From positions 2,356,001 to 2,420,000 of the forward strand of contig NZ_CP011968.1 of NCBI RefSeq assembly GCF_001077535.1: a stretch of DNA of 64,000 nt, written 5' to 3'. Made by a program: the position numbers and the translations under genes. How positions within the stretch are numbered: the stretch's first letter is position 1; every line of letters starts with the position of its first letter. The notes below the pieces were generated by a model. That model searched no databases and was not told the origin of the DNA. It was given only the letters and a program-made list of their open reading frames with translations. Of the stretch, positions 1-64,000 are shown piece by piece. This DNA comes from Clostridioides difficile ATCC 9689 = DSM 1296. GTDB lineage: Bacteria; Bacillota; Clostridia; Peptostreptococcales; Peptostreptococcaceae.

Positions 1-1041
1 TAAATTTTTAGAACATGCAAAAACTAAATTTATTTTATCATTAAATTTAACAGCTAATAATGCAATACTATTTTCATATTCTGCAATTTTATTTGCTATC
101 TTATTTACATATTTCAAATCTTCATCATCATAAATTTTTTTAATGACCGAAATATTGCCAACCTTATTTGCTTTTTCAATCATTTCTTTGACCTGATATG
201 TAGATACTACTTCTTCAAGCCTTCTTTTTTTAATTAAAGCCTCTTCCACTTTACTATTTAGATTTACAATACCATTTATAGCATCTTCCTCACTACAGCT
301 TAAATATCTACATATTTTAGTCAAATATATATCCCTCTTCAATACTTCATCCACTGCCCTTTTACCTGCTAGAAACTCTATTCTTGTACTTGACTTATGT
401 TTTTCCCATTTCTTTATTTTTATCATTCTCAATTCACCAGTTGATTTTGGATGCACTCCACAACATGCATTCGTATCTAAATCACCTATTTTTATTACTC
501 TTATCTCTTCATCAGTATTTGGCAAATCACGTCTTAACCAAATCTTTTTTAGTTCTTTTTTCGTTGGAAGTAATGTCTCTACTTGTATATTTTGACGAAT
601 AATTTCATTGGCAAACAACTCTATCTCTCTAATTTTATCCTCTTCTAAATTACCTTCTATATCTACTGTACTATACTCATTTCCCAAATGAAAACCTGTC
701 GTATTTGCATTAAAAGTTTTAAAAAAACATCCAGACAATACATGTTGTCCAAAATGTTGATGCATTCCATCTTCTCTTCTATCCCAATCAATACTACACT
801 TTACCTTATGTATCTTTATAGGTTTTTTATCTAATACATGGTATATTTTTTTTCCATCTTCATACACATTTATTACATCATCATTCTCTATTTTTCCCAG
901 GTCTCCAAACTGACCTCCTCCACCAGGAAAAAAAGCTGTCTTATCTAATAAAACATGATACTTATTTTCTACTTCTTTTATTTCAATTATTTCTGCTGTA
1001 AAATCTCTTATATACTGATTTGTATAATATAATTTTTCCAT
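1..1041 (-). CDS. Alanyl-tRNA editing protein, AlaX-L type (partial, runs off left edge)
   Basis: Reading the minus strand from an ATG at 1041 gives an open frame to base 1, so the C-terminus lies outside the window. The product resembles the stand-alone editing domain of alanyl-tRNA synthetase, which hydrolyses Ser- or Gly-tRNA(Ala) in the cytoplasm. Support: a glycine-rich segment PGGGGQFGDLG (residues 39-49), the zinc motif HFGQH (HxxxH, residues 96-100) and a second metal motif CCGVH near residue 200. About 347 residues are present, and the part after residue ~230 looks like the DHHA1-linked extension of the long AlaX form. A GGAGA ribosome site lies 9 nt upstream of the ATG. No catalytic synthetase domain precedes it, which rules out AlaRS itself. 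Confidence 0.85.
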   Translation of the reverse strand, partial: MEKLYYTNQYIRDFTAEIIEIKEVENKYHVLLDKTAFFPGGGGQFGDLGKIENDDVINVYEDGKKIYHVLDKKPIKIHKVKCSIDWDRREDGMHQHFGQHVLSGCFFKTFNANTTGFHLGNEYSTVDIEGNLEEDKIREIELFANEIIRQNIQVETLLPTKKELKKIWLRRDLPNTDEEIRVIKIGDLDTNACCGVHPKSTGELRMIKIKKWEKHKSSTRIEFLAGKRAVDEVLKRDIYLTKICRYLSCSEEDAINGIVNLNSKVEEALIKKRRLEEVVSTYQVKEMIEKANKVGNISVIKKIYDDEDLKYVNKIANKIAEYENSIALLAVKFNDKINLVFACSKNL

Positions 1042-1300
1042 TATAATTCTATCTCCATTTTCTTAATTCTAGATTACTTTACTTTTTAGATACAAATTTC
1101 AAACTAAGCTTAATTTAATTGTATTAAAATAGAACTCATCCTATTATTTACTAACATCTTCTACTATATTTTAACATATAGATATTAATGTTAACAAATT
1201 TATAATTGTATATTATTCCAATATTTTATAACATGTATATTTACTTATTTTCTTATATAATAAAATGTATATTAAAACATGTTAAATTGCAAAATAAGCT

Positions 1301-1489
1301 TCAATCTCTTTTACTAATTTCATCCATTATTAATGATTTTGAAATATATATTGCTTCTATAATATTCTTAAAACATGTATGATGAGATGTCTCCTCAGAA
1401 AATTTCTTCTGTCCTTTTTCACAATTAATAATACTTGAAGATATTACTCTCAGTGCTTCCACCAATTCTTCTTTTGTATGATAATTCAT
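1301..1489 (-). CDS. Small hypothetical protein, 62 aa
   Basis: A 62-residue soluble helical product with no signal peptide or membrane segment. I do not recognise a family. It is supported by a good ribosome site (GGAG about 8 nt before the ATG at 1489) and by charged, protein-like composition (MNYHTKEELVEALRVISSSI at the start). It stands alone between the AlaX gene and ldh. A cysteine- and histidine-containing stretch (ETSHHTCFKN) sits in the middle but is not a recognisable metal motif. Confidence 0.55.
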   Translation of the reverse strand: MNYHTKEELVEALRVISSSIINCEKGQKKFSEETSHHTCFKNIIEAIYISKSLIMDEISKRD

Positions 1490-1823
1490 AACACATTTAC
1501 TCCTTTATTTTTTAATTTAGAGAAACAGTATACCTCAATTTAATATCATTATAAACTGACATCATTATTATTTATACACATCTTTTATCACTTAAATATT
1601 CTAACTATCAGTGACATTACATATTTTAATAATTATTAATATACATATAATACTTTAATATTCACTAATAGAGAGTATATTAACATTGCTTTTTTAAAAA
1701 TTTTAGTATAAAATCATATTAAATAAATTTTCTGAAATAATAGAATATTAAAATATTCAAAAACAGCTTTTAATAACATCTATAATTTTCAATGTATCGT
1801 TATTTTAGGGGGAGTGATTTAAA
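1490..1823. other. Intergenic region upstream of ldh
   Basis: No gene is supported here. The only promoter-like pair I see for ldh is TTGCTT (1686-1691) and TATAAA (1707-1712), whose 15-nt spacing is short. This would leave a leader of about 105 nt. No Rex-type operator (TTGTTAA-N-TTAACAA) is visible in the interval. Confidence 0.3.
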
Positions 1824-2792
1824 ATGGCAATAAAGCCAAGAAAAATATCTATTGTAGGTTCAGGGCATGTTGGTTCTCATTGTGGATTTAGTTTAATAAC
1901 TCAAGGAGTTTGTGATGAACTCTTTATGATTGATATAGATGAATCTAAATCAAAAGCTCAAGCTTTAGATTTAGCTGATGCAGTTTCATATCTGCCACAT
2001 AAAGTACATATAGAAAAAGGAACTTTTTCTGACTGTAAAGATTCTGACATAGTAGTGATAAGTGTTGCAGACTCTTCAGAAGGGCCTTTACGTAGACAAA
2101 ACACAACTAGATTAGATTTACTAAGACCAACTATTGGAATGATAAAATCTATAGTAAAACCCATAGTTGATTCTGGCTTTGATGGTATATTTGTAGTCAT
2201 ATCTAATCCTGTTGATGTAGTTACAAATTATATTTGGGAAAAATCTGGCTTTCCTAAAAACAAAGTCATTGGAACTGGAACAGCTTTAGATTCAACAAGA
2301 CTTAGAAGGATTTTATCTGAAGAAACTGGAATCGCTCAACAATCAATTCAAGCTTATTCTATGGGTGAACATGGAGATTCTCAAATGGTTCCTTGGTCTC
2401 ATGTTTCAATTGGTGGTAAACCAATCTTAGACATGATAAAAGACAACCCAAGTACTTATAGCAATTTAGACTTACCATCAATAGTTGAAAAAAATAAAAA
2501 AACAGGAATAAGTATAATAAATGGTAAAGATTGTACAGAATTTGGTATAGGTACTGCTTTAGTAGAAATTGTAAAAGCTATACTACACAATGAGAAAAAA
2601 GTTCTTCCAGTTTCTACATTACTAGAAGGTCAATATAACGAAAGAAATGTATTTGCAGGTGTTCCATGTGTTATAGGAAAAGATGGTATTGAAGAAATTA
2701 TTGAAATCAATATGACTGAATATGAGCAAAACGAATTTAATAAATCTTGTTCTGTTTTAAGGGAATATATTGCACTTTCAAAAACACTTTAG
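1824..2792 (+). CDS. ldh: L-lactate dehydrogenase / L-2-hydroxyacid dehydrogenase
   Basis: NAD-dependent cytosolic enzyme of the LDH/malate dehydrogenase family, 322 residues, reducing pyruvate (or a related 2-oxoacid) to the L-hydroxyacid. Visible features are the nucleotide motif GSGHVG (residues 12-17), acidic residues after beta-strand 2 (D37/D39) that favour NAD over NADP, the NPVDVVT strand, and the catalytic histidine in GEHGDS near residue 180. The substrate loop before the conserved TRLDLL is unusual (EGPLRRQNTTRLDLL), where typical L-LDH has a GQ/GE-TRLDL pattern, so a larger 2-oxoacid such as 2-oxoisocaproate remains possible. A GGGGGAG site precedes the ATG. The gene is monocistronic and ends in a bidirectional terminator. 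Confidence 0.85.
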   Translation: MAIKPRKISIVGSGHVGSHCGFSLITQGVCDELFMIDIDESKSKAQALDLADAVSYLPHKVHIEKGTFSDCKDSDIVVISVADSSEGPLRRQNTTRLDLLRPTIGMIKSIVKPIVDSGFDGIFVVISNPVDVVTNYIWEKSGFPKNKVIGTGTALDSTRLRRILSEETGIAQQSIQAYSMGEHGDSQMVPWSHVSIGGKPILDMIKDNPSTYSNLDLPSIVEKNKKTGISIINGKDCTEFGIGTALVEIVKAILHNEKKVLPVSTLLEGQYNERNVFAGVPCVIGKDGIEEIIEINMTEYEQNEFNKSCSVLREYIALSKTL

Positions 2793-2813
2793 ATTCAATA
2801 TTCTTTCTTACAC

Positions 2814-2890
2814 TAAAAGCAGGTAAATGACTTATTGAAAAGACTTTTAACTAAGTTAATGTTTAAATCATTTGTACCTGCTTTTAATTT
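2814..2890. terminator. Bidirectional terminator between ldh and the ImmA-type gene
   Basis: Long hairpin with arms AAAGCAGGTAAATGA (2815-2829) and TCATTTGTACCTGCTTT (2868-2884), flanked by A/T-rich ends on both sides. It lies between convergent genes, so it probably serves both strands. Confidence 0.7.
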
Positions 2891-2908
2891 TAATACTAAA
2901 ATATAAAC

Positions 2909-4039
2909 CTATTTTTTACCATCAAATTTTATAACTTTACTTTTTTTATTTACCTCTTGAGATAACAATCCTTTTTTCAATCCCATCAATAATTCTAAGT
3001 CTTCTGGATAAAGATTTATTCCAAATTCCTCTAAACTTGATACTATACTATTTACACTCATTATTTTATTTTCTATCAATAATTCAACTGCTCTTTTTAA
3101 ATACGTTGGGCTTGAACCTTTCATTTTGTCTAGTGGTTCTTCTATCAACCAGCCTTTTTTATCCATTTCATTCATAAGATAATTGTATTTTTTGTAATTT
3201 ATCTTTTCTAGATTATATGCTCTAAAAATCATAGCAGATATAGGTACAATCCATTTTTTCTTTAGTTCTACATAATAATCTAAATCTTCTGGATGAGTCA
3301 AATCTTTTAAAAAACTCTCTTTTGGCAATAAAAATGCACAGGCATACTCATCTTCTGAAAATTGCTTACTTGGTATTCTTAATTCACTTGATATTATATA
3401 TCCAAGCTCACATGCCAAAGTATAATTTCTAATTGATGCTGACTTTTTGTCATTACCCAGAGATATTAGATATTTAGATTCTTTACTAATTCTCTGTTTT
3501 TGAGTAAAGATAGTTGCCCCTTTTCTATCTACATTCATACCTGATATTATAATCCCTTTAGACTCTAACAAACTTACCATATTTACTATTGGAGTACTAT
3601 TTAAATCCCAAAACTCTCTAGTCTTATATGCAAGAGATTCTATATCATTTATATTAATATCTGACATTACTTTTCTATTTGGCAAGTTTTCTTTTGGAAA
3701 CTTAATATAATTCTCCATAAATGAATATATTTTATGTATTATAATTATTTTTTCTCTATAAGAAATCTCTTCTACTCTAGGTAGTTTAGATTGAGGGTTA
3801 AAGTGGCTATCCTCTACAACGATATTTATATTTTCATTTTTATAAAAATACTCTTTTGGAAAATTTAATATATTAGATAATTTTAATGTATTTTCTATAT
3901 TTGGTACATACTTATTTTCCTCAAAAGCTTTTAAATCTTTTTTATTTATTTTAGTTTCTTTAGACAACTGTTCTATCGTCTTTGCTCTAAAAATTCTAGC
4001 TGATTTTAATCTCTTTCCATTAAAGTCTTTTAAATTCAT
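2909..4039 (-). CDS. XRE-family regulator with ImmA/IrrE-like (DUF955) domain, degenerate metal motif
   Basis: An N-terminal helix-turn-helix (about residues 5-60) is followed by a DUF955-like domain (about 155-290). This is the architecture of regulators such as IrrE or ImmA-linked repressors. In active members the helix carries HExxH; here the matching sequence is CELGY (residues 210-214 from the chosen start), so both zinc-binding histidines are replaced. The downstream acidic motif SEDEYACAFLLP is kept. Proteolytic activity is therefore doubtful and a ligand-sensing or DNA-binding role is more likely. A longer frame begins at a TTG at 4057, but AAAGAGAG fits the ATG at 4039 better. Target genes cannot be told from the context; ldh is convergent and msrAB is upstream on the same strand. 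Confidence 0.7.
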   Translation of the reverse strand: MNLKDFNGKRLKSARIFRAKTIEQLSKETKINKKDLKAFEENKYVPNIENTLKLSNILNFPKEYFYKNENINIVVEDSHFNPQSKLPRVEEISYREKIIIIHKIYSFMENYIKFPKENLPNRKVMSDININDIESLAYKTREFWDLNSTPIVNMVSLLESKGIIISGMNVDRKGATIFTQKQRISKESKYLISLGNDKKSASIRNYTLACELGYIISSELRIPSKQFSEDEYACAFLLPKESFLKDLTHPEDLDYYVELKKKWIVPISAMIFRAYNLEKINYKKYNYLMNEMDKKGWLIEEPLDKMKGSSPTYLKRAVELLIENKIMSVNSIVSSLEEFGINLYPEDLELLMGLKKGLLSQEVNKKSKVIKFDGKK

Positions 4040-4126
4040 TTGTTTTCTCTCTTTCAAAATTAAATTCTTAATCTATTGGTATAAATAAGATTACAATTAA
4101 TAATTTATCATACTATTGACAAAAAA

Positions 4127-4166
4127 ACAAAAGGTGAAAATATTTTTTTATATTTTCACCTTTTAG
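4127..4166 (-). terminator. Rho-independent terminator of msrAB
   Basis: Stem AAAAGGTGAAAATAT / ATTTTCACCTTTT with a T-rich loop, followed on the minus strand by TTTTGTTTTTTTG. It lies just downstream of the msrAB stop. Confidence 0.75.
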
Positions 4167-4191
4167 ATAAGTTTATAATAAATATTCCTAA

Positions 4192-5145
4192 TTACTCAAA
4201 AAGTTTTAAATATTCTCCATATCCTAAAGCTTCCATATTTTCTCTTGGTATAAATTTAAGAGAAGCAGAATTTATACAATATCTTAAACCTCCAAGTTCT
4301 TTTGGACCATCATCAAATACATGACCTAAATGAGAATTTCCTTTAGCACTTCTTACTTCAACTCTGTACATACCTTGTGAGAAATCACTTCTCTCAATGA
4401 TAGATTTATCTATAACTGGCTTTGAAAAACTTGGCCACCCACATCCAGAATCAAATTTATCTTTTGAAGAAAATAACACTTCTCCACTTACAATATCAAC
4501 ATAAATTCCCTCTTTGTTATTATCATAATATTCATTTTCAAAAGGTACTTCTGTCATATCATTTTGAGTAACTTCAAATTGTATAGGAGTTAAAGTCTTT
4601 TTTAACTCTTCCCTATTTATATTGTTTCCATCCCAATGACTTTTTACAAAATTATATCTTCCAGACCCTTTATAATACATATTGTAGTTTAATGGTCTTT
4701 TTTTATAATAATCCTGATGATTTTCTTCTGCTTCGTAGAATTTAGTTGCTGGAATTATATCAGTCACTATTTTACTATCAAATATTTTACTATTTTCCAG
4801 ATGTTCTCTTGACTCTAAAGCTATATTTTTTTGTTCTTCATCATGATAAAATATAGCAGTCTTATATTGAGTTCCCCTATCACCAAATTGTCCACCATCA
4901 TCTGTAGGATTAATCTGTTTCCAGAAGATATTTAGAAGTTCATCATAACTTATTATATCATCATCATATGTTATTTGAATTGCTTCTAAATGACCAGTAG
5001 TTCCTGAACATACCTCTTGATATGTAGGGTTTTCAACATGACCACCTGTATATCCAGAAACTACTTTAATAACTCCATCATACTTATCAAAAGGTTTTAC
5101 CATACACCAAAAACATCCACCTGCAAAAGTAGCAAGTTTTATCAT
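4192..5145 (-). CDS. msrAB: Bifunctional methionine sulfoxide reductase MsrA-MsrB
   Basis: Fused enzyme of 317 residues that repairs both S- and R-methionine sulfoxide in oxidised proteins. The MsrA half (about 1-165) carries GGCFWC (residues 9-14) with catalytic Cys11. The MsrB half (about 185-317) carries SGCGWPSF and the catalytic cysteine in RYCINSA (about Cys290). The CxxC pairs that bind structural zinc in many MsrB proteins are absent, so this is the zinc-free form. The frame extends to a GTG at 5154, but AAGGAG is 8 nt before the ATG at 5145, giving MIKLATF as the likely N-terminus. It is monocistronic, with its own terminator. Confidence 0.92.
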
Positions 5146-5268
5146 TTTCATCACTCCTTAAATAAATTATACTTTATTTATTCCCTAAGAAGTAACTTAA
5201 TAATCTGCATTTTATTATTTTTACCTACTCAATGAAATCATGTGTAAAAATACAATTGCAAATTGAAT

Positions 5269-6174
5269 CTAATTTCTATAAAAGCTCTTTTTCTTTATCC
5301 ATCCAAAAGCATCTTTTATATCACAATTTTCTCCTAAAGACATTAGATATTCTAATGCATCACAATCATCCATAGCTACATCTTTTTCCATCTTAGGATT
5401 TAATCTATAGTAATTATCTCCAAGAAGTTTTTGAGAAAATAACTGACTCATTTGAGAATTTCCTTCTAAGGTAATAGATATAATTGGTAAATCAGGTTCT
5501 TTATTAATTATCCAGTCAATAGCTCCCCATTCGGTAGTATCTGCCTTTATACTGTTATATACATATCCAGTCCCTATTGAAAAAAGTCTTGTATTCTTAA
5601 GTCTAAATCCACTATCAATGGCATGAATTATACACGCTAAACTCGGGTCAGTTGCTATTATTCCTCCATCAACATGACGATTATATGTTGGAAAAAATAC
5701 CGGAGCAGCACTACTTGCCATTGCTACATCTACAACTTTGCTAGTCTTTGTAAAAGAATTTGGCATATTGTTATAAAATACTGGTTTCCATGCATTTTCC
5801 TCATTTCCTATATAAAAACTTGGTATCATTACTAATTTATTTAAATCTTTTAATTCTAGTTCCTCTGGAAATATACTTAATAAAACTTCTTTTAAGTTTT
5901 TGTTTTCATACTTTGGTCTGAGTATTTCTGCATAACTTTTATTAAAAATATACTTTGAATTTTCAATTGAGTAAAGTTCTTTTATCTCTTTAGGGCTTAC
6001 ACCATACGCAAGCCCTAGTGCAATTAGACTCCCTGTAGATGTACCTCCAAACATATTTATATTGTTTAATAGATTTGGATACTCTTTTACTATCCTCTCA
6101 AGTATGGATATACTCAATGCCCCTTTTAATCCACCACCATCAAATGCCAATATATTAAAATTAGAATTTTTCAT
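5269..6174 (-). CDS. Patatin-like phospholipase family protein
   Basis: Predicted acyl hydrolase of about 301 residues with a Ser-Asp dyad. It shows the oxyanion glycine loop DGGGLKG (residues 12-18), the nucleophile elbow GTSTG (Ser46), and the catalytic aspartate in HVDGGIIATDPS. There is no signal peptide or membrane anchor, so it should be cytoplasmic. An in-frame ATG at 6192 is possible, but GGGGG lies 9 nt before the ATG at 6174 and the family motif then starts at residue 12, as is usual. CBASS effectors of the CapV type belong to the same fold, but no cyclase or other defence partner is adjacent, so a housekeeping lipase is the simpler reading. Confidence 0.8.
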   Translation of the reverse strand: MKNSNFNILAFDGGGLKGALSISILERIVKEYPNLLNNINMFGGTSTGSLIALGLAYGVSPKEIKELYSIENSKYIFNKSYAEILRPKYENKNLKEVLLSIFPEELELKDLNKLVMIPSFYIGNEENAWKPVFYNNMPNSFTKTSKVVDVAMASSAAPVFFPTYNRHVDGGIIATDPSLACIIHAIDSGFRLKNTRLFSIGTGYVYNSIKADTTEWGAIDWIINKEPDLPIISITLEGNSQMSQLFSQKLLGDNYYRLNPKMEKDVAMDDCDALEYLMSLGENCDIKDAFGWIKKKSFYRN

Positions 6175-6544
6175 ATACATATACCCCCACATAAAACACC
6201 TTATATTTTAAATTTTAATCAAAATAATTTCACTATAGTATATATATTTTATGCAAGTTACATATTACAATGTTCCTCTTTTAATATTTAAGTTACATTC
6301 AAACCTTTAATACTTAAAATAAAATATATAAGATATTATATATCTAAGTATTATAAATTTAATACAAAAATTCTTAAAAGAATATACTGAAAGCAGGTTT
6401 ATTTTTCAATTATTACAAAAAATAAATAAAGGGTCATCTCAAAATTGATTTTTTAATCAAATTTTAAGTTTAACCCCTTATCTTAATTGTGGCATACTTA
6501 AAAATATTTTAACTATAAATATCTTTAAGTATAGATATATTTAT
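6175..6544. other. Intergenic region between hcp and the patatin gene
   Basis: No gene is supported. It holds a hairpin at 6494-6532 (arms ATACTTAAA and TTTAAGTAT, extended by ATATTT/AAATAT), just past the hcp stop and likely its terminator although the T tail is poor. A second weaker hairpin lies at about 6440-6468 (ATTGATT/AATCAAAT). Confidence 0.5.
6494..6532 (-). terminator. Hairpin downstream of hcp
   Basis: Inverted repeat of about 15 bp with one mismatch, 13 nt after the hcp stop codon. It lacks a strong T run, so it may act as a 3' end stabiliser rather than a full terminator. Confidence 0.4.
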
Positions 6545-8137
6545 TTATCCTAAAATCTTCTTCATATCTTCTTCAGGAGTAGATATAGGTGTCAATGCAA
6601 ATTTATCAACCAATATATCTAATACATTCTTAGATAAGAATGCTGGCAAAGAAGGCCCTATATAGATATTTTTGATACCTAAATGAAGTAGTGTAAGAAG
6701 TATACAAACAGCTTTCTGCTCATACCATGACAGTACCATGCTAAGAGGCAAATCATTTACTCCACATTCAAAAGCATTTGCCAATGAAACTGCCACTTTA
6801 ATTGCACTATAAGCATCATTACATTGTCCCATATCCATTAAACGAGGTAAGCCACCTATATCCCCAAGGTCTAAATCATTAAATCTATATTTTCCACATG
6901 CAAGTGTCAATATAACAGTGTCTTTAGGAGCTTGTTTTACAAATTCAGTGTAATAATTTCTTCCAGGTTTTGCACCATCACAACCTCCAACCAATAAAAA
7001 GTGTCTTATAGCTCCACTCTTTACAGCATCTACTACTTTATCTTGTACAGATGAAACTGTACCTCTTGCAAAACCAGTAGTTAATGTATCTCCTCCATTA
7101 ATACCAGTCATATGAACATCTTCTCTATATCCTCCAAGTTCAAGAGCTTTTTCTATTACACTAGAAAAATCTTTATCTTCATCAATATGAACCATACCTG
7201 GATAAGCAACTACTTCTGTAGTAAATACTCTATCTCTATAACTATCTTTAACAGGCATTAAACAGTTTGTTGTAAATAATATTGGAGCAGGAATATTATC
7301 AAATTCTTTTTGCTGGTTTTGCCATGCTGTACCAAAATTACCTTTTAGATGTTTATATTCTTTTAGTTTTGGATATGCATGTGCTGGTAATAACTCACCA
7401 TGAGTATATATATTTATACCCTTATCTTTCGTTTGTTCTAATAATTTGTGTAAATCATAAAGGTCATGTCCTGTAACTACAATAAATGGCCCTTTCTCGA
7501 TTTTCATAGATACCTGAGTCGGTTCTGGTGTTCCATAAGTTTCAGTATTTGCTCTATCAAGCAATTCCATACATTTTAAGTTTATTTCTCCAGTTTTCAT
7601 AACTAGACCTAAAAGTTCGTCAATAGACAAGTCTCCTCCAACTGCTATTAATCCTTCATAGAAAAATTCATTTACGTCTTTGTCTGTATAACCAAGTACC
7701 ATTGCATGATATGCATAGGCAGCCATACCTCTTAATCCAAATAAGATTAATGATTTTAATGAACGTATGTCCTCATTATCATTCCATAAATCCTTCATAT
7801 CATAGTTATCATTTCTATTACAAGTTGTTGAACAATCTGAACATCTAGGTACAAGCTTACTTTTTTCTACCTCAGTTTTTTCAATTTGTCTTTTTATAGC
7901 TTCATCATCAAAACTTACATTCGTTATAGTAGTGAATAGCCCCTCTATCATAATTTTATCTGTTTCACTTGTTGGTCTATTCTTATTTCCAATAGTTGCT
8001 CTTGAAAGACCAATCAACACTCCTGTAAGTTCGTCTTGTAAGTTAGCTGTACCCCCCTTTTTACCACAGACACCATTTATAGTACAACCTTTACCTCCTG
8101 CTGTTTGTTCACATTGAAAACAAAACATTTTTTCCAT
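6545..8137 (-). CDS. hcp: Hydroxylamine reductase (hybrid cluster protein)
   Basis: Hybrid cluster protein, 530 residues, a cytoplasmic Fe-S-O enzyme reducing hydroxylamine in vitro and linked to nitric oxide detoxification. N-terminal cysteines C6, C9, C18 and C24 bind the cubane cluster. C-terminal conserved segments include GINGGDTLTTGFARG, FLVGGCDGA and LTLACGKYRFN, which supply ligands of the hybrid cluster. The start has GGGAGG 8 nt upstream. It lies 59 nt after the 4Fe-4S protein gene at 8197..8922, the probable electron donor, so the two are likely one operon. Confidence 0.95.
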   Translation of the reverse strand: MEKMFCFQCEQTAGGKGCTINGVCGKKGGTANLQDELTGVLIGLSRATIGNKNRPTSETDKIMIEGLFTTITNVSFDDEAIKRQIEKTEVEKSKLVPRCSDCSTTCNRNDNYDMKDLWNDNEDIRSLKSLILFGLRGMAAYAYHAMVLGYTDKDVNEFFYEGLIAVGGDLSIDELLGLVMKTGEINLKCMELLDRANTETYGTPEPTQVSMKIEKGPFIVVTGHDLYDLHKLLEQTKDKGINIYTHGELLPAHAYPKLKEYKHLKGNFGTAWQNQQKEFDNIPAPILFTTNCLMPVKDSYRDRVFTTEVVAYPGMVHIDEDKDFSSVIEKALELGGYREDVHMTGINGGDTLTTGFARGTVSSVQDKVVDAVKSGAIRHFLLVGGCDGAKPGRNYYTEFVKQAPKDTVILTLACGKYRFNDLDLGDIGGLPRLMDMGQCNDAYSAIKVAVSLANAFECGVNDLPLSMVLSWYEQKAVCILLTLLHLGIKNIYIGPSLPAFLSKNVLDILVDKFALTPISTPEEDMKKILG

Positions 8138-8196
8138 TTTTTATTCCTCCCTTTTTATTTATTAAAATTTATTATATTTTTCTATAATTCACTTAA

Positions 8197-8922
8197 TTAA
8201 ATTTCTCCATCTACAATTTTTCCATCTACAGATATAGTAACTATTTGCCATGGTATCATTTTTCCACTATTTTGTAGAGCTGTCTTAACAGCATTTACTA
8301 TACCACCACAGCAAGGAACTTCCATACGTGTTACTACTATATTTTTAATATCATTTTCTTTTAAAATCTCTGTAAGTTTTTCAGCATAGTCAACTTCATC
8401 AAGTTTAGGGCATCCGATTAATGTAACCTTATTTTTCATAAATTTATTATGAAAATTTCCATATGCATACGCTGTACAGTCTGCTGCTATTAAAAGACTT
8501 GCATTCTTTAAATATGATGCATTAGTTGGTACTAATTTTATTTGTACTGGCCATTGATTAAGTTGAGAACCTTTTATCTCTACTATATCATTGCTTATAG
8601 ACGTACTATTTGAAACCTCTCTATTTATTGACTTAGACTGAGAACCTGGACATCCACATGCTAAAGTTTTCTTTTGTGCTTTCTTTGCTTCCATATTTGC
8701 TTTTACTGCAGCTTCATCATATTCTGCTGCTTCTCTATACTCAAATGAAATCGCATTTGTTGGACAAGTTGGCAGACAATCTCCCAGCCCATCACAATAG
8801 TCATCTCTTAAAAGTTTTGCTTTTCCATTTACCATTCCTATAGCTTCTTCATGACAAGCTTCAACACATAGTCCACAACCATTACACTTTTCCTCATCAA
8901 TTTTAATTATTTTTCTCATCAT
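8197..8922 (-). CDS. 4Fe-4S binding protein, likely redox partner of Hcp
   Basis: A 241-residue protein with an N-terminal double-cluster ferredoxin domain: CNGCGLCVEACHEEA (about residues 14-28) and CDGLGDCLPTCP (about 43-54). The rest has several cysteines (LACGCPG, ADCTAYAYG, PCCGGIVNAV) that may hold another cluster. It has no signal sequence. Position directly before hcp, and divergent from a Crp/Fnr regulator, fits a dedicated electron carrier for nitrosative-stress defence; this is inference from context. Two ATGs (8922, 8919) are possible; AGGTG fits either. Confidence 0.85.
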   Translation of the reverse strand: MMRKIIKIDEEKCNGCGLCVEACHEEAIGMVNGKAKLLRDDYCDGLGDCLPTCPTNAISFEYREAAEYDEAAVKANMEAKKAQKKTLACGCPGSQSKSINREVSNSTSISNDIVEIKGSQLNQWPVQIKLVPTNASYLKNASLLIAADCTAYAYGNFHNKFMKNKVTLIGCPKLDEVDYAEKLTEILKENDIKNIVVTRMEVPCCGGIVNAVKTALQNSGKMIPWQIVTISVDGKIVDGEI

Positions 8923-9062
8923 TTATATCACCTCATAAAATTTTTTTAATTTAAAGTATTGATTTCTTATATATTTATTTTTAATACCTATATTTCTTTA
9001 TTTCAAATTTCTTGTAGTAGGATTTTTATATCCCCTTGCTTTTATAAACTTAGTATAGTACA

Positions 9063-9791
9063 ATGAAAACAAATTATCGGTTGCATATGCAACAAGGAAG
9101 TGATTATTTGAAAAAATTTTTAGAAAAGCATATAGACCTACTTAAAAAAATTCCTCTATTTGAAGGAATTAAAAGTGATGAACTTGAAGAAATGTTGGAA
9201 TGTTTAGGTGTTGTAGATAAGACTTACCCAAAAGATAGTATAATATTCTCTGTTGGAAGTGAAGTTACTTCTATTGGAATTATGCTTAAAGGAAGTGCTC
9301 ATATAATAAAGGAAGATATCGAAGGGAATAGGAATATTGTAGCTGAACTCTTGCCTGGAGATTTATTTGGAGAGGTATTCGCATGTACTAGACTACATAA
9401 AAGTAATGTTACAGTAACCACAACATCTTCTTGCGAAGTTTTATTTATAAAGTTTAAAAGTGTAACTGGTATTTGTTCATCTGCATGTGTATTTCATAAT
9501 AGGCTTGTTGAAAATATGCTACAATTAATAGCTGAAAAAAACATTTTACTTCACAATAAAATAGAATTACTTTCTCGTAAAACAACTCGCGAGAAATTGC
9601 TTATGTATTTTTCAAAACAGATAGAACAAACAGGTAGCCACCAGTTTACAATTCCCTTTTCAAGAAATGAAATGGCTGATTTTTTATGTGTTGACAGAAG
9701 TTCTATGTCAAGAGAGCTTGGCAAGATGCGAGATGAAGGCTTGTTATCTTTTAACAAAAATAAATTTGAAATCTTTTATTTTAAAAAATAA
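9063..9791 (+). CDS. Crp/Fnr-family transcriptional regulator (HcpR-like)
   Basis: A cyclic-nucleotide-binding-like sensor domain (about residues 30-150) is followed by a Crp-type winged helix (about 165-242; recognition region NEMADFLCVDRSSMSRELGKM). Cysteines occur in the sensor (C47, C123 and a CSSAC motif near residue 140), but there is no N-terminal Fnr cysteine cluster. HcpR regulators, which sense nitric oxide and control hcp, have this family and this divergent placement. The start at 9063 has no good ribosome site; a TTG at 9108 follows AAGGAAGTG by 7 nt and may be the real start, giving 227 residues. Confidence 0.8.
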   Translation: MKTNYRLHMQQGSDYLKKFLEKHIDLLKKIPLFEGIKSDELEEMLECLGVVDKTYPKDSIIFSVGSEVTSIGIMLKGSAHIIKEDIEGNRNIVAELLPGDLFGEVFACTRLHKSNVTVTTTSSCEVLFIKFKSVTGICSSACVFHNRLVENMLQLIAEKNILLHNKIELLSRKTTREKLLMYFSKQIEQTGSHQFTIPFSRNEMADFLCVDRSSMSRELGKMRDEGLLSFNKNKFEIFYFKK

Positions 9792-9836
9792 AATAGATAT
9801 TTAAACATATTTATTTCAATATATACTATATTAGTT

Positions 9837-9866
9837 GATTCAAATTATAAATATCATATTTGAATC
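9837..9866 (+). terminator. Hairpin after the Crp/Fnr gene
   Basis: Perfect 9-bp arms GATTCAAAT and ATTTGAATC, 46 nt past the stop. There is no strong T tail, so termination probably relies more on the larger hairpin that follows. Confidence 0.35.
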
Positions 9867-9888
9867 TTAAATTTATATTTTTACTTAA

Positions 9889-9937
9889 AAAGTTAATAGG
9901 TATCTAATTTATTAAAATTAAGATACCTATTAACTTT
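9889..9937. terminator. Bidirectional terminator between crp/fnr and the symporter gene
   Basis: Perfect 17-bp inverted repeat (AAAGTTAATAGGTATCT and its complement) with a 15-nt loop, between convergent genes and flanked by A/T runs. Confidence 0.75.
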
Positions 9938-9954
9938 ATTAATTAAGTGTACAA

Positions 9955-11226
9955 TTAGCTTATTTTCTTTGTAGTAATTGCTGTTTTATCTATAAGCCAA
10001 TCTTTTCCTTCTACTAATCTTGAAACTAACATTGATGATACTGTATTTCCAGTTGTATTTAATATAGTATTAGGAATATCAGTTATAGTAGTTATAACTG
10101 TTAACAGTGGAATTGCCTCCACTGGAAAACCGAAGATGCTAACCACGAGCATCTCACCAATAAGTCAGCCACCTGCTACAGGAGCCATAAATACTCCAAC
10201 AACAAATACAGTTATAAATAATTGACCTATCGTTGCTGGATTTGCCATTCCACTACCTAAAATACCTGATAAAAATGCCACTTTTATTATTACTGCTAAA
10301 ACTGACCCATCTTTATGTATATTTATTCCAAGAGGTATAACTGTTTCTGATATATCATCAGGAACTCCTATATTTTTACTAGCTTCTAAATTTGATGGTA
10401 TACATGCTGAACTTGAAGAAGTAGCTAGTGCCGTTGCTATTGGTTTTATAGCATTTCTCCAGAATTGTCTAAACCCTTGTTTTCCTGCAGATAAAAAAGC
10501 ATACAGACTGTAAAATAATAAGAAATACATGGCTGCTGTTAGTGAATAAATTACAAACACCCTTACATATCCTTGAATTATTTTACTTCCAAGTTCCCCA
10601 ATTATTGTAGCTGTATAACAGCCTAGCCCTATAGGAGCATAAAGCATGAATATACTTACTACTTTTAATATTGCTTCCGTTCCTTCTGATAAAAGCTTTC
10701 TTATTGTATTTCCCCTATCTCCCATCATAGCTATTGCTGTTCCAATTAAAACTGCAAATATAACTGATTGTAGTAAATTACTACTGGAAAATAAATCTCC
10801 AAAATTTTTAACTGTAATACTTGATACTACTTGGTCTAATAACGTTCCTTTTGATTCTAAAGTTTCTGCATCTTGAGCCACCATTAAATTTTTTACACTT
10901 GATACATCTAATCCTTTAGACGGATTAAATAATAATGCAGATGTAATACCTAAAAATGCAATTACAAGTGTTGTTCCCATAAATACTATAGCTGTACCCT
11001 TCATTATTTTTCCAAATCGTTCCATATTTTTTATACTAGCAACACCTGAAGAAACACTAAGAAAAACTAATGGTACTACTATCATTAATAGAGCATTTAT
11101 GAATAAATCTCCAAATGGTTTTAGTATTGAAGCTTTTGGACCAAGTACTAATCCTACTATCGCCCCTACTATAGTACATGCTAAAAGTATAATTGATGAC
11201 TTATAATTTTTTAAAAAGTCCCTCAT
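9955..11226 (-). CDS. Dicarboxylate/amino acid:cation symporter interrupted by in-frame TGA (candidate selenoprotein)
   Basis: Sodium:dicarboxylate (DAACS/GltP fold) symporter. Codons 1-353 run from ATG 11226 to a TGA at 10167-10165. The same frame then continues for 69 sense codons to TAA at 9955, giving 423 residues with the TGA as codon 354, the normal family length. The first part has the transmembrane scaffold, the HP1 serine motif (SSSSACIPS) and the TM7 motif (NIHKDGS). The part after TGA has the rest of HP2 and TM8 with the conserved NTTGNTVSS stretch, so a protein ending at TGA would lack the transport core. The TGA is in HP2, between APVAGG and LIGEMLVVSIFGFP. A bacterial-SECIS-like stem-loop follows it. 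Either the TGA encodes selenocysteine, or this is a recent nonsense pseudogene; the intact downstream frame favours the first but does not prove it. AAAGGAAAA precedes the ATG. Confidence 0.75.
10133..10164 (-). other. Candidate bacterial SECIS element
   Basis: Directly after the in-frame TGA (10167-10165), the minus strand folds as 9 unpaired nt, an 8-bp stem GAGATGCT/AGCATCTT (7 Watson-Crick pairs and one G-T), and a 7-nt loop CGTGGTT. The loop starts 18 nt after the UGA and has G at its second position (nt 19). The published bacterial SECIS model asks for a 16-37 nt spacing, a small apical loop and a G in the first two loop bases, so all are met. The E. coli fdhF element has its loop guanines at the same distance. 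Chance folding is possible, as the element also has to encode protein. Confidence 0.6.
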
Positions 11227-11296
11227 TTATATTTTCCTTTCTAATGCTTTATATTATAAATTACCCCAAATGCTAAAAAAATTAAAGTAAATTATC

Positions 11297-11308
11297 TAAT
11301 GCGCATTA
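11297..11308. promoter_or_regulatory. Palindrome downstream of the symporter promoter (possible operator)
   Basis: Perfect 12-bp palindrome TAATGCGCATTA. It lies about 30 nt after the predicted -10 box and 71 nt before the symporter start, where a repressor could block transcription. The binding protein is unknown. Confidence 0.35.
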
Positions 11309-11336
11309 ATAATTTTTGTAATTTTCCCCAACAGCT

Positions 11337-11365
11337 ACTTTAGCAAATACTGGAATATATGTCAA
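11337..11365 (-). promoter_or_regulatory. Predicted sigma-A promoter of the symporter gene
   Basis: -35 TTGACA (11365-11360), 17-nt spacer, -10 TAAAGT (11342-11337) on the minus strand. The -35 is consensus and the -10 matches four of six positions. This makes the symporter a separate transcription unit from the upstream ABC genes. Confidence 0.55.
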
Positions 11366-11734
11366 TTTCTATAGTTTTTTTGTATTTTTAACGTTTTATT
11401 AATAGTTCATATCTATATATAAATATTAATAAAATTCTGCTTTTAAAACTTTTTTTCTAGATTAATTTTAATAAAACAAACAATATAAAAAAATATATAT
11501 AATATTACTTAATTATTTTCAAATTTAATACTTTGTACTTTAATATAAAATTTTAGTATATTCATTGTAATTCCTATACTATATAACTCCATAAAGTTGA
11601 TTTTGTAAACACATATGATACTTTGTCAAATATTATTTTTTTATGTATTTGATATTTTGATATACTTTTAAAAAGAATTTTCAAATAGTTACATTTCTAA
11701 TTTTAAATTAAATAATAAATCTAATAATAAAAAT
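11366..11734. other. AT-rich intergenic stretch between symporter promoter and ABC operon terminator
   Basis: No open frame with a ribosome site, no repeat and no recognisable RNA was found in this stretch on either strand. Confidence 0.5.
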
Positions 11735-11782
11735 ATACTCCCATTAAATTTATTATCTAACTTATAAATTTAATGGGGGTAT
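11735..11782 (-). terminator. Terminator of the amino-acid ABC operon
   Basis: Hairpin with arms ATACTCCCATTAAATTTAT and its near-complement ending ATGGGGGTAT, separated by about 10 nt, 35 nt after the ATPase stop. An A/T-rich run follows on the minus strand. Confidence 0.65.
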
Positions 11783-11816
11783 CTTACATATCTTCTAATG
11801 CTTAATTTATACACTT

Positions 11817-12566
11817 TTAACTAAATACTTCTTCTTTCCTAATGATATTTAAAAATTTTGCTGTTCTTTCATTTTTAGGATTATTAAATATTTCATCAGG
11901 AGTTCCTTCTTCAGCTATTACACCATTATCCATAAATATAATTTTATCAGCAACTTCTTTTGCAAAATTTATTTCGTGAGTTACAATAAGCATCGTTATA
12001 CCTTCTTTTGCAAGAGATTTTATAACGCTTAAAACTTCTCCAACAAGTTCTGGGTCAAGTGCAGATGTAGGCTCATCAAATAATATTACATTTGGATTTA
12101 CTGCCATCGCTCTCGCTATACCTATCCTTTGTTGCTGTCCCCCAGACAACTTTGATGGATAAAAATCTTTCCTATCCAACATACCTACTTTATCTATTAA
12201 TTTTAAAGATATTTCTCTAGCTTCTTTCTTACTCTTTTTATGAACTACTATCAATGCCTCCATTACATTTTCTAATGCTGTTTTATTTTTAAATAAGTTA
12301 TAATTTTGAAACACCATAGATGTATGTTTTCTTAAATTGGTTATATCTTTTTTTGTTGCTTTTTCTACATCTACTTTTACATCACCAATCATTATCTTTC
12401 CTTTTGTAGGCTCAACTAAATAATTTAAACATCTAAGTAACGTAGATTTACCTGTTCCAGATGATCCAAGTATAGCTACTACTTCACTTTGACTTATCTC
12501 TAAATTTATACCTTTAAGAACTTCTGTCCCTTTAAAACTTTTATGTAAATTTTCTACTTTTATCAT
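11817..12566 (-). CDS. Polar amino acid ABC transporter ATP-binding protein
   Basis: Cytoplasmic ATPase of the polar amino acid uptake (PAAT, GlnQ/TcyN-like) class, 249 residues. Visible motifs are Walker [10 protein letters not shown] (about residues 34-42), signature LSGGQQQR, Walker [13 protein letters not shown], and the H-loop histidine in VTHEI. It is the only ATPase beside two permease genes and two binding-protein genes, so it probably energises both. AAAGGTGG precedes the ATG. It is the last gene of the operon. Confidence 0.93.
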
Positions 12567-12674
12567 TGTTATCCACCTTTTTAAATAAATATAATAAATA
12601 ATATGTTCTACATCAAAATTAATATACTAGCATTAAATTTAAAAATAGGCTAAATATATTTTTATGAATGTACT

Positions 12675-13850
12675 CTATAGTTGACATAAATAATCTACTG
12701 TAAGTTGTGAAAATAATGAAGGTGCTATACTAAGACATTTTTCATCTATATTAAACTTGTTACTATGCAATCTGTAATTTATATTTTTTTCTTTATCTCC
12801 TACACCTATATACATAAATAAACCAGGTTTTTCTTTCATATAAATAGCAAAATCCTCACCTGTCATTGCAGGAAAATCAATTATTTCAACATTTTCAGCT
12901 CCAAGTATTTTGCAAGCACTTTCTCTTCCTATCTCTATCATGTTTTTGTCATTTATAACAGCATCTCCTCCTGTACTCTTTTCAAATTTGCAATCTGCTC
13001 CATGTGCTTTACATACATTTTTTACTATATATTCTAGAATTTTACTTACTTCAATTACTTGTTCCTTGCTTATCGCTCTAATAGTCCCTTGAAGTGTACA
13101 TACATCTGGTATTATATTTTTAGAAACACCAGAATTAAAAGAACAAACAGACACTACTACAGGTACAACTGGGTCAATTTTTCTTGAAACTATCTGTTGA
13201 ATGGATGAATATACTGCATTTCCAACTGCAATTGGGTCTATACAATTATGAGGCTCTGCTCCATGCCCACCCTTGCCAATTATTGTTATTTCAAAAGTAT
13301 TAGTCGCTGCCATAGCACAATTTCTAGCGATTCCAATTTTTCCTGACTCAATAGTTGGCCAACAATGACCAGTCGCTAATGCATCCACACCTTCAAGTAC
13401 ATTTTCTTTAATTACAATATCAGAACCACCTTTTTCTTCGCCAGGTTGAAATAGTAATTTTACATTTCCATTCAATTCTTCTTTTATGTCATTTAAAATC
13501 ATTGCTGTTCCTAACAACCATGAAACATGTGCATCATGCCCACAAGCATGCATATTATCATTTATTGATTTAAATTCTAAATCATTTTCCTCTTTGATTG
13601 GAAGAGCATCCATATCCGCTCTGAGTAATATAGTTTTTCCACCATTATTTTTTCCTTTTATAGTAGCTAATACTCCTGTACCAGCAATATTTATGTATTC
13701 TATATTAAGTTTATTTAGCTCTTCTTTTATAAGTTTAGATGTTTTATATTCTTTAAATGCTAACTCTGGATTACTGTGTATCTGTCGTCTTATTTTTATA
13801 ATTTTTTCTCTATTTTTTAGTGCAATGGATTTTATTTTAGTTTCAATCAT
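12675..13850 (-). CDS. M20-family amidohydrolase (N-acyl amino acid hydrolase)
   Basis: Metal-dependent amidohydrolase of about 391 residues, in the group that removes acyl groups from amino acids or hydrolyses hippurate-like substrates. Metal-site residues appear in HACGHDAH, in the acidic pair of PGEEKGG, in ATGHCWP and in the late histidine of RLHSNKF. The frame can begin at 13865, but GGAGG sits 8 nt before the ATG at 13850. Location between the binding protein and the ATPase suggests that it processes an imported N-acylated or conjugated amino acid, as with the cysteine-conjugate uptake operons of Bacillus; the substrate is inferred only. Confidence 0.88.
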   Translation of the reverse strand: MIETKIKSIALKNREKIIKIRRQIHSNPELAFKEYKTSKLIKEELNKLNIEYINIAGTGVLATIKGKNNGGKTILLRADMDALPIKEENDLEFKSINDNMHACGHDAHVSWLLGTAMILNDIKEELNGNVKLLFQPGEEKGGSDIVIKENVLEGVDALATGHCWPTIESGKIGIARNCAMAATNTFEITIIGKGGHGAEPHNCIDPIAVGNAVYSSIQQIVSRKIDPVVPVVVSVCSFNSGVSKNIIPDVCTLQGTIRAISKEQVIEVSKILEYIVKNVCKAHGADCKFEKSTGGDAVINDKNMIEIGRESACKILGAENVEIIDFPAMTGEDFAIYMKEKPGLFMYIGVGDKEKNINYRLHSNKFNIDEKCLSIAPSLFSQLTVDYLCQL

Positions 13851-13982
13851 TTGCAATACCTCCATAACTCATTTTGATTTATAAAGACTAATCTAAATAC
13901 ATTGTAATACACAGATAACTATAGATAAATTTAGTATACTTATCTATAGTTATCACAGTTTTACATTTTAATTTTAAAGTAT

Positions 13983-14780
13983 TTATTTTTGTATATCAGC
14001 ACTTACATCCATTCCAAACCATTTTTCAGATATTTTTTTCACTGTTCCATCTGCAAGCATTTCTTCTATTGCTTTGTTTACATCTTCTTTTATCGTTTTA
14101 GATTTATCATCGTTTTTCTTAAAGAAGTATGCTATATTAGTAGCTGATAATTTTTTATCTAATACTCTTACTTTCATATTAGCTTTTTTAGCGTCTCCCA
14201 CAATAGTAAGCTCTGCATCAATCCATGCACTAACTCTTCCCAAATCTAAATCTTGAAGACCACTAGTTCCATCACCGTAAACCTTTTCTTGAAACAAATT
14301 ATCTTTATTAACACTAGTTGCAACCTGTTGACCTTGAGAACCTTCTGAAACTGCTACAACTTTTCCCTTTAAATCTTCAAGCTTATTAATTTCGTTATTT
14401 CCATCTTTTACAGCTATACACACAGAATCAGAACCATAAGGTATAGAAGCATCGTATTTTTCTAATCTTTCTTTAGACATTCCAAAGAAGTTGGCTGCCA
14501 CATCAACTTTACCAGAATCTAACATACCAAATATAGAACTAAAACCTGTTGGTTCCATTTTTATCTTATATCCACTTCTTTTACCAATCTCTTTCCACAT
14601 GTCAACTTCAAAACCCTTATGCTCACCATTATCAACATAAGAATATGGGTCAGCTGAATTAGATGAAGCTACAGTTATAACTTTTTCATTCTTTACTTCC
14701 TCTTTTTTTGAACAACCAGTAATTACAAACGTTAACGATAAAACTGCCACTAAACATTTTATAATATTTCTTTTTATCAT
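13983..14780 (-). CDS. Amino acid ABC transporter substrate-binding lipoprotein (first copy)
   Basis: Extracellular solute-binding protein of family 3 anchored by a lipid. The start with AGGAG 7 nt upstream is the ATG at 14780, giving a signal peptide that ends in the lipobox VITGC. After the cleavage site are a lysine/glutamate-rich linker and the two-lobe domain typical of polar amino acid binding proteins (YSYVDNGEHKGFEVDMWKEI, then FGMLDSGKVDVAANFFGMS). Length 265 residues. Cystine or a related sulfur amino acid is plausible by similarity to TcyJ/K-type proteins, but the ligand cannot be fixed from sequence alone. Confidence 0.88.
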   Translation of the reverse strand: MIKRNIIKCLVAVLSLTFVITGCSKKEEVKNEKVITVASSNSADPYSYVDNGEHKGFEVDMWKEIGKRSGYKIKMEPTGFSSIFGMLDSGKVDVAANFFGMSKERLEKYDASIPYGSDSVCIAVKDGNNEINKLEDLKGKVVAVSEGSQGQQVATSVNKDNLFQEKVYGDGTSGLQDLDLGRVSAWIDAELTIVGDAKKANMKVRVLDKKLSATNIAYFFKKNDDKSKTIKEDVNKAIEEMLADGTVKKISEKWFGMDVSADIQK

Positions 14781-14839
14781 ATCTCTTCTCCTCACACCAT
14801 TTTTTATATAAAAATACTTTTATGTATTTTCTTAATAAC

Positions 14840-15502
14840 TTAATAATTGCTTATTTTCTTTTCTAATTTTTTTTGCCCCCAACCTAAAGGAGTTATTATA
14901 CACCAGTAAATTACCATAACTGCTCCATACACTTCAAAAAACTTAAAACTCAACGCTCCTTGTGATTTGGCAGCACCCATTATATCATTTACTCCAACAA
15001 CAAAAGCTACAGAAGACCCTTTAATTAAATCTATAAAATTATTGAATAATGATGGCAGTGCAACTCTTACGGCCTGTGGTATCACTATCCTTTTCATTGT
15101 TTGTAAATTTGTTAATCCCATTGCATATGCTGCTTCTATCTGACCTGTATCAATTGAAAGTATAGATGCCCTTATCGTTTCAGACATATAAGCTCCCATA
15201 TTTAAACTAAGTACTATAGATGTTGCAAATACTGGGTCCATATTTTTAACAAAATCACTCATATATGCTAGTCCAAAATATAAAAAGAATAACTGTGGCA
15301 TAAGAGGTGTACCTCTAAAAATAGATACATATACTTTACATATTTGATTCAATACTTTCACTTTGTAATAAGATGATAACGCTACTATTGTACCTATAAT
15401 TAATGAAAATACTAATGAACTTATTGCCAAAATCACAGTTACATTGAACGATTTCATTATTGTTGGAAATAATTCTAAAAAATATTTCATATTAAAAGCC
15501 AT
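14840..15502 (-). CDS. Amino acid ABC transporter permease (first copy)
   Basis: Integral membrane permease of the His/Glu/Gln/Arg/opine class, 220 residues, with about five transmembrane helices. It shows the cytoplasmic coupling motif EAAYAMGLTNLQTMKRIVIPQA that docks on the ATPase. GGGGG precedes the ATG by 9 nt. The gene is followed after 59 nt by its binding-protein gene. It is about as long as, and clearly homologous to, the second permease at 15738..16406. Confidence 0.92.
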   Translation of the reverse strand: MAFNMKYFLELFPTIMKSFNVTVILAISSLVFSLIIGTIVALSSYYKVKVLNQICKVYVSIFRGTPLMPQLFFLYFGLAYMSDFVKNMDPVFATSIVLSLNMGAYMSETIRASILSIDTGQIEAAYAMGLTNLQTMKRIVIPQAVRVALPSLFNNFIDLIKGSSVAFVVGVNDIMGAAKSQGALSFKFFEVYGAVMVIYWCIITPLGWGQKKLEKKISNY

Positions 15503-15737
15503 AAAATAAGTCCCCCTAGCTTAATGTTGTTTTTTATAAAACTTTATCGCATATTAAATTACAATAGAATTTTATTTATTTTTTCAATAGAAAAACTATT
15601 TTTTAACTTGATTATACAGTCCATTTTGATACTATATTTTCTCAATAATTTAGATTACTAAGTTTATTTTTCTAAAATTAAAAATTTATTTACAAGTAAT
15701 AATATATCTATATCATCCCATTTTTAAATATTGAAAT

Positions 15738-16406
15738 CTAATATGCTCTTCTTATTCTTTTTTCAACTTTGCTTTGTATATTACTCAATATTATAGATAC
15801 TGCCCAGTAAATTAATATCGTTATCATATATATCTCAAAATATTTAAAACTTGAAGCAGCCTCTACTTGAGCTACTCCCATTAAATCTTGTATTCCTATA
15901 GTTAAACCTAAAGAAGAACCTTTAATTATGTCCAGTGTACAGCTTACAATAGGAGGTACTGCAGATGTAGCTGCTTGAGGTAGAATTATTTTAACCATTG
16001 ACTGATATTTACTTAACCCAAAAGCATAACATGCTTCCTGTTGTCCTTTATCAACACTCTCAATAGATGCTCGTATAATTTCAGCCATATATGCAGATGA
16101 ATTTACACCTAAACAAATTACTATTGCTAAATAAGGTGAACAATCTTTCATAAAAGAAAATATCATTGGAAATCCAAAATAAAAGAAAAATATTTGAATT
16201 AAAAGTGGTGTTCCTCTAAAGAATGAAACATACACTCTTGTTATGTATTGTAAAACTTTTGATTTTGTCTGTGTGAAAAAGGCAAGTATTACACCTAATA
16301 ATATTGATAAAAAAAATGCAACAATAGATATTAGTATTGTTATTCCCAATGCTTTAATCAAAAATGGAAATATACTTAGACAAAATTCAAAATTAAAATT
16401 ACTCAT
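15738..16406 (-). CDS. Amino acid ABC transporter permease (second copy)
   Basis: Paralogue of the first permease, 222 residues, with the same fold and the coupling motif EACYAFGLSKYQSMVKIILP. Its start overlaps the end of the second binding protein by 8 nt, showing translational coupling. The 235-nt gap to the next permease is long for an operon and could hold an internal promoter, although none is convincing. Confidence 0.92.
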   Translation of the reverse strand: MSNFNFEFCLSIFPFLIKALGITILISIVAFFLSILLGVILAFFTQTKSKVLQYITRVYVSFFRGTPLLIQIFFFYFGFPMIFSFMKDCSPYLAIVICLGVNSSAYMAEIIRASIESVDKGQQEACYAFGLSKYQSMVKIILPQAATSAVPPIVSCTLDIIKGSSLGLTIGIQDLMGVAQVEAASSFKYFEIYMITILIYWAVSIILSNIQSKVEKRIRRAY

Positions 16407-17202
16407 TAATAGGCTCCTTAGTAATGTCTTTTCCTAGCCAGTTTTCAGATATTTTAGTCAAAGTCCCATCTTTATACATCTCTTCAATTACTTCGTTAAT
16501 TTCTTTTGTCCATTTTTCACCTTTTTCATTTTTTTGAAGCGCAAAAGAACAGGCACCAAATTGAATTGGAGGTTCTATCATTTTAAGATTTAATTTTTGT
16601 TCTTTTATAGCTATTAAAGCCTCAACATCCTGCGCAACTACTGCATCTAATCTTCCCATTTCTAGGTCTTGATAATTCCCTTTAAGAGTCGCACTTGAAT
16701 AATTTACTATTTTTATTTCATCATTTGGGTATTTTTCTTTTAATATTTCATTTGCTACTGCTCCAGTACCCACACCTACTTTCTTGCCAACTAAATCATC
16801 TATTGATTTTATACTAGTATCATCTTCTCTAACAATAATGTTTGTTCCACTATAATTATAAGCATCTGAAAAAGCATATTTTTTCTCTCTTTCAGGTGTT
16901 GCAGTAAGTTGAGCAGATACAGCATCTGCTTTATCAGCTTCTAATAATCCAAATAATCCACTAAAATCAGTTAATACCCATTCAACTTTACAATTAGTTC
17001 GTTTAGCAAATTCATCCCAAAAATCTACTTCAAACCCTTTAAGTTTATCTTTATCTTTAAAAGCAAAAGGGTAATATGTTCCTGATGTTGCAACTCTTAT
17101 AACTTTTTGTTCTTCTTTATTTTTATTATTTCCTGATGAACATCCTGTAACTAACAGTGCTGATACCAAGGCAAACATAATAATTAATTTAAGTTTTTTC
17201 AT
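16399..17202 (-). CDS. Amino acid ABC transporter substrate-binding lipoprotein (second copy)
   Basis: Family 3 solute-binding lipoprotein, 267 residues. The signal peptide ends in the lipobox LLVTGC. The binding domain follows (TSGTYYPFAFKDKDKLKGFE, then FGLLEADKADAVSAQLTAT). It is first in the ABC gene run and has AAAAGGAGAG before the ATG. It differs enough from the other binding protein to suggest a different ligand range rather than a recent duplication. Confidence 0.9.
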   Translation of the reverse strand: MKKLKLIIMFALVSALLVTGCSSGNNKNKEEQKVIRVATSGTYYPFAFKDKDKLKGFEVDFWDEFAKRTNCKVEWVLTDFSGLFGLLEADKADAVSAQLTATPEREKKYAFSDAYNYSGTNIIVREDDTSIKSIDDLVGKKVGVGTGAVANEILKEKYPNDEIKIVNYSSATLKGNYQDLEMGRLDAVVAQDVEALIAIKEQKLNLKMIEPPIQFGACSFALQKNEKGEKWTKEINEVIEEMYKDGTLTKISENWLGKDITKEPINE

Positions 17203-17513
17203 AATTTATTCTCTCCTTTTTAATCTTATTTTAATTTTTTATATAATACATTTTCAAAGGTTGAATCACTTGTACCATTATAATTGTTTAATAGCTCTGC
17301 AATAACAGAACTCCCAAATATTGATATTATAGTAAAGGATTGCCTCTGATTTTATACCTTACTAAATTTGCTTTTATAGCACTATAAACCAATTTTCTAG
17401 TTATTATATTATACTTCGACTTTGAACAACATAAGTTTAATATGTTTTACAGTCTTTGTCCAATAGCAAAAAACTATTACTAAGAATCACATTATAGTAT
17501 CCAACTATATCCA
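17203..17513 (-). other. Leader of the ABC operon with a possible coding remnant
   Basis: No intact gene. On the minus strand an open stretch ending at TAA 17226-17228 reads FTIISIFGSSVIAELLNNYN and then about 16 more residues. The frame just upstream (KLVYSAIKANLVRYKIRGNP) joins it only by a frameshift. There is no start codon or ribosome site. The protein-like composition suggests a decayed gene, but the family is not recognised. I looked for T-box and S-box motifs and found none. Confidence 0.3.
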
Positions 17514-17566
17514 TAAAAAAGCTATATTGAGTTTTCATTATAACAAACTCAATACAGCTTTTTGTA
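17514..17566 (-). terminator. Terminator of the molybdopterin oxidoreductase operon
   Basis: Strong hairpin AAAAAGCTATATTGAGTTT / AAACTCAATACAGCTTTTT with a 10-nt loop and T/A tails on both sides, 44 nt after the ferredoxin gene stop. Confidence 0.75.
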
Positions 17567-17609
17567 AAAATATCTTATACCTAAGTATAAGTCATTCTCT
17601 ATATTTAAT

Positions 17610-18032
17610 TTATTTATTAAATTTTAATGCTCCTGTAGGACATACCATTACACAAGGTGAATCCATACCACACTTATATCTCTCAATACAACCATTACAC
17701 TTATTTGCCTTACCATCATTTCCATAAATTAAGGCTCCATATTCACAAGCTTTTTCACAAAGTTTACACCCTATACAGTTTTGATTGTCTAATACAACGA
17801 ATCCTTCTTCTTTTTTAAAACAATTTTTAGGACATACACCTAAACATTTTGGCTCATTACAATGTATACATGCTAATGAAAAATATTCTATATTTTCACC
17901 TTCCTCTATTGTAAATACATGTCTAAAAAGTTCACCATTGTCTATATTATTATCATTTTGGTCTATACATGCAAGCAAACATGCTCCACATGCTGTACAT
18001 AATTCTTTATTAAATTTAAATAAACTTTTCAT
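17610..18032 (-). CDS. 4Fe-4S ferredoxin subunit of molybdopterin oxidoreductase (HycB/DmsB type)
   Basis: A 140-residue electron-transfer protein with four cysteine clusters in the order CTACGACLLACID, CIHCNEPKCLGVCPKNC, CIGCKLCEKACEYG and CNGCIERYKCGMDSPCVMVCP, the four-cubane pattern of DmsB/HycB-like subunits. There is no membrane segment or Tat signal. It starts 13 nt after the catalytic-subunit gene and has GGAGAG before the ATG, so the two form an operon and very probably a complex. Confidence 0.9.
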   Translation of the reverse strand: MKSLFKFNKELCTACGACLLACIDQNDNNIDNGELFRHVFTIEEGENIEYFSLACIHCNEPKCLGVCPKNCFKKEEGFVVLDNQNCIGCKLCEKACEYGALIYGNDGKANKCNGCIERYKCGMDSPCVMVCPTGALKFNK

Positions 18033-18045
18033 TATATCTCTCCAT

Positions 18046-20169
18046 TTATCTATTCATTTTTTCAATCTTACACTTACAACTTCTATACGCAGGGAATCCA
18101 CTATAAGGGTCAAAATTATCACAAATAATACTATTTATATCAGCTTCTCTATATCCATGATACATATGTATATTCTTATATAAGACTCTATCAGTAACAT
18201 TGACTTTTACATCCAAACTTCCTATCTTAGTAGTTATTTTTATATAATCTCCACTGATAACACCCAATTCTTTTGCATCTAAGCTAGAAATATCACAACT
18301 AGCTTCATTTTTTAATATTCTTGAAAGTTTGATGTCATGAAGTCTTGAATGTAGTGCATTTGAAATTCTTGCTCCTGATGTCAATAAATGAGTATATTCA
18401 TCATCTATATTATCATTAAATCCTCTATATGTTGGTAGTGCATCCAGCCCAAAATCTTTATATTTTTCAATAATTGTAGATTTTAATTCAAACCTAGAAG
18501 TGCTAGTATCATACCCTTCTCTTGTATATGAACCTACTATATATGGCTTAAAATCTTTACATTTTAATGGTAAATCACTTTCTTTAAGTTTATCTACATC
18601 TACACATGTATTTTTAAACATATGTCTTACACTTGCTTCATAACCTGCTTTTAATAAATCATCATCTATATTCATAGCATTTGCTAAATCTGAAAGTATT
18701 TCTACATCTGATTTTGAATCGTATAATTTATCAATAACTTTTTTGGTATATGTAATATACCCTCCTGGATAACTCTTACATTCTTCTCTCTCAAATGATG
18801 TACATGCAGGTAAAAGTATATCTGCATATTTTGATGTATCTGTCATAAATAAATCTATATTCACAAAAAAATCTACACTATTCAACGCTTTAAAAAGTCT
18901 CCCTGAATTAGGAAACATTCTAGCATTTATCCCATGACAAAACAAAGCTCTTATTTCATATGGTGTCTTTTCTTCTATTTGCCTAGGTAAATCCATAGCT
19001 TGAAATTGAGTCACCATTTCATTCCATAGAGGAAATCTTTCTCCACCAATTCTTTCATTTATATTTTTAGGTAGAACTTCTTTTACAAACTCTTTTTCTA
19101 GTGTTTGGAATCCACCTATCTTACCAGCAAAGTAATCTTGTTTTGGTATGTTTCCACCTATTCTATCATAATTACCTGTTATAGCGGATAAAGACATCAT
19201 TGCTCTATAGTTTTGAAATCCATTTTGATGATGAACTATTGGAGCTGCACTTTCATTTATACAAAATGGACCTTGTGACAACATCTCGACAGCTTTTACT
19301 ATATTATCTTTAGAAACTCCTGTAATTCTACTTACAGTATCTAAATCAAATAATTTTACATATTCTTTATATTCATTAAATCCATGTACATACTTTTCTA
19401 TGTATTCTCTATCTATTAAATTCTTTTGTATAAATAGATTCGCCATTCCAAGAGCTAAAGCTCCATCAGTTCCAGGTTTAATTCTTAAATGTAAATCTGC
19501 TAGTTTTTGAGTTGTCGGTGTTATTCTAGGGTCTACAATTATAAATTTTAGACCTTTTTCTTTTAATTTTATTAGATTCACACTATTTAAAAATTTAGAG
19601 TAGTATGGATTAAATCCCCACCCTAAATAAGTTTTTGCATTCTCCATATCTTGCATTGTAAAGTTTCTTCCAGTAGCAACATTTCCAGCCATCTGTGCTG
19701 ATGTTGAACATGAACTAGATTCTGTACCATAATTAGGTGAACCAAATGAAGATGCAAACCTTTGTAAAAAAGGTCTATACCACTTTCCATAACCCGTAAA
19801 AAAAGCTACATGCTTTGCTCCATACTCAGATTTTACTCTATTTAATTTTTCTGCTATTTCTCTATAAGCTTCATCCCATGATATTGGTTTAAATTTTCCT
19901 TCACCTCTTTTTCCAATTCTTTTTAGAGGTGTTTTTATTCTATCTTCTCTATAGATATATTCTCTATTGCAAAGACCTTTGGTACATAACAACCCTTTAT
20001 TCATTGGATGTTCTTTTGTACCTTCTATTTTTATTACTTTACCATCTTTAACATATGCATCAATTCCACAATGTACTCCTGGAGAACAAATATCACATAA
20101 AGTCCTCTTTATTTCTATACCTGTTTCCTTACAGGGTATTTTAGCTTTAAGTTGTCTATAACTATCCAT
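18046..20169 (-). CDS. Molybdopterin-dependent oxidoreductase, catalytic subunit
   Basis: Mo/W-bis-MGD enzyme of the DMSO reductase superfamily, about 707 residues, cytoplasmic (no Tat motif). An N-terminal cluster site CDICSPGVHC with a later cysteine (LLCTKG) binds 4Fe-4S. The likely metal ligand is the cysteine in GTESSSCSTSAQ. Molybdopterin-binding segments include FIIVDPRITPT, KPGTDGALALGMANL and, at the end, HLLTSGARISNALHSR. The frame extends to 20223, but AAAGGAA is best placed for the ATG at 20169. Known relatives include formate dehydrogenases, thiosulfate/polysulfide reductases and hydroxylated-aromatic enzymes; neighbours give no clue to the substrate. There is no selenocysteine codon at the metal ligand. 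Confidence 0.85.
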   Translation of the reverse strand: MDSYRQLKAKIPCKETGIEIKRTLCDICSPGVHCGIDAYVKDGKVIKIEGTKEHPMNKGLLCTKGLCNREYIYREDRIKTPLKRIGKRGEGKFKPISWDEAYREIAEKLNRVKSEYGAKHVAFFTGYGKWYRPFLQRFASSFGSPNYGTESSSCSTSAQMAGNVATGRNFTMQDMENAKTYLGWGFNPYYSKFLNSVNLIKLKEKGLKFIIVDPRITPTTQKLADLHLRIKPGTDGALALGMANLFIQKNLIDREYIEKYVHGFNEYKEYVKLFDLDTVSRITGVSKDNIVKAVEMLSQGPFCINESAAPIVHHQNGFQNYRAMMSLSAITGNYDRIGGNIPKQDYFAGKIGGFQTLEKEFVKEVLPKNINERIGGERFPLWNEMVTQFQAMDLPRQIEEKTPYEIRALFCHGINARMFPNSGRLFKALNSVDFFVNIDLFMTDTSKYADILLPACTSFEREECKSYPGGYITYTKKVIDKLYDSKSDVEILSDLANAMNIDDDLLKAGYEASVRHMFKNTCVDVDKLKESDLPLKCKDFKPYIVGSYTREGYDTSTSRFELKSTIIEKYKDFGLDALPTYRGFNDNIDDEYTHLLTSGARISNALHSRLHDIKLSRILKNEASCDISSLDAKELGVISGDYIKITTKIGSLDVKVNVTDRVLYKNIHMYHGYREADINSIICDNFDPYSGFPAYRSCKCKIEKMNR

Positions 20170-20503
20170 ATTAACATTTTCCTTTCCCAATAATAAATAC
20201 AAATTATTATACTTATTATACATTCTTTTTATTCAAATATCATACTTTATATTTTATATAGTGTAATTTCTAAGAATATTTTTAATAATAAGATTTTATA
20301 TTTATTAATAATCTATTTATATAATTATTTTTCATTCATAGTTTATAAGATAATTCAATAAAAATCTAATAGTAAATTGTTATTTACACATATATTGTGA
20401 TAGATAAAAGCTATTCATATCTGCCTTAATTTTAGTCTTAAATTTAGAGTGTAAATTGAATGCATTTAGATTATAATATATACAGTGAGGTAAGGTGAAT
20501 AAT
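20170..20503. other. Divergent intergenic region
   Basis: Between the oxidoreductase gene (minus) and the helicase gene (plus). It is AT-rich. I find no further gene, strong promoter pair or repeat, apart from the helicase ribosome site at its right end. Confidence 0.4.
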
Positions 20504-23500
20504 ATGAAAATAGATATGATATATAAACTAATAAGAAGAAATACAGAACCATCAAGATGGTCAAGAGGTGTAAAATATTATACTAATCAATTAGTTGATT
20601 ATATAGACATAGATATTGATGACCTACAAAATAACCTGTTGACATTTCGTGGTGGAGTCAATTCTGAAGATAATTATAGCTTTTATTTTAATTCAATAAC
20701 TATAGATATAAAGCACTTTAAGATAATTGAAAATGATTGTAGTTGCGCTGACTGTCAATCAAAGGGCAAAAGTATTTTTATATGTAAGCATATAGTTGCT
20801 ATTGTGATAAAAAGCTTAAAACAAATAAAAAATAAAAAAGATGTTCCTCCTATTCTAATAGATATATTAGGTGCAGATAAGGATAAGCTTTCTAATACAA
20901 ATTCTAAAACCAGCTTAGATTTAAGCAAGCAATTACTTTCTTTGTTAGACAATACTAAAAGAGAAAGGGTTAATTTAGATGTATTGATAAATGTGGATTC
21001 AAATAAAGCAATTGCTGAATTTAAAATAGGAATTGATAAAATGTACATTTTAAAAAACATTACTGAATTTGCATATTCAAAACTTAATGGATATGAATTA
21101 GATTTTGGGAAGAAATTTACTTACAACCCCAACACTCATTATTTTGCTGATGAAGATGAGAAGTTAGTAGATATTATAGAAGAATATGGGACAAATCTTT
21201 CATACAACTTTTCTTCATCACATTCAAAAAAATTTATGGAGATAAATGCAAGCTCTTTAAAACAATTTTTAAATGCTATTAAGTACAAGGATTTTACCCT
21301 TATTTTTTCTAAAGAGGAATATCATCCAAAGATATTAAATGATACTCTACCTGTAAGGTTTGATTTTAAAAATATAGAAGATAAAATAGTCTTATATTCT
21401 AAAGATTCACTACCTGTTCCACTTACTAAAAAAAATGATGTACTTTTATATGATGGCAATATCTATTTATTATCACATAAAAAAGCTCATGATTATTCAA
21501 AAATATATCAAATATTATCAAAGACTAAAGAGTTAAAATTTGATAAAGAGGATTCTAAGGATGTTTTAGGATTGCTAGTTCCTAGATTAAAATCTATATC
21601 TCAAGAAGTTCATTTAGATGATAACATAAAAAATAATATAACAAAAGATTTTAAATCTGAGTTCTACTTTGATATGATTGATGGCAACATATGTTGTGAT
21701 GTAAAGTATATATATGATGATGAAGATAAAAAATTTGTGCTCCCCAACATACAAAAGGAAGCCACTATTGAAAATAAACTTACTTCTTCACAATTTACAA
21801 AGGAAAATAATCATTATGTGTTTAAAGGAACTGACCATGACCTATTTACATTTTTAGATTTACAATTAGAATCTCTAAAGGAATTTGGAGATATATATTA
21901 TTCTGAGAAGTTTAAATTGAAAAAAATATATAACGCTTCATCAATTCAAGCTTCAATCAATCAGACTAACCAGAATTACCTAGAATTTAATTTTAATATA
22001 TCTGATATAAATCCAAAAGAGTACAAGGATATTTTGAAAGCTTTTCAAGAAAAACGTACTTTTTATAAACTTAAAGATGGAAACTTTATAGATTTATCAG
22101 AAAGAGAAACAAAAGATTTTTTTGAATTAGTTGAAAATCTAGATATAATGGATAAATCAAAAAATAATAAAATTCATAAAAATAAAGCTCTATATATAAA
22201 TGATGTAATACGTAGTAAAAATTTAAAGTTTATAGATGGTAAAAAAGAACTAGACAGTATATGTGAAAAATTTAGAAATTTTGATAGCATAAATTTAGAA
22301 ATTCCCACAAATTTAAATGCAAACCTTCGTGACTATCAAATAAATGGCCTCAATTGGTTTAAAGTTTTAGATTATTATAAATTTGGTGGTATATTAGCTG
22401 ATGAAATGGGTCTTGGTAAAACAATACAGACTATTGCATTTTTATTATCATTATCTAATAAAAAAAGTCTTATTGTTACACCGACATCACTCATTTATAA
22501 TTGGAAAAATGAATTTGAAAAGTTTGCTCCAGATATAAAAGTTTTATTGATACATGGAAATAAAAGAGATAGAGAAAAATGTTTTATGAAATTAGAAAAT
22601 TTTGATGTAATACTTACAACATATGGTACTCTTAGAAATGATTTAGACAAATATAGTGAAATAAAGTTTGATTATTGTATATTAGACGAAGCTCAAAATA
22701 TAAAAAATCCAGTAGCTTTAGTAACTGAGTCTGTAAAAAGTATAAATGCAGAAAATAAATTTGCACTCACTGGTACACCTATGGAAAATAATCTACTAGA
22801 ATTATGGTCTATATTTGATTTTATAATGCCTGGCTATCTATATAGTAAAGCAAAGTTTCAGGAATTGTTTATAAATAAAGAAGATAATGTTAAAAACCTG
22901 AAAAAATTGATAAAACCTTTTATTCTTAGAAGAAGTAAAAAACAAGTTATGAAAGAACTTCCAGATAAGATTGAAAAAAACTTTTTTGTTGAATTGAATA
23001 AAGAGCAGAAAAAGATATATAGTGTATATTCAAAAGATATACAAGATAAAATGAAAGATAAAAATCTAAAGAAAGATAAAATAGTTATATTTTCTTATTT
23101 AACTAAACTAAGACAACTTTGTTTAGACCCAAGTATAGTAGTAAAAGATTACAATAAAAAAAGTTCAAAAATTGAAACATGTTTAGAAATACTTAGGGAT
23201 AGTATAAACGAAAACCACAAAATATTATTGTTTTCACAATTTACTTCTGTGCTTAAGAACATAAGTAAGGAACTTGATAAGTATAAAATTAAATACCATT
23301 ATATAGATGGTAAAACTAATGCCAAAGAAAGACTTGAACTTGTAGATGAGTTCAATAATAGTATGGATAAAAAAGTTTTTTTAATATCTTTAAAAGCAGG
23401 CGGAACTGGTTTAAATCTTACATCTGCTGACATGGTAATTCACTTTGACCCATGGTGGAATCCATCAGTAGAAAATCAAGCTAGTGATAGAGCTCATAGA

Positions 23501-23683
23501 TTTGGTCAAAAAAATTCAGTACAAGTTATAAAATTGATTGCTAAAGGGACTATAGAAGAAAAAATAATAAAATTACAAGAAAGTAAAAAAGAGCTTATAA
23601 ATCAATTTATAAATGGAGAACTTTCTAATGAAGGTGTATTAAAAAGTCTATCTGATGAGGAGATAATAAACTTATTTAACTAA
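20504..23683 (+). CDS. SNF2-family helicase with SWIM zinc finger
   Basis: Large ATPase of about 1059 residues. The N-terminus holds a SWIM finger (CSCADC followed by CKH, about residues 80-100). A long middle region matches the bacterial SNF2-associated domain. The helicase core begins near residue 620: Walker A DEMGLGKT, motif Ia VTPTSL, motif II LDEAQ, motif III ALTGTPMENN, then the second lobe with GGTGLNL and motif VI ASDRAHRFGQ. Such proteins are common in Firmicutes and act on DNA-protein complexes or RNA polymerase recycling; the exact role is unclear. The frame includes a GTG at 20495, but AAGG is 8 nt before the ATG at 20504. No methylase, nuclease or other defence gene is adjacent. 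Confidence 0.9.
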   Translation: MKIDMIYKLIRRNTEPSRWSRGVKYYTNQLVDYIDIDIDDLQNNLLTFRGGVNSEDNYSFYFNSITIDIKHFKIIENDCSCADCQSKGKSIFICKHIVAIVIKSLKQIKNKKDVPPILIDILGADKDKLSNTNSKTSLDLSKQLLSLLDNTKRERVNLDVLINVDSNKAIAEFKIGIDKMYILKNITEFAYSKLNGYELDFGKKFTYNPNTHYFADEDEKLVDIIEEYGTNLSYNFSSSHSKKFMEINASSLKQFLNAIKYKDFTLIFSKEEYHPKILNDTLPVRFDFKNIEDKIVLYSKDSLPVPLTKKNDVLLYDGNIYLLSHKKAHDYSKIYQILSKTKELKFDKEDSKDVLGLLVPRLKSISQEVHLDDNIKNNITKDFKSEFYFDMIDGNICCDVKYIYDDEDKKFVLPNIQKEATIENKLTSSQFTKENNHYVFKGTDHDLFTFLDLQLESLKEFGDIYYSEKFKLKKIYNASSIQASINQTNQNYLEFNFNISDINPKEYKDILKAFQEKRTFYKLKDGNFIDLSERETKDFFELVENLDIMDKSKNNKIHKNKALYINDVIRSKNLKFIDGKKELDSICEKFRNFDSINLEIPTNLNANLRDYQINGLNWFKVLDYYKFGGILADEMGLGKTIQTIAFLLSLSNKKSLIVTPTSLIYNWKNEFEKFAPDIKVLLIHGNKRDREKCFMKLENFDVILTTYGTLRNDLDKYSEIKFDYCILDEAQNIKNPVALVTESVKSINAENKFALTGTPMENNLLELWSIFDFIMPGYLYSKAKFQELFINKEDNVKNLKKLIKPFILRRSKKQVMKELPDKIEKNFFVELNKEQKKIYSVYSKDIQDKMKDKNLKKDKIVIFSYLTKLRQLCLDPSIVVKDYNKKSSKIETCLEILRDSINENHKILLFSQFTSVLKNISKELDKYKIKYHYIDGKTNAKERLELVDEFNNSMDKKVFLISLKAGGTGLNLTSADMVIHFDPWWNPSVENQASDRAHRFGQKNSVQVIKLIAKGTIEEKIIKLQESKKELINQFINGELSNEGVLKSLSDEEIINLFN

Positions 23684-23698
23684 ATTATTTAATCCTAC

Positions 23699-23742
23699 AG
23701 CTTAACTATATAAATTTGTTCTAACATTTATATAGTTAAGCT
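23699..23742. terminator. Perfect 17-bp inverted repeat after the helicase gene
   Basis: Arms AGCTTAACTATATAAAT and its exact complement around a 10-nt loop, 15 nt past the helicase stop. Position suggests a terminator, but no T run follows on the plus strand. Confidence 0.5.
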
Positions 23743-23967
23743 AAAATATCTGAATAAATAAAATTTAATATTGTTATTTAATCCCAACTTTACAATCTAA
23801 TGATATCTCTTTCTATACATATTGCATATACAAATGTAATAACTTGACTATTAGAATATTTTGTTTTAACAATACTATTTCATCATAATAATGAAGTATA
23901 TGTACACTCACTTTTGTAAGTTTTGCAATCCATTTTACAGTTTTCATTATTGTAAATTTTGGTTAAA

Positions 23968-24732
23968 TTATTCCTCTAAAAATTTCTTTGCTACATTTGA
24001 AAAATCTAATCCATTCGATAAAATTGCAGGATGACCACCTTTATCAAACAAATACATTTTACCATTTTTAATCTTTTCAAGAAGTAATGAAAAAGTATTT
24101 TCAAAAAAATCACTAGATATTAGAGATACAAACTCATCTTCTCTACTTCCTGTTAAAAGCACCTCTGGTTGCATAGTTTCTAGAGGCTTATGAAAAAACT
24201 TTCCTATAGTTTTATAATGTTCAAAAATAGCTTCTGTATCATTATCTACAACTTTTTCCCAGTTTTCTCCTTGATTATAAATATAAAAAGCTTTTGCACC
24301 ATCATCTTGCTTAGATGCTTCACGCTCTATTTTCACATTTTGTACAAATGACTCTAGAGGAACTTCTCCTTCAAAACTATCTGCAATTACCTTATTCACT
24401 AAATCAGGTCTCTCAAGTGCAACATTTAATGCAACAAGAGCGCCTCCACTACTACCAATTATGTTTACTTTTTTATAGTTCATTGCTTCTAAAAAACATA
24501 TCACTTGCATAGCCTCATCAAACCATAAGTCAGCAGAAAATTTATCGACCATTTGAGATTTTCCATGACCTACAAAATCAATTAATATTACTTTATATTC
24601 ATCTTTATAAAAATCGATTATATCATTAAACATCTTGGAAGAGGCTGTATTTCCATGTAAAAAAAGTAATGGTGTACCATCCCCAATTTCATTATAGTAG
24701 CACTGTTTGTCGTTATAGTTAAAATATGCCAT
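23968..24732 (-). CDS. Alpha/beta hydrolase
   Basis: Cytoplasmic esterase/lipase-like protein of 254 residues. It has the oxyanion motif LFLHGNTAS (about residues 23-31), the nucleophile elbow GSSGG (serine near 96), and the late histidine in KGGHPAIL. A GGGGGG ribosome site lies 6 nt before the ATG. It is monocistronic. Substrate unknown; the family includes haloperoxidase-like and proline iminopeptidase-like members, and nothing here picks one. Confidence 0.85.
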   Translation of the reverse strand: MAYFNYNDKQCYYNEIGDGTPLLFLHGNTASSKMFNDIIDFYKDEYKVILIDFVGHGKSQMVDKFSADLWFDEAMQVICFLEAMNYKKVNIIGSSGGALVALNVALERPDLVNKVIADSFEGEVPLESFVQNVKIEREASKQDDGAKAFYIYNQGENWEKVVDNDTEAIFEHYKTIGKFFHKPLETMQPEVLLTGSREDEFVSLISSDFFENTFSLLLEKIKNGKMYLFDKGGHPAILSNGLDFSNVAKKFLEE

Positions 24733-24887
24733 ATATTTCCCCCCTTTAATATCCCTATAGGTATATATTTATTACTTATATTTAAAATGACTATTCCATT
24801 AGCCACTTAAAAATAGTATAACTTAGAATGTAGATAAAATCAACATTCCTTGCTAATTTATCTATTGTTTGTCTAATTTATTATAAT

Positions 24888-25194
24888 TTAACTTCTGTAA
24901 AATTTCTTTTTTGTACGAAAATATTCCTTCCATTTACAACAATCATTCAAATGAAGTATAACATGACGAGTAGAAGGCATAAGCAAAATTCCAGCAATAT
25001 CTTTATTCCCCCAAAAGTCCAACAACCAAATAGAATCTTCATGCTTTATTACTCCTCCAGTCACCAAAATCCTTTCTAAGTCAATTGGAGAGACCTTTCG
25101 TTTCATATCTTCAGCTTTCAAATCCTTAACAACTTCTATTGTGTTTTTTGCAACTTCATTTCGATAACAAAGCAATTCATCAATATTGACTAAA
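24888..25194 (-). pseudogene. 3' fragment of a DinB-like protein
   Basis: An open stretch of about 95-100 codons ending at 24888 reads like the C-terminal half of a DinB-superfamily (four-helix metal hydrolase) protein: GGVIKHEDSIWLLDFWGNKD and LMPSTRHVILHLNDC. It has no ATG and no ribosome site. Its frame runs upstream into the last codons of the DEAD-box helicase gene, where it stops being coding. The simplest reading is a gene whose 5' half was lost by a deletion ending at the helicase stop. A tiny intact gene starting at a TTG is possible but unlikely. Confidence 0.5.
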
Positions 25195-26688
25195 TTATCG
25201 TATATCTCTTTTCACTTTAACCATTTTTTTCTTTATAGGTATCTCCTTATATTTTTTTAATATCAAATCTCCCTTATAATTTAATATATCTACATATGAA
25301 CATAAATCTTGAACTTCAATTACACCTATATCATCATTAGTTATACCTTTTATATTACTAAATGCACCAACTATATCTAAAACTCTTATTTTCTTCTTCT
25401 TACCAGCATTTAAATATAATTTAACAACTTCACTTTCTATATTTAGTTTTATATCTTTACTTTTGTAAGAATTTTTATCAACTTTTTTTCTCTTTGATAC
25501 TTTTTTTAGGATTCCTTTTGAATATTCTTCAAACAAAACTTTGCCATGTGTAATTCTACTTTTTTCTATATCTTTTAATTCATTTATTTTATATCCTATA
25601 TACGTTTCTATATTCTCTATATATTTTTCATCCTTTTCAGTTACTATAGTAATTGCCTTTCCACTATTTCCTTTTCTCCCAGTTCTACCTATTCTATGTA
25701 TATAGTTTTCTTTATCTTGTGGCACATCATAATTTATTACTAAAGAAATATCATCAATATGTATTCCTCTGGACGCTACATCACTACTAACTAATATATT
25801 AAATTTTTGGTTTTTAAAATCCTTAATTACAAAAATTCTTCTTTCTTGTGATAAATCTGCATGTAACTCTCTTATTAAAAAACCCTCTTTACTCATCTTG
25901 TTATATAATTTAGATACTTTCTCTTTGGTATTACAAAATATTATCACACTCTTTGGATTTTCGCTGTATATTAATTCTTTTAAAAGGATGTACTTCTCTC
26001 TTCCATTTGCCTTGATTATTTTGTCATCTATTTGTCTTGTTTTTTGATTAGTATCGCTCTCATTTTCTTCTATATTTATAACACTGTAATCTAGCATATA
26101 TTTTTCACATATATATTTTATCTCTTCATCTATTGTAGCTGAAAAAAGACTTACTATTTTCTCCTTAGGTAAATTTAATAATATTTTTTCCATTTGTTCA
26201 ACAAAACCTTTATTAAACATTTTATCTGCCTCATCTATTACTAAATACTTTACATTTTCCAACTTAATAGAACCTCTATTTATATGATCAAGTATTCTGC
26301 CTGGAGTAGCTACAACAATATGAACCCTTTGTTTCAATTCAGCTATTTGGTCTTTTATAGATTGTTTGCCAAATATAGCACTACATCTCACCTTCTTTAG
26401 TCTCCCTATATCTGATATCTCATCTTTTACTTGCAAGGCTAATTCTCTTGTTGGAACCACTATAAGAGCTTGAATATTATTGTAATCTACATTTATATTC
26501 TCGCATAAAGGTATTGCAAAACTTGCTGTCTTTCCACTTCCTGTTTTTGACCTAACTACTAAGTTTTGACCTTTTAATAATTTTGGAATAACTTCTCTTT
26601 GTACTCTAGAAGGTATATTATATCCTAAACTCTTCAATGACTTAAGTATCTTTTCATTTAACTTAAATTTTTCAAATGTATATTTCAT
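25195..26688 (-). CDS. dbpA: DEAD-box RNA helicase, DbpA-like
   Basis: ATP-dependent RNA helicase of 497 residues. Core motifs are Q-motif region (NIPSRVQREVIP), Walker A SKTGSGKT (about 53-60), Ia PTRELALQ, DEAD, SAT, and the second lobe with VASRGIHIDD and HRIGRTGRKG. The C-terminal ~75 residues (VVKLYLNAGKKKKIRVLDIV onward) match the DbpA RNA-binding domain, which targets 23S rRNA hairpin 92 in ribosome assembly. AAGGTGG precedes the ATG. Its stop abuts the DinB-like fragment. Confidence 0.9.
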   Translation of the reverse strand: MKYTFEKFKLNEKILKSLKSLGYNIPSRVQREVIPKLLKGQNLVVRSKTGSGKTASFAIPLCENINVDYNNIQALIVVPTRELALQVKDEISDIGRLKKVRCSAIFGKQSIKDQIAELKQRVHIVVATPGRILDHINRGSIKLENVKYLVIDEADKMFNKGFVEQMEKILLNLPKEKIVSLFSATIDEEIKYICEKYMLDYSVINIEENESDTNQKTRQIDDKIIKANGREKYILLKELIYSENPKSVIIFCNTKEKVSKLYNKMSKEGFLIRELHADLSQERRIFVIKDFKNQKFNILVSSDVASRGIHIDDISLVINYDVPQDKENYIHRIGRTGRKGNSGKAITIVTEKDEKYIENIETYIGYKINELKDIEKSRITHGKVLFEEYSKGILKKVSKRKKVDKNSYKSKDIKLNIESEVVKLYLNAGKKKKIRVLDIVGAFSNIKGITNDDIGVIEVQDLCSYVDILNYKGDLILKKYKEIPIKKKMVKVKRDIR

Positions 26689-26852
26689 ATATTACCACCT
26701 TATTATATTTATCTTATCTATATATTTTTCTACATTATATTATTATAATACAAGGTTCTACTATTTTTATATTATTTATTAGACTGAAGATAAAAATATA
26801 TACTCTATAAACCTATAGTTTAGTAGCAAATTAATTAAATTTTTATATTTAA

Positions 26853-26898
26853 ATACCTCCTTAAATATACTGATAAATCAATATTTTCAAGGAGGTAT
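26853..26898 (-). terminator. Hairpin downstream of the amidase gene
   Basis: Arms ATACCTCCTT and AAGGAGGTAT, with further weak pairing inside, 118 nt past the amidase stop. It may terminate the amidase transcript. The rest of the 26689-27015 gap shows no gene. Confidence 0.45.
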
Positions 26899-27015
26899 CT
26901 CTTGTCAATAATCAAACTAATCTATCTTTTGAAAGTTTAAATTATACTAATACATTGTATTTTTATTTATATCTAATATTAAAAGGTATTAATCAATACC
27001 TAAATCACCATAATC

Positions 27016-27558
27016 TCACATATTTATATCTTTATTCAATATACCTTCTGTAATCAATCGTGCTATATAATCATAACCTGATTCATTTGCTTTGTTACAA
27101 TCATTCACATTATCACAGAAAAAACTTTCAATCTGTATTGCAACTGGATTTGTATTTCTCAATATATATAAATTTTCTCTTTTTTTAGCTCCTCTATTTT
27201 CAAATAATTCTCCAAGTCTATTAGATACTCTTTTAGCATATTCTAATCCTTCAGTGCCATAGTAAAGCACTTCTGTACCACATTGTGTTCCATCAGCTTT
27301 ATTTAAATGTAGCTCTACTAATAAATCGTATTTACCACTGTTTACTTTTGGAACTCTATAGAAAAATTCTTCTCTTTCTGACATAAAGTGCCTTTCTGGA
27401 CAAATTATTACATCTACTGTATTACCTTGACTTATAAGCATCTCAGCTAACATAGGAGCTAATTTTTTATTATAATTGTATTCATCAACTATACCATTTA
27501 CACCTGTACTTTTACCACCTTTTAGTATACTATGACCTACTGTTATGCATATTTTCAT
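27016..27558 (-). CDS. N-acetylmuramoyl-L-alanine amidase (Amidase_3)
   Basis: Zinc amidase that cuts the MurNAc-L-Ala bond of peptidoglycan, 180 residues, catalytic domain only. Metal ligands are His9 (TVGHS), Glu26 (VDEY) and the histidine of VELHLN near residue 84; the catalytic glutamate is in IESFFCDN near 144. The start (MKICITVGHSILKGG) and whole domain closely resemble the catalytic domain of C. difficile phage endolysins such as CD27L, but there is no cell-wall-binding tail, signal peptide or phage neighbour. Export would need a non-classical route or mother-cell lysis. It sits beside SPOCS-domain genes, so a sporulation-linked role is possible. Confidence 0.88.
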   Translation of the reverse strand: MKICITVGHSILKGGKSTGVNGIVDEYNYNKKLAPMLAEMLISQGNTVDVIICPERHFMSEREEFFYRVPKVNSGKYDLLVELHLNKADGTQCGTEVLYYGTEGLEYAKRVSNRLGELFENRGAKKRENLYILRNTNPVAIQIESFFCDNVNDCNKANESGYDYIARLITEGILNKDINM

Positions 27559-27569
27559 TTACTTTTTTC

Positions 27570-27651
27570 ACCTTCTTTTAAGCCAATTTTTATATAATAG
27601 TAATATAATTTTAAAGTTATTACTAATAATAATATATTAATTGAAGAAGGT
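27570..27651 (-). promoter_or_regulatory. Leader hairpin that can mask the amidase ribosome site
   Basis: On the minus strand ACCTTCTT (from 27651) is exactly complementary to AAGAAGGT (ending 27570), the amidase ribosome site. The 66 nt between them also pair imperfectly (CAATT with AATTG, then TATAT with ATATA, and AGTAATA with TATTACT). The whole leader can fold as one long stem with the ribosome site buried. Confidence 0.4.
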
Positions 27652-27847
27652 AAAAGTTCTCCGTGATTATCATTTTTTTAACATATTTGTCTTATTTTAT
27701 CATAAATCTATATTTTTTAAATATTATACTATACTTATTATTTATAATTGTTTAATTAATCATTTATATCTATGATAAATATATCAATATCTATTTTCCT
27801 TTAACCAAATGCTATTTTAATAAGTTTAAGTTTTAGCTTTAAAATAC

Positions 27848-28795
27848 TTAATAATACAATAAAAGTGATGTATTTACAAATAATTCTTCTGGATTTAATT
27901 CATTTATTGATGTATGTTCAATTTTTATATTTATATTTTTCATATCTTCATAAATAATTCCAACTGGAGAACAAATGAAACAAGAAAATCCAAAAGTTTT
28001 TGTTATTTTTTTTACCTTATTATCACCAAAACTTATTTGCTTTTTACAATCGTTTATATTTTCATTGTTATTTTGTATATCATTTTTATAATACTTATCT
28101 TTTTTAATGTCATTAGACTTATTTACTGTTTTAAAATTACTCCTATTTTTACAACTATAGTCTATTTCAACTTCTATACACCCAAAAACTATCAAGTTAC
28201 ATAATTTCAAATTACTACCTTTGTTTATAAGATTTTTCATAGGTTTAACATCAAATATTTTACTATTTACATTTACTTTTAATATATCTCTTAGATTTTT
28301 AGGAGCTTTTAAAGTATTACTTATATTCAATTGTTTGAATACAATTTTATTTACATTAGTATAAACTCTATTACTTTCTATTGATATTCTTGTTGGGAAT
28401 TTATCTAGATTACACTTATAATAATAGTATATATTAGCACTATTCTTTATAATCCTATGTGCAGAATTTGGTAAAACTACACTCTTAAAAGATATTATTT
28501 TTTTACAACTTGCATCTATTCTCCCTATGTAAAAACCTTTCTGTGGGTCTAATCCACGTTTTATAATGCCATTAACTTTTACAGTATTATTTATAAACTC
28601 TATATATTTAGAAATATAATCTTTGAAAAATATATTTCCAGTTTTGTACCTACTTGTATTTGTAACAATAATAGTGTAGGTCAAAATCTCAAATACAGAT
28701 GCACATTTTTTATCAACATATTTTTCTACTTTTATAATACTTCCATTTGCATCATTTGAAAATACATCATTAAAAGTAGTTTTCGTTATTCTCAT
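27848..28795 (-). CDS. DUF11-repeat plus SPOCS (DUF3794) domain protein
   Basis: A 315-residue protein of unknown function. The N-terminal ~110 residues look like a DUF11 beta-sandwich repeat (VEKYVDKKCASVFEILTYTI, then TNTS, FINNTVKVNGI). The middle and C-terminus resemble the SPOCS domain found in spore-coat and SafA/SpoVID-like proteins (KNLRDILKVNVNSKIFDVKP, then CNLIVFGCIEVEIDYS). There is no signal peptide. The start with AAAGGTGG is the ATG at 28795. It begins 28 nt after the frameshifted SPOCS gene, so the pair is probably an operon. The combination suggests a spore-envelope protein, by inference from the domains. Confidence 0.6.
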   Translation of the reverse strand: MRITKTTFNDVFSNDANGSIIKVEKYVDKKCASVFEILTYTIIVTNTSRYKTGNIFFKDYISKYIEFINNTVKVNGIIKRGLDPQKGFYIGRIDASCKKIISFKSVVLPNSAHRIIKNSANIYYYYKCNLDKFPTRISIESNRVYTNVNKIVFKQLNISNTLKAPKNLRDILKVNVNSKIFDVKPMKNLINKGSNLKLCNLIVFGCIEVEIDYSCKNRSNFKTVNKSNDIKKDKYYKNDIQNNNENINDCKKQISFGDNKVKKITKTFGFSCFICSPVGIIYEDMKNINIKIEHTSINELNPEELFVNTSLLLYY

Positions 28796-28822
28796 TGCAT
28801 CCACCTTTCTATAATTTAAAGA

Positions 28823-29313
28823 TTACTCTATCTTGGAACTATTTTCATAACTTATAATTGCAGTAACACTAATAAATAAATTATCATCTAAAATAGATGA
28901 AGTAATATCTTGTATAAGATACTTTAAATTAATTTTATCTTTATTTTCTATCTTTCTAGGCATTTGTATAAATGTACTAAAGGGTATTTTTAATTTAAAT
29001 GTATTTTTTTACTAGAATTTCTATTTCTTTTATTTCCTGCATAATCTAATATTGCATCAATATCTATATCACCAACTAAAATCAACTTCTTTCCTGTAAG
29101 TTGTTCATCTTCTAATGATATACATTCTATAGTATCAACAAGACTTATATTGTTAATATTCATATTGTAAACATATGTCTCTAATGAATTTATTACAGTT
29201 TTTTTAGAAGCTAATTTAAAATTTTTATATGTATTAAATTGAGATAAATAAAGAGTCTTTTCTAGTTTTTCACATCTTTCAAGGTTGTATATTACCTTAT
29301 TATTTTCATACAT
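28823..29313 (-). pseudogene. SPOCS (DUF3794) protein with frameshift at an A7 tract
   Basis: The first frame (29313 to a TAA at 28990) gives 107 residues, including a SPOCS-like segment (LTGKKLILVGDIDIDAILDY). The domain continues in the -1 frame directly after a run of seven A (T on plus, 29004-29010): KLKIPFSTFIQMPRKIENK and about 35 more residues to a TAA at 28823, matching the usual SPOCS pattern 'VPF.TFI.LP'. One more A would restore a continuous ~163-residue protein. It is therefore a frameshifted pseudogene, a homopolymer phase variant or a slippage product. GGGAG is 12 nt before the ATG. Confidence 0.6.
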
Positions 29314-29525
29314 AATCGCATCAATCTCCCTGTATCTATATATTAATACTATTCATAAAAATTATTTCAAATTACCATTTTTTATTATTCACTATCTAGT
29401 TGTTATTTACTTTTAAGAAAGAATCCTTTTTTACTTCATTAATTTCAATTTACAAGTAAAAGTCTTTCTGAAAATTATATATATATCTCTCTATTCACTT
29501 TTTTATAAGTAATTATAATTTTTAT

Positions 29526-29542
29526 AGACTAACGGTCAGTCT
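29526..29542. promoter_or_regulatory. TetR-type operator-like palindrome without a partner gene
   Basis: AGACTAACGGTCAGTCT has 7-bp arms with one mismatch. It resembles the GACTGAC-type sites of AcrR/QacR-class TetR regulators. No TetR gene or complete downstream gene is adjacent. Confidence 0.35.
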
Positions 29543-29704
29543 TAAGGGAAAAGATGTTCTTTAAGTGCAGAATTTAGATAAAGTAAATAATCCTTTTATA
29601 AATAATTCCAAGTTTTAACTTAAATAATTTAATTTACAGTATAAAGTAAATTTTGAAAGATAATGATATCGATTTAATAATTAAAAGTAAAAACATGTCA
29701 AAAT

Positions 29705-29733
29705 AAGGCTATGATTTTAAAAATCATAGCCTT
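29705..29733 (-). terminator. Terminator of the glucosaminidase gene
   Basis: Perfect 13-bp stem AAGGCTATGATTT / AAATCATAGCCTT with a 3-nt loop, 23 nt after the stop codon. Confidence 0.65.
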
Positions 29734-29755
29734 ATCAATAAAAATTTAATCAAAG

Positions 29756-30649
29756 TTACATTTCACTTTGAATTTCACTGTCTATTAATTGAAGATTATA
29801 CTGTTGAATTAATTCTATTAGACGAGCTGCATATATACTATTGCCATTTTCATCCTTCGCAGTACTATAACCTGCCTTTTCTAATGCTTTAGCTTGATAT
29901 ATATACGTTTTTGCATCAAATACACCATTGTTTTTATACCTTTTATTTGTGGCTAAAAATTTTGCATGGTCTTTTATAGATTCATTTTTATCATCATATA
30001 TTCTAAATTTATCATCTATAATTGTATCTAAATGTTCTTTCGTTTCTAAAGTCACTGACTTACCTTTCCAATAAGCGTCAGCCTTTATACCAAATAGATT
30101 GTTATATTGTTTTGCCAAAGTTGACTTGCCCCAGCTAGATTCTATTATAGCTTGTGCAATAGTTATAGATGGAAGTATTTTATAATCCTTATAATTTTGT
30201 ATTGCTTCTGTTTTAATTTCATCAATAAACTTCATATATTTTGTATCAGACTTCAATCTTTCTGGTTTTATACCATAATCCTTAAGATTGTCTATATAAT
30301 TATCAACCAATCTTTTTTGTCTATTACTAAATTCTAACTCATCCAAAATATCACTTAACTTATTTATTTTATTATTTTTAGAAAAATTCTTAACAAATAA
30401 ATCTGATACTTCTTGTATCTGTGAATCCTTAACGTTTTTTAAGTTATTTTTATTTAACACAGCAACAATGGAAGCTACATACTTCCAGTTAACTTGTGCA
30501 TTATTTTTACTTGCTAAATCAGCATATTTTATATACTTACTGACATTTATATCATCCTTTTTTATCTCTCTAGATGAATATTCCTTCACTAATACACCTA
30601 TTAAAATTGATATTATCAGTATTATAACAATGAATTTTTTATTCTTCAT
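29756..30649 (-). CDS. Membrane-anchored endo-beta-N-acetylglucosaminidase
   Basis: Peptidoglycan hydrolase of 297 residues. An N-terminal hydrophobic segment (about residues 5-21, FIVIILIISILIGVLV) acts as signal anchor. A variable helical region of about 115 residues follows, then the glucosaminidase (PF01832) domain from about 145 to 290. Catalytic-type glutamate is in IAQAIIESSWGKS, followed by NNLFGIKA and the conserved DDKFRIYDD region. GGGAGG precedes the ATG. It is monocistronic and would act outside the membrane during wall remodelling. It differs from Cwp24 in having no CWB2 repeats. Confidence 0.88.
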   Translation of the reverse strand: MKNKKFIVIILIISILIGVLVKEYSSREIKKDDINVSKYIKYADLASKNNAQVNWKYVASIVAVLNKNNLKNVKDSQIQEVSDLFVKNFSKNNKINKLSDILDELEFSNRQKRLVDNYIDNLKDYGIKPERLKSDTKYMKFIDEIKTEAIQNYKDYKILPSITIAQAIIESSWGKSTLAKQYNNLFGIKADAYWKGKSVTLETKEHLDTIIDDKFRIYDDKNESIKDHAKFLATNKRYKNNGVFDAKTYIYQAKALEKAGYSTAKDENGNSIYAARLIELIQQYNLQLIDSEIQSEM

Positions 30650-30803
30650 AAATATTGTCCTCCCTTATACTATCTGCTGAATATAATATACCTTACTTTT
30701 GTGACATATTCTTTACGAAATTTTGAAGATTTTATGAAGATTTATGAAATATATTTAATTAAAAGCACTACTATTGTTATAATATATAGTTTTCTATCAC
30801 ACA

Positions 30804-30850
30804 AAATAGTTAAAATAAATAAATAATTAGATAGCTTATTTTAACTATTT
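30804..30850 (-). terminator. Terminator of the GH65/pgmB operon
   Basis: Perfect 15-bp stem AAATAGTTAAAATAA / TTATTTTAACTATTT around a 17-nt loop, 24 nt past the GH65 stop, with TTTTG following on the minus strand. Confidence 0.65.
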
Positions 30851-30873
30851 ATATAATAAAAATATTATTAAAT

Positions 30874-33159
30874 CTATTTATCAATTTTTATACATTTTTC
30901 TAATATATATTTTTTCCCATATACAATAATTTTTATTGGTCTACCTTTTAAATTTTCTATTTTAATTAAATCACTACATACATCTACATTAATAATATTA
31001 TCTCTATAATTTATATTGAAAGAATAATTTTTCCACTCTTTTGGCAACTTAGGGTCAAAAGATAGAGTTTCATTCCATGTTCTCATGCCTGCAAATCCAT
31101 GTACAATGGAAAGCCATGAACCAGACATTGAAGTTATGTGCAGTCCATCATTTGTATCATTATTGTAATTATCTAAATCAAGCCTAGCTGTTCTTGAATA
31201 TAATTCATAAGCCTTTTCTAGGTTATCTATTTCTGAGGCAATAATAGAATAAATACTAGAAGATAAAGAAGATTCATGTACAGTATATTTTTCATAGAAG
31301 TCAAAATTTCTCTTTTTTTCTTCTTTAGTAAATCTATTTCCAAAATAGTAAATTCCCTGTAATACATCTGCTTGTTTTATAAAACACGACCTAAGAATCT
31401 TATCCCAAGACCAATTTTGATTAAGAGGAAAATTTTCTTTTGGTAAATCCTTTACTTCTACAAATTCTTTATCTAAAAAATTATCATTTTGAATTATTAT
31501 TTGTAGTTCCTCATCATACGGTAGATACATTTTATTTGATATTATTTTCCAAAACTCAACTTCTTCCCTAGTCACATTATTTCTGTCAATACATTCATTA
31601 CACTCTTTCTCTAATCGTAAGATATTTTCTACAGCATAATCTAAACACCATTTAGCTATATAATTAGTATACCAATTATTATTGATATTGTTTTCATACT
31701 CGTTTGGACCTGTTACTCCATGTATCATATACAAATCTTTTTTTGTAGACAAATGAACTCTACTTGCCCAAAATCTAGCTATTTCTATTATTACATCTAT
31801 TCCTTTTTCTTTTATATATTTATAGTCACCTGTATAATTTGTATAGTTATATATTGCATATACTATACTTCCATTTCGGTGGATTTCCTCAAATGTTATC
31901 TCCCATTCATTATGACATTCTACTCCATCAAATGTTACCATTGGATATAAAGCACCTTTAAGCCCTAGTTTTTTTGCATTATCCTTTGCCTGTTCTAACT
32001 GATTGTACCTATATTCTAAAAGATTTCTAGTTACCTCCTTATCTGCTACACCTAGATATACTGGAACACAAAACGCTTCTGTATCCCAATAAGTAGCTCC
32101 TCCATACTTTTCACCAGTAAATCCTTTTGGACCTATATTTAATCGCGAATCTTCTCCATAATATGTTGAAAATAGTTGGAATAAATTATATCTTATACCT
32201 TGTTGGCTACTTTTATCTCCATTTATTTTTACATCTGCACTTTCCCATCTTTTATTCCACAACTTTGTATGTTCATTTAATATATCATCATAACTTTTAG
32301 ATAGTTCTCTATTTAAAATGTCTTCACATTTTCTTAATAGCTCACTTTCCTTATAATCTCTAGTTGAAGTTATAGATACATATTTTTCTATACTTGCAAC
32401 CTCATTTTTTAAAACATCCATTGTTATCGAATTTTCACAGTAATTATAATCACTCTCATGAGATACAGCTTCTACATCACCATTTGTCTTAATATACATC
32501 ATTGAACCCACAGTGAATACTGGTGTATTAAATGCATTCTCCTTTGTTCGAGAAAGAATACTACCTTTATATTCTAAAGAACTTGAAGAAATTCCATTCC
32601 AAAACTTTTCATCATAGTTTGAATCTTCATTTTTTATATTTGAATCTAAATATGGTACAAATTTTATTTTAGTATTAGAATTTAATGATTTTATACTGTA
32701 TTTAATTACTGCAAGTTCCTTAACAGATATACTTAAAAACCTAGCAACCCTAACTTCAAATTTTTTATCATTTATATTTACAATAAACCTACGATTTAAA
32801 ATACCATTTTTCATATCTAATTCTCTATAAAAATCTTCTACTTTACATTTTGCTAAATCTAATTCTACATCATCTATGAAAATTCTTACACCTATATAGT
32901 TGACTGAATTAGGAATTTTACCAAAGTATTCTGGATACCCATTTTTCCACCAACCAACACGAGTTTTGTCTGGAAACCATACTCCAGCTATATAAGACCC
33001 CTTGTGTGTATCTCCACTATAATTTTCCTCATAGTTTCCTCTCATACCCATATATCCATTGCCTATACTCATTATGGACTCTGCTAATCTATTTTCTTTG
33101 ATTTCAATCTTATCTTGTATAATCTTCCACTCATCTACATTACTAAATAAACATTTCAT
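30874..33159 (-). CDS. Glycoside hydrolase family 65 disaccharide phosphorylase
   Basis: Inverting phosphorylase of 761 residues that splits an alpha-glucosyl disaccharide (maltose, trehalose, kojibiose or nigerose) with phosphate to beta-glucose 1-phosphate and glucose. It has the N-terminal beta-sandwich, the (alpha/alpha)6 barrel with catalytic glutamate in GPNEYENN (family norm GPDEYHEN), the WDTEAF motif, and the phosphate loop HITSMSGSW. Residues that set linkage specificity cannot be read reliably. It overlaps the upstream beta-phosphoglucomutase by 4 nt, which converts its beta-glucose 1-phosphate product to glucose 6-phosphate. Confidence 0.92.
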   Translation of the reverse strand: MKCLFSNVDEWKIIQDKIEIKENRLAESIMSIGNGYMGMRGNYEENYSGDTHKGSYIAGVWFPDKTRVGWWKNGYPEYFGKIPNSVNYIGVRIFIDDVELDLAKCKVEDFYRELDMKNGILNRRFIVNINDKKFEVRVARFLSISVKELAVIKYSIKSLNSNTKIKFVPYLDSNIKNEDSNYDEKFWNGISSSSLEYKGSILSRTKENAFNTPVFTVGSMMYIKTNGDVEAVSHESDYNYCENSITMDVLKNEVASIEKYVSITSTRDYKESELLRKCEDILNRELSKSYDDILNEHTKLWNKRWESADVKINGDKSSQQGIRYNLFQLFSTYYGEDSRLNIGPKGFTGEKYGGATYWDTEAFCVPVYLGVADKEVTRNLLEYRYNQLEQAKDNAKKLGLKGALYPMVTFDGVECHNEWEITFEEIHRNGSIVYAIYNYTNYTGDYKYIKEKGIDVIIEIARFWASRVHLSTKKDLYMIHGVTGPNEYENNINNNWYTNYIAKWCLDYAVENILRLEKECNECIDRNNVTREEVEFWKIISNKMYLPYDEELQIIIQNDNFLDKEFVEVKDLPKENFPLNQNWSWDKILRSCFIKQADVLQGIYYFGNRFTKEEKKRNFDFYEKYTVHESSLSSSIYSIIASEIDNLEKAYELYSRTARLDLDNYNNDTNDGLHITSMSGSWLSIVHGFAGMRTWNETLSFDPKLPKEWKNYSFNINYRDNIINVDVCSDLIKIENLKGRPIKIIVYGKKYILEKCIKIDK

Positions 33160-33836
33160 ATAATTCTCCTAACTATATACTCATTATACTTTTCTTGTAT
33201 ATATTCAAACTTTAATTGATTTGTTGAATCTACAACTAAATTTGCTTTTTTTAAGTTTTCATAATTTCCAACACCAACAGAAAACATATTAGCTGAGTTT
33301 ATAGCGTCTATACCTGCACTTGCATCCTCTATCCCTATGCAATTTTGTGGATTTACATTAAGCCCTTTCGCTGACATAAGAAATATCTCTGGATGTGGTT
33401 TATTGTTTTTACATTTTCCTGCATCAGCTATAAAATCAAATTTGTCACTTATACCCAAATGATTTAATACATTTATTGCATTCTTACTTGCAGAAGATAG
33501 ACCTATCTTTATATTATTAGATTTTACATCAATTAACAAGCTTTCTATACCTGGCAAAATATCATTTGAAGTTATCTCATCTATCAATGATACATAGTAA
33601 TTATTTTTTTCTTCAGCCATTCTCACTTTTTCTTCTTCTGAAAATGAATATTTCTTATTTCCAAATTCTAATATCCTGTCCAATGACTCCATTCTACTTA
33701 TGCCTTTTAAAGATTCATTAAATTTTGTGTCTATATCTATCCCAACTTTATGGGCTAGTTTTCTCCAAGCCATATAGTGATAATATGCAGTATCTGTAAT
33801 TACACCATCTAAATCAAATATAAATGCTTCAATCAT
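33156..33836 (-). CDS. pgmB: Beta-phosphoglucomutase
   Basis: HAD-superfamily enzyme of 226 residues interconverting beta-glucose 1-phosphate and glucose 6-phosphate. Motif I FDLDGVITDTAYYHYMAWR (residues 6-24) has the nucleophile and acid/base aspartates and the H/W signature that distinguishes beta-PGM from phosphatases. Later motifs are GLSSASKNA, the lysine in KPHPEIFL and GIEDASAGI. The 4-nt overlap with the GH65 gene shows tight coupling. Together they save ATP compared with hydrolysis plus hexokinase. Confidence 0.93.
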   Translation of the reverse strand: MIEAFIFDLDGVITDTAYYHYMAWRKLAHKVGIDIDTKFNESLKGISRMESLDRILEFGNKKYSFSEEEKVRMAEEKNNYYVSLIDEITSNDILPGIESLLIDVKSNNIKIGLSSASKNAINVLNHLGISDKFDFIADAGKCKNNKPHPEIFLMSAKGLNVNPQNCIGIEDASAGIDAINSANMFSVGVGNYENLKKANLVVDSTNQLKFEYIQEKYNEYIVRRII

Positions 33837-34060
33837 TCTTATTTCCTCTTTCTACAAGAAATTTTTAGACTAATAATCAATTTATTTTCTATCTTGTATT
33901 TAAGATATTATTTATAAAATTATCTACTCTAACTCAGTCTTTAATTTAAAATCTACTTTCAATTCACTCACTTGTAGACCATATTTTTTTATCGTTTATA
34001 AAGACTTATTTAAACTGTATAATAATTTAACATGAAATCTAAAATAAATACTTTTTTGTA

Positions 34061-35944
34061 TTATTTTAAAATAATGAACTTGTATTTCTCTAACATTAGT
34101 TCTTCTTTTAAATCAACTATTTCTTCTTCATATAAATCTTTTACTTTTTTATTTGCTAAATAATCTGGTAACGTCAAAATTATATTTTTAGATGAATTAT
34201 TTATTATTATAGAAATAGATTCTTTTTTCAATATAATCGTTCCATTTTCCTTATCTGCTAACACCCATTCATTTGATATAGACCTAAGTTCTTTATTTTC
34301 TTTACGAAGTCTAATAATCTTCTTCATAAAATCAAATATATCCTTATTCCATTTTTCTTCATTCCATTCCATACATTTTCTTTGACCTTCAGATATTGAA
34401 CTTAATTCTCCTTCCATTCCGATTTCATCACCATAGTATATACAAGGACATCCTGTTTGTACAAACATAAACATATATGCAAGTTTAAATCTATCAATAT
34501 TTCCATTAGCATAAGTCAATATTCTTGTAGTATCGTGACTTCCAAGTAAATTAAAAATAACTTCACTAACTTGTATTGGATAACTTACCATTACATCATT
34601 TATCATATACTTAAATTCTTCGGCGTTTATCTCATCTGTACAAAAGAATTTTTTCATGGCTTCTGACATCAAGTAATTCATAACTGAATCAAATTGGTCA
34701 CCCATTAGCCATGGTAAACTACCATGCCAAATTTCTCCCAATATATAAATGTCTGGTTTTACTTTTTTGACTTCTTCTCTAAACTTTCTCCAAAAAACAT
34801 GGTCTACTTCATTTGAAACATCTAATCTCCACGCATCTATATCAAATTCCTGTATCCAGTACTTGCCTACATCCAATAAATATTTTATTACTTCTGAATT
34901 TTCTGTATTAAGTTTAGGCATATATTTTTCACACCCAAAGGTTTCATAAGGTATATTTTTTTCATCTATTTGTTCTATTGGAGTATCAATTTTACTCATA
35001 TCTTTTATATAAAACCAGTTTTTATATCGAGAATTTTCCTTATTTTGAACTACATCTTGCCACTGTTTAGAATAATATCCTATATGATTAAAAACAGCAT
35101 CCAACATTATTTTTATATTTCTCTTATGCGCTTCTTCTATTAGTTTTTTTAAAGTCTCTTTATCTCCTAATGTAGGGTCTACCTCCATATAATCTACCGT
35201 ATCATATCTATGATTGGTTTTTCCAATTGTAATAGGGCAAAAGTAAATTCCGTTTATTCCCAAATCACTCAAATAATCTAAGTGTTCTATCACACCTTGT
35301 AAATCTCCACCTGTAAAATTATCTCTGGTTGGAATAGCTCCCCATTTATCTACTCCTTCTGGGTTTATAGACGGGTCACCATTTGCAAATCTATCTGGAA
35401 ATATCTGATACCAAACAGTATCTTTCACCCAATTTGGCACTTTAGGTATATCTATATAATTTAAATATGGATATCCAAAAAAATTACCTATTTCACATAA
35501 TTCCTTTTCATCATTTTCATTTCCCAACTCTATTATTCTTTTTTCTGTAAATAAAAGTTTTTCCTCTTGACCTTCTATTATAAAGCCATATCGTGAGCGT
35601 TTATTTAAAGGCTTACACTTAGCTATCCAATAGTCAAATAATTCAGTTTCTACTTCTTTACTCATTACTATATTTGTTCCACCAGACCAACCAACTCCAG
35701 ATGCATTTAAATTTCCTCCTCCTGCACCTCCTTTATCCCACACATATTGGTCTCCTATTCGTAAAATTACTCTTTTCGCTTCATTTTTTTTAGTTCTAAG
35801 TCTTATATGTAGTGTTTCTCTATCATAACCATAGGCATAATTGCTCATTGGTATATGTAATATAGCTTCTTTTGTTAAACTATTTTGAATTGTTCCTTTG
35901 ATTTGATTACTTAAAGTTATATTTTCTTTATTTTTATTAGACAT
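34061..35944 (-). CDS. GH13 alpha-glycosidase (neopullulanase/cyclomaltodextrinase type)
   Basis: Cytoplasmic amylase-family enzyme of 627 residues. An N-terminal carbohydrate-binding domain (about 25-150) precedes the (beta/alpha)8 barrel. Family regions visible are DAVFNH, the nucleophile in AWRLDVSNEVD, the acid/base in LGEIWH and the third acid in GSHDTTR. The N-terminal domain and the motif order fit neopullulanase, cyclomaltodextrinase or maltogenic amylase. No signal peptide, so it works on imported maltodextrins, feeding maltose to the phosphorylase downstream. AAGGAGGG precedes the ATG. It is 224 nt upstream of pgmB and may be cotranscribed. Confidence 0.9.
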   Translation of the reverse strand: MSNKNKENITLSNQIKGTIQNSLTKEAILHIPMSNYAYGYDRETLHIRLRTKKNEAKRVILRIGDQYVWDKGGAGGGNLNASGVGWSGGTNIVMSKEVETELFDYWIAKCKPLNKRSRYGFIIEGQEEKLLFTEKRIIELGNENDEKELCEIGNFFGYPYLNYIDIPKVPNWVKDTVWYQIFPDRFANGDPSINPEGVDKWGAIPTRDNFTGGDLQGVIEHLDYLSDLGINGIYFCPITIGKTNHRYDTVDYMEVDPTLGDKETLKKLIEEAHKRNIKIMLDAVFNHIGYYSKQWQDVVQNKENSRYKNWFYIKDMSKIDTPIEQIDEKNIPYETFGCEKYMPKLNTENSEVIKYLLDVGKYWIQEFDIDAWRLDVSNEVDHVFWRKFREEVKKVKPDIYILGEIWHGSLPWLMGDQFDSVMNYLMSEAMKKFFCTDEINAEEFKYMINDVMVSYPIQVSEVIFNLLGSHDTTRILTYANGNIDRFKLAYMFMFVQTGCPCIYYGDEIGMEGELSSISEGQRKCMEWNEEKWNKDIFDFMKKIIRLRKENKELRSISNEWVLADKENGTIILKKESISIIINNSSKNIILTLPDYLANKKVKDLYEEEIVDLKEELMLEKYKFIILK

Positions 35945-35995
35945 TTTAAAATTTCCCTCCTTTATAATAATTTATATAATCTAAAGATAGGTTAA

Positions 35996-36043
35996 TATAT
36001 TTTACTATTATATCACAATAAAAATATATAATAGTAAAATATA
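35996..36043 (-). promoter_or_regulatory. Extended -10 promoter inside an 18-bp inverted repeat, upstream of the GH13 gene
   Basis: Perfect inverted repeat, arms TATATTTTACTATTATAT (35996-36013) and its complement (36026-36043), 12-nt spacer. Between and within the arms the minus strand reads TGTGATATAAT, an extended -10 box. A dimeric repressor or an mRNA hairpin could act here. Confidence 0.4.
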
Positions 36044-36117
36044 TCAACAATAAACTATTCAATTTAAAATAAGCTATACTATTTAAATTTAATTCTATTT
36101 AGTTATTTTAGCAAAAT

Positions 36118-36147
36118 AAAAACCTCTAGTATTTTTCTAGAGGATAC
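36118..36147 (-). terminator. Terminator of the PHP phosphatase gene
   Basis: 7-bp stem CCTCTAG/CTAGAGG with a 7-nt loop, followed on the minus strand by TTTTTATTTT; a standard Rho-independent terminator. Confidence 0.75.
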
Positions 36148-36201
36148 AATATTATAACTATTAACTTTTTAACTATCCATTAATTTACTTCAAAACACAC
36201 T

Positions 36202-37023
36202 CTAAGCTATATTGTTAGATTTAACTTTTTCTATATTTACAAAATAAGTTTCTCTTTCTTTAAATAAAGATACATATTTAAAGTCAAGATACTTAAGCAT
36301 ATCATAGGCCACATCAAAATCTTTGCATATATCTTCTACCCTATGAGAATCAGAACCTACAGTAACTATAAATCCTCCAAGTTCTTTATATCTTTTTAGA
36401 ATATCTTCATTTGGATGTATAGCATTTAGTCCATATCTATAACCAGAAGTATTTAGCTCTATACCACTCCCATTATTGATTATTGACTTTAAGACCTCAT
36501 CAATAACATCTTTAAAGTCATTGTATATAACTCTATTATCTGAATATATTCCATACCTAGATATATAATCCAAATGACCATATATATTGTAATCTCCAAA
36601 TTCACGATTAGTTTCAAGTATGCTATTAAAATATTTATAATACGCATCTTCTTTGCTAAGACCTTTAAAATACGCCTTTGATGGAACAGGTACATTGTCA
36701 ATTGTATGAGTTGAGCACAATACAAAATCAAAAGGATTAGAATTTATTATTTCTTCTATTTCATTTTTTAGATGTTTTCTGTAACCCACTTCAACACCTA
36801 GTAATAACTCTATGTCCTTTTTATATTTTTCTTTAAACTTATTAAATACTGGAACATAGTCATTATAATTTATGCAAAATCCTCTATCTTCATCATGTTC
36901 TAAATGGTCTGTAAAAGTCAAATATCTAACACCAATACTTATAGCTTTTTTTATTGTATCTTCCATGGAATCCTTTCCATCACTTGAAAAATTAGTATGA
37001 ATATGATTATCTATTAAATTCAT
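36202..37023 (-). CDS. PHP-domain histidinol-phosphatase family protein
   Basis: Metal-dependent phosphoesterase of 273 residues (HisJ/HisK type). Metal ligands are visible in NHIHTNFSSDG (residues 6-16), FTDHLEHD, a glutamate in LGVEVGY, CSTHTID, and the final SDSHR motif. The family dephosphorylates histidinol phosphate, but many clostridial paralogues have other phosphate esters as substrate and no other histidine genes are near. It sits in a carbohydrate region, so a sugar-phosphate role is possible. Good start with GGGAGG upstream. Confidence 0.82.
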   Translation of the reverse strand: MNLIDNHIHTNFSSDGKDSMEDTIKKAISIGVRYLTFTDHLEHDEDRGFCINYNDYVPVFNKFKEKYKKDIELLLGVEVGYRKHLKNEIEEIINSNPFDFVLCSTHTIDNVPVPSKAYFKGLSKEDAYYKYFNSILETNREFGDYNIYGHLDYISRYGIYSDNRVIYNDFKDVIDEVLKSIINNGSGIELNTSGYRYGLNAIHPNEDILKRYKELGGFIVTVGSDSHRVEDICKDFDVAYDMLKYLDFKYVSLFKERETYFVNIEKVKSNNIA

Positions 37024-37136
37024 ATTATCCCTCCCTTTATTTTATCTATCTTAATTATACAACAAGTTTATTGTATACACTTGTTAAAAGAAAATTATAA
37101 TGGTTAAATTTTATTTACATACTTTTATTTTTACAA

Positions 37137-37190
37137 AAAAGAGAAGCACCTATTTCTGATTTTAGAAAATCATTAAGGATACTTCTCTTA
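37137..37190 (-). terminator. Terminator of the small membrane protein gene
   Basis: Arms AAGAGAAG and CTTCTCTT with extra pairing (TCC/GGT region) and a TTTTTT tail on the minus strand, 24 nt past the stop. Confidence 0.65.
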
Positions 37191-37213
37191 ATGTTACTTT
37201 TATATACTTCAAT

Positions 37214-37567
37214 TTAATTTTTAAAAGTCTTAATTTTGTAATAGAGTTTAGCTGTTATATGTCCAATCATATAAAAAGCTGTATAAAGTAAAACATATAT
37301 ATATGCAGAATCATTTAAAAATATATACATTAATACTATATAAGTTACTAAAGACACAATAAGAGATAAAATCCAATTAGTCTTATTTAATACACAAATT
37401 ATCCCTTGTATCAAAAAAGAAATTGGAAAAATCAAAACCATTCCCACAACAAAAATACTTTTAGATTGAATATCTGGAATATTAAATATATCTGTAGCAA
37501 AAGTTAAAAACATTAGCACCATTATGACTGTAGGAAATATGATACTAAAAATATTACTCTTTTTCAT
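37214..37567 (-). CDS. Small multi-spanning membrane protein, function unknown
   Basis: A 117-residue protein with four predicted transmembrane helices (about residues 8-25, 37-58, 65-83 and 87-108) and a short basic tail (KLYYKIKTFKN). I do not recognise the family. AAGG lies 10 nt before the ATG at 37567; a TTG at 37576 is less likely. It lies 42 nt after cwp24 on the same strand and may be cotranscribed with it. Confidence 0.65.
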   Translation of the reverse strand: MKKSNIFSIIFPTVIMVLMFLTFATDIFNIPDIQSKSIFVVGMVLIFPISFLIQGIICVLNKTNWILSLIVSLVTYIVLMYIFLNDSAYIYVLLYTAFYMIGHITAKLYYKIKTFKN

Positions 37568-37608
37568 AATAATCAATCCTTATTTATTGGATATTTGATA
37601 ATCTTCAA

Positions 37609-39051
37609 TTATTTTGTTGCCTCAATTTCTCCCATCATTCTTACTAAATCTTGTCCATATTGACCTCCAGCCCAATTATTAGATAAACTTTCAACTGTTT
37701 TAGCCTTACCAAATAAAGATTTTTCATGTCTAGGGTCTACTGGATTTGAAAGTGGGTAACCATCTTGTCCTGCATATAAGCATAAATGTTGAATTTGAGC
37801 TAATATTCCTTCTTCCCAAGTATCAAATCTTGAATGGGCATTCTTATCAGTATCAGAACCACCTACAGAAGTTTTAAGTCCACAAGGATTCTTAAATGAT
37901 GCATCTAATACTCCACCAAAATTACAAAAACCAGTTTCTTTTGCAGATTGAGCTACTGCCAAAACAGGATTAACACCTTCCTGAACAGCAGTATCATATA
38001 ATATTGGTATTAACTCTATAAATAAATCATTAGCTTTTTTAGATTTTGCCCATTTTAAGCACGCTTCTAAACTAGCTGTTGGCTGACCTAATATGCTTGT
38101 CTCATTTTTCATAGGTGACTCACCTTTTGTAGACGAATCGCCATTATTTTGTGCAGCAGAAACACACTTATTATACACACTGTCACTTATTGAACCTAAT
38201 CTAGTAATCTTATCTGCTCCTGCTAATATAGACTTATCACTACTTTCTGACACCAATACAATTGGATTTTCCTTAGCAATTGTAGAACCTGTAAGTGCAT
38301 TTACTAAATCATATCCATCACTCAAATAAAATTCTGATGCATCTGGATAAAACTCTTTTATAACTTTCTTATTTGTATCATATCTATCTGAACCACCAAG
38401 TCTTTTAGCATTAGTTTTATTAACTAAACTAGTGCTCATTGATATACTCCCACCTACTGCATATGTTTTTACATTACTTGTTGAAAAAGGCACACTCTTT
38501 CCATCTGTAAGTACTATAGGAGCTATATCTCTTACTGATACAGGTGCAGCACTTATTGTATCTGCTTCTCCTTTATATGCATTAGTTAATATCACTTCAT
38601 CAACTTTTTTGATACCATTTACCTCTTTAGCAACACTATAACTAGTCTTTATTCTGTCATCTCCACCCAATCTAGTTACCTGTGCCCCTGTGTTTTTTAG
38701 TTCAGTTTCTACTGACTTACTTATTGATAATTCTTTACCTATTATGTATATCTTTTTAACATTTTTTAATCTTTGTTTTGTTTCATTTGGTATCTTATTT
38801 TTTTGTGCAAGCAAAATTGGAGCATCAACAGCACCTGCAAGACCACTTGCTGAAAGACCATCTGCTATAGAATTATCCATATTTACCATAATTGCTGTAT
38901 CATAACTCTTTTTATCTGCTATTAATCCAGCCGTCTCATATATATTGTTACCTTTAATTGTATCTGATGTTAATGCATCTACATTAGGTACATTTATTAG
39001 AAATATAGCTAATGTTAAACCTAATGCTAAAACTCTTCTAATTGTTCTCAT
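37609..39051 (-). CDS. cwp24: Cell wall protein with three CWB2 repeats and a glucosaminidase domain
   Basis: Exported S-layer-associated autolysin of 480 residues. A signal peptide (about 1-27, cut after VDA) is followed by three CWB2 (PF04122) repeats that bind PSII polysaccharide: each has an 'A..L....DAPILL' core and an R(L/G)GG(D/S)(D/S)R motif (TRLGGDDRIKTS, KRLGGSDRYDTN). The C-terminal third (about 335-480) is a glucosaminidase with the glutamate in VAQSAKETGFCNFGG and the NPCGLK region. This architecture matches C. difficile Cwp24; the name is from recall. GGGGG lies 6 nt before the ATG. Confidence 0.85.
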   Translation of the reverse strand: MRTIRRVLALGLTLAIFLINVPNVDALTSDTIKGNNIYETAGLIADKKSYDTAIMVNMDNSIADGLSASGLAGAVDAPILLAQKNKIPNETKQRLKNVKKIYIIGKELSISKSVETELKNTGAQVTRLGGDDRIKTSYSVAKEVNGIKKVDEVILTNAYKGEADTISAAPVSVRDIAPIVLTDGKSVPFSTSNVKTYAVGGSISMSTSLVNKTNAKRLGGSDRYDTNKKVIKEFYPDASEFYLSDGYDLVNALTGSTIAKENPIVLVSESSDKSILAGADKITRLGSISDSVYNKCVSAAQNNGDSSTKGESPMKNETSILGQPTASLEACLKWAKSKKANDLFIELIPILYDTAVQEGVNPVLAVAQSAKETGFCNFGGVLDASFKNPCGLKTSVGGSDTDKNAHSRFDTWEEGILAQIQHLCLYAGQDGYPLSNPVDPRHEKSLFGKAKTVESLSNNWAGGQYGQDLVRMMGEIEATK

Positions 39052-39723
39052 ATTCTTCCCCCTTGATATATCAAGTTTAATTCAAAAATGACTATAACAT
39101 AGTATTACATCTACGCTATAGTCATTTATTATAATTTAATAATTATATATTTGTTATTATATCATAAATTACAAAAAGTTTCCATAATATTGTATAGATT
39201 AAAGGAAAAATTTACATTTTAGTTACAATTTACTAGATTTTTGTTCTAATGTACCTATATTTAGTAACAATTTGTAATAAAAATCGATATCTATATTACA
39301 TATTTAATTCACTGTTTTACAAAATGAAATTTTATTGTATACAATAAATAGATTATATGTTTACATAATCTATATTATTTTTAAGTAAATCTTTTATCAA
39401 TATTATTAAGAATATATATTACATCAAGTTTATTACGTGCAAACCACTATCAACTTAAATACCTAAGGTAACACTTGAAGTAGTAGATTCTTGGTAACAA
39501 TAATTATTGCTATCATTATCTTTTTTTAATTAAGTATTTACTATTTATATATCAATCTACTTTTCACTTTTAATTTAATTCTAACATTTTTTTATATATT
39601 TTATGATATATAATGTGATATATTCTAATTAATGATATTTTCAAGTAAAAAAATGTTACTCTATTATAAGGTGATAGTATACTTGAAAATAAATAAAACA
39701 CTTAACTTTATTTAAGGAGATTT
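39052..39723. other. Long divergent intergenic region between cwp24 and the ROK gene
   Basis: About 670 nt of AT-rich DNA with no gene. A less AT-rich island at 39421-39500 has nested complementary segments (TCAAGT/ACTTGA; ACTT-TACC/GGTA-AAGT) and is followed by a short hairpin and a run of seven T (39521-39527 on plus), so a small plus-strand RNA or leader is possible. Confidence 0.4.
39421..39530 (+). ncRNA. Possible small structured RNA or leader element
   Basis: Outer pairing TCAAGT (39424-39429) with ACTTGA (39473-39478), inner hairpin TACC-TAA-GGTA, then TAACAATAATTATTGCTA hairpin and TTTTTTT. It partly recalls c-di-GMP-I aptamers (GCAAACC, CCTAAGGT, TGGTAAC) but lacks the central ACGCAAAGC block. 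Existence is inferred from structure only. Confidence 0.25.
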
Positions 39724-40938
39724 ATGATGAGTAACAAACAAGGTTCTAACATCAAAGATGTAAAAATTAAAAATAAGTTAATAATATTGAAATTACTTTC
39801 TACAAATACACCTATGTCCAGAGTTGATTTAGCTAAGTCTACAGGACTTACTAAAATGACTTTATCAAATCTAGTTACTGAACTTATTAATGAAAATATG
39901 ATTAGGGAAATAGAGTCATCAACTTTAAATGCACATTCATCAGGTCGTAAACCCATTTTATTAGATATTTCTAATATATCGCCTTGTATTTGTGGAATCC
40001 TAATAAGAAGAAATATATGTAAGGTAATTATTTCAGATTTAAAAGGTAATATTGTAAAACAACTTTCTGAAACTTACCCTAAATGTCTATCAAATGATGT
40101 TTTAAAAGATATAATAAAAAGAATGTTTACTAAAATAATGAAAATCAACAAGAGAGATATAATTGGAATTGGTATTTCTTCAATAGGTCCAGTAGATGAT
40201 ATAAATGGTACCATACTAAATCCCCCAGATTTTGGAAATGTATCAAACCTAAATATAGTAGATTTTATAAAAGAAATGTCTGATTTGCCAATATTTTTGA
40301 TAAATGATGCTAATTCGGGTGCATTAGCAGAAAAAATGTATGGTTTAGGTAAAAATATATCAAATTATATATACCTACACATAATGAATGGTATTGGAGC
40401 TGGTCTAGTTCTAGAAAATAAACTTCATACTGGCAACCTAGGACAAAGTGGAGAAATAGGACATACATCAATTAATTTTAGTGGACCATTGTGCAGTTGT
40501 GGTAACAATGGATGTTTAGATTATTATACAAGTGTCAGTAATCTAATTAAAAGAATTGAATCATTGAGCCATATTTATCCTAACTCCCCATTAATTAACT
40601 GTAAAGATTTTTCTTTAGTCAAGTTAATAGATGAGGCAAATAATAAAGATAGTCTTGCCATGTTTTTGCTTGATGAATTTTGTACATACGTATCATATGC
40701 ATTAGTTAATACACTTACATTGATTGATTGTAGTTCTATAATAATAGGCTATGACTTTAATATACCTGGTACATTTATAGAAAATACATTATTAAAAAAA
40801 TTGACTGCTTCAGCAAGTTTTTCTAAATATAAAAAAATAAGTGTAAGGCATTCAAATTTTGGAGCAAATGCACCATTAATTGGCTCTATAGCCATTGTAA
40901 GTTATAATTTTTTTAATGGTAGTATAAATTTTTATTAA
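39724..40938 (+). CDS. ROK-family transcriptional regulator (NagC/XylR type)
   Basis: DNA-binding sugar-responsive repressor of 404 residues. An N-terminal winged helix (about 15-75; MSRVDLAKSTGLTKMTLSNL) precedes a ROK domain with the sugar-kinase-like fold and the zinc motif CSCGNNGCLDYY. Regulators of this type respond to sugars or sugar phosphates. Neighbours suggest control of the alpha-glucan genes at 30.9-36 kb or of itself, but no shared operator was recognised. AAGGAGA is just before ATG 39724; the next codon, ATG at 39727, has the more normal spacing. Confidence 0.88.
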   Translation: MMSNKQGSNIKDVKIKNKLIILKLLSTNTPMSRVDLAKSTGLTKMTLSNLVTELINENMIREIESSTLNAHSSGRKPILLDISNISPCICGILIRRNICKVIISDLKGNIVKQLSETYPKCLSNDVLKDIIKRMFTKIMKINKRDIIGIGISSIGPVDDINGTILNPPDFGNVSNLNIVDFIKEMSDLPIFLINDANSGALAEKMYGLGKNISNYIYLHIMNGIGAGLVLENKLHTGNLGQSGEIGHTSINFSGPLCSCGNNGCLDYYTSVSNLIKRIESLSHIYPNSPLINCKDFSLVKLIDEANNKDSLAMFLLDEFCTYVSYALVNTLTLIDCSSIIIGYDFNIPGTFIENTLLKKLTASASFSKYKKISVRHSNFGANAPLIGSIAIVSYNFFNGSINFY

Positions 40939-40964
40939 ATATGTAAAATATTTAAACACTTTTA

Positions 40965-40993
40965 TTGAATATTTTTCCATTTAATATTATTAT
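40965..40993 (+). promoter_or_regulatory. Predicted sigma-A promoter of ferritin
   Basis: -35 TTGAAT (40965-40970), 17-nt spacer, -10 TATTAT (40988-40993), 36 nt before the ferritin ATG. Each box matches five of six consensus positions. Confidence 0.6.
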
Positions 40994-41029
40994 ATTTTAT
41001 AAGAGCATTTAAAATTTGGAGGTATAAAA

Positions 41030-41545
41030 ATGATTTCAGCTAAAATGGAAAAATTACTTAATGAGCAGATTAACCATGAATTATATTCTGCGTATCTTTA
41101 TCTTTCTATGTCTTCTTACCTTGAAGCAGAAGGACTTAAAGGATTTTCTAATTGGTTTTATGTTCAATATAAAGAAGAGACAGACCACGCTATGTTTTTT
41201 TACAAATACTTACATAATGTAGGAGGAAAGGTTCAACTTGATGCTATCCCAATGCCAGATTCAGACTTTACTTCTGCAATGGATATTCTTGAGCGTACGT
41301 TAGCTCATGAAAAAAAGGTTACAGCTTTAATAAACAACTTAGCATCTGTAGCAAACTCTGAATCAGACTTTAGAACTTCTCAATTCTTACTTTGGTTTAT
41401 ATCTGAACAAGCAGAAGAAGAGACAAATTGTGAAGACAATATAAAACGTGTTAAACTTGCCGGAGAGGGTGGTCTATTCTTTGTTGACCAAGAATTTGCT
41501 AATCGTACATATGCAGCTCCAACAAACCCACCTGTGACAATATAA
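41030..41545 (+). CDS. ftnA: Ferritin
   Basis: Cytoplasmic iron-storage protein of 171 residues forming a 24-subunit shell. It shows the bacterial non-haem ferritin pattern: MEKLLNEQINHELYSAYLYL with Glu17, the ferroxidase residues in YKEETDHAMFF (Glu50, His53), a glutamate near residue 94 (LERTLAHEKKV) and the late QAEEETNCEDNI helix. GGAGG lies 8 nt before the ATG. Own promoter and terminator; no Fur box was clearly seen. Confidence 0.93.
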   Translation: MISAKMEKLLNEQINHELYSAYLYLSMSSYLEAEGLKGFSNWFYVQYKEETDHAMFFYKYLHNVGGKVQLDAIPMPDSDFTSAMDILERTLAHEKKVTALINNLASVANSESDFRTSQFLLWFISEQAEEETNCEDNIKRVKLAGEGGLFFVDQEFANRTYAAPTNPPVTI

Positions 41546-41572
41546 CGTTTAAAAATTTTTAATATAATAAAG

Positions 41573-41622
41573 AAGGTGTTTTAATGAAAATCAAGATTGA
41601 TTCTTATCATTAAAACACCTTT
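41573..41622 (+). terminator. Terminator of ferritin
   Basis: Perfect 15-bp stem AAGGTGTTTTAATGA and its complement with a 19-nt loop and TTTTATTATT tail, 28 nt past the stop. Confidence 0.8.
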
Positions 41623-41729
41623 TATTATTCGTTTTATACGTAGTATTTTATTGTTTATACAGTGCTATTTCACAATGAAACTTAAAACTATACTTTCATT
41701 TTAAAATATTTTTAAATTAAATTTGGGGT

Positions 41730-41774
41730 GACTGAAAATCACACTATCTAACTTACAAAATGTGATTTTCAGTC
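41730..41774 (-). terminator. Terminator of the 2-oxoacid fermentation operon
   Basis: Perfect 14-bp stem GACTGAAAATCACA/TGTGATTTTCAGTC with a 17-nt loop, 38 nt past the acyl-CoA synthetase stop. The T tail on the minus strand is weak. Confidence 0.6.
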
Positions 41775-41811
41775 GGTGCTTTAATTATGGTTGAATACCA
41801 AAACTTATAAA

Positions 41812-43911
41812 CTATTTATATTTAACTATTAAGGCATCTACTGCACATACGCCTTTTCCTTTAGGATATACAAACACTGGATTTAAGTCTATTTCCTTGA
41901 CTTCATCCTTATTTTCATAAGCATATTTTCCTAATTTGACCATCATATCTGCAAGAGCATCAATATCGCAAGGCTCACTTCCTCTATAGCCATTTAAAAG
42001 CTTAAATGATTTTAGTTTTTTAAGCATCATAATAGCTTCATCATGATTTATAGGTAATGGATATAATGTAGTATCTTTAAATACCTCTACAAATACTCCT
42101 CCTAAACCGACTAATAACATTGGTCCAAATTGGTCATCATTAGTTATACCAATAATAATTTCTATACCACTTTCTACCATTTCTTGAACTAATATACCAT
42201 CAATATTAGCATCTGGTTTTGCTTTTTTTACATTAGTTAAAATCTCATTATATGCATCTACTGCCTCATCTCTATTCTTAATTCCTATTTTAACTCCTCC
42301 AACATCAGATTTGTGCAATATTTCAGAAGAATTTATTTTTAAAACAACAGGATACTTAATATATTTTAAGATTTCATCTAATTCATCAATACTTTTTGCA
42401 TTACCTTGTCCTGGAACTGGTACTCCATATTTTTTCATCTCAATCTTACTATCTAATTCTGATAATGCTACTACATTATTTGACTCTCTTTTCTTAACAG
42501 CTTTAAATTCTAAAGTTCTTTTTGAATAATCATAATCTATAAACTTAGCCATTTTATTAAAACAAGTAAATGTAGTTCCAACTGATGACATTATAGGCAC
42601 TTGATTATCTTCTAATCTAGTCCTATAATCTAAATATCTATTTCCTTCAAGTGTAGGAACTGCAAACACAGGTTTTTTCAATCCTTGTTCTCTAGCTTCA
42701 CTTACAGCTTTACAAAGGGTTTCATGCATTTCATTTTCTTCATCTCTTATATTTGCACCTACCATAGTAAATCCAACACTATCATCCTTTTCAAAGGTAT
42801 GTAATAAACCTACTATCATATCCTTTTCATGGAATAATGCTGTTGTAGCATCTAGTGGATTTTTAGGTGTTGCAAATCCTGGAAGATATTTTTTCATTTC
42901 TTCTTTAGTTTCAGAAGATATTTCTGCAAGTTCTACACCATTTTCTTCTGCTAAATCTGCACAAATAGTATTTTCTCCTCCTGAGAAGTTTATTGCTGCA
43001 AAATTAGAATTTGCAGGTAAATTACCATCTAAAACACTAAAAGCTTGTGCTAAACACATAAACTGTTCTAAATTTTCCACAGAAATTACTCCATATTTTT
43101 CAAAAATACTTTCAAAAGCTTTACTCGAACCAGCTAAATTTCCTGTATGAGAAGCAGCAGAAATAGCACCTTTTTCTGACCTTCCTGATTTCAATATTAT
43201 TACTGGCTTTCTTTTTTGTGCTGCCCTTTTTAAAGCATCTATAAATTTTTGAGGATTTTTTAAACCTTCAAGGTAAATTGCTATTACTGATGCATAATCA
43301 TCATCTACAAGGAAATCTACTGCATCTTCTAGTGTAACTATATTTCCATTTCCTGTTGAAAAACCATAAGATATATTAAAATAATCACTTGAAACAATTT
43401 CAGCAGTTATAAATCCACTTTGACCTACAATTCCTATACCAGGTTTTTTAGTATCTAAATCCCATTTAGAACCTCCTGCCCATAGATTAACCTTATCTAT
43501 ACAATTTAGCAACCCCATGCAGTTTGGACCCAATATTTTCATATCGTATGTATTTGATATTTCTATAAGTTGATTTTCTAAATCTGTACCTTACTCTGTA
43601 CCTTCCTCTGCAAATCCACTAGCATATACCACTACTGCCTTTGTTCCTAACTCTCCAGAATCTTTTAATACAGATGGAACTACATTTCTAGGCGTACATA
43701 CTACTACACAGTCTACTACTTCTGGAACTTCTTGTATCGTCTTATAACATTTTCTCCCAAACAATTCTTCTCTTTTGGGATTAACATAATATACTCTATC
43801 TGTTTCCTTACTTTTTACTATACTAAGTGCTGCACTTCTTCCAAAACCAAGTTTATCAGTCACTCCTACTATAGCAATACTTTTTGGTCTAATAAGTTTT
43901 TCCAAACTCAT
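41812..43911 (-). pseudogene. Acetate/acyl-CoA ligase (ADP-forming), split by an in-frame TAA
   Basis: The whole frame encodes 699 codons plus stop, the usual size of the fused alpha-beta ADP-forming acyl-CoA synthetase, which makes ATP from an acyl-CoA, ADP and phosphate. N-terminal CoA-binding domain: KSIAIVGVTDKLGFG and VVYASGFAEEG. Then an in-frame TAA at 43593-43591. The same frame continues with ILGPNCMGLLN, the phosphohistidine region (AASHTGNLAGS) and the C-terminal ATP-grasp domain (KINSSEILHKSDVGGVKIG). The TAA sits in a 12-bp imperfect tandem repeat, where the other copy reads GAA. Residues 1-106 and a possible restart at ATG 43542 would not make a full enzyme. It is last in the fermentation operon. 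Confidence 0.8.
43585..43608 (-). repeat. 12-bp imperfect tandem repeat carrying the nonsense codon
   Basis: On the minus strand GAGGAAGGTACA (43608-43597) is followed at once by GAGTAAGGTACA (43596-43585). They differ only by G to T, which turns GAA into TAA. Family members normally have a shorter loop here, so one copy looks like an insertion. Confidence 0.75.
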
Positions 43912-43947
43912 AAATTCACGCTCCTATATGTTTATAGTTGTGATTTT

Positions 43948-44017
43948 AAGTGAATTTTATCTCAAGATGAAGTTTCTCTTGGCACTAAAGATTATTAAAT
44001 CTTGAGATAAATCACTT
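43948..44017 (-). repeat. Intercistronic inverted repeat in the oxidoreductase operon
   Basis: Arms AAGTGAATTTTATCTCAAGAT (43948-43968) and ATCTTGAGATAAATCACTT (43999-44017) pair over about 19 bp with a small bulge and a 30-nt loop. It lies between the gamma-subunit and synthetase genes and has no T tail, so an RNA stabiliser or processing site is more likely than a terminator. Confidence 0.55.
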
Positions 44018-44034
44018 AAGATAAGGGTAATTTA

Positions 44035-44574
44035 TCAAATGGCGTTATTATAGCCTTCCATGAATGCTGCTTCATTTTGAACATTAAACTTTCCTTTTCC
44101 TTTTTCCTCAAAGAAATCACACATAGTTTTTAAAGCTAATTCTTTTTCAAATAACCCAGTTTTAGCAATTAATGCTCCAAGTACTACTATATTTGCTGCT
44201 TTTGGATTGTTTACTTTTTGAGCTAATTCCTGACAATTTATTTTAACTACACTTATATCTTCTCTTAATGTTACATTCTCATCTATTGCAGATGTATTAA
44301 TAACTACTGTTCCACCTTCTTTAACTAAATTTATATAATCTAAAGATGGTTTATTCATTGCTACTAAAACATCTATTTCTTCCATATCAGGCCCACCTAT
44401 ACTCTCATCAGAAAACTTTACTACACTATAGGCTTTTCCACCTCTCATAGTTGGACCATATGCAGGCATCCAAGTTACTTGTTTCCCCAATTCAAGTGCT
44501 GACTCAGCTACAATCAGACCAAGAGTTAAAACTCCTTGACCACCAAACCCTGCAAATACTAGCTCTTTTTCCAT
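44035..44574 (-). CDS. 2-oxoacid:ferredoxin oxidoreductase, gamma subunit
   Basis: Gamma subunit (about 179 residues) of a VOR/KOR-type complex that oxidatively decarboxylates 2-oxoacids to acyl-CoA. The N-terminus FAGFGGQGVLTLG (residues 7-19) is the family's glycine-rich signature, followed by WMPAYGPTMRGGKAYSVV. It begins 2 nt before the end of the beta-subunit gene is cleared (ATG 44574, stop of beta at 44577), so the two are translationally coupled. Confidence 0.92.
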   Translation of the reverse strand: MEKELVFAGFGGQGVLTLGLIVAESALELGKQVTWMPAYGPTMRGGKAYSVVKFSDESIGGPDMEEIDVLVAMNKPSLDYINLVKEGGTVVINTSAIDENVTLREDISVVKINCQELAQKVNNPKAANIVVLGALIAKTGLFEKELALKTMCDFFEEKGKGKFNVQNEAAFMEGYNNAI

Positions 44575-44576
44575 AA

Positions 44577-45317
44577 CTATTCACCATCCCTTTGCTTAAA
44601 TTCGCCAAGAGCATAATATGGCACTATTTCTTCTTCCATCCATTTGATAGATTTCTCTAGTGATACACCCCAGTTAGTTGGGCAAGGTGCTAATATTTCA
44701 ACTAAGGAATATCCCTCTCCATTTAATTGAGCTTCTATTGCATTTTTTATATATTTTTTTAGATTAATTATTTCCTTTGGGCTATGAACTGAACCTCTTG
44801 CTACATACGCTACATCAAAGAAGTTTGCCACCATCTCAGGAACTTTCAGTGGACTACCAGTAGTCTTTATATCTCTTCCATTTACACTTGTTGTTGTGAC
44901 TTGACCCGGCATAGTGGTCCATGACATTTGTCCACCAGTCATTGCAAAATTATTATTGTTTATTACAAATACAGTCACATTATGATTTCTATATGCTGTA
45001 TTTAAAGTTTCAGAAAGACCTATAACATAAGCATCTCCATCACCTTGGTAAGTCATTACTAATGTATCTGGAAGTGCTACTTTAACTCCTATAGCTGTAG
45101 ATGAAGCTCTACCATGTGCAGTTTGCATCTTATCACCATTCCAGCTAAAATTCATATTGCAGACACAACCAACTCCTAATGTTAATACATGATTTTTTTC
45201 ATATCCATGTTCTTCTATTACCTCTGCTATTATACGATTTACTATTCCATGACCACAACCTGGGCAAAACTTGTTTGGTATTGAAACAACGCTAGGTGTT
45301 AATTTTTCTGTAGCCAT
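44577..45317 (-). CDS. 2-oxoacid:ferredoxin oxidoreductase, beta subunit (thiamine diphosphate binding)
   Basis: Beta subunit, 246 residues. CPGCGHGIV (about residues 18-26) and a further cysteine in VGCVCNMNF help bind a cluster in this family. The thiamine diphosphate motif is GDGDAYVIGLSETLNTAYRN, with NNNNFAMTGGQMS after it. GGAGGTG precedes the ATG. It follows the alpha gene by a single base, typical of the kor/vor order delta-alpha-beta-gamma. Confidence 0.93.
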   Translation of the reverse strand: MATEKLTPSVVSIPNKFCPGCGHGIVNRIIAEVIEEHGYEKNHVLTLGVGCVCNMNFSWNGDKMQTAHGRASSTAIGVKVALPDTLVMTYQGDGDAYVIGLSETLNTAYRNHNVTVFVINNNNFAMTGGQMSWTTMPGQVTTTSVNGRDIKTTGSPLKVPEMVANFFDVAYVARGSVHSPKEIINLKKYIKNAIEAQLNGEGYSLVEILAPCPTNWGVSLEKSIKWMEEEIVPYYALGEFKQRDGE

Positions 45318-45318
45318 A

Positions 45319-46368
45319 TTAGAACACCTCCTTGATTTCGCCAGATTTTATTTTGCTATAAGTGTCCATTACTTGCAATGTTTTTGGTATATGATTTCCA
45401 CTAAATAAACCATACACAGGTACATTTTCTTTACATACTTTCTTTGAGGCTAAAGCAACATCTTCTACTAATTGACCTGTGTCTGTTGATTCTACTGAGA
45501 TAAATCCTTTTACATCTTTACTTACCTTTTCAAATGCTTTATATGGGAAAGGCCATACTGTTATTGGTCTTATTATTCCAACTTTTTCACCTTGTTCTCT
45601 AAGTCTTCTAACAGCATTCATAGTTGTTCTTGATGGTATACCGAACGCTACAAACACATATTCTGCATCTTCTACTTGATAATCTTCCCATTGTTGTTCA
45701 TTTTCAGTTATTCTCATACGTTTCTCCATACAAAAAGTTGGCTTTTGGTTATCTGCAACCTTTGCATGGTCTCTATTACTTCCATCATAAGTCCAACCTA
45801 AATCTCCTTCTCTCTTCTTAAACTCTGGAAATTCTACTGGTTCCATCATTTGACCTAAAGCTGCTTCTGTCAAAATTTCAACAGGCACTCTGTACTTCTC
45901 CGCTACATCAAATGAGTTATACATCAAATCTACAGTCTCTTGAATACTGTTTGGTGCATAAACTATCAAATGATAATCTCCATTTCCTCCCCCTCTAGTA
46001 TCTCTTAGATAGTCTGTCTGTGCTGAGTCCAATGAGCCAAGACCAGGCCCCCATCTCTGTACATTTACGATTACACAAGGGTAATGATTTGCACATAAGT
46101 AAGAAATCCCTTCTTGTTTTAAAGATATTCCTGGTCCTGAAGAACTCGTCATAGACCTCATTCCACTTGCATATGCTCCATATACCATATATATAGCAGC
46201 CATCTCATTTTCGGACTGTATAAAAGTTCTTCCAAGTTCAGACATTCTATGTGATAAAAATTCCATTACCTCTGTTTGTGGTGTAATTGGATATCCTGCA
46301 TAAAATTCACAACCTCCTCTTAGGGCTGCTTCTGCAATGGCGTGGTTCCCCTTCCACATCTTTTTCAT
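45319..46368 (-). CDS. 2-oxoacid:ferredoxin oxidoreductase, alpha subunit
   Basis: Alpha subunit, 349 residues, containing the pyrimidine-binding domain (GCEFYAGYPITPQTEVMEF, then SENEMAAIYMVYGA and TSSSGPGISLKQEG) and the transketolase C-like domain. The RWGPGLGSLDSAQTDYLRD stretch and overall length fit the 2-oxoisovalerate/2-oxoglutarate subfamily rather than pyruvate oxidoreductases, which are fused. AAGGAG precedes the ATG. The partner aminotransferase upstream suggests an amino-acid-derived 2-oxoacid as substrate. Confidence 0.92.
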   Translation of the reverse strand: MKKMWKGNHAIAEAALRGGCEFYAGYPITPQTEVMEFLSHRMSELGRTFIQSENEMAAIYMVYGAYASGMRSMTSSSGPGISLKQEGISYLCANHYPCVIVNVQRWGPGLGSLDSAQTDYLRDTRGGGNGDYHLIVYAPNSIQETVDLMYNSFDVAEKYRVPVEILTEAALGQMMEPVEFPEFKKREGDLGWTYDGSNRDHAKVADNQKPTFCMEKRMRITENEQQWEDYQVEDAEYVFVAFGIPSRTTMNAVRRLREQGEKVGIIRPITVWPFPYKAFEKVSKDVKGFISVESTDTGQLVEDVALASKKVCKENVPVYGLFSGNHIPKTLQVMDTYSKIKSGEIKEVF

Positions 46369-46384
46369 ATTATCCCAACTCCTT

Positions 46385-46603
46385 CTAAGCCTCTTGACAT
46401 GCTTCTTCTTTAATTATTTCAAAAACATTATCTGGACACACCTGATAGCAAATTCCACAAAGTATGCATTTACTCTCATCAACTTCTACATGAGCATAAC
46501 CTTCTTTATTTATCTTACTTGATATTTTTAATGCTCCTTTTTTACAAGATATAACGCAGTATTCACAACTTTTACATCTCTCTGCGTTTATTTTTAAGTT
46601 CAT
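46385..46603 (-). CDS. 2-oxoacid:ferredoxin oxidoreductase, delta (ferredoxin) subunit
   Basis: A 72-residue two-cluster ferredoxin with CKSCEYCVISCKKGA and CILCGICYQVCPDN. It passes electrons from the thiamine-bound intermediate to free ferredoxin. GGGGTG lies 5 nt before the ATG at 46603; an upstream in-frame ATG at 46621 is less well placed. First of the four oxidoreductase genes, 16 nt before the alpha subunit. Confidence 0.92.
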   Translation of the reverse strand: MNLKINAERCKSCEYCVISCKKGALKISSKINKEGYAHVEVDESKCILCGICYQVCPDNVFEIIKEEACQEA

Positions 46604-46635
46604 ATCTACACCCCGTTTCATAATATTTCTATCTA

Positions 46636-47739
46636 TTATCCAATACTTGGCTCTCCTTTAATATTTAATATTTCCTTTAAAACTGCTACAAATTTCTTAT
46701 TTTCTTCCATAGTTCCAATACTTACACGTGCATGTGTAGCACTTGGTCTTATTACAAACCCTCTTTTTTTCAAGTCTTCAAATAACTTAGGTATATCTGT
46801 TTTCATATCTACATAAAGGAAATTTGATTGTGAATCTACAACATCAAATCCCATTTTTGTAAACTCTTCTTTAAAGTAAGCCATTCCAACTCTATTTAAT
46901 TCATATGTTTCTTTTATAAACTCTTCATCATCAAGTGCTGCTGTTGCTCCACTTATAGCAACACGATTTGCAGAGAAAGGCTCTTTTACTGTAAATAAAG
47001 TTCTTATTATCTCATCTTTAGCAATACCATATCCTACTCTAAGCCCTGCAAGACCATATATTTTAGAGAAAGTTCTTGTTACTATAACGTTATAATTTTC
47101 CCTTACATACTTAAGTCCATCCACATAATTAGGAACTGTTAAAAATTCTATATATGCTTCATCCAATATAGTTATAATATTTTCAGGGACTTTCTTTAAA
47201 AATTCTTCTAACTCTTTATCATCCACAATTGTTCCTGTTGGATTATTAGGGTTACATACACATATTAATTTTGTTTTATCTGTAATCTTATCTAATATAC
47301 CTTGTAAATCATACTTATAATCTTCTGTTAAAGGTACTTCTACTGGTATCCCTTCATTTTTTATAGTTGCAGTTCTATATGATGGAAATGTTGGGTTACA
47401 ATATATAACTTCATCTCCTCTATTTATAAAAGCCTCACCTATTAGAGTGATAACGTTATCTGCACCATTAGCAACAATAAAATTTTCTGGTTTTAAATCT
47501 AACTTTTCAGCTAATTTTCTTCTAAGTTCGTTAGCTTCTGGCTCTGGATAAAGTTGACCTTGTTTTAACATTTCAATCATAGCTTCTATTGCTTTTGGTG
47601 ATGGTCCTAGAGGATTTTCATTTGAAGCTAATTTTATTATTTCTTTTACACCATATTTTTCCTTAACTTTTTCTATTGGTTCACCTGGAACATATTGATG
47701 TAATTCTTTTACGGTATTTCTCAATAATTTTTCTATCAT
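46636..47739 (-). CDS. hisC: Histidinol-phosphate/aromatic aminotransferase (HisC family)
   Basis: PLP-dependent fold-type I aminotransferase of 367 residues. Motifs: LASNENPLGPSPKA, NGADNVI, CNPNNPTG, DEAYIEF, the PLP lysine in TFSKIYGLAGLRVGYG, and the late arginine of RPSATHARVSIG. It starts at ATG 47739 with GAGGGGG 8 nt upstream. Although HisC-like in sequence, it is placed directly ahead of a 2-oxoacid oxidoreductase and away from histidine genes, so it more likely deaminates an amino acid (aromatic or branched) for fermentation. Confidence 0.87.
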   Translation of the reverse strand: MIEKLLRNTVKELHQYVPGEPIEKVKEKYGVKEIIKLASNENPLGPSPKAIEAMIEMLKQGQLYPEPEANELRRKLAEKLDLKPENFIVANGADNVITLIGEAFINRGDEVIYCNPTFPSYRTATIKNEGIPVEVPLTEDYKYDLQGILDKITDKTKLICVCNPNNPTGTIVDDKELEEFLKKVPENIITILDEAYIEFLTVPNYVDGLKYVRENYNVIVTRTFSKIYGLAGLRVGYGIAKDEIIRTLFTVKEPFSANRVAISGATAALDDEEFIKETYELNRVGMAYFKEEFTKMGFDVVDSQSNFLYVDMKTDIPKLFEDLKKRGFVIRPSATHARVSIGTMEENKKFVAVLKEILNIKGEPSIG

Positions 47740-47841
47740 TTTTAAAAGCCCCCTCTGTATATGTATTTTCATTTATATAAACGCTATTGCGTCTACTTAC
47801 TTTAATAGCTTAAATTAACCATCTACTTAACTTTCTTTTAA

Positions 47842-49272
47842 CTAAGCATTTCTTTGATTTAACTCTTCTCTTATTTGGTTTAATTTCTTGTCACTTACTG
47901 GATATAGTATTGCTATAACAACAGCTATTATTAAAGGTATTGCCATAGAATAAGAAATCATATTTATAAAACCTGATTTAACTGCTTCTGTGACTACCAT
48001 ATCAGCTTGATATCCCATTGAGTTCATTAAAACTGTTCTTATAGTAGTTGCAAGTAATACTCCTACTTGTATTGCAACTGGATATAGTGACATACTTAAG
48101 CCAGGTAAGTCTTTTCCTGATTTCCAATGCCCATAATCACAAGAACCGGCAAAGAAATTAAGATTTATTATTGATACTACATTTGAAAAACCTCCACCAA
48201 TTGCCAACAACATAGTTACTCCTAAAGTAGTTTTCCCCCAAGGAGTCCATGCAACCAATAAGTGGCATAGTGCACATATAGAAAAAGAAATTATTGAAGC
48301 TAGTTTTTGCTCTCTACAGATTTTTATAAACACTGGTGCGAAAAACATGAATGCTACACTTACCAAAGGCATGATTGATAAAAATACTGCTAATCCACGT
48401 TCATCTTCTATTACATATTTAAAATAATATGGAGCCAAAGGTCCTAATCCTATAGATCTTATACATATAAGAAATTCTAAACAAAATGCCATCATAAGTG
48501 GTACATTAGTGAATAAAGCTTTTGCCATTTCACTTGCTTTAATCTTTGGCTTCTCTTCTTTTTGAAGAACTTCTTCTTCTGCTCCAGATTTTATTATCTC
48601 TGTTGAAGAAAACCAAAATACTAAAAGGCATCCTGCTGCAAAGAATAAGTAGGTACCTAAATAACCCATTCCTTCTCCACCTAATACATCTGCAAATAAA
48701 ACTAATAATAACGGATATGAAAAACCTACTAAGAATTTACCAACTTCTTTAAATATATTCGTAGTAGTTGAGCCTATAACTCGGTCTCTAGGTGTCTTAG
48801 CAACTACAGGGTAAATAGCATAAATTATAGTGAAAACTACTTGCTGAGCACAAGATGCTATTAATAATAAAGCTGTCATCAAAGGTAAAAGTAATGCTGG
48901 ACTTATTTTCATTAATGGAACTATGAAAAATATTCCATATGTTAATGCTAACGCTGCTGGTGCATATCTAAGCCATGGATAATACTTTCCTTTTTTGAAT
49001 GGTTGTTTGTCAAATACTGTACCTGTTATAGGAGCTACAGCAATTTTTATGAAAGATTGTATAATTTGCATACCACCTGCCATAATTACACCAAGTTTTG
49101 CCACATCAGTTAAAAAAATATTTGTAACAGTTGATACAAAGTAACCTATAAAATTGTACGCTAAGTTTATAGAACTTGAATATGTGTATATTGCTCTTTT
49201 CTTAGGGTCTCTCATATCATCTCTAAAATTTGATATAAGATTTCCTTTTGGTTTGCTTTCTTGACTACTCAC
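47842..49272 (-). CDS. MFS transporter of the GPH (glycoside-pentoside-hexuronide:cation) type
   Basis: A 476-residue membrane protein with about 12 transmembrane helices, resembling MelB/GPH symporters (YSSSINLAYNFIGYF near the start, then KLGVIMAGGMQI, GKYYPWLRYAPAAL). It has a GTG start with GGAGGGG 5 nt upstream. GPH proteins usually carry sugars with Na+ or H+. Here it heads the aminotransferase-oxidoreductase operon (69 nt gap plus leader), so it may import an amino acid, peptide or organic acid instead; that is inference from context. Confidence 0.85.
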   Translation of the reverse strand: MSSQESKPKGNLISNFRDDMRDPKKRAIYTYSSSINLAYNFIGYFVSTVTNIFLTDVAKLGVIMAGGMQIIQSFIKIAVAPITGTVFDKQPFKKGKYYPWLRYAPAALALTYGIFFIVPLMKISPALLLPLMTALLLIASCAQQVVFTIIYAIYPVVAKTPRDRVIGSTTTNIFKEVGKFLVGFSYPLLLVLFADVLGGEGMGYLGTYLFFAAGCLLVFWFSSTEIIKSGAEEEVLQKEEKPKIKASEMAKALFTNVPLMMAFCLEFLICIRSIGLGPLAPYYFKYVIEDERGLAVFLSIMPLVSVAFMFFAPVFIKICREQKLASIISFSICALCHLLVAWTPWGKTTLGVTMLLAIGGGFSNVVSIINLNFFAGSCDYGHWKSGKDLPGLSMSLYPVAIQVGVLLATTIRTVLMNSMGYQADMVVTEAVKSGFINMISYSMAIPLIIAVVIAILYPVSDKKLNQIREELNQRNA

Positions 49273-49929
49273 ATCTACCCCTCCCTTATAAAATTTTCTT
49301 ACTTTTTATTATTCACGTATAATAATATATATTTTGAATCTTAAATATCTCATTCTTGATTCAGGAGTATATTTTTATATGTGTATAATTTTAATTTAAT
49401 TATATTCTCAAAATTCATAATTGTCAAACACTTTTTAAGTTTTATTTTTTACTACTAAAATTAACTAAAAAGCTATTTAGACTTAATTTAGGTTTGTTTT
49501 TTATTATTTTCTTGTTTTGAAATGTCATTGAAATGCGTATTTTAAATTATTTTATCATATTTCTAGTGATTTTAATTTTTTATAATTTTATTCAAGAATA
49601 ATTTATTCAAGATATTTCTATACTACATCCAGATATTAAAAATATCTTTTTCTTATTTAAATTCCTTTTATTTTTATACATGTACTATTGATTTAAAAAT
49701 AAAAGCGTGTTACAATTACAAAAAAGAATCTATGAGATAAATATCAATATGCAAAAATTTCAGAATTTTCAATTTTCTATTTTTACGTAATTTCCATCTA
49801 ATATCATAAATTATTATAGCTATATTAATCTAAAACCAATAAAACAAATATCGTACTACTTTTATATAAAATATATTTTAAATATATTTTGTATATTTTA
49901 TTAAAATATTTTATAAAGGAGAAAAGACT
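49273..49929. other. Divergent regulatory region between the fermentation operon and the SSS transporter
   Basis: No gene. Candidate operators: a palindrome TTATTCAAGAATAA (49588-49601) overlapping a direct repeat of TTATTCAAGA (49588-49597 and 49603-49612, 15-bp period), and TGAATC/GATTCA (49335-49362). The TetR gene at 51318 may bind here and control both transcripts. Confidence 0.4.
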
Positions 49930-51294
49930 ATGTTACTTTTAATTGTTACGTGTGCAATATACATATGGATTGGTTTTTATTTTTCAAAAAAAGTTAAAAC
50001 AGCATCCGATTTCCTAATCGCAGGTAGAAATCTGCCTTTGCCTATACTAGCTGCAACCATTGCTGCTACATCTTTTGGAGGAGGGTGCTTAGTTGGTGGA
50101 GTTCAATGGGGAGCTGAAAGAGGACTTTGGGTTGGAATGTATTCTACTATAGGTGCAGCTTTAGCTTGCTTTATAAATGCATTTTTCGCAGGAAAATTAA
50201 GAAGCTTATCTTGTGATATAACACCTGCTGATTATATTGAAACTAGATATGGTCATAGTATATTTTTAAGAGCTTATCAAAGTCTTGTAACACCAATATC
50301 TATACTAGCTATTATGGGTAGTCAATTAATTTCTTTTGGTTCTGTATCTACTGCATTTGGTATTCCTTATGATATAGCTGTAATTATAGGAGTTATAGTT
50401 ATCATTATATATACTTATACATCAGGAATGTGGGGAGTTGCAGTATCAGCATTTATTCAACTTGCTATTTGTATAGTGTTTTTGCCAATAGTAGCTTATA
50501 TAAGCTTAAAATTAGTTGGCGACAACCCTTTACTTATGTTACAATCAATGGTAAAAGAACCATTCTTTCCAGGAAATAAATCGATTAGTGATTTTATGTA
50601 TACAGTTTTACCATTAGTTTTAGGCTCAATATTTTCTTATGAAAGTTTTTTAAGATATCAATGTGCTGATAATGCTAAAAATGCAGTTAAAAGTAGTGTA
50701 ATTGCAGGATTTATACTATTATTTCTTGCTTTCCCTATAGGAATAATTGGAGCTATTGGTGGTAGTTTATTTCCAAATATATCATCTGTTCAGGTTTTAC
50801 CTCAAATGATATCGACTACTTTACCACCTTTAATATCTGTATTATTCTTAGCTGCTATATTGGCTGCCATAATGTCTACTGCCGATTCATTAATGACCTC
50901 AATGAGTGCTATTATATCAAGAGATATTTATAACAAATTATTACATCCTAATATAGAATTTAATGATTTAAAAAATACTCTAAAGTATTCTCAAATTGCA
51001 TCAGCTTTGACAGCTATAATAGGTGCAATCATAGCACTTAAATTTGATAGTTTATTAGAATTATTGTTTTGGCCAGCTCCATTATGTACAGGTGTAATAT
51101 TTGCACCATTTGTAATTGGTCTTTGCTGGAAAGGTGCTACAAAAAAAGGAGCTATCTATGCTGTTATAGTAAGTGTTATATTGGCATTATTAAATATGAT
51201 TGGTATTCTTACTGTATTTGACAGAATTTTGGTTCCTATAATAGGTGGTTCTATTACAATATTTATAGTTAGCAAATTTTCAAAAAAAGATTGA
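49930..51294 (+). CDS. Sodium:solute symporter (SSS family)
   Basis: Na+-coupled transporter of 454 residues with about 12-13 membrane helices. It starts inside helix 1 (MLLLIVTCAIYIWIGFYFSK) and shows the SSS signature areas DFLIAGRNLPLP, FGGGCLVGGVQWG and ILAAIMSTADSLMTSMSAII (the Na2-site serine region). AAAGGAG lies 8 nt before the ATG. Substrate unknown; being divergent from the 2-oxoacid operon, an organic acid or amino acid is likely. The TetR gene follows immediately. Confidence 0.9.
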   Translation: MLLLIVTCAIYIWIGFYFSKKVKTASDFLIAGRNLPLPILAATIAATSFGGGCLVGGVQWGAERGLWVGMYSTIGAALACFINAFFAGKLRSLSCDITPADYIETRYGHSIFLRAYQSLVTPISILAIMGSQLISFGSVSTAFGIPYDIAVIIGVIVIIIYTYTSGMWGVAVSAFIQLAICIVFLPIVAYISLKLVGDNPLLMLQSMVKEPFFPGNKSISDFMYTVLPLVLGSIFSYESFLRYQCADNAKNAVKSSVIAGFILLFLAFPIGIIGAIGGSLFPNISSVQVLPQMISTTLPPLISVLFLAAILAAIMSTADSLMTSMSAIISRDIYNKLLHPNIEFNDLKNTLKYSQIASALTAIIGAIIALKFDSLLELLFWPAPLCTGVIFAPFVIGLCWKGATKKGAIYAVIVSVILALLNMIGILTVFDRILVPIIGGSITIFIVSKFSKKD

Positions 51295-51317
51295 AAAGAG
51301 AGGTATACACAGTAAAT

Positions 51318-51971
51318 ATGTCAAAATCAGAAAAGGGCAAAGAAACAAAAGCTAGTATTATAAGTGCTGCTAGAGAATTATTTTTTGAGCAAGGTTATCA
51401 TAAGACAACAACTAGGCAAATTGCAGAAAGAGCTAATATAAATTTAGGTCTAATAAGCTATTACTTCTCAAGTAAAAGCGAAATAGGAGCTATAATATAT
51501 GAAGATATAAGAAATGAAATGCAGTCTTTAATCTATAACTACCATGAAGAAGGTACTATGATGATGTTCTTTCTTGCTATGAATGCTGACCTTTGTTTCC
51601 TTCTAAAAAACGAAGCATATAGAAATTTTTATTTGGATATAGCTTATGAAGAAGCTATTTTAAGCTATCAAAGAAGTGTAACCGAAATGGTCATGAAAAG
51701 ATATGTTAATGATAAAGAATCTATAGAACATGATGAATTAATACTTTCTTGTATTGGTATACTTGCTATGAAACCTGAAATAATTAGAGTTTATACTTCA
51801 CACAAGTACGATATATCTTCTCAAGCTGTAATAAAGCATTTTACAAAACAGTTTCTTATTAATCTTGGTCATAGTACGGATTTATGCGAAGAGATTTTAG
51901 AGGAATTGAGTAAATACTATATAGATATAGTTGACAATTTTACTCCAATAATAACTCGTGTAAGAACTTAA
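51318..51971 (+). CDS. TetR/AcrR-family transcriptional regulator
   Basis: A 217-residue repressor-type protein. The N-terminal helix-turn-helix is typical (KASIISAARELFFEQGYHKT, then TTRQIAERANINLGLISYYF). The C-terminal ligand domain is helical and variable. The frame opens at a TTG overlapping the SSS stop (51291), but that codon has no ribosome site, while GAGAGG precedes the ATG at 51318 at a somewhat long distance. It is cotranscribed with the SSS transporter and probably regulates it and perhaps the divergent operon. Confidence 0.88.
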   Translation: MSKSEKGKETKASIISAARELFFEQGYHKTTTRQIAERANINLGLISYYFSSKSEIGAIIYEDIRNEMQSLIYNYHEEGTMMMFFLAMNADLCFLLKNEAYRNFYLDIAYEEAILSYQRSVTEMVMKRYVNDKESIEHDELILSCIGILAMKPEIIRVYTSHKYDISSQAVIKHFTKQFLINLGHSTDLCEEILEELSKYYIDIVDNFTPIITRVRT

Positions 51972-51993
51972 TAAAATTTTATTAAATTCTTAG

Positions 51994-52038
51994 AGACTGA
52001 AATTTTAAAATCATAATTTGATTTTAGGATTTCAGTCT
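51994..52038 (+). terminator. Terminator of the SSS-TetR operon
   Basis: Hairpin AGACTGAAAT-TTTAAAATCA with its near-complement ending ATTTCAGTCT, loop of 5 nt, T-rich tail; 23 nt past the stop. Confidence 0.7.
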
Positions 52039-52089
52039 TTATCATATTTAAAGATATTTTATAGTATACCTGTTAATACCATAAGTGTA

Positions 52090-52872
52090 CTATCCAATTA
52101 TATCTATAAATTTCTTTATCCATAAATTCCAAAGACGCCATTCATGCCCCCCTACACACTCTTCATATTCAACATCTACACCCAGAGAATCTGCATATTT
52201 TTTAAACATCTGATTATTTTTATATAAAAAATCTCTATCACCACAAAATTGATAAATTTTAGGAATATCTTCATTTCTTTCTTTAAGGTTCTTAAGTATG
52301 TAAAGTAAATCATTCTCACTATTTCTAGCGTCTTCTGGTCTACCAAAATCGTGAAATAGAATGTCTGCATTGGTTTCTATTTGTTGATTTTCTAACTCAT
52401 GAATCATATCAGGCGAACCAGAAAAACTTGCAACTGCCGAAAACTCTTTTGGTTTTGAAAGCGCTAATTTTAAAGCTCCATATCCCCCCATAGACATACC
52501 AGCTACAAAGTTATCTTCCCTTTTATCTGATAAAGGAAATATAGCTCTAACAAATTTAGGTAATTCCTCGCTTACAAAAGTAAAATATTGGTGTCCATAC
52601 GCCATATCAGTATAAAAACTAGTTTCTACTCTTGGTATTACTAGGGCTATATTTTTATTTTTAGCATAATGCTCTACATTAGTATATCTAATCCATGAGC
52701 TTTGGTCATCTTCTAAACCATGAAATAAGTATAATGTTTTAAATTTACCTTCAAAATCATATATCTCTTTACCACTAAAAAGTTCTTTTCCATTTGCTAC
52801 AGGCAAAATTACAATTATATCAGTTTCTCCTCCAGTATATTTAGATTTAAATTTACATTCTATAAATGCCAC
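52090..52872 (-). CDS. Esterase D/tributyrin esterase family protein
   Basis: Alpha/beta hydrolase of 260 residues. The nucleophile elbow is GMSMGGYGA, the oxyanion/early motif LYLFHGLEDDQSSW, and the late histidine is in GGHEWRLW. These match the tributyrin esterase EstA / S-formylglutathione hydrolase family. The best start is the GTG at 52872 with AGAGGTG upstream; the longer frame to 52917 adds 15 non-family residues. No signal peptide. The true ester substrate is unknown. Confidence 0.87.
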   Translation of the reverse strand: MAFIECKFKSKYTGGETDIIVILPVANGKELFSGKEIYDFEGKFKTLYLFHGLEDDQSSWIRYTNVEHYAKNKNIALVIPRVETSFYTDMAYGHQYFTFVSEELPKFVRAIFPLSDKREDNFVAGMSMGGYGALKLALSKPKEFSAVASFSGSPDMIHELENQQIETNADILFHDFGRPEDARNSENDLLYILKNLKERNEDIPKIYQFCGDRDFLYKNNQMFKKYADSLGVDVEYEECVGGHEWRLWNLWIKKFIDIIG

Positions 52873-52905
52873 AAAAAACACCTCTTCTATAATAATTTTA
52901 TATCT

Positions 52906-52941
52906 AAAAAGCACCAAGAGTTTAACTTTCTCAGTGCTTTA
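52906..52941 (-). terminator. Terminator of the AI-2E-family gene
   Basis: Stem AAAGCAC-TGAG / CTC-TTGGTGCTTT followed on the minus strand by TTTTTAG, 48 nt after the stop. Confidence 0.65.
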
Positions 52942-52988
52942 AATATTGCTTAATTTATATATTTTTAATTATACATAATATTTTTTAG

Positions 52989-54155
52989 CTACATATAATC
53001 GGAAGTATCTGTCGGTAATCCCTTTTTGTCCAATTTACTTTCAACAATATCCTTAATTATAGAATAAATTACTGCAAACATTGGAACTCCTATAACCATT
53101 CCAATAAAACCTAATAATTTTCCTGCAACCAATAAGGAGAACAAAATCCAAAATGCAGATATACCAATTGAATCTCCAAGTATTTTAGGTCCTATAATAT
53201 TTCCATCTATCTGTTGTATTATTAATATAATTAACAATAACCAGAAAGCTTTTATAGGAGATACAAACATCACTATTAGCGTAGATGGTATAGCTCCAAA
53301 TAAAGGTCCAAAGAAAGGGATAATATTTGTAATACCAATTATAACTGATATTAATAATGTATATGGCATTTTAACTAATGTAAGTATTACAAATGTTAGA
53401 ATACCTATAATGAATGAATCTAATATTTTGCCACCTAAAAATCTTCCAAATGTATAGTTACTTCTATGAGTTAATTCTAAAATTCTGGCAGCTTGTTTTT
53501 CTGTAAATACTGCATAAGTTATTTTTTTGCTTAATCCATAGAATTTTTCTTTATCAATTAATAAGTATACTGAAACAATTAATCCTAGTACAATATTCCA
53601 TATACTAGAGGCTACATTCTTTAACATACTTCCTAATATTGGGATTAAATCTGTTACAAACTTTATAATATATGTAACAAACTCATTCCACTTATCAACT
53701 GCCAAATTAAAGTATTGCTCATCAAGATTTAAATCAGTCATTAATTTATCAATAAGCTTAGTTGCATTGTTTACATACATAGGTATATCATTTGCTAGTC
53801 CAACAATACTCTCAATTACTTGTGGCAATACGAAATGCATAAATAAGTAAAGTATCAATGTAGCTGTTGCATATGTTAATAAAAGACCCAAGCCTCTTTT
53901 TGAACTTTGTTTTAGTTTTTTTAATTTCTCACTTTTTATAAAAATTCTGTCTTCATAAAACTTTAAAATAAAATTAAGAAGATATGCAATAGCAAATCCT
54001 ATTATAAAAGGTTGTAATGTTGTAAATATAGCATCTAAATTATTAGAAAATACATCAATTTGTGATGATACTAGATAAAATATAATACTACTAGCAGCTA
54101 TTATAAATGTATAAATTGCTATTGTTGTGTATTTTGTATTCCAATTAATTTTCAT
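52989..54155 (-). CDS. AI-2E family transporter (PF01594)
   Basis: Membrane protein of 388 residues with about eight helices: two at the N-terminus, a central soluble stretch (about 95-150), and a helical C-terminal bundle with the family motif VIIGITNIIPFFGPLFGAIP and later GNIIGPKILGDSIGISAFW. Members include AI-2 exporters and Na+/H+ antiporters, so the name does not prove a substrate. AAGGAGG precedes the ATG. Monocistronic. Confidence 0.88.
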   Translation of the reverse strand: MKINWNTKYTTIAIYTFIIAASSIIFYLVSSQIDVFSNNLDAIFTTLQPFIIGFAIAYLLNFILKFYEDRIFIKSEKLKKLKQSSKRGLGLLLTYATATLILYLFMHFVLPQVIESIVGLANDIPMYVNNATKLIDKLMTDLNLDEQYFNLAVDKWNEFVTYIIKFVTDLIPILGSMLKNVASSIWNIVLGLIVSVYLLIDKEKFYGLSKKITYAVFTEKQAARILELTHRSNYTFGRFLGGKILDSFIIGILTFVILTLVKMPYTLLISVIIGITNIIPFFGPLFGAIPSTLIVMFVSPIKAFWLLLIILIIQQIDGNIIGPKILGDSIGISAFWILFSLLVAGKLLGFIGMVIGVPMFAVIYSIIKDIVESKLDKKGLPTDTSDYM

Positions 54156-54293
54156 TTTTTCCTCCTTATTTCTATATAATTAAATTTTATCACAAAATCA
54201 CCACTTTTATAACAAATATACCAAATTAAAAATAAAATATATTCAGAATACAAATACTCAATTTTATTTATATTTATTATTCTACAATATAAC

Positions 54294-55658
54294 CTACATT
54301 ATCTTTTTAAGAACCTTAATTAATTTATTATCGTATGGAGCATATCTAATAGGGACATCCAAATTTAATTTTTTTAACACACTCTTATAATGAGTAAATG
54401 TATCGAATCCAGCTTTTCCATGATATGAGCCCATACCACTTTCACCAATACCACCAAAAGGTAAGTAATTCGTAGCTATATGAGTAACTGTATCATTGAT
54501 ACAACATCCTCCTGCTGGAATCATTTCTAAAAGTTTATTTTCTAGGTACTTATTTTTTGTAAAAATATAAAGTGCCAATGGATTTGGCATTTGTATAATT
54601 TTTTGTATTACTTCATCTAAATCTTTATATGTTAAAATGGGAAATATAGGCCCAAATATTTCTTCCTTCATTATATTATCATCCCAATTAACATTGTCTA
54701 CTATAGTTGGCTCTATCTTTAATGTCTCCTTATTATAATTTCCACCATAGACTATCTTATCTTTATCAATAAGAGATAATATCCGATTAAAATGTTTCTG
54801 ATTTATGATTTTAGGAAATTGCTCATTATTACATGCATTATCCCCAAAATACTTATTAGTATAATATTTTATTTTCTCTATTAACTCATTTTTTCTATCT
54901 TCATGCACTAAAACATAATCTGGAGCCACGCAGGTTTGTCCTGCATTTATTAGTTTTCCCCAAGTAAGTCTTTTGGCAGTAAGGTCTATATTAGCATCTT
55001 TTAAAATGATACAAGGACTTTTTCCTCCAAGTTCTAAAGTAATAGGAGTTAAATGCTCTGATGCTGATTTCATGATTATTTTACCAACATTAGTACTTCC
55101 TGTAAAAAATATATAATCAAATCTTTCCAATAGTAACTTTTCACATTCTTCTTGACTTCCTTGAACAACTGCAACATATTCTTTTGAAAAAGTATCTTCA
55201 ACTATGTCTTTAACTACACTAGATGTTGACACAGAATATTCAGAAGGTTTTAATATAACACAATTCCCTGCTGCTAATGACCAAACTAATGGTATAAGTG
55301 CTAATTGAAATGGATAATTCCAAGGTGACATTATGAGAGTAACACCATAAGGTTGTGGAACAATTTTGGATATAGATGGAAAATTAACCATACTTGATTT
55401 AACTCTTTTTATTTTGCTCCATTTTCTTATATTCTTTATAGCAAAGTTTAATTCACTATAAAACATGCCTACCTCTGTCATAAAACCTTCAAAATCCGAT
55501 TTATTTAAATCTTTCTTTAGTGCTAAAAGTATTTTTTCTTCATTTTGTGATACAACTAACTTAAGTTTCTTCAACTGTTCTATACGAAACGATATATCTC
55601 TTGTTTTACCTGTATTATAATATTTTCTTTGCATTTTAACCAACTCTTTTATATCCAT
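54294..55658 (-). CDS. Aldehyde dehydrogenase (class 3 / fatty-aldehyde type)
   Basis: NAD(P)-dependent dehydrogenase of 454 residues oxidising an aldehyde to the acid. Catalytic cysteine in NAGQTCVAPD and glutamate in LELGGKSP, with cofactor residues in SPWNYPFQL and FTGSTNVGK. The short length and hydrophobic, basic C-terminus (NKLIKVLKKIM) are typical of class 3 enzymes, where the tail can touch the membrane. AAAGAAAGG precedes the ATG. No operon partner. Confidence 0.92.
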   Translation of the reverse strand: MDIKELVKMQRKYYNTGKTRDISFRIEQLKKLKLVVSQNEEKILLALKKDLNKSDFEGFMTEVGMFYSELNFAIKNIRKWSKIKRVKSSMVNFPSISKIVPQPYGVTLIMSPWNYPFQLALIPLVWSLAAGNCVILKPSEYSVSTSSVVKDIVEDTFSKEYVAVVQGSQEECEKLLLERFDYIFFTGSTNVGKIIMKSASEHLTPITLELGGKSPCIILKDANIDLTAKRLTWGKLINAGQTCVAPDYVLVHEDRKNELIEKIKYYTNKYFGDNACNNEQFPKIINQKHFNRILSLIDKDKIVYGGNYNKETLKIEPTIVDNVNWDDNIMKEEIFGPIFPILTYKDLDEVIQKIIQMPNPLALYIFTKNKYLENKLLEMIPAGGCCINDTVTHIATNYLPFGGIGESGMGSYHGKAGFDTFTHYKSVLKKLNLDVPIRYAPYDNKLIKVLKKIM

Positions 55659-55969
55659 TGTTAAAAATCCTTTCTTTAAGAATTATATTAATACATTTTT
55701 AGAAAAAGATTTAAATTTATCCTAACATTATTTTTTATATCATAATAAATTCATCTCAATATAACATAAATCTTCCAATAAAAAAAGCCCCTTATTAAGT
55801 ATAAGTAAGCTTATAAAATAATTTATTTTAAAATAAACATTTTTTAAAATTATAACCTTATTGAAAAAATTAAATTATCCATCTTTAATAATATTATTTT
55901 ATAAATAATGTCTAGTAAGTTTCTATGAAATCTAACTTTAGATAATAAATAATTATAAATATATACCTC
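55659..55969. other. Intergenic region downstream of the flavodoxin gene
   Basis: No gene. A weak minus-strand terminator lies at about 55786-55812: AAGC...CTTAT-ACTTA-ATAAG...GCTT followed by TTTTTTT. Confidence 0.4.
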
Positions 55970-56494
55970 TTAAAGTTCTCTTATATAATCAAGTATTGGA
56001 GTTAAATTTTCTTTATTACACCAATCAAATGCTTCTCCAGACAATAAAGGTGCTTCTGCTGGTTTAAGACCTTGACGTTCTTTTTTAGCTATAGATTTTT
56101 TAAAAAAACTACAAAGAGTATAATCTATAAAAGACATTTTTGTCTCATCCCATGCCCCACGACAATAAAAGCAAGGAATTTTGTTTAATTCATCCTTAAA
56201 ATTTACTTCTCTTAATTTCTTTATTACTTCATCATCATATGGAGCAGCTCCTACGCCAAATACTACTAAATTTTTTTTCTGCAATTCTTTATAATTTTTT
56301 TTTAAGAAAGAAATTCCCGCTATATTACAAGCATAAAGACCTCCTCCTAAAATAATCGTATCATACTTCATAACCTTTTCTATATTAATATTCTTAGTTT
56401 CAAAAATATCACAAGACAATAATTCTGAAAGCCATTTAGCATATTTTTTTGTTGAACCATACTTACTCTTATAAATCACTACTACATTTTTCAT
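55970..56494 (-). CDS. Flavodoxin domain protein (HemG/Flavodoxin_5-like)
   Basis: FMN-binding electron-transfer protein of 174 residues. The phosphate loop SKYGSTKKY (about residues 9-17) and the segments ILGGGLYACNI and GVGAAPYDD line the flavin. GAGAGGGGGG lies 8 nt before the ATG at 56494; the frame extends upstream to 56560, overlapping the MarR gene, but that N-terminus is not part of the fold. It is the second gene after the MarR regulator and is probably under its control. Confidence 0.85.
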   Translation of the reverse strand: MKNVVVIYKSKYGSTKKYAKWLSELLSCDIFETKNINIEKVMKYDTIILGGGLYACNIAGISFLKKNYKELQKKNLVVFGVGAAPYDDEVIKKLREVNFKDELNKIPCFYCRGAWDETKMSFIDYTLCSFFKKSIAKKERQGLKPAEAPLLSGEAFDWCNKENLTPILDYIREL

Positions 56495-56543
56495 ATAAAT
56501 TACCCCCCTCTCTGATGTCATACAAAGTTGATTTGATACTTGC

Positions 56544-57041
56544 TTATTCTCCAACGTCATTATTTTCTACATAATTTTTCACATTTTCAATTCCTATACT
56601 TAATTTCATAATTCCAAAAAATAACTGTTCCACTTCTTTCTCTGTAAAATCTTCAAATAAAAGCTGTAATACTTTTTCCTGCATACCTCTTACTTTTTTA
56701 GAATACTCTTCCACTCTATCTTTTGTCACAAGACAGATAGCTCTTGAATCTTTTTCATTTTGCTCAATTTCTATAAAACCTTTCTTTTCTAAAGCAATAG
56801 CTAGTTTTTTTACATTTTGTCTTGAACACCCCATTAATTCTCCAAGTTTGGTTAATGTAAGAGTTTCATCTACAGAGTCCGCAATAGCTAAAAGTAACCA
56901 TTGTTTCATTGTTAATTCTGGGTCTAATTTATCACATGTAGTTTGAAGTTTATTTTGCATTACAAATATACTTGCAAATATAGCTTGTTTTCTACTATCA
57001 TCATCTACCATATATTTTTTCATTAAACTTTCTGCATCCAT
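56544..57041 (-). CDS. MarR-family transcriptional regulator
   Basis: Winged-helix dimeric regulator of 165 residues: QWLLLAIA, then LTKLGELMGCSRQNVKKLAI (recognition helix) and a wing KGFIEIEQNEKDSRAICLV. A cysteine in the recognition helix (GCSRQNVKK) could sense thiol or redox change. Two copies of an operator-like palindrome lie over its own promoter, so autoregulation is expected, with the flavodoxin gene 49 nt downstream as the coregulated partner. Confidence 0.88.
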   Translation of the reverse strand: MDAESLMKKYMVDDDSRKQAIFASIFVMQNKLQTTCDKLDPELTMKQWLLLAIADSVDETLTLTKLGELMGCSRQNVKKLAIALEKKGFIEIEQNEKDSRAICLVTKDRVEEYSKKVRGMQEKVLQLLFEDFTEKEVEQLFFGIMKLSIGIENVKNYVENNDVGE

Positions 57042-57092
57042 TATTATACACTTCTCTTTATCTTAGATTTTAATTTTTTGATAATTTTAAAT

Positions 57093-57106
57093 AGTAATTA
57101 GTTACT
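57093..57106. promoter_or_regulatory. MarR operator, downstream copy
   Basis: AGTAATTAGTTACT, a near-perfect palindrome between the -10 box and the MarR start. It is identical to the copy at 57116-57129, 23 bp away, which is about two helical turns. Confidence 0.6.
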
Positions 57107-57110
57107 TTAT

Positions 57111-57139
57111 ATTATAGTAATTAGTTACTATTGTGTCAA
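57111..57139 (-). promoter_or_regulatory. Consensus sigma-A promoter of the MarR-flavodoxin operon, with operator in the spacer
   Basis: -35 TTGACA (57139-57134), 17-nt spacer, -10 TATAAT (57116-57111): both boxes are perfect. The spacer is almost filled by AGTAATTAGTTACT (57116-57129), so a bound MarR dimer would block polymerase directly. Confidence 0.8.
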
Positions 57140-57165
57140 TAAATTTATTTTTATTATAAATGGCA

Positions 57166-57195
57166 AAACGGCATAGCATTATGGCTATACCGTTT
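57166..57195 (-). terminator. Terminator of hflX
   Basis: Stem AAACGG-ATAGC / GCTAT-CCGTTT with one mismatch and a 6-nt loop, then TTTTGCC on the minus strand; 78 nt after the stop. Confidence 0.65.
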
Positions 57196-57273
57196 CATAA
57201 AATCATATTTACAATCAATTTATAATAAATTATAAATTAAATATATTTTAGGCTATAATAAGTTTTTCAAAAT

Positions 57274-58545
57274 TTACTCTAAAGCATACTTTTTATACTT
57301 ATTATATTCTATATTGCTACATTCTACATCTAAAATAGCTCCATCTTCTCTGTATTCTGTATTTATAATGCTCGTATTTTCGTTAAAATAAGAAACTACA
57401 TGACCTTTATCATATGGAATTAAGAACTTACATCTTACATAATCTTTAAATATGCTATCACAAATACATTTTATCATTTTATCTATATTTATATCTTTTT
57501 TAACTGAAACAAATATACCTTCTTTATCGATACTATCTAAAATTCTATCCAATACTTCTACATCTATTAAATCAATTTTATTATACACATGTATCATAGG
57601 TATACCATCTGCACCTATTTGTTTTAAAGTATCTTCTGTCACTTTAATATGACTTTTATAGCTTGGATTTGAAATATCAATAACATGTAACAGTACGTCT
57701 GCCTCACATGCTTCTTCTAATGTTGACCTAAATGCTTTTACTAAGTCATGTGGTAGATTACTTACAAAACCAACAGTATCAGATAATAAAAATTCTTTGT
57801 TATTTGCAAGAACTATATTTCTGACAGAAGTTTCAAGTGTAGCAAATAACATGTTTTTCTCAAACACTTTCTTTTCTTCAGAGTTTTTAAATATATCTAC
57901 TAGTTTATTCATTATTGAAGATTTACCAGCATTTGTATACCCGACTAGAGCTACATTTGGAAGATTTGATTTTCTTCTCATACTTCTTTGAGTTTCTCTT
58001 TGGAATTTTAAATCATCCAACTCCCTATTTAAAGATGTTATCTTTTCTTCTATTCTTCTACGGTCAAGTTCTAATTTTTTCTCACCAGAACCTCTATTTT
58101 TAGTACCAACTCCACCACTTTGACGTCCTAAATTTTCATTTGAACCTATAAGTCTTGGTAACATATATTTTAAACTTGCTACTTCTACTTGAAGTTTAGC
58201 TTCTCTAGTTTTTGCCCTTTGTGCAAATATATCAAGTATCAATGCCGTTCTATCTATAATTTCACAATTAAGCTTTTCTTCAAGATTTTTTAGTTGTGAT
58301 GTAGAAAGTTCATTGTAAAATATAACTATCTCTATATTTTCTTTCTTTATTAAGTTTAATATTTCCTCAACTTTACCTGTCCCAATGTAAAATGCTCTAT
58401 TAACCTGCTTTGCATTTTGAGTTATACTCCCTACAACATCAATATCACATGCTGAACATAAGTTTTCAAGTTCAATCATTAGTTCATTAAAGTCCTCAGA
58501 TTTATTATTTATGTTTAATCCTACTGTTATTCCTTTTTTCGCCAT
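57274..58545 (-). CDS. hflX: GTPase HflX
   Basis: Ribosome-associated GTPase of 423 residues that splits stalled ribosomes under stress. N-terminal HflX domain (about 1-185) with the GTGKVEE and ELSTSQLKNLEE segments, a coiled coil (RRIEEKITSLNRELDDL), and a GTPase domain with G1 GYTNAGKSS, G3 DTVGF and G4 NKID. Of two in-frame ATGs, the one at 58545 (MAKKGITVG) has AAGGAG at 9 nt, better than 58551 at 3 nt. A degenerate small gene lies just upstream. Confidence 0.92.
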   Translation of the reverse strand: MAKKGITVGLNINNKSEDFNELMIELENLCSACDIDVVGSITQNAKQVNRAFYIGTGKVEEILNLIKKENIEIVIFYNELSTSQLKNLEEKLNCEIIDRTALILDIFAQRAKTREAKLQVEVASLKYMLPRLIGSNENLGRQSGGVGTKNRGSGEKKLELDRRRIEEKITSLNRELDDLKFQRETQRSMRRKSNLPNVALVGYTNAGKSSIMNKLVDIFKNSEEKKVFEKNMLFATLETSVRNIVLANNKEFLLSDTVGFVSNLPHDLVKAFRSTLEEACEADVLLHVIDISNPSYKSHIKVTEDTLKQIGADGIPMIHVYNKIDLIDVEVLDRILDSIDKEGIFVSVKKDINIDKMIKCICDSIFKDYVRCKFLIPYDKGHVVSYFNENTSIINTEYREDGAILDVECSNIEYNKYKKYALE

Positions 58546-58565
58546 ATCCATATTCTCCTTATCTG

Positions 58566-58720
58566 CTATTTTTTATTTAATCTATAGCACGAGATTATGG
58601 CTCTATAATTAAATTCATCAAGAATTTTGCTTTTTATCTTATCCTTAAATGACACTTCTTATTTACTATTATAATAACCATAATCGTGCATTATTTTCTC
58701 AATCTTATATAAAAAATCAC
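58566..58720 (-). pseudogene. Degenerate small gene upstream of hflX
   Basis: A very strong ribosome site (GGGAGGAGGTG) precedes a GTG at 58720 whose frame ends after 9 codons. With one extra T in the T6 run that follows, it would read MIFLYKIEKIMHDYGYYNSK, then an in-frame TAA (58661-58659), then EVSFKDKIKSKILDEFNYRA and 9 more residues to TAG at 58566. Helical, charged and protein-like, so it is probably a small gene of about 50 codons with two lesions. No family recognised. Confidence 0.4.
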
Positions 58721-58765
58721 TTTCTTACACCTCCTCCCAAATATATTATGCAGTTTTTTCAATAA

Positions 58766-58826
58766 AAAAACTCCTTACAAATCTAAGTAATACAAAACAA
58801 GCTACTTATATCATAAGAAGGATTAA
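58766..58826 (-). terminator. Terminator-like hairpin in the gap upstream of hflX
   Basis: Minus strand: TCCTTCTTAT...AAGTA...TACTT...AAGGAG pairing with a TTTTTTT tail. No gene is recognised upstream of it (58830-59180), so it may end a small RNA or a lost gene, or simply insulate hflX. Confidence 0.4.
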
Positions 58827-59180
58827 AATTCTAAATATATATTAAAAATACATTAGTTTAATTAACTTATATGTAATTATCATTTTATATTTAACCCTAT
58901 TCTTAAATTTAAGTAGTTATTTGCATGATTAATAAAAGTAATAAAAACATATACTTCAATATAATCATCAACTATTAAAATTAAATTCTATTTATAATAA
59001 AATTTAAAGAATAAAATTAAATATACATTTTGATAATCACCTCCAACATTTTCCTTACTACATATTATAATAAAATAAACACTTTGTAAAGACATAAAAT
59101 TATGTGGCTATCTCAAAATATAGAGAATCCTCTTTTTCATTGTTAAAATGATAAAAATACATTTTATTTCATACACAAAA
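58827..59180. other. Intergenic stretch without a recognised gene
   Basis: On the minus strand GGAGGTG (about 59045) precedes an ATG with only two further codons, and a short open stretch (DDYIEVYVFITFINHANNY) lacks a start. These look like decayed coding sequence or chance; nothing intact is supported. Confidence 0.35.
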
Positions 59181-59222
59181 GAGTGCCTTATGAATTAAAA
59201 AGTTCATTTTAAGGCACCCTCA
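59181..59222 (-). terminator. Terminator of the ABC exporter operon
   Basis: Arms GAGTGCCTTA and TAAGGCAC-CTC with further pairing (TGAA/TTCA) inside, then TTTTGTG on the minus strand; 48 nt after the second exporter gene. Confidence 0.65.
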
Positions 59223-59269
59223 TTTATTTTATCTTATTAATTACATGTCTATGCTAAGATAGTTTTTTG

Positions 59270-61102
59270 TTACATTGCTTCATCTTCTTCAAATTGAGAA
59301 TTGTAAAGATTGGCATAGAATCCGCCTTTCTTTAGAAGTTCCTCATGATTTCCTTGTTCAACTATATCTCCTTCATTCATTACAAGAATCATATCAGCAT
59401 CACGTATAGTTGATAATCTGTGGGCTATAACAAAACTTGTTCTACCTTCCATAAGATTATCCATAGCTTTTTGAATCAATACTTCTGTTCTAGTATCGAC
59501 AGAACTTGTAGCTTCATCTAATATTAAAATTTTAGGATCAGCTAAAATAGCACGAGCTATAGTCAATAATTGTTTTTGACCTTGAGAAACATTACTTGCT
59601 TCTTCATTTAATTTCATCTTATATCCATCTGGTAATGTCTTAATAAATCTATGAACATGTGCAGATTTAGCAGCCTCTATAACTTCTTCATCTGTAGCAT
59701 TCAACTTACCATATCTTATATTTTCCATAATTGAACCACTAAATAACCATGTATCTTGAAGAACCATACCAAACATTTCTCTAAGCTCACTACGATTAAA
59801 ATCTTTAATATTATGACCATCAATCAGTATTGAACCGCTATTAACATCATAAAATCTCATTAACAGTTTAACTATTGTAGTTTTACCTGCTCCTGTAGGT
59901 CCAACAATAGCAACTTTTTGACCAGGTTTAACATTTACTGAGAAATCATTTATTATAGTCTTGTTTGGGTTATATCCAAAGTTGACATTTTCAAAATCAA
60001 TTTTACCTTCTAAACCATCTATTGAAACTGCATTTTCAACAATTTGGACTTCTTCTTCCTCTTCTAAAAACTCAAATACTCTTTCAGAAGCTGCTGCTGT
60101 TGATTGCAATAAATTGGCAACCTGTGCAATCTGAGTCATTGGCTGTGTAAAGTTTCTTACATATTGTATAAATGACTGTATGTCACCAACCTCAATTGTT
60201 TTCTTAATTGCAAGCCAACCTCCTAAGATTGATACCATTACATATCCCAAGTTTCCAATAAACATCATAAGTGGTTGCATTATACCTGATAAAAATTGAG
60301 ATTTCCACGCTGAATTATACAGGCTATCATTTAATTTATCAAACTCCTCAATTACTTCATCTTCACGATTAAATGCTTTTACTATTGTTTGGCCACTGTA
60401 AGTTTCTTCAACTTGACCATTTACATTTCCTAAATATTCTTGTTGATATCTAAAGTATTTTTGTGATTTCTTTATTATTCTTGAAATTACAAACATTGAT
60501 ATTGGTAATATTAAAACTGCCACTAATGTCATAATTCCACTTATAGATAACATCATTATCAAAACACCTATCATAGTTGTTACTGATGTTATAAGCTGTG
60601 TCATACTTTGATTTAAACTTTGATTTAAAGTATCTATATCATTCGTAATTCTCGATAATATTTCACCATGTGTCTTAGTATCAAAATACTTCATTGGCAA
60701 TCTATCCAATTTTGCTGAAATCTCTTTTCTTAAATTATAGGATACTTTTTGAGAAATTCCACTCATTATAAATCCTTGTATAAAAGAGAACAGTGCACTT
60801 ATCAAATAAAGGAAAAGTAAAAAGGTTAAGATTTTTCCAATTGCATTAAAATCTATACCTACGTTTCCTCCAGAAACTTTACTCACTAACCCTTCAAATA
60901 TCTTTGTAGTTGCCTTTCCTAAAATTTTTGGACCTACTATAGAAAACGACGCACTACCAATAGCAAATACAATTACTAGAATTATTGATATTTTAAATTT
61001 AGATAAATATGCAATTAGTTTTCGCATAGTCCCTTTAAAGTCATTTGCTTTTTGTCCTGCTCCCATAGATTTTCCCATAGGACCTCTTCCCATTCTACTC
61101 AT
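59270..61102 (-). CDS. ABC exporter, transmembrane plus ATPase half-transporter (second subunit)
   Basis: Type I ABC exporter half of 610 residues: six membrane helices (about 35-340) and a nucleotide-binding domain with Walker A GPTGAGKTT, signature NVSQGQKQ, and Walker B ILILDEATSSVD with catalytic glutamate. The N-terminus is a glycine/methionine-rich extension (MSRMGRGPMGKSMGAG). Its start overlaps the partner gene by 8 nt, so the two form a heterodimer of the LmrCD/BmrCD kind, exporting drugs, lipids or peptides. Confidence 0.93.
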   Translation of the reverse strand: MSRMGRGPMGKSMGAGQKANDFKGTMRKLIAYLSKFKISIILVIVFAIGSASFSIVGPKILGKATTKIFEGLVSKVSGGNVGIDFNAIGKILTFLLFLYLISALFSFIQGFIMSGISQKVSYNLRKEISAKLDRLPMKYFDTKTHGEILSRITNDIDTLNQSLNQSMTQLITSVTTMIGVLIMMLSISGIMTLVAVLILPISMFVISRIIKKSQKYFRYQQEYLGNVNGQVEETYSGQTIVKAFNREDEVIEEFDKLNDSLYNSAWKSQFLSGIMQPLMMFIGNLGYVMVSILGGWLAIKKTIEVGDIQSFIQYVRNFTQPMTQIAQVANLLQSTAAASERVFEFLEEEEEVQIVENAVSIDGLEGKIDFENVNFGYNPNKTIINDFSVNVKPGQKVAIVGPTGAGKTTIVKLLMRFYDVNSGSILIDGHNIKDFNRSELREMFGMVLQDTWLFSGSIMENIRYGKLNATDEEVIEAAKSAHVHRFIKTLPDGYKMKLNEEASNVSQGQKQLLTIARAILADPKILILDEATSSVDTRTEVLIQKAMDNLMEGRTSFVIAHRLSTIRDADMILVMNEGDIVEQGNHEELLKKGGFYANLYNSQFEEDEAM

Positions 61103-63341
61103 TAGCTAGCTCCTCCTTTGAAAGTTGTGATAAAGCTATTTGCTCATAAACTTCGCAATTTTTTAGAAGCTCTTTATGTGTTCCTATTCCAACTATTTCT
61201 CCCTCATTTAAAACAATTATCTGTTCTGCATTTAAGATAGTACTAATTCTTTGTGCAACTATTAGAACTGTACTTTCAGCAGTTTTTGATTTTAAAGCCT
61301 TACGAAGAGCTGCATCAGTTTTTAAGTCAAGTGCTGAAAAACTATCATCAAATATATAAACTTCTGGATTTTTTGCTATTGCTCTTGCAATAGAAAGTCT
61401 TTGTTTTTGACCTCCAGATACATTTGTTCCACCTTGAGAAATTTCAGTTTTAAAAGCTTCCGGTTTAGAATCTATAAATTCTGTAGCTTGAGCTATTTCA
61501 GCTGCTGTTCTCATTTCTTCATCTGTTGCGTCTTTTCTACCATATTTTAAGTTGGATTCTATAGTACCAGAAAACAATACTCCCTTTTGAGGTACATATC
61601 CAATTTTTTCCCTTAAATCATGTTGAGAAACATTTTTTATATTAACTCCACCAAGTAATATTTCTCCTTCAGTAACATCAAAGAAACGAGGAATTAAATT
61701 TATAAGAGTTGACTTACCACTACCAGTACTTCCTATAAAGGCAGTTGTTTCTCCTGGCTTTGCTGTAAAAGATATATTTGTTAATATAGGTTCTTCTGCG
61801 TCTGGATACATGAACGAAACATTTTTAAATTCAACAAGACCCTTTTTATCTTCCTTAAACTCTTGTGCCTCTGATTTTTCTGGGTCTTTTATGCTTATAT
61901 CTGACACTAATACTTCATCTATACGTGTAGCTGAAACGGATGCTCTTGGAAGCATAATAGATACCATTGATATCATTAAGAATGACATTATTATTTGCAT
62001 TGTATATTGTATAAATGCCATCATATCTCCAACTTGCATTGCTCCAGAATCAACACTGTATGCACCTCTCCAAACTATAAGAACTGTGATAAGGTTCATT
62101 ATAAGCATCATAGCAGGCATCATACATGTCATAACTCTATTTACAAAAAGATTTGTTTTAGTTAAATTTTTATTTGCTTTATCAAATCTTTCTTCTTCAT
62201 GTTTTTCAGTACTAAAAGCTCTGATAACTGGAATACCAGTAATTATTTCACGGCTTACTAAGTTTAACTTATCAACAAGCTTTTGAACCAGTTTAAACTT
62301 AGGCATAACCACTGAGAATAACACTACAATTAATGATAAGATAGCAACTACTGCTACTGCTATAATCCAGGCCATTGAAGTATTTGTGTTTAAAACCTTT
62401 ATCACTCCACCTATAGCCATTATAGGTGCATAGAATACTATTCTAAGCAACATAACCATCAACATTTGTATCTGTTGAATATCATTTGTACTACGAGTAA
62501 TTAATGAAGCTGTAGAAAATTCATTCATTTCAGTATTTGAAAATGACATAACTTTTCTAAATACTCCACTTCTTAAATTTCTACCTACACTTGCGGCTAC
62601 TCTTGCTGCTAAAAATCCTACTGTTATTGTAGCTACCATACTAATCATTGCTATACCAAGCATTTTAGCACCAGTAAATAATATATAATTATTTTGAGTT
62701 TTTTCTGTATCAATACCTATTTTCTCATATTCTGACCTTACATATGAAACAGAGCTTTGTGTTATCATACTCTCTGGCATACTTTCAAAGCCTTTGCTCA
62801 TCTCTTTAGTCAATGTATCTAACTGTTCCTTTGGCATTGCTGATAACAATTTAAATATATCAACATCTCCACTTTGAGTAGCTTGTGGTGGAAGTTTACT
62901 CATTAACTGAGCTTTCATAGCTTTTACCTCTTTACTATCGCCCTCAAGCCCTGATACTATTAAAATAGCTTTACCAAAAATAACATTTAAATCATCTATA
63001 GTGTCTTTGTCTTTAGTATTTAACTCATAAAGAGATTCATCTTTTAGACCTGGGTACTTATCTTTATACTTAACATAATCCTTTTTATTCAGCAAAGTAT
63101 AATTATCTAGTACTTTATCCTTACTACTTTTATCCATAAATAAAGTAATTTTATTTAATTCACTCTCTCTAATCACAGATGGAACAGAGTTTTCTACTCC
63201 ACCTTGTTGTATACCTACATTTACTATATTGGATGTGTATTCTGGTAAAGAAAGGTCACATACCGCTTGAATTACCAATAGACAGACTATTATTACTATT
63301 GATAATGCCGATTTCTTTAAATATTTAATTAATTTAAACAT
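61095..63341 (-). CDS. ABC exporter, transmembrane plus ATPase half-transporter (first subunit)
   Basis: Type I ABC exporter half of 748 residues. It has an unusual large extracellular insert between helices 1 and 2 (about residues 35-225, rich in Lys, Asp and Ser), then the remaining helices and an ATPase domain with Walker A GSTGSGKST, signature NVSGGQKQR and Walker B VYIFDDSFSALD. The residue after the Walker B aspartate is Asp instead of Glu (FDDS), so this site is the degenerate one of a heterodimer, while the partner keeps Glu. AAGGGAAG precedes the ATG. Confidence 0.93.
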   Translation of the reverse strand: MFKLIKYLKKSALSIVIIVCLLVIQAVCDLSLPEYTSNIVNVGIQQGGVENSVPSVIRESELNKITLFMDKSSKDKVLDNYTLLNKKDYVKYKDKYPGLKDESLYELNTKDKDTIDDLNVIFGKAILIVSGLEGDSKEVKAMKAQLMSKLPPQATQSGDVDIFKLLSAMPKEQLDTLTKEMSKGFESMPESMITQSSVSYVRSEYEKIGIDTEKTQNNYILFTGAKMLGIAMISMVATITVGFLAARVAASVGRNLRSGVFRKVMSFSNTEMNEFSTASLITRSTNDIQQIQMLMVMLLRIVFYAPIMAIGGVIKVLNTNTSMAWIIAVAVVAILSLIVVLFSVVMPKFKLVQKLVDKLNLVSREIITGIPVIRAFSTEKHEEERFDKANKNLTKTNLFVNRVMTCMMPAMMLIMNLITVLIVWRGAYSVDSGAMQVGDMMAFIQYTMQIIMSFLMISMVSIMLPRASVSATRIDEVLVSDISIKDPEKSEAQEFKEDKKGLVEFKNVSFMYPDAEEPILTNISFTAKPGETTAFIGSTGSGKSTLINLIPRFFDVTEGEILLGGVNIKNVSQHDLREKIGYVPQKGVLFSGTIESNLKYGRKDATDEEMRTAAEIAQATEFIDSKPEAFKTEISQGGTNVSGGQKQRLSIARAIAKNPEVYIFDDSFSALDLKTDAALRKALKSKTAESTVLIVAQRISTILNAEQIIVLNEGEIVGIGTHKELLKNCEVYEQIALSQLSKEELANE

Positions 63342-63408
63342 ACATTTCTTCCCTTCTGTAATATTAATTAGTCTAATAACATTAAATTGAAAAACATTAT
63401 TTTAAACT

Positions 63409-63870
63409 TTAAAAATATTTTTCATCTTCATGCTTATGACATCCTGCTTTTAAATTATCTCGTACTTGCATTAGAAGTCTTCTAAGTACTATTTTTTCTT
63501 CTTCACTAAATCCTAAAAAAAACTCTCTTTCCAATTCCTTGTTAAATTCTTCAACTTTATTACATATTTCTAAACCTTTGTCTGTCAAAAAAATCCTAGA
63601 TACTCTTTGGTCCTTTTCATCTTGTTTTCTTTCCACAAGTCCAGCTTTTTCCATCCTCTTTATCATAACTGTAGTTGTAGATGCTTTTACTTTCCTTTTA
63701 TCTGCTAATTCTTTTTGACTTTGCCCATCTTTCATCTTTAAAGAAAAAAGTATTTGGGGTTGACCATGATATAAGCCTAATTTATCAAAATAAAAATGAG
63801 TTCTTATAAAATATATTCGCATTAATTGCAAGAAAACATCATTTAATTTTTCTTCAGAATTGCTATTCAT
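63409..63870 (-). CDS. MarR-family regulator of the ABC exporter
   Basis: Winged-helix regulator of 153 residues (QILFSLKMKDGQSQKELADK, recognition KASTTTVMIKRMEKAGLVER, wing KDQRVSRIFLTDKG), ending in a short HKHEDEKYF tail with a nearby cysteine (GCHKHEDE) that might bind metal. It lies 67 nt before the exporter genes on the same strand. AAGGAGGG precedes the ATG. A palindrome at its promoter fits autoregulation and control of exporter expression. Confidence 0.9.
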   Translation of the reverse strand: MNSNSEEKLNDVFLQLMRIYFIRTHFYFDKLGLYHGQPQILFSLKMKDGQSQKELADKRKVKASTTTVMIKRMEKAGLVERKQDEKDQRVSRIFLTDKGLEICNKVEEFNKELEREFFLGFSEEEKIVLRRLLMQVRDNLKAGCHKHEDEKYF

Positions 63871-63894
63871 ACTTGCCCTCCTTATTTTTTATAT

Positions 63895-63912
63895 TACTTA
63901 GTCAGCTAAGTA
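63895..63912. promoter_or_regulatory. Operator-like palindrome for the MarR/ABC exporter operon
   Basis: TACTTAG-TCAG-CTAAGTA: perfect 7-bp arms around a 4-nt centre, immediately after the predicted -10 box, in the position of a MarR operator. Confidence 0.6.
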
Positions 63913-63914
63913 TT

Positions 63915-63943
63915 ATTTTACTATACTGCATGCATTTTTTCAA
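63915..63943 (-). promoter_or_regulatory. Predicted sigma-A promoter of the MarR/ABC exporter operon
   Basis: -35 TTGAAA (63943-63938), 17-nt spacer, -10 TAAAAT (63920-63915) on the minus strand, 45 nt before the MarR ATG. Confidence 0.6.
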
Positions 63944-64000
63944 TATATTTATAAAAAATTCATATAAATTTCATTTATTAAATATTTTTATATCATATAG

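Follow-up and report, generated by a model that had tools for sequence, protein, structure and literature searches.

The closest described relatives of the protein reported here are elevator-type transporters of the SDF family, and GltPh is the reference for its residues. D405 of GltPh marks a position with a role in Na+-coupled dicarboxylate transporters, and the amide of Gly359 presumably itself contacts the substrate. R397 binds the side-chain carboxylate, the NMD motif (310-312) holds sodium, and the tip of hairpin HP2 adjoins the aspartate and Na2 sites, as described in PMC7682989. V355 and A358 make backbone contacts (PMC8064580). A second point of reference is the bacterial selenocysteine insertion sequence (SECIS). 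The rules given in PMC13188914 are a loop of 3-9 nt, a stem of 4-16 bp, a distance of 16-37 nt from the UGA and an energy of -7.5 kcal/mol or lower, with a G within the first two loop positions that is often followed by G or U.

The window, the whole stretch of DNA analysed here, comprises 64,000 nt of a Clostridioides difficile genome. On its minus strand, an SDF-family (PF00375) transporter gene (9955-11226) has 423 sense codons when an in-frame TGA is read, and ends with a TAA (9957-9955). The TGA is codon 354 (10167-10165), the sole stop inside the frame 11226-9955 and the proposed selenocysteine codon. Re-reading of the sequence confirmed the first-pass annotation on this point: a single TGA interrupts a 423-codon symporter frame, with 69 open codons 3' of it. 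This conserved tail (9958-10164) encodes the rest of HP2 and TM8 and includes D383, N386, T387, N390, and N394. The PF00375 profile matches the protein over its full length at 281.9 bits (cut-off 27.9), and a search with it found two further SDF genes in the same genome, both without stops. Among the 38 open reading frames of at least 200 codons in the window, 22 end in TAA, 13 in TAG, and 3 in TGA, one of these being TGA-354. A putative ribosome-binding site, AAGGA (11235-11239, minus), was read from the sequence upstream of the ATG. Just 3' of the full-length TAA lies a terminator-like 31-nt inverted repeat, 81% complementary (9880-9946), between the symporter gene and the convergent gene for a Crp-like regulator. 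The segment 9895-9957 at this repeat has a folding z of -4.3, and the repeat is absent from the list given by a consensus terminator scan. It is perhaps a two-way terminator.

The TGA is conserved across two genera. The read-through protein matches 16 of 71 genomes of the family at 1e-60, and in 8 of the 16 the best match contains one TGA and no other stop. These are 4 of the 8 genomes of the window's genus (G000, G005, G006, G008) and 4 of the 6 genomes of a second genus (G025, G026, G028, G029); named copies are those of C. difficile 173070, HC132, and CD160, Paraclostridium benzoelyticum, and [Eubacterium] tenue. Protein identity is 95-96% inside the window's genus and about 71% to the second. 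All eight TGAs align on codon 354, and residues 355-358 are identical in all eight proteins. The first-pass annotation had looked to conservation of the TGA across strains and relatives for support, and the same codon is indeed present in 8 genomes. It had named extra downstream stops and sense codons in other strains as signs against its reading. The eight orthologues have no extra stop, and none of the genus's 8 genomes has a sense codon at 354. The gene is instead deleted, wholly or partly, from four of them. G004 retains the 3' part beside conserved neighbors, G007 and G009 lack the gene between kept flanks, and G010 gives a match on one flank only. A remnant of the gene was seen in L037 (2960-3141).

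Broader samples were also searched. At the order level (393 genomes), no additional TGA-bearing match occurs among the matches listed, which reach down to near 2e-34. At the class level (391 genomes, partly overlapping the order-level sample), 23 genomes match at 1e-50, and the TGA is at the site only in the window's own genome. Two TGA-bearing class-level sequences, L079 and L081, were rejected as independent TGA sites: their aligned stretch has no stop, so their TGA lies at the gene end. Four stretches of viral contigs match a pattern, and none is a relative of the transporter. In these searches, the TGA-354 form occurs in two genera only, probably with one origin.

The sequence behind the TGA evolves as coding sequence under constraint. 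For the 60 codons 3' of the TGA, observed residue changes were compared with 20,000 neutral draws. Between genera (two pairs), 35-37 of 180 bases differ and 5-6 of 60 residues changed against 23-24 expected, with none of the 20,000 draws as low. Inside the second genus (two pairs), 1 of 60 residues changed against 9-12 expected, again with no draw as low in either pair. Inside the window's genus the signal is weak, with 2 of 60 residues changed against 4.5-5.9 expected (700 and 90 of 20,000 draws). Nonsynonymous divergence (NG86 dN) between genera falls from 0.24 before the TGA to 0.10-0.11 after it, and inside the second genus from 0.07-0.09 to 0.01-0.02. Each of the five pairs compared between genera or inside the second genus has a lower dN after the TGA; inside the window's genus, dN is slightly higher there in two of three pairs. 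Purifying selection on the tail indicates that the tail is translated.

Downstream of the TGA lies a SECIS-like hairpin (10133-10155, minus). Reading 3' from the TGA, the sequence is, in order, CTTATTGGT GAGATGCT CGTGGTT AGCATCTT. After nine nucleotides comes a stem of 8 pairs, 10155-10148 with 10140-10133, closing a loop of 7 nt (10147-10141, CGUGGUU) that starts 18 nt after the TGA, with a G at nt 19. Stem, loop, and G are present exactly as first claimed. The claimed fit to the bacterial SECIS model also holds in the window: the loop has 7 nt, the stem 8 bp, the G is at loop position 2 (C-G-U), the spacing from the UGA is 17 nt, and the 42-nt core folds at -9.3 kcal/mol. The shape is found in all eight orthologues, with a CGUGGU(U/A) loop and a spacing of 17 nt; in two of them the bare 42-nt core is weaker than -7.5 kcal/mol (L008, -6.7; L009, -7.3). 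Several relatives with Gly at the site fold the same 42 nt as strongly or more so, in the wrong shape (L019, -9.1; L030, -12.8; L033, -10.7; L035 and L036, -9.2). Conservation and covariance of the hairpin, proposed earlier as a check, came out divided. Pairing is kept, with standard pairs in 56 of 56 cells over 7 distinct rows; in the same rows no pair changed on both sides, and two pairs vary one-sidedly from G-C to G-U.

The codons that spell the hairpin are GAG ATG CTC GTG GTT AGC ATC TTC. CTC is used for 0.6% of Leu, and GTG (9%), ATC (4%), AGC (5%), and TTC (11%) are likewise infrequent for their amino acids. GAG, CTC, and GTG are invariant in the eight orthologues, and AGC, ATC, and TTC are each kept in seven; the changes are GTT/GTA, where the loop ends, and AGC/AGT, ATC/ATT, and TTC/TTT, each seen in a single genome. 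Given the amino acids, none of 15,225 8-codon windows (overlapping, from the 38 ORFs of at least 200 codons) is as rare as the hairpin's eight codons, and 200,000 synonymous draws gave no equally rare set. A stem of at least 8 pairs with -9.3 kcal/mol and correct spacing arose in 62 of 20,000 synonymous rewrites and at 0 of 2,154 in-frame background sites. At the looser published line of -7.5, the counts are 751 and 30. Folding energy against dinucleotide shuffles is unremarkable (z of -1.9 in the window; -1.0, -0.55, and -0.25 in three relatives). Compared with the remaining codons of the gene, those of the hairpin show no significant excess of synonymous conservation (Fisher p 0.06-0.22 in five pairs; p 0.31 for all eight). 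The rare codons are the telling feature of the hairpin: the codon-rarity test sets it apart and the synonymous-identity tests do not. A search with Rfam RF00031 gave no match anywhere, the controls included, and all 6 matches from an Rfam scan of the gene fell short of the gathering score (lowest E 0.2).

The machinery for selenocysteine insertion is present. SelB scores above cut-off in all 18 genomes searched for it, and all 9 searched for tRNA-Sec have a match of 69-70 bits (gathering score 47). Since some genomes in each set have no symporter, the presence of these genes does not discriminate. In the window's genome selA, selB, and a Sec-type selD lie side by side (selA and selD were named from translations, selB from a profile search). 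ARAGORN found no tRNA in five stretches, the tRNA-Sec genes lying outside these. The same kind of search that finds the transporter recovers known selenoprotein genes of this genome (GrdA, PrdB, GrdB-like) as one-TGA frames. As a yardstick, SelD has a GGU-loop hairpin at -10.7. GrdB, identified by its motif and its position next to grdA, satisfies this SECIS rule, and GrdA and PrdB fail it, so this simple hairpin rule misses some true cases. A second GrdB-like one-TGA frame (G000:C1:1902277-1902906) lies apart from the grdA-adjacent one; PMC1794560 tabulates two GrdB for C. difficile.

In an alignment with GltPh (6wzb), residue 354 falls on Gly359, at the tip of HP2, the hairpin that gates the substrate. 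R397, N310, M311, and D405 of GltPh are replaced by N386, H304, K305, and N394, and D394, T398, and N401 are retained as D383, T387, and N390. Given these four replacements, sodium-coupled dicarboxylate transporter is an unsafe name. The earlier label of Na+/dicarboxylate-type symporter therefore stands for membership of the SDF family (PF00375) and falls for the coupling and substrate, R397, N310, and M311 being Asn, His, and Lys. All Foldseek matches listed (best 50 of 126, E <= 0.001) belong to the SDF family by their titles. The AlphaFold model has a mean pLDDT of 74, with HP2-tip residues 348-353 below 50, too low to judge the distance between residues 270 and 354.

We aligned 54 homologs after removing duplicates and a fragment (L003, L024-L028, and L037). 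At site 354, the non-Sec relatives have Gly in 44 of 46 and Ala in two distant paralogs, with no Cys. The first-pass annotation had expected Cys in close relatives at this codon; Gly is found there, and Cys is elsewhere in the pocket. A selenoprotein site with no Cys homolog is unusual. Such a homolog is a usual criterion and not a required one, and GrdA likewise has none (PMC1794560). All 30 non-Sec proteins with K305 combine Cys270 with Gly354, and all eight Sec proteins combine Ser270 with the predicted Sec354, a pattern recognized after looking and among related sequences, so that the 30 do not represent 30 independent events. Fifteen M305 proteins have Gln, Gly, or Arg at 270, and one homolog has Leu at 305. 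Position 270 corresponds to GltPh R276 at the tip of HP1, facing HP2. Cys275, near the HP1 tip, occurs in all eight Sec proteins and also in some Gly relatives. In the tree, the K305 group encloses the Sec clade (support 1.0), which has a long stem (0.44); support for the nearest sister of the Sec clade is weak (0.675), and the next enclosing clade, of 30 tips, has 0.935. Since the Sec clade is nested in the K305 group, Gly354/Cys270 is likely the ancestral state.

Several readings of the TGA have to be weighed. A lone stop in one frame could be a nonsense mutation in a dying symporter, in line with the whole or partial absence of the gene from half of the genus's 8 genomes and the remnant in L037. 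The same TGA nevertheless recurs in two genera whose proteins are 71% identical, none of the eight genomes has gained a second stop, and the tail is under selection, so that a pseudogene is hardly credible. Conservation and purifying selection do not by themselves name the residue inserted at codon 354, and readthrough of the UGA with an ordinary residue such as Trp, or some other selenium-free recoding, would also yield a full-length product. The genomes have a Sec system, however, and the hairpin conforms to the rules for a bacterial SECIS; for plain readthrough, a hairpin with a G-U loop at a spacing of 17 nt would not be needed. We consider this reading very unlikely.

Selection on the tail is equally predicted if the TGA is a true stop and translation restarts at the ATG at 10152-10150, producing a C-terminal fragment of 65 residues that assembles with the fragment of 353 residues. 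A 65-residue ORF does begin five codons after the TGA. Such a split would break HP2 at the tip of the hairpin, and residues 355-358, identical in all eight orthologs, would be lost. The sole purine-rich stretch upstream of this ATG, GGTGAG, abuts the start codon, which leaves too little spacing for a typical ribosome-binding site. TGA stops are also rare in the window (3 of 38, counting TGA-354), yet all eight orthologs have TGA here, and the SECIS spacing, the rare stem codons, and the loss of Cys270 would be left unexplained. A split protein is thus very improbable indeed. Selenocysteine insertion is supported by the conserved TGA, the selected tail, the kept hairpin, and the Sec machinery, in line with the first proposal for this codon. 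Judged from the sequence, UGA-354 of this SDF-family elevator-type transporter is very probably decoded as Sec, giving a full-length selenoprotein. SelB and tRNA-Sec would decode the UGA, aided by the downstream hairpin, and selenium would be inserted at residue 354.

For the role of the residue, we give less weight to two further steps. Sec354, at the HP2 tip in the position of GltPh Gly359, would line the substrate pocket, and it may take over the job of Cys270 on the facing hairpin of the non-Sec relatives. Sec354 would then probably bind or exchange with a sulfur-bearing or cystine- or diaminopimelate-like amino acid, or act as a redox lock on the gate. A chalcogen acting on substrate or gate is our best guess. 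A more specific proposal, which we hold tentatively and would not call probable, is selenium chemistry in the elevator gate, in which the reactive chalcogen has moved from an HP1 Cys to an HP2 Sec and meets the substrate directly. The selenium could exchange with a disulfide, for example that of cystine, through a selenylsulfide, or alternatively it could form a redox-operated lock, perhaps with Cys275. If this were true, transport would be coupled to thiol redox, and Sec would have evolved where Gly stood before, not by the Cys-to-Sec route used by present finders. The swap of Cys270 for Sec354 offers a direct test of what the chalcogen does in the substrate pocket.

The neighboring genes give hints about the substrate. 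In the window, the symporter gene lies downstream of an ABC operon with an M20 amidohydrolase, and G006 has the same neighbors. All genes of this operon are on the minus strand: an ABC transporter ATPase (11817-12566; best NCBIfam match L-cystine TcyN), an M20-family amidohydrolase (12675-13865), a solute-binding protein (13983-14795; best match cystine-binding), and two ABC permeases (14840-15502 and 15738-16406; best match cystine permease), with the three best matches below cut-off. CD2177-CD2174 are named as a cystine ABC transporter in PMC3510511, and CD2172-CD2177 are tenfold up in biofilm (PMC6143707). The hcp and Fe-S genes beyond the regulator are CD630_21680 and CD630_21690 (PMC6311696). 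From the CD numbers of these neighbors, the symporter gene should be CD2171 of strain 630, a number inferred from its place. A literature search for CD2171 (with difficile) and for CD630_21710 found no paper.

In the second genus, represented by two genomes (G026 and G029), the neighbors differ, so the cystine link is not conserved. The symporter gene stands behind dnaJ in G029, and in G026 an SDF-like gene stands between (gene content was read in L055, L057, L058, and L060). This divergent gene (L058, 9915-11105), of 396 codons and SDF-like by eye, directly precedes the Sec symporter and matches no NCBIfam model at 1e-10. Among the non-Sec K305 relatives, murE, encoding the diaminopimelate-adding ligase, adjoins the gene in 4 of 4 scanned flanks (L014, L015, L073, and L040), which had been chosen for their murE-like appearance. 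By eye, murE neighbors were also seen in further flanks (from the set L013-L017, L040, L073, and L078), an AraC-type regulator beside L072, and an amino-acid racemase beside L013. The murE and racemase neighbors of the Cys270/K305 relatives hint at uptake of diaminopimelate or D-amino acids. A cystine- or diaminopimelate-like substrate is therefore a guess from the neighborhood.

The first-pass annotation knew of no selenoprotein in this transporter family. A 2026 inventory lists 119 prokaryotic selenoprotein families or subfamilies (PMC13188914, Table 1), and an SDF transporter is not among them; neither "symporter" nor "dicarboxylate" occurs in the main text of that paper. Word searches in the accessible text of PMC1794560, PMC5029168, PMC12013277, and PMC1242214 found neither word, and "symporter" is likewise absent from that of PMC10484987 and PMC11448449. 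No NCBIfam 20.0 model scores above its cut-off for the Sec transporter. An earlier unnoticed annotation, for example in a RefSeq record, a supplement, or a subscription paper, is possible. On this comparison, the predicted selenoprotein belongs to a new family, and its Sec site is unusual in deriving from Gly. Selenoproteins without Cys homologs are a limit of deep-Sep, according to its authors (PMC12013277). Because relatives have Gly at the site, tools built on Sec/Cys pairs would miss the transporter, and the same blind spot may hide further selenoproteins. If selenium is inserted, the structurally best-studied family of elevator-type amino-acid transporters joins the selenoproteins, and C. 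difficile and its kin have a selenium-dependent transporter that the plain code reads as truncated.

Compared with known selenoproteins, the transporter gene resembles those for SelD, GrdA, GrdB, and PrdB of C. difficile in having one in-frame TGA and the same genomic machinery. The hairpins of SelD and GrdB have GGU loops, and unlike the SDF protein, none of the four is a transporter. Sec-containing transport proteins in PMC13188914 are SaoB, SaoX, SaoP, YeeE/YedE, the SO_0444 Cu/Zn efflux protein, a mercuric transport protein, and an E1-E2 ATPase. These are known or predicted, and none of those given there is an SDF protein or another amino-acid symporter. Their motifs are of the UxxC, CU, and UxC type, whereas the SDF case would place Sec where relatives have Gly. 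Compared with known transporters, the protein shares the full-length PF00375 match and the fold of the SDF (DAACS) elevator transporters, among them GltPh, GltTk, the EAATs, ASCT2, and DctA, and differs from GltPh in the predicted Sec at the Gly359 position. Nearest to it is the K305/Cys270 subgroup of Clostridia and Bacteroidales (32-52% identical), which has the HKDG motif and the HP2 layout in common with it. That subgroup has Gly354 with Cys270, and the Sec clade has Ser270 with what we predict to be Sec354.
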